Positions 1-20,282 of a stretch of 20,282 nucleotides of DNA are shown in pieces. A program made the translations under genes and the position numbers. The DNA lies in IMG/VR virus record IMGVR_UViG_3300042881_002960, positions 1-20,282 of that record; one strand, written 5' to 3'. The notes below the pieces were generated by a model. That model was not told the DNA's origin. It saw nothing but the letters and a program-made list of their open reading frames with translations, and ran no database searches. The stretch comes from a virus. How positions within the stretch are numbered: position 1 is the first letter of the stretch; the number at the start of each line of letters is the position of its first letter.

Positions 1-2
1 AG

Positions 3-1799
3 ACGCGCATGCGCGCCGAGGCGACCAAGCGCCTGACGGAGATCCTCGCCCCGGTGTTCAAGCTCGGCAAGATGGGCGGCAAGGGCGTGTACTTCCCGAC
101 CATCGGGCAGTCGTTGAACCGGGAGGCGCGGCTCGTCATCGCCCTGAACATGGGCAACGACGGCAACCGCCAGCGCCTGCTCGACGGCGAGGGCTGGACG
201 CTCGAGCAACTGACGCCCGTCCTTGAGAGCCTGACCGAGGCCGAGTGGAACGCGGTGCAGCAGGTGTGGGACTTCCTTGAGACGTACCGTCCGCTCATCG
301 CGGCGAAGGAGCGACGCCTGTACGGCAAGGAGCCGAACTGGGTCACGCCGACGCCGTTCACCGTCCGCACCGCCGACGGCAAGGAAGTGCGCCTGTCCGG
401 TGGTTATTACCCCATCAAGTACGACCCGGTCGCAACCGAGCGCGCCGAAACCGCCGAGGAGGCCGAGGCCGCGAAGGCACAGCTCCGGAGCGCCTATACG
501 GCCGCCACGACGCGCCGCTCGTTCACGAAGGCCCGAGCGCGGCAGGTGCGCGGCCGACCGCTCCTGTACACCATGTCGGGCGTCTACGGGGGTGTCAACG
601 ATGTCATCCACGATCTGTCGTGGCATGAGTGGCTGATTCAGGCGAACCGCCTGATGCGGGACGAGAAGTTCAGTTCAACGGTTCGTGAAACCTACGGCGT
701 CGAGGCCGTGCGGCAGCTCAAGGATTGGATCAAGGACAATGCCGCCGGCGAGCAGGCGTCGCAGGGGGCGGCCGACCAGGCGGCGTCCGTCCTTCGCAGA
801 AGCGTGAGCGCGGCCGGCCTCGGTTTCAACGTGGTCAGCGCGGCGCTTCAGGTGACGGGCTTCAGCCAGAGCATCGTCCGCGTCGGCGCGAAGCACATCG
901 CGCGCGGCGTGGCGTTGACGGTCGGAAGCCCGATTGCCACGTTCAAGGCTGTCAACGAGAAGTCCTCGTTCATGGCCGAGCGGTCGCGAACGCAGTTCCG
1001 CGAGCTGAACGAGCTGCGGAACATGGTTCAGGACGAGAGCGCGTCCGCTCGCCGGCTGCGGCTGGGGACGTACTTCCTGATGATGCGTATGCAGCGCATG
1101 GTCGACGTTCCGACCTGGGTCGGTGCATACGAGAAGGCGCTCGAGGCCGGGAAGGACGAGGACACGGCAGTCGCCCTCGCCGACCAGGCGGTGATCGACT
1201 CGCAGGGCGGCGGCATGCTGAAGGATCTCTCGGCGGCCGAGCGCGGCGGCCCGGTGTCCAAGCTGTTCACGGTGTTCTACTCGTACATGAACACCGTCTA
1301 CAACATGGGCGCGGTGTCAACGATGACGCCCCGCAGCAAAGGCCGGCTGGCGTCGGACTACCTGATGCTGTTCGTCGTCCCGGTCGTCCTGAACTACGCG
1401 CTGAAGAACGCGCTCACTCCGGACGTCGACGACGAGGAACCCGACCTCGAGAAGATCGCCCAGGATCTCATCGCCGAGGAGCTGGCGTTCCTGATGGGAA
1501 CGATGGTCGTTGTGCGCGAGTTCCAGAACGTCGCCAACGTGGTGACCGGCAAGGAGACGGGCGCTCGAGGGTACGAGGGGCCGGCAGGTCTGCGCGGTAT
1601 CGGCGAGACGATGAAGTTCGCCACGCAGGCGTCGCAGGGCGAGTTCGACCGCGCATTCCGCAAGAGCGCCGTCAACATGCTCGGCCTCGCGACCGGGCTT
1701 CCCTCGGCGCAGATCAACCGCACGCTCGACGGCATCGAGGCTCTCGCGGAGGGCGAAGTCGAGAATCCGCTCGCACCGTTGACGGGCGTGAAGCGGTGA
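3..1799 (+). CDS. Large internal-virion-type protein, C-terminal part (partial at window start)
   Basis: The reading frame is open to the left edge, so this is probably the 3' end of a much longer gene; the first ATG is at 9 but there is no reason to treat it as the true start. About 596 residues are visible. The segment is helix-rich with hydrophobic stretches around residues 270-290, 445-465 and 490-515, and it ends in a short Pro/Lys tail. This matches the C-terminal regions of the very large polyvalent or internal virion proteins of podoviruses, which are ejected with the DNA and line a channel through the cell envelope. The position directly before the tailspike fits that role. The family assignment comes from recalled resemblance; the upstream enzymatic domains such proteins often carry are not in this window. 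Confidence 0.6.
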   Translation, partial: TRMRAEATKRLTEILAPVFKLGKMGGKGVYFPTIGQSLNREARLVIALNMGNDGNRQRLLDGEGWTLEQLTPVLESLTEAEWNAVQQVWDFLETYRPLIAAKERRLYGKEPNWVTPTPFTVRTADGKEVRLSGGYYPIKYDPVATERAETAEEAEAAKAQLRSAYTAATTRRSFTKARARQVRGRPLLYTMSGVYGGVNDVIHDLSWHEWLIQANRLMRDEKFSSTVRETYGVEAVRQLKDWIKDNAAGEQASQGAADQAASVLRRSVSAAGLGFNVVSAALQVTGFSQSIVRVGAKHIARGVALTVGSPIATFKAVNEKSSFMAERSRTQFRELNELRNMVQDESASARRLRLGTYFLMMRMQRMVDVPTWVGAYEKALEAGKDEDTAVALADQAVIDSQGGGMLKDLSAAERGGPVSKLFTVFYSYMNTVYNMGAVSTMTPRSKGRLASDYLMLFVVPVVLNYALKNALTPDVDDEEPDLEKIAQDLIAEELAFLMGTMVVVREFQNVANVVTGKETGARGYEGPAGLRGIGETMKFATQASQGEFDRAFRKSAVNMLGLATGLPSAQINRTLDGIEALAEGEVENPLAPLTGVKR

Positions 1800-1863
1800 C
1801 GATGGGAACCGTAATCAGCACCCAATTCCCTAGCCTTTCAGGGCGCATCGAGGAGACACGGGC

Positions 1864-4035
1864 ATGACGATCAGCAGCACAACCCGCATCGCCGGCCCGT
1901 TCTTGAGCGGAACCGCGCTTCCGTTCGCTTTCAAGGTATTTGCCGCGTCCGATCTTGACGTGGTGCGCCTCAATGTCTCGACAGGCGTGGAATCCACGCT
2001 TGTCCTCAACACCGACTACACGGTCGCCCTAAACGGGAACCAGAACTCGAATCCCGGCGGTACGGTGAACCTGACGGTCGCCGCGTCCGCTACCAGCACG
2101 GTCACGATCACCTCGGACATTGCCAACCTCCAGCCGACCGACCTGACGAACCAGGGCGGCTTCTACCCGGAGGTCATCAACGACTCGCTGGATCGGGCCA
2201 CGATCCAGATCCAGCAGATGTCTGAGGACGTGGGCCGCAGCCTGAAGGGGCCGATTTCGGACGGCAGCCTCAACATGGAGCTGCAAACGGCCGCACTCCG
2301 TGCGAACAAGTATCTGGTATTCGATGCAAACGGACTCCCGATTACGTCCACCGGGAGCGGAACGGACACCGCGCTTCGGACGGATCTTGCCGATACTGGC
2401 ATCATTACTGCCGGGGCTGGACTCGTCGGATTTCGCAACGCGGACGCTTCGTCGGTCGGAAGGACTGTGCTGTCCAAGCTCCGCGATGTCGTGAGCGTGA
2501 AGGACTTTGGCGCGGTCGGCGATGGCGTGGTGGATGACACGGCGGCGATTCAGGCTGCCTTGAATGCAAGTTCCTCTGCCGTATACGTTCCAATTGGCTC
2601 ATACAAACTGACCAGTAAACTTTCCATTCCTGCAAATTCACGTTTGTATGGAGATGGAAATTCATCTGAGTTGTTCATGGCGTCGCAACTAGACATCATG
2701 GTTGAGATTGTTGGCGACAATATTGAAATCAGCAATATGTCGTTTCGTGGAACGAACACTTTGATTCCAGCAGCCGGAATCAACGAGCGAACCGTTGTTG
2801 CAATTGGTCGGGCAAATATTGTTGTGTCAAATTGCAGATTTTGGCAAACAGTAATTGGATTGCAATTTGAAACATGCTCCAACGTCAAGGTCTGCGAGTC
2901 TTACTTTTCGACAATCAAAACCAGAAATGACGGGACGCAGGGTTACGGAATTTTGTGCAACACCGATACTGTGTACGGAATAATTGCGAACAACAGTTTT
3001 TCAGACATGGGCCGGCATGCGGCCTACCTTTCGAGTGGGTCATCGAAAATTACTGTGTCGAGCAATGTCATCGAAAATTGCGATAGCGTAGCAATCAATC
3101 TTGGGGCATTCCCAGGGGAGAATGAAGTTCAAGATATTGTGATTACCGGAAACATTATCCGGTCGGTCGCAGGAGCTGTATCACCACACGGCATTAGCGT
3201 CACGCAGAAATGCAAATACATTGACATCACTGGGAATTTGATACGAACGATTGGTTCGTATGGAATTTCGGTCAATGGAGCAAATGCCAACAGCCCATCA
3301 GACAATCCTGTTTCGATCAATATCCGCAACAACACCTGTATTGGGTGCGACCGGGGAATTTCAATTGTCAACGCACAAGATATTTTGTGTGACGGGAACG
3401 CTGTTGCATCATCAACTTCTATAGGAATTGAAGCAACAACGGATGGTGCTGGCACTGGTGCCGTAGCCACCAGGATGAGAATTACCAACAACTCCGTAAA
3501 TGCTTCTGCAACTTATGGTCTGTTGTTGGGCGGAACTGCGTCTTCTACTGATTATTTTGTGGAAGGCAACTACATCACCAATTCAACAGCAGCGGACTAC
3601 TGGACTCCAACTTTGAATGGAGCGGCATTGCCAGCAGCACAGATTGTGTATGGCGATCCGCGTATGCAATTTACGTTCACGGCAACTTCGGTCACTGCTT
3701 CGCAAACTGATATTGCAATGATTGGTGCCGCAGCAGGATTCACCGAATACGTAGTTCCATCTTCCATGTATGCCTTGGTGAATGTGGCAAGACATGCTTC
3801 CGCCATTACCGCTGGAACCATGACAGTAATTCTCACCAAGAACGGCAGCAATCAAACTGTTTACAACGTTGTTCTGAGTAGTGCGAATCAAGCAACTACA
3901 AATAATCAAGGTTTGTATTTGAAGTTTTCGGCTGGAGATCGAATTGGTATGCGGTATTCAACGAACGCGGCGTATGTTGCATCGGGAACTGCCGCCGTTC
4001 AGGCTCAGATTGAACTTGTCAAGGCCTCAACATAA
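1864..4035 (+). CDS. Tailspike / tail fibre with pectate-lyase-type beta-helix
   Basis: A 723-residue protein with ATG preceded by AGGAG at 1851-1855. Residues 1-125 resemble the virion-binding N-terminus of T7-like tail fibres (an FxVxxAxDLxV pattern, then NDSLDR and the IQIQQM heptad region). Residues about 211-235 carry the entry motif of the pectate lyase 3 fold (VKDFGAVGDG, then DDTAAIQAAL). Residues about 235-575 are Asn/Gly/Ile/Val-rich rungs typical of a right-handed parallel beta-helix, and residues 590-723 form a beta-rich C-terminal domain. Such proteins bind, and often cleave, surface polysaccharide as the first receptor. Catalytic residues cannot be assigned by eye. From about 2560 to 4035 the DNA is much more AT-rich than the first third and the flanking genes, which suggests that the receptor-binding part was exchanged from another source. 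Confidence 0.85.
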   Translation: MTISSTTRIAGPFLSGTALPFAFKVFAASDLDVVRLNVSTGVESTLVLNTDYTVALNGNQNSNPGGTVNLTVAASATSTVTITSDIANLQPTDLTNQGGFYPEVINDSLDRATIQIQQMSEDVGRSLKGPISDGSLNMELQTAALRANKYLVFDANGLPITSTGSGTDTALRTDLADTGIITAGAGLVGFRNADASSVGRTVLSKLRDVVSVKDFGAVGDGVVDDTAAIQAALNASSSAVYVPIGSYKLTSKLSIPANSRLYGDGNSSELFMASQLDIMVEIVGDNIEISNMSFRGTNTLIPAAGINERTVVAIGRANIVVSNCRFWQTVIGLQFETCSNVKVCESYFSTIKTRNDGTQGYGILCNTDTVYGIIANNSFSDMGRHAAYLSSGSSKITVSSNVIENCDSVAINLGAFPGENEVQDIVITGNIIRSVAGAVSPHGISVTQKCKYIDITGNLIRTIGSYGISVNGANANSPSDNPVSINIRNNTCIGCDRGISIVNAQDILCDGNAVASSTSIGIEATTDGAGTGAVATRMRITNNSVNASATYGLLLGGTASSTDYFVEGNYITNSTAADYWTPTLNGAALPAAQIVYGDPRMQFTFTATSVTASQTDIAMIGAAAGFTEYVVPSSMYALVNVARHASAITAGTMTVILTKNGSNQTVYNVVLSSANQATTNNQGLYLKFSAGDRIGMRYSTNAAYVASGTAAVQAQIELVKAST

Positions 4036-4048
4036 TTGAGTCATACCA

Positions 4049-4273
4049 ATGAACACCCCCCACCACGACGAACTCTTCCTCGCCATCGGACGGCTCGAGG
4101 GCAAGCTCGACTCCTTGATCGCCATGCAGGGAAAGCAGGGCGACGAACTGAAGGATCACGACATCCGCATCCGCAACCTCGAGCAGTCGAAGAGCCATTT
4201 CATCGGGTACGCGGCCGCCGCCGGCGGCCTGCTCGGACTCGTCGCCCACTACGCCATCAAGGCATTCACCTAA
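4049..4273 (+). CDS. Small C-terminally anchored membrane protein, holin-like
   Basis: A 74-residue protein with a soluble, charged N-terminal part (residues 1-50, with heptad-like spacing that could form a coiled coil) and one hydrophobic segment at about residues 51-70 (FIGYAAAAGGLLGLVAHYAI). Size and topology resemble XhlA-type and class III-like holin or holin-associated proteins found near tail genes. The ribosome site is weak. The stop at 4271-4273 overlaps the AAGGA ribosome site of the next gene, so the two are probably co-translated. A holin role is inferred from topology and position; an unrelated small membrane protein is equally possible. No endolysin gene is visible in this window. 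Confidence 0.5.
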   Translation: MNTPHHDELFLAIGRLEGKLDSLIAMQGKQGDELKDHDIRIRNLEQSKSHFIGYAAAAGGLLGLVAHYAIKAFT

Positions 4274-4281
4274 GGAACACC

Positions 4282-4833
4282 ATGCCGACCGACATCACCA
4301 TCTCCACCGACAAGCCGTCGTTCCTGGTCACGACGAGCATGCCGACCACCGGCAACCTGACCGGAACCTACGACGTCTCCGTCCCGACCGCTACGTTGCC
4401 GTCGACGACCGCGCAGACGTTCCTGATCCCGACCAACCTCGGCGACAAGCCGAGCCTGATCCGGTTGACCCCGTTCGCTAGCGTGAACAACGGAACCACC
4501 CCGGGCTTCCGCGTGATCGGCTGGACGACCTACACCCAGACGAGCGGCACGCCGATCTACGTCCCGATGCTGCTCGCGGACTGCGCCTGCTCGTACAACG
4601 CGACGTCTGGCAGCATCCCGAGCCTGTCCGTCAACAGCGTCACGCAGCACTTCTTCCACCAGATTGTGGTTGGAACCGGCGTCCCGACCGTGAACATCTA
4701 CACGCCCGGTACGGCCGCCGCCGCCGGCACGCCGCCTGCGAGCGTGGTGATCGACACCATCGGATGCCAGTACGTGACGATTCAGTTCGAGTCGTCGACC
4801 GGGACGATGGGCTGCTTCTACGCCTTCCTTTGA
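4282..4833 (+). CDS. Putative virion structural protein, beta-rich
   Basis: A 183-residue protein rich in Thr, Ser, Val, Pro and Gly, with no charged linkers, coiled coil or membrane segment; this composition is typical of phage beta-sandwich structural proteins such as decoration or tail-tip components. ATG at 4282 is preceded by AAGGA at 4272-4276. The frame is open further upstream to 4036, but that stretch is the shadow of the preceding 74-aa gene, so the shorter start was chosen. The gene lies between the tailspike and the glycine-rich adhesin gene, which argues for a tail-associated role. I do not recognise a specific family. Confidence 0.6.
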   Translation: MPTDITISTDKPSFLVTTSMPTTGNLTGTYDVSVPTATLPSTTAQTFLIPTNLGDKPSLIRLTPFASVNNGTTPGFRVIGWTTYTQTSGTPIYVPMLLADCACSYNATSGSIPSLSVNSVTQHFFHQIVVGTGVPTVNIYTPGTAAAAGTPPASVVIDTIGCQYVTIQFESSTGTMGCFYAFL

Positions 4834-4845
4834 TCGGAGCCAGCG

Positions 4846-5757
4846 ATGCGGAGCCTCCTCGGCCGATTCCATCGTCCGTTCGCCCGTGGCGTTGACGAGC
4901 AGCTGCTGCTGCTCAACAACCTAGGAGGCGGCCCATATTCTGCTGAAGTTGTGATTTTTGCAGGTGGCGGCGGCGGCGGCGGAACGCGATACAACCAGTA
5001 CGGCGGCGGCGGCGGCGGTGCCGGTGGTTTGGTCTATTCCGCTGCTTCTACCCTTACCCCATCGACCACATACTCGGTGACAATCGGAAGCGGCGGCGCC
5101 GGTGGTACTGGTGACGCGGCAGGCAGCAACGGAACCGACAGCAGCATTTCGGGCCTGTCGCTTGCCACCGCTGTGGGAGGCGGCGGCGGTGGCCGCGGTG
5201 CGGGTTCGACGCTCGTCGGAGCAAACGGCGGCAGCGGCGGCGGAGCAGGCGGATTCCCTGGACAGACAGCCGGAACCGCAACGAGCGGCCAGGGCAGTAA
5301 CGGCGGCGCAGCAGGTTCCGTTGCAGTCCCGCTCCGAGGCGGCGGCGGCGGCGGTTACGGAGGCGCAGGAGTCATCGGCAACGCCGGTGCCGGAACGGGC
5401 GGTGCTGCATATCTCTACTCGGGAAACAGCACGAATTATGCAGGCGGTGGTGGAGGCGGCGCAACGGTTGGTCTCGGCGGTGCCGGAGGCTCCGGTGTCG
5501 GCGGCGCAGGCGGCGGCAACAGCGGTGGCGTGAATGGATCGAATGGATCGACCTTTGGCAGCGGCGGCGGCGGCGGCGGCGGAACCGGAAGCGGCAGCAC
5601 GACAAGCACCGGCGGTAACGGGGCGAACGGCGCGGTAATCATCCGCTATGCGGGTTCTGCCAGCGCGACAGCCGCCTACACGGGGACGATGTCCACGACA
5701 ACGAGCGGCGGATTCACGACGCACATCCTCACGACGAGCGGGACATTCACGGCATGA
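4846..5757 (+). CDS. Glycine-rich tail adhesin-like protein
   Basis: A 303-residue protein, ATG preceded by GGAG at 4836-4839. After a short N-terminal region (1-30) it is dominated by Gly tracts from about residue 39 to 255, with runs of six to eight glycines separated by Ser/Ala/Asn segments. The spacing is that of the glycine-rich domain of phage tail proteins (an xYSVTIGSGGAGG block followed by a GGGG block). The end (about 255-303) is a beta-type cap (GAVIIRYAG, then GGFTTHI and SGTFTA). Known glycine-rich phage adhesins, such as the distal adhesin of phage S16, pack such tracts as polyglycine-II helices and expose variable loops for receptor binding; that comparison is by analogy only. 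The gene overlaps the next by ATGA, so the two are translationally coupled. Confidence 0.7.
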   Translation: MRSLLGRFHRPFARGVDEQLLLLNNLGGGPYSAEVVIFAGGGGGGGTRYNQYGGGGGGAGGLVYSAASTLTPSTTYSVTIGSGGAGGTGDAAGSNGTDSSISGLSLATAVGGGGGGRGAGSTLVGANGGSGGGAGGFPGQTAGTATSGQGSNGGAAGSVAVPLRGGGGGGYGGAGVIGNAGAGTGGAAYLYSGNSTNYAGGGGGGATVGLGGAGGSGVGGAGGGNSGGVNGSNGSTFGSGGGGGGGTGSGSTTSTGGNGANGAVIIRYAGSASATAAYTGTMSTTTSGGFTTHILTTSGTFTA

Positions 5758-6068
5758 TCTACGCAGCAAAAATCGAAAGCGGTATCGTGGTAGCCGTCAT
5801 CGTCGTGTCCGATGCGAACGGCATTTCGTGGGCGGAGACCACCTACGGCGGTACCTGGGTGCAGACATGGCCCGATGGCGCAATGCGAAAGCACTTTGCC
5901 GGAATCGGCTACGCCTACGACAACCAACTGGACGCATTTGTTCCACCGTCGCCATATCCGTCATGGGTACTGGACGAGGAGACTTGCAATTGGGAAGCGC
6001 CGATTCCCATGCCGCCCGGCGGCCCGTGGGACTGGGACGAGGAAACCGGAACGTGGGTCGCGGCCTAA
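5754..6068 (+). CDS. Conserved phage tail-accessory protein with repeated W-DEET-W motif
   Basis: A 104-residue protein starting inside the stop of the glycine-rich gene (ATGA at 5754-5757). Residues 1-50 form an IxxGIVVxVIVV-type strand pair followed by a TWVQTW segment and GIGYAYD. The C-terminal half holds two copies of a ten-residue motif, WVLDEETCNW at 71-80 and WDWDEETGTW at 92-101, joined by a proline-rich linker. Similar proteins with GIGYxYD, PPxPxxSW and a W-D-EET-W ending occur next to tail fibre genes in many T4-like and marine phages; their function is not established. Coupling to the adhesin gene suggests a fibre-associated or assembly role, which is inference. Confidence 0.6.
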   Translation: MIYAAKIESGIVVAVIVVSDANGISWAETTYGGTWVQTWPDGAMRKHFAGIGYAYDNQLDAFVPPSPYPSWVLDEETCNWEAPIPMPPGGPWDWDEETGTWVAA

Positions 6069-6547
6069 TCCTGCTTTTCATACTCCTCGCCGCCTGCAAC
6101 CCGGTCGCGCGCATCTCCGCGAACGCGACCGCGATCCGCAACGAGGCAGGAGCGCTCATCGACCACGGCAACGCCATCGGCGACCAGGTCGTCGTGCAGG
6201 GCGCGACCCGCATCGACGAGCATGCCAGCGCGATCCACGGCGACATTCCGTCCGTGCAGGCCATCGTGCCGGCGTGGCTGTCGACGCTGAAGTGGTGGGG
6301 CATCGCGGTCGCCGTGGTCGGCATCGCGTTCCTGCTGTGGCAGTCCGGCGTCGGCACGGCCATCCGCATTGCCATCGGCTGGTTGCCCCGCAAGAAGGTC
6401 GCCCAGGCCGAGCTTGCGGCGGATATGCTCGACCCCAATTCCCCGGAGGGGGATCGTGAGTACGTCGCGTTCATGCGGTCGCAGGACGCGGAGTTCGACG
6501 CAGCATTCAAGCGCGCCGTCAGCCGGCGCAAGAAAGGCACGACATGA
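6053..6547 (+). CDS. Lipoprotein with internal membrane helix; unimolecular-spanin-like candidate
   Basis: A 164-residue protein from GTG at 6053, chosen because GAGGAA lies at 6039-6044, 8 bases upstream, and because it puts a lipoprotein signal at the N-terminus: hydrophobic residues 5-14 and a lipobox LLAAC with Cys at 15. Asn at +2 predicts the outer membrane. Residues 16-80 are polar and would be periplasmic. Residues 81-97 form a strong membrane segment (WWGIAVAVVGIAFLLWQ), followed by a basic patch (RKK at 113-115) and a charged tail to 164. One protein with both an outer-membrane lipid anchor and an inner-membrane helix is the architecture of unimolecular spanins such as T1 gp11, which fuse the two membranes in the last lysis step. 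The long C-terminal cytoplasmic tail is unusual. The gene overlaps the end of the previous one by 16 bases. Confidence 0.5.
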   Translation: MGRGLILLFILLAACNPVARISANATAIRNEAGALIDHGNAIGDQVVVQGATRIDEHASAIHGDIPSVQAIVPAWLSTLKWWGIAVAVVGIAFLLWQSGVGTAIRIAIGWLPRKKVAQAELAADMLDPNSPEGDREYVAFMRSQDAEFDAAFKRAVSRRKKGTT

Positions 6548-6657
6548 GCGAGTTCATCGGCAGCATCTGGTTCGCGGGTCTGACTTTCCTCGCGGGTTAC
6601 ATCCTCGGGCAGGTCGTCCCCATCGGCTCCCTCGGCAAGCTCTTCAGCAAGAGGTGA
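6544..6657 (+). CDS. 37-aa single-helix membrane protein, lysis-associated candidate
   Basis: A short gene whose ATG overlaps the preceding stop (ATGA at 6544-6547). The product is 37 residues: a short N-terminal segment, one hydrophobic stretch at about residues 5-31 (from FIGSIWFAGLTF into AGYILGQVVPIG) and a basic end with KLFSKR. One membrane helix with a positively charged C-terminus fits a small holin or antiholin-like protein or a phage microprotein. It is the last rightward gene before the convergent terminator region. Tight coupling to the lipoprotein gene supports both being real and being part of a lysis or envelope set. No homology is recognised. Confidence 0.5.
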   Translation: MSEFIGSIWFAGLTFLAGYILGQVVPIGSLGKLFSKR

Positions 6658-6677
6658 CGCCATCCCGTCCTCTCGCG

Positions 6678-6720
6678 CAGGCGCGGCCGACTGCGGGTTC
6701 GCCCCGGTTCGCCGCGCCTG
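6678..6720. repeat. Perfect 10-bp inverted repeat at the end of the late genes
   Basis: CAGGCGCGGC at 6678-6687 and GCCGCGCCTG at 6711-6720 are exact reverse complements around a 23-base loop that itself contains a GGG-TTCG-CCC mini-stem. It lies 20 bases after the last rightward stop codon. There is no T-run after it on the + strand, so it may be a Rho-assisted terminator, an RNA 3'-end stabiliser or simply a GC-rich hairpin. Confidence 0.45.
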
Positions 6721-6727
6721 TCCATTG

Positions 6728-6774
6728 AAAAACCCCCGCCGTTTGGTCGCTTCCTGCAACCGCGCGGCGGGGGG
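6728..6774 (-). terminator. Intrinsic terminator for the leftward operon
   Basis: On the - strand, a 9-bp GC stem (CCCCCGCCG at 6733-6741 pairing with CGGCGGGGG at 6765-6773, with further pairing in the loop) is followed directly by TTTTTC (the + strand reads GAAAAA at 6727-6732). This is the usual form of a Rho-independent terminator, placed just beyond the stop of the last leftward gene at 6796. It blocks the 18-gene leftward transcript from running into the late genes. Confidence 0.8.
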
Positions 6775-6795
6775 AGAAGAGGTAGGCGGATCGTA

Positions 6796-7302
6796 TCAGC
6801 GGATACGCAGGCTCGTCCCTCGCGGGAGGATCGTGCATCCTGGGATCACCGCGCCACCCTCGAGCGCGGTGCGGATCGCGTCACGGTTGAACGTGACCGA
6901 CACCGTCTGGAACTCGGGCGGCAGGCTCGCCGCGTCAGCGGTGACCTCGAGCGGCGCCTTGCCGCCGTTGCCGGCGACCGACAGCTTGAACCGCGCGGTG
7001 TCTAGCTTCGTCTTCCCGCTCGCCTCCATCGCCTCCTTGAGGCGCTGCTTCAGGCGGTCGGCGAGCGCATCGTCGGCGTCGGCGAGTCCCTTGATGCGGC
7101 GCGCCTCGGCGACACGGGCGGCCGACCGCAGCTCGAGGCTGCGGATCAGCGCCGCGTAGTCGTCGGCCTTCGACTCGAGCGCGGCGTCCAGCCCCGCGAG
7201 GTGTTCGTTCAGCGCCTCCTGCGCCTCGGGGCTGTCGACGCCACCCTCGAGGATGGCGTCGAGGACGGTTTCCAGTTCGGACGTAATTGCGTACAGGCTC
7301 AT
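6796..7302 (-). CDS. Siphovirus Gp157-like protein
   Basis: A 168-residue protein, ATG at 7302 with GAGGAG six bases upstream. The first 110 residues are helical and acidic, with the pattern of the Gp157 family: an N-terminal LxxLLD-type helix, then a long coiled coil ending in KxxLxxAMEASGKxKLDTARFKLSV. Residues 110-168 are beta-rich (PPEFQTVSVTFNRDAIRTALEGG and a Pro-Gly turn near the end). The family was named after a Streptococcus thermophilus siphovirus protein reported to be linked with phage resistance; its molecular role is unclear, but it is regularly encoded beside RecT-type annealing proteins and SSB, as here. It is the last gene of the leftward operon and sits 24 bases after the RecT-like gene. 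Confidence 0.85.
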   Translation of the reverse strand: MSLYAITSELETVLDAILEGGVDSPEAQEALNEHLAGLDAALESKADDYAALIRSLELRSAARVAEARRIKGLADADDALADRLKQRLKEAMEASGKTKLDTARFKLSVAGNGGKAPLEVTADAASLPPEFQTVSVTFNRDAIRTALEGGAVIPGCTILPRGTSLRIR

Positions 7303-7326
7303 GGGTATCTCCTCTCGTTGGTGATC

Positions 7327-8274
7327 TCAAAACGGCACGTCTGCCGGGTCAACCTCGAGCGGCTTGACCGGGCCGAGGACGCGCATGATGGACAGGCTCG
7401 TCCCGATGCGCGCGATCTCGAGGGTGACCTCGCTGCCGATGTTCGCCTCGGCCAGGTCGCCGTACTCCGCGACCGAGGTCGCGATCCACGCGGTGCCGTG
7501 TTCGCCGGCGGCCTGGATGGCGATGGGTCGGCCGGGACGGCGCACGACACGCTGAACCGTGAACTTCCCCTCGTACTCGTCGGGGTAGTTGTCGGCGACC
7601 GCCGGCGCGGCGGGAGCCTCGGGGGCGGCCGCAGGGGCGCTCTGCGCGGCCTTGCGCTTGCGGGTGGGCTTCGGGGCGTCCTCGGCGACGGGCGCGTCCT
7701 GGGGCATCGTGGTGGCCTCCACGACCTCGGGAGCCGGGAGCGCGGCGGGGCGGCTGCGCGGAGCATCCTCAACGATCTCCGTCTCGCCGTGCGCCTCGAC
7801 GTAAACAGGGGCAGCGCCGAGGGCGTCGGGGCAATGCTGCTTGTAGCCGCTGGAGATGCAACGGGCGAACAGCATCGCCTTCGGCCACTTGCGCCAGTTG
7901 TCGCCGCCCAGCTGCGCCCGTCGCGCGTCGTCCATCGTGAACTCGGTCGTGCCGATCTCCTCCCACTTGCCGTCCATCGTGCGACCGAAGAAGACGATGC
8001 TGCACTCGGTGTCGCTGCACGTGGCACGGTAGTCGTACTTCCCGGCTCGCTTGATGGCGGCCGCCATCAGGTTCGCCGCTAGCACGGCCTTGCCCTTGAT
8101 GATGTGCAGCCCGGTCATCGCGTCGTAGTCGGACAGGCCGAGGCCGCGACCGATGATGATCTTCGTGCATGCCGCCGCCTCGGACTGAACATCGGGGAAC
8201 ATCCCCGACGCCTTGAACACCTGACCCACCGTCATGGGGTCGAGCTGCGTCTGACCAATTCGTGCAAGTTCCAT
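7327..8274 (-). CDS. RecT-like single-strand annealing protein with C-terminal OB-like domain and SSB-like tip
   Basis: A 315-residue protein. ATG at 8274 was chosen over a 16-residue upstream extension because GAGGAG precedes it. Residues 15-160 match the core of RecT/Bet-type phage annealing proteins: SGMFPDVQS, GLSDYDAMTGLHIIKGK, ANLMAAAIKRAGKYDY, TEFTMDDARRAQL, then W-x-KWPKAMLFAR and CPDALG. These proteins coat single-stranded DNA and anneal it to complementary strands in recombination-dependent repair and replication. Residues 165-230 are an Ala/Pro-rich linker with a basic patch (KPTRKRK). Residues 235-302 show a five-strand pattern with a helix between strands 3 and 4, as in an OB fold, and the protein ends EVDPADVPF, like the acidic tip of bacterial SSB. 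The OB and tip assignments are inference. Its own promoter is in the preceding gap. Confidence 0.75.
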   Translation of the reverse strand: MELARIGQTQLDPMTVGQVFKASGMFPDVQSEAAACTKIIIGRGLGLSDYDAMTGLHIIKGKAVLAANLMAAAIKRAGKYDYRATCSDTECSIVFFGRTMDGKWEEIGTTEFTMDDARRAQLGGDNWRKWPKAMLFARCISSGYKQHCPDALGAAPVYVEAHGETEIVEDAPRSRPAALPAPEVVEATTMPQDAPVAEDAPKPTRKRKAAQSAPAAAPEAPAAPAVADNYPDEYEGKFTVQRVVRRPGRPIAIQAAGEHGTAWIATSVAEYGDLAEANIGSEVTLEIARIGTSLSIMRVLGPVKPLEVDPADVPF

Positions 8275-8340
8275 GTCAATCTCCTCTCGTCTGCGCGGAA
8301 CGCCGCGCCCGGTCGTCGGCAACGTGCCTCCGACAGCATC

Positions 8341-8368
8341 AGTATACGCCGCCGTAGCAGCGTGTCAA
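8341..8368 (-). promoter_or_regulatory. Sigma-70-type promoter for the RecT-like and Gp157 genes
   Basis: On the - strand TTGACA (8368-8363) is followed after 16 bases by TATACT (8346-8341), a perfect -35 and a 5/6 -10. Transcription would start near 8334, about 60 bases upstream of the RecT-like ATG. It lies in the only sizeable gap (8275-8397) of the leftward operon, so these two genes can be expressed independently of the genes upstream. Confidence 0.75.
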
Positions 8369-8376
8369 CCCCGGAC

Positions 8377-8396
8377 TATGCAAGGATCGTTGCATA
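8377..8396. repeat. Inverted repeat upstream of the leftward promoter
   Basis: TATGCAA (8377-8383) and TTGCATA (8390-8396) are exact 7-bp inverted arms around a 6-base spacer. They lie just upstream of the -35 box and one base after the rusA stop codon. It could be an operator for the RecT-like transcript or a weak 3' hairpin of the rusA message; there is no T-run to make it a clear terminator. Confidence 0.4.
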
Positions 8397-8397
8397 T

Positions 8398-8808
8398 TCA
8401 GGTGACCACGGAAACGAGCGTTTCGTCGCGGGTTCCGTACTCCTTCGCCGCCCAGATGCAGCCGACCTGCGAGTCGTCGACGTACACGACCCCGGTCATC
8501 GAGTCGCACGCGCCACGGATCAGCTTGTCGAGATCCGGCCTCGGCGGCGCGAGCGGCGCGCCGGCACGGAGCGCACCCTTCGCCGTGAAGTGCGAGCGCG
8601 GACGCACGAACCTGAACGTCAGCTCGAGGGCGACCACGCCGGCATGGGGCGGCTTTGTCCACGCCTCACTCGCCGCCAGCGCGAACACCGCGCGCCACGG
8701 CTTCAGGCGCTTGCTCGACTCGATCAGCACGGTGCGTCCGCTGCGTAGCCGCATCGGTCGCTTGCTGCCCTGGGGCGCGGCCGCGCCCGGTACGACGAAC
8801 TCAATCAT
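8398..8808 (-). CDS. rusA: RusA-like Holliday junction resolvase
   Basis: A 136-residue protein, ATG at 8808 with GGAGG five bases upstream; an in-frame ATG at 8844 lacks such a site and would add 12 residues. It shows the RusA pattern: an N-terminal strand then PGAAAPQGSKRPMR (PxPKxRPR-like), and the acidic core RPDLDKL (90-96) with D92 and D94, D102, then VVYVDDSQV (108-116) with D111 and D112. In RusA these Asp residues bind metal and the dimer cleaves four-way DNA junctions. Phages use it to resolve recombination intermediates and branched DNA before packaging. It sits directly before the RecT-like gene in transcription order, a common recombination pairing. Confidence 0.9.
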   Translation of the reverse strand: MIEFVVPGAAAPQGSKRPMRLRSGRTVLIESSKRLKPWRAVFALAASEAWTKPPHAGVVALELTFRFVRPRSHFTAKGALRAGAPLAPPRPDLDKLIRGACDSMTGVVYVDDSQVGCIWAAKEYGTRDETLVSVVT

Positions 8809-8989
8809 CTCGCCTCCGATGGTTCGCCGCACGCAGCGCGGCATTGTTGATGTCTCGCATCAGCTTCGCGATCTCCGACCGCAGGTACACGACCTCCTGC
8901 ATCAGCTCGATTGTCAGCGGGTCGGCGGTCGCGCTGGCGCGCACCCGGTCGACGATGTCCTCCTCGTACTCCCCTCGCCCCGGTTTCAT
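8801..8989 (-). CDS. Small coiled-coil protein
   Basis: A 62-residue protein, ATG at 8989 with GGGAG about 8 bases upstream. It is acidic at the start and mostly helical, with heptad spacing at residues 27-50 (IELMQEVVYLRSEIAKLMRD), and ends in a basic RRRDD. It overlaps the rusA start by 8 bases and follows the next gene by one base, so it is part of the coupled leftward set. No family is recognised. Confidence 0.55.
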   Translation of the reverse strand: MKPGRGEYEEDIVDRVRASATADPLTIELMQEVVYLRSEIAKLMRDINNAALRAANHRRRDD

Positions 8990-8990
8990 G

Positions 8991-9233
8991 TCAGCCGCTC
9001 CCTTCGTACAGGATGCGCTCGATGTGCGACGGCATCATCGCTCGCAGCCGTCCGACCTCCCTTGACAGCACGGCGCACCTCTCGCTCTGCTGCTCGAGGA
9101 GCTTGGTCGTCCATGCGTTCAGCGATTGCAGTCGCATGATCTCGCGCACGGCCTCGTCTGCCGCGTCGAGCTTCAGGCTCCGCAGATGGGTGACGAGGTT
9201 CTCGTCATTGTGTTCGTCGCCTGGGTCGGTCAT
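8991..9233 (-). CDS. Small helical protein
   Basis: An 80-residue protein, ATG at 9233 inside the stop of the upstream gene (ATGA), with GAGGT 9 bases before. The start is acidic and residues 20-70 are predicted helical (AADEAVREIMRLQSLNAW, then KLLEQQSERCAVLSREV with heptad spacing). Function unknown. It resembles its neighbours in size and coiled-coil character, suggesting a cluster of small accessory proteins. Confidence 0.55.
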   Translation of the reverse strand: MTDPGDEHNDENLVTHLRSLKLDAADEAVREIMRLQSLNAWTTKLLEQQSERCAVLSREVGRLRAMMPSHIERILYEGSG

Positions 9234-9490
9234 ATCTCGCGCACCTCGGTTTCCTGGATCTTGGACTGAAGGCGCGCGTTACGCTCGGTCAGCTCGCGGA
9301 CGCGCGCACGGAGTGACTCTACCTGTCCGTCCATGTTGGCCGTCTCGCATTCTGCCTCGACGAGCCGGCGCACCTCGGCGCGGAGCGCGACGATCTCGTC
9401 GGCCGCCTCCTGAAGTACCTCGGGAGCCACGGAGTGACTGCGCCGGCGTGTTTCGGCAAGGCGTCGCAGCCTGTCAACGAGGTCGCTCAT
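9230..9490 (-). CDS. Small coiled-coil protein, paralogue A
   Basis: An 86-residue protein from ATG at 9490, chosen because GGAAGG lies 7 bases upstream; the longer in-frame ORF starting at 9604 is a shadow of the neighbouring gene. Residues 1-32 (RLRRLAETRRRSHSV, then PEVLQEAADEI) closely match residues 1-33 of the protein at 9656-9892. The rest is a long coiled coil (residues 33-84). The basic N-terminal helix could contact nucleic acid, but this is inference. The start overlaps the upstream gene by 17 bases. Confidence 0.6.
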   Translation of the reverse strand: MSDLVDRLRRLAETRRRSHSVAPEVLQEAADEIVALRAEVRRLVEAECETANMDGQVESLRARVRELTERNARLQSKIQETEVREI

Positions 9491-9659
9491 CCCCATCCTT
9501 CCTGCGGCGCATCGGCCGCAGTTGCGAGAGTGCGCGATGCAGTTCGGCGTTGCATCGGTCGCATGCCTCTGGCTTGCCGTGCGAATGCCGTGGCATGATG
9601 TCAAGGCCAGACTCGACCCATCGGTTGTCGCGCCAAATCACGACGGTATTTTCGCTCAC
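9474..9659 (-). CDS. Small protein with CxxC knuckle
   Basis: A 61-residue protein from GTG at 9659. The start overlaps the stop of the upstream gene (GTGA) and is preceded by AAGGAGG at 7 bases, a near-perfect ribosome site, so the 24-residue in-frame extension to 9731 is unlikely. Residues 1-20 form strands (ENTVVIWRDNRWVES); then HSHGKPEACDRCNAEL gives two Cys in a CxxC knuckle with nearby His residues, possibly half of a zinc site. The end is strongly basic. Function unknown. Confidence 0.55.
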   Translation of the reverse strand: MSENTVVIWRDNRWVESGLDIMPRHSHGKPEACDRCNAELHRALSQLRPMRRRKDGDERPR

Positions 9660-9892
9660 TTGCCGTCCTCCTTGAAGCAATCCCAGCCCCGCAATGCTGC
9701 GTATTCGTGTGCGGTCTGCGCTCCTAGACAAACGCTTGGCCGCAGGAACGAAACCTCTCGCCTCGCCTCGTCGCGCTCGGCGGTGAGGTTGTCAATGGCG
9801 TTTGCGGCCTCGCGCAGTACGTCAGGATGCACGGAGTGACCGCGCCGGCGGGTATCGGCGAGACGTCGAAGCCGCGTGGCAAGGTCGTTCAT
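9656..9892 (-). CDS. Small helical protein, paralogue B
   Basis: A 78-residue protein from ATG at 9892 (ATGA overlap with the upstream gene, GGAGG 7 bases before). Residues 1-33 (RLRRLADTRRRGHSV, then PDVLREAANAI) are nearly the same as the start of the protein at 9230-9490, and the DNA is similar too, so the two genes arose by duplication with one small gene now between them. The C-terminal part differs (HEYAALRGWDCFKEDGK). The ORF extends upstream to 10174 but that part shadows the neighbour. Confidence 0.6.
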   Translation of the reverse strand: MNDLATRLRRLADTRRRGHSVHPDVLREAANAIDNLTAERDEARREVSFLRPSVCLGAQTAHEYAALRGWDCFKEDGK

Positions 9893-10236
9893 CGCTTGCC
9901 TCCGACCGTCATCACCTGCGCCACCAGCGCGCCGTGTAGCTCCGCGAGCGAGTCGAACTCCAGCAGCACGTGATCCTCGCCATGCAGCATGGCGATCAGA
10001 TGCTCCTCCTCGCTCATGTCCTGGCGAACCTTCGTGTAGGTTCCCGTGATCTCGCCGCTGCCGTCGACGTACATGTGCAGCTTCAGGCTCTCGCACCGGC
10101 AGTTGTCGTGGATGCCGCGATCCTCCATCCGGCGATCCCACTCCGCGAGCATCGCCATCACCGCAGGCATGCACGACCAGTCGGTCGCCGACGCCTCAAG
10201 CGTCCTCGTCCTCTCGGCTCTGCTTCGGCGGCTCAT
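9889..10236 (-). CDS. Hypothetical protein
   Basis: A 115-residue protein from ATG at 10236, preceded by GGAG about 7 bases upstream. The longer frame to 10422 is not used because that stretch encodes a zinc-ribbon protein in another frame. The start is basic (SRRSRAERTR), residues 20-45 are helical, then HDNCRCESLKLHMYV and a strand/turn segment (GEITGTYTKV), and the C-terminal half is acidic and helical (SEEEHLIAMLHGEDHVLLEF). No family recognised. It overlaps the upstream gene by 41 bases, the longest overlap in the operon, so the exact start is uncertain. Confidence 0.5.
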   Translation of the reverse strand: MSRRSRAERTRTLEASATDWSCMPAVMAMLAEWDRRMEDRGIHDNCRCESLKLHMYVDGSGEITGTYTKVRQDMSEEEHLIAMLHGEDHVLLEFDSLAELHGALVAQVMTVGGKR

Positions 10237-10375
10237 GCCCGACTCCGTGCCTGTTTGGCCGGCAATCGTGGCATCGGTCGCGGTCTTCCTCGACAGTCTC
10301 AAAAGCCTCGCCGCAGATGCGGCAAACTTGTAGGCGCGTGACAGGGGGCTTTCGCTCATTGCGTCGTCGCGGCAT
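10196..10375 (-). CDS. Small zinc-ribbon protein
   Basis: A 59-residue protein hidden by a longer reading frame. ATG at 10375 has AAGGAGG exactly 6 bases upstream. The product has two CxxC knuckles, C18-RI-C21 and C35-HD-C38, 13 residues apart, followed by a basic then acidic tail ending EDEDA. That arrangement is a typical zinc ribbon, as in small phage DNA- or RNA-polymerase-binding proteins; the partner is unknown. It overlaps the HTH gene upstream by 20 bases and the hypothetical gene downstream by 41. The preserved metal-binding motif in this frame is the main argument that this, not the overlapping long frame, is the coding one. Confidence 0.65.
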   Translation of the reverse strand: MPRRRNERKPPVTRLQVCRICGEAFETVEEDRDRCHDCRPNRHGVGHEPPKQSREDEDA

Positions 10376-10529
10376 TCGCCGCCTCCTTGCTCTTGTGGCG
10401 CGAGCCGTTGACGATGCGGCACACCGCCGCCGGTGACACGTTGTATTTACGGGCGATGGCCGCCTGGGTCGCGCCTGCCGCGAACTCCGCGCGGATGGCG
10501 TCGACCGTCTCCTGCTTGATCTTGGTCAC
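10356..10529 (-). CDS. Small helix-turn-helix protein
   Basis: A 57-residue protein from GTG at 10529, overlapping the stop of the upstream gene (GTGA) with an AAAGGGA site about 8 bases before. Residues 1-18 form a helix (IKQETVDAIRAEFAAG); residues 20-45 are a clear helix-turn-helix of the resolvase/Hin type (ATQAAIARKYNVSPAAV, then CRIVNGSRHK). It is short and probably binds DNA as a dimer, perhaps as a transcription regulator of the early region. It overlaps the zinc-ribbon gene by 20 bases. Confidence 0.65.
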   Translation of the reverse strand: MTKIKQETVDAIRAEFAAGATQAAIARKYNVSPAAVCRIVNGSRHKSKEAANAATTQ

Positions 10530-10744
10530 TCAACTTCCCTTTCGATGGCTCTGATGGTGTCGTTGACGATCCTGACCGCGAGCCGGCGGTCGATCTCCGT
10601 CCCCTCCTCCAGCGAGGAGGCAAGGCGCTTGAGGTTCGGGACATGGACGCGCATCGAGCGGAGCCGTCCGCGCAGCTGGGACAGCCGCAGGTTCCGCTCG
10701 TTGATGACCGTCTCGTACCAGTACGTCTGGTCAGCGGGGGCCAT
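10526..10744 (-). CDS. Hypothetical helical protein
   Basis: A 72-residue protein from ATG at 10744 (GTG at 10747 is an equally good start, with GAGGAG 8 bases upstream). Residues 5-40 are helical and basic (NERNLRLSQLRGRLRSMR), residues 45-72 amphipathic (SSLEEGTEIDRR, then RIVNDTIRAIEREVE). It overlaps the CsrA-like gene by 14 bases. No family recognised. Confidence 0.5.
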   Translation of the reverse strand: MAPADQTYWYETVINERNLRLSQLRGRLRSMRVHVPNLKRLASSLEEGTEIDRRLAVRIVNDTIRAIEREVE

Positions 10745-10937
10745 CACGGAGGTCGCTCCTCTCCCGCGAGACGCGGATGTCTTGATCTGCGCGAACAATG
10801 ATGCGTACATGCCGATGTTCTTTCGCGTTCAAAGAGAGAACGGCGATGCGCCGGCCATCTGCATTTGTAAGGACGCAACCCTCATCCGGTCGCAGCTTGA
10901 TGGCGAGAAATCCCTGTCCGCTGGTCGTGTCATCCAT
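10731..10937 (-). CDS. CsrA/RsmA-like RNA-binding regulator
   Basis: A 68-residue protein, ATG at 10937 with AAGGAG six bases upstream. Residues 10-63 align by eye with CsrA along its whole length: FLAIKLRPDEG with the MLILTRRVGE strand, RRIAVLSLNA with the VTVTVLGVKG strand, then HVRIIVRADQDIRVSRER with QVRIGVNAPKEVSVHREE. R58 falls where CsrA has its RNA-contacting Arg44. CsrA binds GGA motifs in message leaders and blocks or stabilises them. A phage copy could retune host or phage translation. It starts within the end of the methyltransferase gene (8-base overlap). The N-terminal nine residues are extra compared with CsrA. The homology is visual and not confirmed by search. Confidence 0.55.
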   Translation of the reverse strand: MDDTTSGQGFLAIKLRPDEGCVLTNADGRRIAVLSLNAKEHRHVRIIVRADQDIRVSRERSDLRDGPR

Positions 10938-12099
10938 GACGATCTCCTTCGTGGTTCAAGTCCCCCGCCGGCGCAATTCCGGCTGTTCCGGCGGGGGTGG
11001 GGTCAACGCGACCCCGTTGTTCGTATGCGGCGATGCGCTCGCCGATCCATGCCATGCAGTTGCAGGCCATGCTGTTGCCGAGCGCCTTGTATCGCGGCCC
11101 GTCCGGGCATTCCTCGGCAGGCTTCTTGCGCCAGGGGATCAGCGTCCAATCATCAGGAAATCCCTGGAGTCTTTCGCATTCTCTAGCCGAGAGTCGGCGC
11201 ACGGTCATGGCGTGCGCCACGGGCTGCGCGATCACCGGGTGGTTCATCTCATGGAACCCGGAGCTTCCTGCCGATGCGCGAAGAGCTGCCACGGCATCGT
11301 CCTGCTGCAAGCCAAGCGCGTCGTTCTGCCAGCGATAAACGGTCGGCTGCAACACCGCTCCGAGATTGTCCTTGTCCGGCATCCGCTGGCCGCCGCCTGC
11401 GTTCTGCTTCGTCAGCGTCCCGGCGCAGTCGCTTCCGTCCCACCAGCAACCGCCTCGAGCGCCGCCTTCAGCATCGGAGGCAGCGCCTTTCCGCGCCTTT
11501 CCGCTCGCCTCAAGATGCCGCTGCAAGCCTTCGCGGAGAGCGAGAACCTCGGCGGCAGCGGCCCCGTCTCCAGTACCTCGCTCAAGGAGGCGACCGACGA
11601 CGAACACTCGCCGCCTGCGCTGCGGGACGGCTCGGGGCCATCCCCCCACTCGCACGTATTGAGCGTCCAGCACTCGGTAGGCGAACCCATACCCGAGTTC
11701 GCCCAGCGCCCCGAGGAAGGTGCCAAAGTCCCGTCCTCCGTTCGAGGACAGAACACCGGGGACATTTTCCCAGACAATCCATCGAGGTCGGAGCCGAGCA
11801 GCGATTGCCAGGTAGGTGAGCATGAGGCTCCCTCTGGGATCTGCGAGTCCGTGCCGAAGCCCCGCAACTGAATATGACTGACATGGCGTTCCGCCCACGA
11901 GAACATCAATTGATCCGGGTTGAAGGGGCCATTGCTCATACTTGGTCATGTCTCCGAAGTTCGGGACGTTGGGAAAGCGGTGTGCCAACACCGCCGCCGG
12001 GAACGGCTCAATCTCGCTGAAGCCAACTGGCGTCCAGCCGAGGTGATGCCACGCAACGCTCGCGGCTTCGATGCCGCTACACACGGACAGGTATCTCAC
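10930..12099 (-). CDS. Phage C5 cytosine DNA methyltransferase
   Basis: A 389-residue enzyme transferring a methyl group from S-adenosylmethionine to carbon 5 of cytosine. All main motifs are present: motif I LSVCSGIEAASVAW (4-17), motif IV GGTPCQSYSVAG (69-80) with the catalytic Cys at 73, motif VI ENV (111-113), motif VIII QRRRRVFVVG (160-169), motif IX RRLSARECERLQGFP (301-315) and motif X YKALGNSM (337-344). The region between 170 and 295 is the target-recognition domain and includes a WRNDA-like segment. Start is GTG at 12099, overlapping the upstream stop. No restriction enzyme partner is encoded next to it, so it is an orphan methylase, most likely protecting phage DNA from host restriction. 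The last 25 residues are Pro/Gly-rich and probably disordered. Confidence 0.92.
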   Translation of the reverse strand: MRYLSVCSGIEAASVAWHHLGWTPVGFSEIEPFPAAVLAHRFPNVPNFGDMTKYEQWPLQPGSIDVLVGGTPCQSYSVAGLRHGLADPRGSLMLTYLAIAARLRPRWIVWENVPGVLSSNGGRDFGTFLGALGELGYGFAYRVLDAQYVRVGGWPRAVPQRRRRVFVVGRLLERGTGDGAAAAEVLALREGLQRHLEASGKARKGAASDAEGGARGGCWWDGSDCAGTLTKQNAGGGQRMPDKDNLGAVLQPTVYRWQNDALGLQQDDAVAALRASAGSSGFHEMNHPVIAQPVAHAMTVRRLSARECERLQGFPDDWTLIPWRKKPAEECPDGPRYKALGNSMACNCMAWIGERIAAYEQRGRVDPTPAGTAGIAPAGDLNHEGDRHG

Positions 12100-12440
12100 T
12101 TGCGCCTCGCCTTCGGCCCGAGCGACTCAAGCTGCTCGCGGACGGGCTTGCCGTCCATCGCCTGGATCACCGCCTGCATCGGGAACGCGCTCGGCATGTT
12201 CTCGTTGGTGAGCGGCACGCCGTTCAGGTTCACGGACAGGATCGTCCAGTCCGACAGGCGGTAGCGGCGCAGCTTCGTGAGGCTGCCCCAGGTCGAGTGC
12301 AGCTCGTACTCCTCCTCGATCCAACGCGCCGACACGGTGAGCGTGATGTCGTTGGATGCGACGTAGTCGGCGATGTCGTTGCCGACATCGGAACTGAAGA
12401 CGTCGAGCGTCTGCTCGATGTTGATGATGCGGTCGCTCAT
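12096..12440 (-). CDS. Hypothetical protein
   Basis: A 114-residue protein from ATG at 12440, GGAGG six bases upstream; the extension to 12518 has no ribosome site. Residues 1-30 are acidic and helical, residues 30-85 alternate strand-like segments (NDITLTVSARWIEEEY, RRYRLSDWTILSVNLNG), and the end is basic (GPKARRK). The gene sits between the small early proteins and the methyltransferase, sharing a 4-base overlap with each neighbour. No family recognised. Confidence 0.6.
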   Translation of the reverse strand: MSDRIINIEQTLDVFSSDVGNDIADYVASNDITLTVSARWIEEEYELHSTWGSLTKLRRYRLSDWTILSVNLNGVPLTNENMPSAFPMQAVIQAMDGKPVREQLESLGPKARRK

Positions 12441-12745
12441 GCGAGCCTCCAGACTCGGAGAAGGTTTGAGTGGCTGGCGACGCGCGAACTTTTGACGAAT
12501 CGCCCCGTCCACACCCATTCGCGGCCACGGAACACGCTGCCGGCGGCATTGCCAAGTTCTGCCGGGTCGTACCCGTTCACGACGAGTGCGGCCGCGACGT
12601 CGTCCATTGACACCTCGCCACGCTCACGGGCGACGAACCGCGCGCGCTCGCGTGCGACCTCGAGGATCGCCTCGCGGTTGTCGGCGGCGAGCGCCATGCC
12701 GGCGTCCTTGCGGCGTTCCGATTCTGCTGCGTCGAACAGGTTCAT
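12437..12745 (-). CDS. Conserved phage protein with LGNAAGSVFRG motif
   Basis: A 102-residue protein from ATG at 12745, overlapping the upstream stop by four bases. The start (NLFDAAESERRKDAGMA) and the end (DPAELGNAAGSVFRG, then WTGRFVKSSR and HSNLLRVWRL) match a small conserved phage protein I recall from the early regions of other tailed phages; its function is not known. The centre is helical (EAILEVARERARFVARE) followed by a short acidic helix (SMDDVAAALV), giving a fold that resembles a small winged-helix domain. DNA binding is therefore possible but unproven. Confidence 0.65.
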   Translation of the reverse strand: MNLFDAAESERRKDAGMALAADNREAILEVARERARFVARERGEVSMDDVAAALVVNGYDPAELGNAAGSVFRGREWVWTGRFVKSSRVASHSNLLRVWRLA

Positions 12746-12978
12746 CGGCGCACCGCCCTCGGGTTGAGGATGCCGGGGTTCACGACGCGGTACCCGATGC
12801 CGGGTTCGTGTTCGATCTGCACGTTGCACCAATCACGGGCGCGGAGAACGATGTTCGACACCTGCCTCGGCGTGATGTTCCAGCGACGAGCGAGGTCGGC
12901 GCGCGTGAGCGGCTTGGCGTGCAGGACGGTGACCATCTCGAAGATGCGGTCGATGGTGACGGCGGTGTCGCTCTTCAC
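12742..12978 (-). CDS. Winged helix-turn-helix regulator
   Basis: A 78-residue protein from GTG at 12978, overlapping the upstream stop (GTGA) and preceded by GGAGGT six bases away; the long frame to 13245 reads against the neighbour and is rejected. Residues 5-22 form a first helix, residues 24-48 the HTH (LTRADLARRWNITPRQ, then VSNIVLRARDW) and residues 52-66 a beta wing ending GIGYRVV. This is a DeoR-type or response-regulator-like winged helix. As the second gene of the leftward operon it may regulate the divergent promoters at 13260-13310. Confidence 0.7.
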   Translation of the reverse strand: MKSDTAVTIDRIFEMVTVLHAKPLTRADLARRWNITPRQVSNIVLRARDWCNVQIEHEPGIGYRVVNPGILNPRAVRR

Positions 12979-13220
12979 AGGCGCACCTCCGTTCCGCCGT
13001 GCAGCGCGAGGAAAGCGTCCTCGGCCTGCGCGAGTTCCTCGACGACGGCGTCGAACGCCGGCGTGTTGTCGTAGTCGGCATGGTTGAACGCCTGATGCGC
13101 GCGAACCAGGCGGCTCGCGGACGGCGTGGCAAGCTGCTCGGCGGCGGTGAGCAGGACGTCGCGGTGTCGGTTGCGGATCACGGGGTTCTCGAGTCCACGG
13201 TTGACGGTCATCACCTGCAT
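12975..13220 (-). CDS. Hypothetical protein, first gene of the leftward operon
   Basis: An 81-residue protein, ATG at 13220 with GAGGAG six bases upstream; a second ATG four codons on is also possible. It is helical (HRDVLLTAAEQLATPSASRL, then FDAVVEELAQAEDAFLAL) with an acidic C-terminal half. It is the gene nearest the divergent control region, so it is likely expressed at once after infection. No family recognised. Confidence 0.6.
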   Translation of the reverse strand: MQVMTVNRGLENPVIRNRHRDVLLTAAEQLATPSASRLVRAHQAFNHADYDNTPAFDAVVEELAQAEDAFLALHGGTEVRL

Positions 13221-13266
13221 GGCTGTCTCCTCTGCTGTCCGTCAATGTCTGGCAACGTGCCGTTCA

Positions 13267-13297
13267 TTGACAGGGGCAAGTTATGCAGTCGTATATC
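13267..13297 (+). promoter_or_regulatory. Rightward sigma-70-like promoter in the divergent region
   Basis: TTGACA at 13267-13272 is a perfect -35 box. TATATC at 13292-13297 is the best -10, with a 19-base spacer; GTATAT one base earlier gives 18. Transcription would start about 13304 and read into the metallophosphoesterase gene at 13382. The long spacer makes it a weak or activator-dependent promoter. It overlaps the leftward promoter. Confidence 0.5.
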
Positions 13298-13306
13298 GGC
13301 TGTCAA
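13278..13306 (-). promoter_or_regulatory. Leftward promoter for the 18-gene operon
   Basis: On the - strand TTGACA (13306-13301) is a perfect -35. The -10 is either CATAAC (13285-13280, spacing 15) or TAACTT (13283-13278, spacing 17); neither is strong. Transcription would start near 13272 and give a leader of about 50 bases before the ATG at 13220. The two opposed TTGACA boxes lie 28 bases apart, so only one polymerase can probably use the site at a time. Confidence 0.55.
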
Positions 13307-13315
13307 GACGCAGAC

Positions 13316-13332
13316 CTTCAAGAATCTTGAAG
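13316..13332. repeat. 17-bp palindrome in the divergent region, candidate operator
   Basis: CTTCAAGA (13316-13323), one base, then TCTTGAAG (13325-13332): an exact 8-bp palindrome. It lies 10 bases upstream of the leftward -35 box and inside the leader of the rightward transcript, where a bound repressor would block rightward transcription. The winged-helix and HTH products of the leftward operon are candidate ligands. Confidence 0.55.
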
Positions 13333-13381
13333 ATTATTTTCCGAATCTCGGATACGCCGTAACCCGTGGTAGGGTCAGGCG

Positions 13382-14353
13382 GTGGGCAAGACCAGCAAGC
13401 CCGTGCGCCGCGCGAAGCCGAATGCCGGCACGGTCGCCGCGCCATCGTGGACGGTCACCCACCACGGGAAGAACATCCACATCGTCGACTGCGTCGGCGA
13501 CAACTTCCGGTCGTGGGAGCAATGGATTCTCCTGCGCTCGGACGCGCACACCGACAACAAGAAGTGCGACCGCGACCTCGAGGAGAAGCACCTGCGCGAG
13601 GCCGTTGAGCGCGGCGCGATCATCTGCGATCTTGGAGATTGCCTCGATCTTATGCAGGGTTCCGCCGATAGGCGGCAATGCAAGTCGCAGCTCCGCAGTT
13701 CGCACGCCGCCGCCGCGTACTTCGACGCCGTTATCGACGAGGTCAGCGAACGCTATGCGCCCTACGCGCAGAACTGGGCGTTCATGGGCGCCGGCAATCA
13801 CGAAACGGCCTGGCTCAAGCACCATGAGGTCTGCCCAACTACCCACCTCGTCCGCGCCATCAAGTCGCGCAACCCGCTCTCGCAGATCGGTGCCGGCGGT
13901 TACGGCGGCTGGTTCAAGCTGCGCGTCAGCGTCAACAACTGCAAGCTCACCTGGACGATGCGATACCACCACGGTTCTGGCGGCGGCGCACCGATGTCGA
14001 TGGGCGTCCTTGACAGCCGGCGAATGATGTCGTGGCTCGAGGGCGTCGACTGCATCGCGGTCGGCCACAACCATCACTCCAACATCGTCGGCGTCGCTCG
14101 CGAGTACCTCGAGACGCGCAACGGCGTGTACGAGATCCGAAACCGCCATTGCGACTTCGTCCGCTGCGGCACCTACAAGCAGGATTGGGGCGACGGCTCG
14201 GGCGGGTGGATCGTCGAGAAGGGGCCGGGGCCGACGAGCCTGCGCGCAAAATGGATTCGGTTGTTCATACGATGGGAGACGGAGAACGACCAGCACGGCG
14301 GTCGCTCTCGAGGTCACCCGCGCATCGCGTGGGACATCATGGACGCACACTAG
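13382..14353 (+). CDS. Calcineurin-like metallophosphoesterase
   Basis: A 323-residue protein from GTG at 13382; AGGG lies about 7 bases upstream. The metal-binding motifs are in order and complete: DAH at 54-56, GDCLD at 85-89, GNHE at 138-141, HH at 196-197 and GHNHH at 228-232. This two-metal centre hydrolyses phosphodiester or phosphomonoester bonds. The substrate cannot be told from sequence; phage members could act on DNA ends, nucleotides or nucleotide signals. The first 30 residues are basic. The gene is first in the rightward set from the divergent control region, so it is probably made early. No SbcC-like partner is next to it. Confidence 0.85.
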   Translation: MGKTSKPVRRAKPNAGTVAAPSWTVTHHGKNIHIVDCVGDNFRSWEQWILLRSDAHTDNKKCDRDLEEKHLREAVERGAIICDLGDCLDLMQGSADRRQCKSQLRSSHAAAAYFDAVIDEVSERYAPYAQNWAFMGAGNHETAWLKHHEVCPTTHLVRAIKSRNPLSQIGAGGYGGWFKLRVSVNNCKLTWTMRYHHGSGGGAPMSMGVLDSRRMMSWLEGVDCIAVGHNHHSNIVGVAREYLETRNGVYEIRNRHCDFVRCGTYKQDWGDGSGGWIVEKGPGPTSLRAKWIRLFIRWETENDQHGGRSRGHPRIAWDIMDAH

Positions 14354-14372
14354 CCGTTTCAGAAGGACAGAC

Positions 14373-14639
14373 ATGCCGACGCCAGCAAAGGGCAAGCGAT
14401 TCGTCAAGGTCGTGCGGAACCCGGAGACGGGACGCACGCGCAAGGTTTCCTACGGACAGGCCGGCAAGGCGAAGGGCGGCGGCGACCGCATCAAGCCCGG
14501 AACCGCGAAGGGCGACGCCTACTGCGCGCGCAGCTTCGCGCAGATGAAGGCTCACCCGGCTGCGGCGAAGAACCCGAACAGTCCGCTGCGACTGTCCCGC
14601 GCGAAGTGGAAGTGCAGCGGCAAGACCTCGAGAGGATGA
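14373..14639 (+). CDS. Small basic conserved phage protein
   Basis: An 88-residue, strongly basic protein, ATG with AGAAGGA about 7 bases upstream. Recognisable blocks are GKRFVKVVRNPETGR (residues 7-21), KVSYGQAGKAKGG, DRIKPGTAKGDAYCARS and the ending NSPLRLSRAKWKCSG with two spaced Cys residues. The same order of blocks is familiar from small proteins of T7-like and related phages (I recall a DUF6321-type family); their function is unknown. Charge and size suggest nucleic acid binding or a minor virion role. Confidence 0.65.
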   Translation: MPTPAKGKRFVKVVRNPETGRTRKVSYGQAGKAKGGGDRIKPGTAKGDAYCARSFAQMKAHPAAAKNPNSPLRLSRAKWKCSGKTSRG

Positions 14640-14644
14640 CCATC

Positions 14645-14779
14645 ATGGCGAAGAAAGCAGCAAAGCGCGGCCTGTACGCGAACATCAACGCACGACGCAA
14701 GGCCGGCACCAGCAGGTCGAAGTCCAAGTCCACCGTCAGTCCCGCCGCGTTCGCGGCCATGCGTCGCGGCTTCAAGTGA
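14645..14779 (+). CDS. 44-aa basic conserved phage protein
   Basis: A short gene: ATG at 14645, stop at 14777-14779, with GAGAGGA about 9 bases upstream; an in-frame ATG at 14636 overlapping the previous stop would add three residues. The product begins MAKKAAKRGLYANINARRKAG, then a Ser/Lys-rich stretch (SRSKSKSTVS), and ends AAFAAMRRGFK. The GLYANIxARRxAG block is a familiar signature of tiny basic phage proteins. Function unknown; a packaged DNA-binding peptide is one possibility. Confidence 0.65.
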   Translation: MAKKAAKRGLYANINARRKAGTSRSKSKSTVSPAAFAAMRRGFK

Positions 14780-14786
14780 GCCGACC

Positions 14787-15056
14787 ATGCGCGTCCGACT
14801 CGGCGGCAGGTACTGGGAGCTGCGGTTCGTGCCGAACCTTCGCAACGACGGCGAGGTCGATTTCGGCATGAACCTGGAGTCGCGCATCATCCGCGTGCGG
14901 CTCGGGCAATCGGCCGAGGACATGCTCGACACGATTGTCCACGAAGCCCTGCACGCCTCGCGCCCGGAGCTTGACGAGGACGCGGTGACGAAGACCGCGA
15001 ACGACGTCAGCCGGCTTCTGTATCGCCTGGGCTACAGGCGTCAGTCGAGCCAGTAG
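14787..15056 (+). CDS. Small HExxH metallopeptidase-like protein
   Basis: An 89-residue protein with the zinc-peptidase motif HEALH at residues 52-56, preceded by a helix (SAEDMLDTIV) and followed by SRPELDED, where Glu61 or Glu64 could be the third ligand. The N-terminal half is beta-type with the RYWELRF and RIIRVRLG strands. This is the compact SprT/M78-like layout seen in small phage proteins; substrate unknown. The ATG has no clear ribosome site and lies 7 bases after the previous stop. Its last 16 bases overlap the end of the opposing gene. Confidence 0.65.
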   Translation: MRVRLGGRYWELRFVPNLRNDGEVDFGMNLESRIIRVRLGQSAEDMLDTIVHEALHASRPELDEDAVTKTANDVSRLLYRLGYRRQSSQ

Positions 15057-15589
15057 ACCTCTTCACCACGGCGGTAGTGCCTGAAGTCCTCGGAACCCTT
15101 CGAGAACTTCGTGAAGTGCCTGTCGAGGTACTGCACGTGGTTGTTCGGGAGCAGCATGAACTGCCCGTCGCCGCGCTCGATGAGGTTCAGCGGCTTGTGT
15201 TCCTGCGGGTAGCGGCTGAACCCGTCCGACCAGTCGAACGTCAGCCCGGTGTGCCGGCCGGTGAATCCGTCGTTGCGGTTCACGCCCATGCACAGCAGCC
15301 CCTCGAGGTAGGTCAGATGCACGACCTCAAGGTGTTCGCCCATGCCGCCCCAGGGCTGGAGCGAGTCGATGCCGTTGCCAAACGTCATCAAGGTGGACAT
15401 CAGATGCAGCGGCACGCCGCACCAGTTCGCGCCGCTCTCGAGCAGCACGTGCGCGAGCATTGCCTGTCCCGGCCGGCAGTACGCCGCGTGCCAGATGCCG
15501 CGCGTCGTTCCCTTCGGCATGTTCGGCCCGAGCGCCGAGTTGCAGACGTTGACGTACAGGTGATACGGGAGAGAAGCGTGGCGTGGCAT
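15041..15589 (-). CDS. Unknown protein, leftward orphan gene
   Basis: A 182-residue protein, acidic-to-neutral and rich in His, Trp, Gly and Cys, without membrane segments or a motif I can name. Blocks that look conserved in character are YHLYVNVCNSALGPNMPKG (8-26), GIWHAAYCRPGQAMLAHV (31-48), NWCGVPLHLM and MGVNRNDGFTGRHTGL. ATG at 15589 has no ribosome site; a TAGTAT box on the same strand at 15604-15599 would start transcription almost at the ATG, so the message may be leaderless, or the true start may be at 15520. The gene runs against its neighbours and its end overlaps the peptidase-like gene by 16 bases, as in an inserted accessory gene. Confidence 0.6.
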   Translation of the reverse strand: MPRHASLPYHLYVNVCNSALGPNMPKGTTRGIWHAAYCRPGQAMLAHVLLESGANWCGVPLHLMSTLMTFGNGIDSLQPWGGMGEHLEVVHLTYLEGLLCMGVNRNDGFTGRHTGLTFDWSDGFSRYPQEHKPLNLIERGDGQFMLLPNNHVQYLDRHFTKFSKGSEDFRHYRRGEEVYWLD

Positions 15590-15819
15590 CGTGCGCGTAT
15601 ACTACGCTCGCGAGGACGCGGGTCTGCGGCAGTCGACGCCAACCACCCGCACGGGCGCGCCCTGAAGGCCGCGAGGTACGCCGGCGCGACGATCACCCGT
15701 TGGGGTAGCAACAACCTTTCGCCGGGGACAGGCGGCGCGAAGCGCCGCTGTGTCCCATGTTGCACCGTGTTGCATGCGTGATGCAACCTCGCCGCATGGA
15801 GCGAAAGTGCTACAGATCC
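15590..15819. other. 230-base non-coding region with two strong inverted repeats
   Basis: No convincing gene is seen. It holds a TATACT box (15598-15603), a long hairpin at 15725-15756 (GGGACA and GCGGCGC pairing with GCGCCGC and TGTCCC around a GAA loop, with a small internal bulge), and GTTGCAT/ATGCAAC arms at 15769-15787 around five bases, preceded by another GTTGCA at 15759. It lies downstream of the leftward nuclease-like gene and upstream of the leftward unknown gene, so the first hairpin may end the former transcript. No T-run follows it on the - strand. Confidence 0.55.
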
Positions 15820-16329
15820 TCACAAATGTAGCGGGGCGATGAACTCAAGCGACCGGGCGTCGATGAGGAACGAACTTCGGGCGTTTCCGGATCGGTCATC
15901 CTCGCGCCGGCGGTAGCGGTGTTCGACCGCGCCGCTCGTCACCATGCTGGCAAGACGGCCGAACGGCGAGCGAAAGACGGCCGACAGCGGCTTGACATGA
16001 ACATCACGCCACGACAGCATTTGCCAGTTGATCCAGAAGTACACGACGAGGTCTGGGTACAGCTCGCGGTATCGCTCGTAGTCCTTGCGGTTGAACGTCA
16101 CGGTGAATCGTGGATTCATGCCGTACTTGCGAGCGGAGAAGAACGGCGTCGTCTGCGCCTTCAGGTCAGCGAGGCAGTCGTTGACGATGAGGTCGGGCGC
16201 GTAGACGTTCGTGGCCTTGTCCGGGTTGATTCGCGCGCGAAGCCCGATCCTCGCGCAGTTGTCAACGAACGCGACCTCGATCTGCTGCCCGTGCTTGCAC
16301 CACCAGCGTTTGTCCTCGGTGTCGTGCAT
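15820..16329 (-). CDS. PD-(D/E)XK nuclease-like protein
   Basis: A 169-residue protein from ATG at 16329; the in-frame extension to 16455 has no support and runs over the control region. It shows a PD-(D/E)XK active site: APDLIVNDCLADLKAQT at 44-60, with D46, D55 and K57, then a strand/helix pair (RFTVTFNRKDYERY) and DLVVYFWINW (93-102). Two Trp residues and a CKH motif lie at the start. Such folds occur in phage resolvases, restriction-like nucleases and DNA-repair enzymes; sequence alone does not tell which. The ribosome site is weak (GGAT). The gene runs against its surroundings, like its neighbour, and may be an accessory cargo gene. Confidence 0.65.
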   Translation of the reverse strand: MHDTEDKRWWCKHGQQIEVAFVDNCARIGLRARINPDKATNVYAPDLIVNDCLADLKAQTTPFFSARKYGMNPRFTVTFNRKDYERYRELYPDLVVYFWINWQMLSWRDVHVKPLSAVFRSPFGRLASMVTSGAVEHRYRRREDDRSGNARSSFLIDARSLEFIAPLHL

Positions 16330-16347
16330 GTTTGATCCGCGACGAAA

Positions 16348-16379
16348 CGCGCCCTGCGGCACGAAGCCAGCAGGGCGCG
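16348..16379. repeat. 10-bp inverted repeat upstream of the nuclease-like gene
   Basis: CGCGCCCTGC (16348-16357) and GCAGGGCGCG (16370-16379) are exact inverted arms around a 12-base loop. They lie 19 bases upstream of the nuclease-like ATG, in its transcript leader if transcription starts further right. A leader hairpin or a protein site are both possible. Confidence 0.45.
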
Positions 16380-16452
16380 CATCCGGGGGCAAAGGTGGGA
16401 GCCGTCCGTGGCTACCCGTAGCGGCGCGCGGCGAACAGGAAACAATCCTGGG

Positions 16453-16486
16453 CATCTCGCCAACGCGCCGAACGAGATGGTATACT
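16453..16486 (+). promoter_or_regulatory. Rightward promoter with flanking inverted repeat
   Basis: TATACT at 16481-16486 is a good -10 and is followed by GAT, as at the leftward promoter at 8341. The best -35 is TCGCCA at 16457-16462 with an 18-base spacer (4/6), so the promoter is weak or activated. Arms CATCTCG (16453-16459) and CGAGATG (16473-16479) bracket the spacer and end just before the -10, as an operator would. Transcription would begin near 16493. Confidence 0.5.
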
Positions 16487-16493
16487 GATCGCA

Positions 16494-16567
16494 GAGCGGG
16501 TGCAACTGCTCAACATCCCAAAGGCCGGCGGTGGGGTAGGTGCGCTGCACCCGCTCCCTGCCCCACC
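16494..16567 (+). promoter_or_regulatory. Leader with mutually exclusive hairpins
   Basis: GAGCGGGTGCA (16494-16504) pairs perfectly with TGCACCCGCTC (16546-16556), a long-range 11-bp stem. The competing fold pairs GGTGGGG (16530-16536) with CCCCACC (16561-16567) and GGTGC (16539-16543) with GCACC (16547-16551). Bases 16547-16551 take part in both, and the second stem encloses the right arm of the first, so the two cannot form together. The leader lies between the promoter at 16481 and the ribosome site GAGGT at 16579. This is the layout of an attenuator or RNA switch, but regulation is inferred from pairing alone. Confidence 0.5.
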
Positions 16568-16588
16568 CCGGTCGTTTCGAGGTATCGC

Positions 16589-17137
16589 ATGGCAACGAAC
16601 TATCCGTGGTTCCCCTTCTACGCAGCCGATTGGACGCTGTCGGTGATCGGGATGAACGCAACCCAGCGCGGGATCTACATCTCGCTGCTGGCCTACCAAT
16701 GGGCGAACGGGCATGCACCCGCAATGCGCGAGCAATGCGCGCGCATAGCGGGCGCAGAGCAGATGCAGGACGCAGACTGGGACGCCGTGCGAGCGAAGTT
16801 TGCGCTCGTTGACAGCGACCGAATGGTGAACGCGCGGCTTGAGGAATGCCGTGGAATCTGTAAGTCCCGCTCCGACAACGCGAAACGCGCGGCGGCAGCG
16901 TCGTGGCAGAAGCGCGCGCAAAGCGCGAGCAATGCCGGAGCAGATGCTCCCGCAGATGCGGAGACAGATGCGACCGCAATGCGACCGCATATGCGCGAGC
17001 AAAGCGCGAGCAATGCTAGTCACAGTCATAGTCAGATACCAATCCCCCCTAAAGCCCCCCCTTCAAAGGGGGGGCAGCGCCTGCGGCGCAGGGATCTTGA
17101 CAAGGCAGCAGCCGATCCGAACTGGATTCCGTTCTGA
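16589..17137 (+). CDS. DUF1376-type replication protein
   Basis: A 182-residue protein, ATG at 16589 with GAGGT six bases upstream. Residues 1-90 match the DUF1376 pattern of phage replication proteins: NYPWFPFYAADWTLSVIG (3-20), then MNATQRGIYISLLAYQWANG, with later basic helices. Residues 100-150 are low-complexity Ala/Ser/Asp (SASNA and ADA repeats), and the end is Pro-rich, then basic, then DPNWIPF. DUF1376 genes usually stand first in replication modules, before helicase-loader-like genes; direct biochemical evidence for the family is thin. The low-complexity part coincides with a DNA repeat array, so the protein sequence there may be shaped by the DNA. Confidence 0.75.
   Translation: MATNYPWFPFYAADWTLSVIGMNATQRGIYISLLAYQWANGHAPAMREQCARIAGAEQMQDADWDAVRAKFALVDSDRMVNARLEECRGICKSRSDNAKRAAAASWQKRAQSASNAGADAPADAETDATAMRPHMREQSASNASHSHSQIPIPPKAPPSKGGQRLRRRDLDKAAADPNWIPF
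16721..17074. repeat. Iteron-like repeat array inside the DUF1376 gene, candidate origin
   Basis: The 18-mer GCAAAGCGCGAGCAATGC occurs exactly at 16918-16935 and 16999-17016, and with one change at 16721-16738. Between 16968 and 17012 four 11-base units run almost end to end: ATGCGACCGCA twice, ATGCGCGAGCA, AAGCGCGAGCA. They are followed by three tandem AGTCAN hexamers (17018-17035) and a strong hairpin of seven C's and seven G's around TTCAAA (17055-17074). The copies of the 18-mer are read in different codon phases, so the repetition is kept at DNA level. This is the layout of an iteron-type origin within a replication gene, as in phage lambda O. Confidence 0.6.
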
Positions 17138-17160
17138 CGAACCGAGCGAAGGGAACACCG

Positions 17161-17628
17161 ATGACCGACGAAATCACCTGGCCGACCAACAAGCGACTCA
17201 TGGCATCCCTGTGGCCGAAGTGGCGACCGACCGACGAGCAGGCCCGACTCCTGAACGACCGATGGGGACTGCTGCACCAGGACACCCTGCGAAAGTGCAT
17301 CGAGGACAACGCCATGCAGTCGCGCCGAGAGCCGTCCGTGTCGGCGATCAACCGCGCGTACTGCAAGCTCACCGCCCCGCTCGTCGGCGCGTCGACGTCG
17401 ACGCACGACACCGAGCGAACCCGGCGCGATGCCGCCTACGTGCAGCCGCTGACCGACGCCGAGGTCGCCGACTGGGAGGCGTGGGCAGAAGAAGTCCTCG
17501 CCACCGCGACGCCTGCGGAGATCGACGCCGTGCGCCAGCGCATGCCCGTGGGCGAGTCGCGCCGCGTCCTTGCGGTCGCCGTCGACTACTGCCGCAGAAA
17601 TCCCGAGAGATGGCCCACCCCTCGGTAA
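17161..17628 (+). CDS. Hypothetical protein of the replication module
   Basis: A 155-residue protein with an AAGGGA site about 7 bases upstream. Residues 5-70 contain WPTNKRLMASLWPKWRPTDEQ, a leucine-rich helix, then RKCIEDNAMQSRREPSVS and a short strand. This resembles the N-terminal regions of phage helicase-loader-like or replication-accessory proteins that scan residues before a P-x-L or IxxxY segment, but the match is loose. Residues 90-155 are helical and acidic, ending NPERWPTPR. Position right after the DUF1376 gene supports a replication role, which is inference. Confidence 0.55.
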   Translation: MTDEITWPTNKRLMASLWPKWRPTDEQARLLNDRWGLLHQDTLRKCIEDNAMQSRREPSVSAINRAYCKLTAPLVGASTSTHDTERTRRDAAYVQPLTDAEVADWEAWAEEVLATATPAEIDAVRQRMPVGESRRVLAVAVDYCRRNPERWPTPR

Positions 17629-17638
17629 ACTGCGGTGC

Positions 17639-17929
17639 ATGGGCAAGCGTCGACGAAAGCAGCCGGCATCCATTCTCCTCGCCGGCCTCGACGACTGCCT
17701 GCTCGGCAAGTTGTTCCCGCTCCCAAACGACGAGCATGGCGTCCCGGTCGCCGTCTACAGCGGGGACATGATCGCCGCCCGTCTGCGAGACGACGAGAAC
17801 ATGTCAATGCCCGACGCACGTGCGTTCGTGACGGACAACATCGAGCAGAACTTCCTCGGCCCAGGCACCGCTCGCGTGGTATGGGCGGCAACAAGCGAAG
17901 ATTTCGGGCAGCTCGTCGACCCCGATTGA
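17639..17929 (+). CDS. Small conserved phage protein (AVYSGDMI type)
   Basis: A 96-residue protein from ATG at 17639. It follows a pattern seen in many phage hypothetical proteins: LLAGLDDCLLGK, then VAVYSGDMIAARLRDDENMS and DARAFVTDNIEQNFLGPGTARVVW, i.e. a helix, a Y-x-G/D turn, a helix, and N-x-x-GxxT followed by a hydrophobic strand. The start is basic (MGKRRRKQ). No ribosome site is clear, so the start is less sure than the frame. Function of this family is unknown. Confidence 0.6.
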   Translation: MGKRRRKQPASILLAGLDDCLLGKLFPLPNDEHGVPVAVYSGDMIAARLRDDENMSMPDARAFVTDNIEQNFLGPGTARVVWAATSEDFGQLVDPD

Positions 17930-17951
17930 TATGCTCCCGCATATGCATATC
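17928..17951. promoter_or_regulatory. Candidate operator over the regulator start
   Basis: GATATGC (17928-17934) and GCATATC (17945-17951) are exact inverted arms ten bases apart, and GCATATGC (17939-17946) is an 8-base palindrome between them. Both ATG codons of the XRE-like gene lie inside. Binding of its own product here would block transcription or translation. Confidence 0.45.
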
Positions 17952-18185
17952 CGTTCGTATGACGATTTCAAGACGGCGGTGACCGAGGAGGTCGCCTCCC
18001 AGGGCATGACCCGCAGCGGACTCGCCCGTCAGCTCGAGGCCGCCGGCCTACTCCGCGCACACACCGTCCGATGCCTGCTCGGTTCTCCCGGCACCGTCAT
18101 CGGTCGCCGAAAGCCGGCGTTCGACTCGGTGTTGACAATCGCCAACGCCGCCGGATTCGACCTCGTCCTCCAGCGCAGGAGCTAA
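17931..18185 (+). CDS. XRE-like helix-turn-helix regulator
   Basis: An 84-residue protein; ATG at 17931 or, four codons on, 17943. Residues 26-60 form a Cro/C1-type HTH (MTRSGLARQLEAAGL, HTVRCLLGSPGTVIG), followed by PAFDSVLTIANAAGFDLVL, the usual last helix and strand. It is small enough to be a Cro-like repressor or antitoxin-like regulator. No ribosome site is seen at either ATG, so the message may be leaderless or read through. An inverted repeat covers the start codons, which fits self-regulation. Confidence 0.65.
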   Translation: MLPHMHIRSYDDFKTAVTEEVASQGMTRSGLARQLEAAGLLRAHTVRCLLGSPGTVIGRRKPAFDSVLTIANAAGFDLVLQRRS

Positions 18186-18189
18186 CCCA

Positions 18190-18336
18190 TTGCCAAGCAA
18201 GTCAACAAAGCAACGTCGATTCATGGCAGCGGCCGCCCACAGCAGCGCCTTCGCCAAGCGCGCGGGAATCTCCCAGAAGGTCGCCCGAGAGTTCAACCGT
18301 GCCGACACCCGCCGGAAGGCACGGAAGCGATCCTGA
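18190..18336 (+). CDS. 48-aa basic conserved phage protein (TTG start)
   Basis: A 48-residue protein beginning at TTG 18190, with AGGAG at 18177-18181, 8 bases upstream. It starts MPSKSTKQRRFMAAAAH and contains SSAFAKRAGISQKVAREFNRAD before a basic end (RRKARKRS). The same blocks are familiar from tiny phage proteins encoded near the terminase or head genes (a typical pattern is MPSxSKxQHxFMAAxAH...FAKKxGIPQSVGKEFxxAD). The unusual TTG start is supported by that pattern and the ribosome site. The next gene overlaps its stop (TGATG). Confidence 0.65.
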   Translation: MPSKSTKQRRFMAAAAHSSAFAKRAGISQKVAREFNRADTRRKARKRS

Positions 18337-18614
18337 TGCCTTCTAGCCCCCCTGCTGGGCAAACCAAGATGGTCGCCGTGAACGAGAACGGCAGACGAAT
18401 CGGGGAGGGACACCACAATGCCACGATCACGGACGAAACCGTCAACGCCATCCGCGAACTCCACGAAGACCACGGCATCGGCTACCGACGCCTCGCAAGG
18501 CAGTTCGGACTCCACGTTGAAACCGTCAAGAAAATCTGCCGCTACCAGCGCAGGGCAGCAACCCCCAAAGCATGGAAGCGCGTGGAGCAGGGAAGACCGA
18601 ACGCGACTTCTTGA
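18336..18614 (+). CDS. Helix-turn-helix phage protein upstream of terminase
   Basis: A 92-residue protein whose ATG overlaps the previous stop. Residues 15-75 form a conserved block: NGRRIGEGHHNATITDETV (17-35), IRELHEDHGIGYRRLARQFGL with an HTH (39-59) and HVETVKKICRYQRR. This RIGExH-NA-LTDEEV...IR...Y..IA..F.V pattern is common in phage HTH proteins that bind DNA near homing-endonuclease or packaging genes. Its last two-thirds overlap the 5' end of the small terminase frame. It may bind the packaging or regulatory site; that is inference. Confidence 0.65.
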   Translation: MPSSPPAGQTKMVAVNENGRRIGEGHHNATITDETVNAIRELHEDHGIGYRRLARQFGLHVETVKKICRYQRRAATPKAWKRVEQGRPNATS

Positions 18615-18975
18615 CGAACTGGTCGCGTGGATCGGGGAAGGCAAGCCCCTGCGAGAATGGTGCAGGATCGCCGGAAACCCACCGTGGCGAACGATTTACG
18701 AGTGGCTCGAGGAGGATGAGGAAACGTCCGCACGCATCGCGCGCGCGCGCGAGGATGGACACGACGCGCTGGCCGAGCAATGCCAGGTGCTGTCGGACAC
18801 CCCGCCACGCGATGCCGTCGAGGTGCAATGGCGCAAGCTCCAGATCGAGACGCGCCTGAAGCTGCTCGCGAAGTGGAACCCGCGCAAGTACGGCGACCGG
18901 GTCGGCGTCGACCACGCCGGCGGCGTCAGCATCGTCCTGAAGACCAACGTCCCCGATGCCGAAGACGGACATTGA
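18418..18975 (+). CDS. Terminase small subunit
   Basis: A protein of up to 185 residues. The region from about residue 60 onward is the small-terminase core: RLLDELVAWIGEGKPLREW and AGNPPWRTIYEWLEEDEE (HTH), RIARAREDGHDALAEQC, then VEVQWRKLQIETRLKLLAKWNPRKYGDR and GVSIVL. It recognises the packaging start and recruits the large subunit. The ATG at 18418 has GGAGG 9 bases upstream but its first 55 residues are low-complexity and lie over the HTH gene in another frame; TTG at 18517 gives 152 residues, and there is no later common start codon before the core. The 3' end overlaps the large subunit by 20 bases. Confidence 0.75.
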   Translation: MPRSRTKPSTPSANSTKTTASATDASQGSSDSTLKPSRKSAATSAGQQPPKHGSAWSREDRTRLLDELVAWIGEGKPLREWCRIAGNPPWRTIYEWLEEDEETSARIARAREDGHDALAEQCQVLSDTPPRDAVEVQWRKLQIETRLKLLAKWNPRKYGDRVGVDHAGGVSIVLKTNVPDAEDGH

Positions 18976-20282
18976 ACTCACGTATGCGCCTCGAGCGTGG
19001 CAGCGCGAGTGCCACCTCCTGAAGCGGCGGTTCACCGTCCTGGTGCTGCACCGCCGCGCCGGCAAGACCGAGCTGGCGATCATGGAACTCATCAACCGCG
19101 CTGTCAAGTGCAGCCGGGAACTGGGGTTCTTCGTGTACGTCGCGCCGTTCCTGAAGCAGGCGAAGGCCATCGCGTGGGCGCGACTGAAGGACAAGCTCGG
19201 CCCCCTGCGCGCGACCGGGGCGGTCGATGTCAACGAGGTTGATCTCGCCGTGACGTTCAAGCACAACGGCGCGATGATCCGCCTGTTCGGTGGCGACAAC
19301 CCCGACGCCCTGCGCGGCATCCGCCTCGACGGTGCGGTCATTGACGAGGTCGCCCAGATCAAGCCCGAGGTATGGACGGAGATCGTGCAGCCGGCGCTCG
19401 CCGACCGCAAGGGATGGGCGCTGTTCATCGGCACACCCGCCGGAATGAACCTGTTCGCCGAGCTGTACTACAAGGCCGGGAACCTCGAGGATTGGGTGGC
19501 GAAACGGTACACCGTCAACGACACCGACGCGCTCGACCCAGACGAGGTCGCTCGCCTGAAGCGCGACATGTCACCGGAGGCGTTCGCTCGCGAGTTCCTG
19601 TGCGACTTCAGCGCGGCAGGCGACGACCAGCTCATCTCGCTCGCCGACGCCGAGGCCGCCTCCGAGCGCGAGTACCCGGACGGAGACGTCATCGACTCCC
19701 CGCTGGTGATCGGCGTCGACCCCGCCCGGTTCGGCGACGACCGCAGCGTCATCATGCTGCGGCAGGGGCTGCGCGCCGAGGAGCCGATCATCCGGCACGG
19801 CATTGACAACATGAGCCTCGCGAGCCTGGTCGCCAACGTCATCGAGGATCGCGACCCCGACGCGGTGTTCATCGACGCAGGCGCTGGTGCCGGCGTGATC
19901 GACCGACTGCGGCAGCTCGGGTACGACGTCACCGAGGTCGCGTTCGGCGGCAAGGCGACCTACCCGAACCTGTTCGTCAACAAGCGCACCGAGATGTGGT
20001 GGGCTGTCAAGGAGTGGCTCGAGGCCGGCGGATCGATCCCCGACGAGTCGACGCTGAAGGTCGAGCTGTCGACGCCGACCTACTCCTACGACACGGTCGG
20101 ACGCCGCGTCCTCGAGTCGAAGGACGAGATCAAGAAGCGCCTGCAAGGCGGCGGCTCGCCAGACATCGCCGACGCGCTCGCGCTCACGTTCTCGTTCGCC
20201 GTCAGCAAGCAGCTTCCGCGCGAGGTGCGCGACCGCATCACGAAGCGCGGCAGCGACTACGACCCATACGAACGGGAACCGT
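18956..20282 (+). CDS. Terminase large subunit (partial at window end)
   Basis: ATG at 18956, in another frame and overlapping the small subunit by 20 bases; 442 residues are visible and the gene runs off the window. The ATPase motor shows Walker A HRRAGKTE (32-39), Walker B AVIDE (127-131) and the coupling motif GTP (159-161). The nuclease domain shows VIGVDPARFGDD (251-262) with Asp255, FIDAGAGAG (305-313) with Asp307, and SPDIADAL (401-408) with Asp406: the three metal-binding acids of the RNase H-like nuclease. The enzyme cuts concatemeric DNA and pumps it into the procapsid. Length so far fits a 450-550 residue family; little is missing. Confidence 0.92.
   Translation, partial: MPKTDIELTYAPRAWQRECHLLKRRFTVLVLHRRAGKTELAIMELINRAVKCSRELGFFVYVAPFLKQAKAIAWARLKDKLGPLRATGAVDVNEVDLAVTFKHNGAMIRLFGGDNPDALRGIRLDGAVIDEVAQIKPEVWTEIVQPALADRKGWALFIGTPAGMNLFAELYYKAGNLEDWVAKRYTVNDTDALDPDEVARLKRDMSPEAFAREFLCDFSAAGDDQLISLADAEAASEREYPDGDVIDSPLVIGVDPARFGDDRSVIMLRQGLRAEEPIIRHGIDNMSLASLVANVIEDRDPDAVFIDAGAGAGVIDRLRQLGYDVTEVAFGGKATYPNLFVNKRTEMWWAVKEWLEAGGSIPDESTLKVELSTPTYSYDTVGRRVLESKDEIKKRLQGGGSPDIADALALTFSFAVSKQLPREVRDRITKRGSDYDPYEREP

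What the first reader, a model, noticed from the sequence alone, without database searches (positions are those of the whole stretch)
16721..17074. Iteron-like DNA repeats in a replication gene, kept across codon phases
Seen directly: an 18-mer at 16918-16935 and 16999-17016 (exact) and 16721-16738 (one change), four near-tandem 11-base units (16968-17012), three AGTCAN hexamers and a C7/G7 hairpin. Relative to the ATG at 16589 the first copy starts at codon position 1 and the other two at codon position 3, so protein selection cannot explain the repetition. An 11-base period places units on one face of the helix. Origins inside initiator genes are established for lambda O. Inference: this is the phage origin and the DUF1376 protein, or its neighbour, binds it.
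Basis: partly seen in the sequence, partly recalled or inferred. Interest (0 to 1): 0.68.

Follow-up and report, generated by a model that had tools for sequence, protein, structure and literature searches.

The report
Phage replication origin inside initiator gene
The repeats are real and are most likely the phage's DNA-replication start site, written into the gene for its own initiator protein; the same layout recurs in most sampled genes of this widespread, uncharacterised family (DUF1376, including E. coli YdaU), which would give that family a function.

Summary
Observation confirmed and larger than described. The DUF1376 gene (16589-17137) carries two arrays of 11-12 bp units: nine in the linker code (16912-17016) and five inside the domain code (16715-16769). 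AGTCAN hexamers (17018-17035) follow, then a C6/C7/G7 hairpin (17044-17074). Across 62 non-redundant DUF1376 genes, the DNA after the domain repeats mainly at lags 11/12/22/23 and 6/7/14/21; such arrays are rare (about 2%) in other ORFs. Where both occur, 11-mers precede 6/7-mers in 19 of 19 genes. The 6/7-mers are (C/T)CA motifs every 6-7 nt, among the most weakly paired 4% of the gene. The commonest iterons (GCAATGC, GTTCAAC) occur in several codon phases and recur inside the folded domain's code, matched to the linker's type. Run on lambda O, the method finds its known iterons. E. coli YdaU has a similar layout and shares its C-terminal part with O-type initiators. AlphaFold gives a winged-helix-like topology.

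Best reading: a lambda-O-like origin embedded in its initiator gene, with new geometry (one-turn iterons plus a YCA unwinding element recalling V. cholerae ori2). Protein binding and initiation are inferred. New variant of a known kind.

The parts
16589..17137 (+). DUF1376 (PF07120) gene, 182 aa; PHROG 'primosomal protein' families; proposed replication initiator carrying its own origin
   Evidence: Pfam E 4e-9, PHROG 9327 E 2e-15; domain at residues 6-86
16604..16846 (+). DUF1376 domain code; AlphaFold model with winged-helix-like topology (H12-18 H24-40 H47-53 H61-68 E72-75 E78-80 H82-117)
   Evidence: pLDDT 94.3, pTM 0.80
16715..16769 (+). Upper iteron array, inside the folded-domain code: GCACCCGCAAT GCGCGAGCAAT GCGCGCGCATA GCGGGCGCAGA GCAGATGCAGG (5 x 11 bp)
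   Evidence: lag-11 33/46, p 1e-3 vs synonymous permutation; counterparts in relatives and same-class iterons in other DUF1376 domains
16912..17016 (+). Lower iteron array in the linker code: nine units of 11-12 bp (GCGCGCGCAAA GCGCGAGCAAT GCCGGAGCAGAT GCTCCCGCAGAT GCGGAGACAGAT GCGACCGCAAT GCGACCGCATAT GCGCGAGCAAA GCGCGAGCAAT GC)
   Evidence: sequence; lag-11 p 5e-4 vs synonymous permutation; conserved in relatives
17018..17035 (+). Three hexamers AGTCAC AGTCAT AGTCAG (TCA every 6 nt), proposed DNA-unwinding element; least stable 36-nt stretch of the gene starts at 17008-17017
   Evidence: positions; stability
17044..17074 (+). C6-TAAAG-C7-TTCAAA-G7: hairpin with a second upstream C-run; role unknown
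   Evidence: conserved in relatives with changed loops; also in YdaU, several other DUF1376 genes and, shorter, Gifsy-2 O
17161..17628 (+). Conserved companion gene (155 aa, no family match); possible helicase-loading partner (inference only)
   Evidence: kept next to DUF1376 in L012 and L018; no Pfam hit, no PHROG hit

Best explanation
This is a theta-type phage replication origin embedded in the gene of its own initiator, working like lambda O/ori-lambda. The DUF1376 domain (winged-helix-like) is proposed to bind 11-bp iterons, one per helical turn, lying partly in its own domain code and mainly in the linker code. The resulting complex would melt the adjacent weakly paired segment, whose (C/T)CA motifs every 6-7 nt could be held as single strand by the initiator. 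A replicative helicase would then be loaded there through a neighbouring loader or helicase gene. Shown here: the layout, its conservation, its DNA-level constraint and its weak duplex. Inferred: protein binding, melting, helicase loading, and that this is where replication starts.
For: (1) 62 non-redundant DUF1376 genes: linker autocorrelation concentrated at lags 11 (23 of 62 genes z>3), 22, 12, 23 and 6, 7, 14, 21; most other lags near zero. (2) At one common threshold, 11-mer or 6/7-mer arrays in 29 of 62 linkers vs about 2% of 1255 other ORF tiles and 0.04 expected per class from codon shuffles. (3) Order iterons then 6/7-mers in 19 of 19. (4) CCA-to-CCA spacing 6: 37 vs 6.9 expected; spacing 7: 45 vs 4.8. 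(5) 6/7 arrays weaker than gene mean, p 5e-9, median rank 4%; A 41%, C 33%. (6) GCAATGC and GTTCAAC copies mostly spaced 11 or 22 nt, in more than one codon phase in 12 of 17 and 8 of 11 genes. (7) Same iteron type inside the domain code: 7 vs 0 and 0 vs 7 exact cores, permutation p 0.0016. (8) Window vs L008: one 11-bp unit gained and one lost, frame kept, peptide RPHMREQSASNA becomes RPQCDRICASNA. (9) Method recovers lambda O iterons (lags 20, 23, 24, 44) and Gifsy-2 (22, 44); annotated lambda iterons lie in the middle of O (PMC7466680). (10) YdaU residues 173-285 match O-type replication proteins. (11) DnaB, DnaC, P-like or DnaA-like genes beside DUF1376 in phages.
Against: No binding, footprint or replication-start data. 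About 14 of 62 DUF1376 genes show neither array at the loosest threshold. GC skew minimum lies beside the DUF1376 gene in one complete phage, where transcription also diverges, and not in two others. Iteron type follows the domain tree only weakly (24 changes vs 31.8 shuffled), so cognate binding by DUF1376 is not proven. The window's protein lacks the O-like C-terminal part, and the window is an incomplete contig in which I recognised no helicase gene.
Confidence: 0.8

Rival explanations
1. Neutral tandem duplication and low-complexity drift in a disordered linker; the repeats have no DNA function.
For: Linkers tolerate almost any sequence; unit turnover of 11 bp is seen between window and L008; some relatives lack arrays.
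Against: Random slippage would not give the same two period classes, the same order in 19 of 19 genes, the same 7-mers in very distant genes, arrays inside the folded-domain code matched to the linker type, or a weak duplex at the 6/7-mers across the family.
Confidence: 0.06
2. The array is a binding site with another role: an autoregulatory operator, or a partition centromere (from general knowledge, 11-12 bp direct-repeat arrays are typical of ParR- and TubR-type centromeres, and initiators often repress themselves).
For: One-turn iteron arrays nucleating a protein helix are a known design for partition sites; iteron binding often also regulates (own knowledge, not tested here).
Against: The arrays lie inside an initiator-like gene in replication modules, often beside helicase or loader genes; they are followed by a weakly paired 6/7-mer segment expected of an unwinding element; YdaU shares its C-terminus with O proteins. 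Both roles could coexist.
Confidence: 0.1
3. It is the origin, but the iterons are bound by another protein (host factor or companion gene product), not by DUF1376.
For: Two iteron types (GCAATGC, GTTCAAC) recur in distant genes and do not track the domain tree closely.
Against: Iterons sit in and directly behind the DUF1376 domain code, as lambda iterons do in O; the domain has a winged-helix-like topology; neither 7-mer resembles a DnaA box (own knowledge).
Confidence: 0.2

Closest known systems
Phage lambda O protein and ori-lambda (also Gifsy-2 / Phage_rep_O type)
   Same: Iterons in the middle of the initiator gene just after an N-terminal domain, followed by a weakly paired segment; C-terminal part of YdaU is shared with O-type proteins (PMC7466680)
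   Different: Lambda-type iterons are spaced 20-24 bp and are themselves longer inverted repeats; here one iteron per 11 bp with a 7-bp core, plus 6/7-nt CA-motif repeats and a second array inside the domain code; the N-terminal domain family differs (PF07120 vs PF04492)
Vibrio cholerae ori2 / RctB
   Same: Iterons next to an unwinding element with regularly spaced short repeats (ATCA) that the initiator holds as single strand (PMC11711613, PMC10797057); here (C/T)CA every 6-7 nt
   Different: No sequence homology tested or claimed; a chromosomal origin; single-strand binding untested here
E. coli Rac prophage ydaU and origin oriJ
   Same: YdaU is a DUF1376 protein with ~11-bp GTTCAAC-like repeats, ACAGAT-type repeats and CCCCCCCTAAATCCCCCCCGGGGG in its linker code; Rac has an origin, oriJ (PMC3945230)
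   Different: YdaU's iteron array is degenerate (lag-11 z 1.9, lag-23 z 3.2). The base-level position of oriJ was not found in the papers held; that it lies in ydaU is a prediction

Membership tests
DUF1376 (PF07120) | Profile match above Pfam gathering score | tested here: met
   37.1 bits vs 30.1
Lambda-O-type origin (origin embedded in initiator gene) | Directly repeated iterons inside the initiator gene, after the N-terminal domain | tested here: met
Lambda-O-type origin (origin embedded in initiator gene) | Easily melted segment next to the iterons | tested here: met
Lambda-O-type origin (origin embedded in initiator gene) | Initiator binds the iterons | not testable with these tools
   needs gel shift or footprint
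Lambda-O-type origin (origin embedded in initiator gene) | Replication starts there | tested here: inconclusive
   GC skew in three complete relatives: near in one, not in two
Phage_rep_O protein family (PF04492) | N-terminal Phage_rep_O domain | tested here: not met
   only DUF1376 found
Phage_rep_O protein family (PF04492) | Iteron spacing of 20-24 bp | tested here: not met
   11/12 bp here; 20-24 in lambda, Gifsy-2 and most tested Phage_rep_O genes

The most novel reading that the evidence does not exclude
DUF1376/YdaU proteins are a widespread, unrecognised class of phage replication initiators whose genes carry a distinct origin type: one-turn iterons with near-palindromic 7-bp cores, overlapping even the code of the folded domain, followed by a strand-specific (C/T)CA repeat every 6-7 nt that serves as the single-strand-bound unwinding element, a design that parallels Vibrio ori2. 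This predicts that oriJ of the E. coli Rac prophage lies in ydaU.
Probability: 0.6. Interest if true: 0.72.

Novelty: new variant of a known kind. Interest (0 to 1): 0.62.

Why it matters
DUF1376 is labelled 'unknown function' in Pfam, and none of the five held papers that mention it was seen to assign one (titles and abstracts only). A function and a mechanism for it would let replication origins be read directly from phage and prophage sequence by a simple rule (11-bp iterons then 6/7-nt CA repeats after a DUF1376 domain). It gives a testable base-level location for the Rac origin oriJ in a laboratory strain. It is also a clear case of DNA signals overwriting a protein-coding sequence, including a folded domain.

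Tried and rejected
Nucleotide search of phage genomes: no match. Genome-contig scan gave few relatives; wide sampling had to go through the genome search (one search repeated the sample). GC skew in three complete phages: inconclusive. Iteron type against domain tree: weak, confounded by near-copies and poorly resolved forks. One family scan failed on a malformed reference and was not repeated. The companion gene has no family match. Papers: none on DUF1376 function seen, none mapping oriJ to ydaU; the RctB single-strand paper itself is not held.

Full report
Observation. The window is a 20,282-base viral contig fragment. The gene at 16589-17137 encodes a 182-residue DUF1376 protein, matched by PHROG families named 'primosomal protein'. 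The array is larger than described. Nine units of 11-12 bp run without a break from 16912 to 17016, and five 11-bp units lie upstream at 16715-16769, inside the code of the conserved domain. Both arrays exceed a null in which codons are permuted among identical amino acids (p 5e-4 and 1e-3).

Close relatives. Twenty IMG/VR loci encode relatives at 31-100% identity. Those whose linker DNA was read (95-100%, 68-86%, 55% and 31% identity) show repeat units, then hexamers, then the C-run/C-run/G-run hairpin; in the 31% relative the units are 12-bp repeats and ACAACC-type hexamers. Window and L008 differ by the gain of one 11-bp unit and the loss of another. Frame and length are kept while the peptide changes from RPHMREQSASNA to RPQCDRICASNA. 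The DNA pattern is kept, the peptide is not.

Distant relatives. I collected DUF1376 genes from bacterial genomes, phages and E. coli K-12, and reduced them to 62 with domains under 60% identical. In the 240-300 nt after the domain, base autocorrelation against codon shuffles is strong at lags 11, 22, 12, 23 and at 6, 7, 14, 21, and near zero at most other lags. The remainder of the genes shows little. The domain code itself shows a weaker lag-11 signal (9 of 62). At a common threshold, 29 of 62 linkers have an array, against about 2% of 1255 tiles from other ORFs. With looser thresholds, 19 genes have both array types and in all 19 the 11-mers come first.

Nature of the two arrays. Two 7-bp cores dominate the 11-bp arrays, GCAATGC (26 of 81 genes, near-copies included) and GTTCAAC (12 of 81), against 3.6 and 2.3 expected. 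Both cores are near-palindromes (3+1+3). Copies are mostly spaced 11 or 22 nt and occur in more than one codon phase in 12 of 17 and 8 of 11 genes. Exact cores inside the domain code match the linker type: 7 GCAATGC and 0 GTTCAAC in the first class, 0 and 7 in the second (permutation p 0.0016). The 6/7-mers are (C/T)CA motifs every 6 or 7 nt, A+C-rich on the coding strand, and among the most weakly paired 4% of gene windows (median; p 5e-9). In this window the weakest 36-nt stretch of the gene begins at 17008-17017, on the hexamers.

Function. The same method applied to lambda O finds lags 20, 23, 24 and 44, its known iterons, and 22 and 44 in Gifsy-2. Lambdoid origins lie in the middle of O as iterons plus an AT-rich tract (PMC7466680). 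Residues 173-285 of E. coli YdaU match O-type replication proteins of Gifsy and other phages, so DUF1376 appears to take the place of the O N-terminal domain. Phage DUF1376 genes often lie beside DnaB, DnaC, P-like or DnaA-like genes. AlphaFold gives the window's domain a winged-helix-like topology with high confidence. I conclude, by inference, that this is an origin embedded in its initiator gene. The design of iterons plus a regularly spaced short motif in the melting segment parallels V. cholerae ori2, where RctB holds six regularly spaced ATCA repeats as single strand (PMC11711613).

Limits. No binding or replication data exist here. About 14 of 62 genes show neither array. GC skew did not settle the matter. 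Iteron type tracks the domain tree weakly. The hairpin's role is unknown; a shorter version occurs in Gifsy-2 O, so it is not specific to DUF1376. The thresholds and the choice of the two iteron cores were made after looking at the data; the codon-shuffle, synonymous-permutation and label-permutation controls limit but do not remove that freedom.

Verdict. It is a new variant of a known kind. In the papers held, DUF1376 has no function assigned that I saw (only titles and abstracts of the five papers mentioning it were read).

Noticed in passing
window 16494-16504 and 16546-16556: Perfect 11-bp inverted repeat GAGCGGGTGCA / TGCACCCGCTC, 41 bp apart, in the stretch between the divergent genes just upstream of the DUF1376 gene; possible operator.
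   Followed up: no
window 17931-17946: ATGCTCCCGCATATGC, 15 of 16 bases like 16944-16959 in the lower iteron array, at the start of a small gene about 800 bp downstream; a possible stray iteron.
   Followed up: no
window 2250-4000: GC content falls to about 45-47% inside a gene (1864-4035) in a contig otherwise near 65%; suggests a recently acquired segment.
   Followed up: no
window 17161-17628; L012 6489-6950; L018 6476-6937: Companion gene kept directly after DUF1376 in three lineages with no Pfam or PHROG match; candidate helicase-loading partner.
   Followed up: partly
L012 6001-6477 vs L016 1371-1850: The hairpin keeps its stem but the 3-nt loop is GAG in one and CTC in the other, as if inverted.
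   Followed up: no
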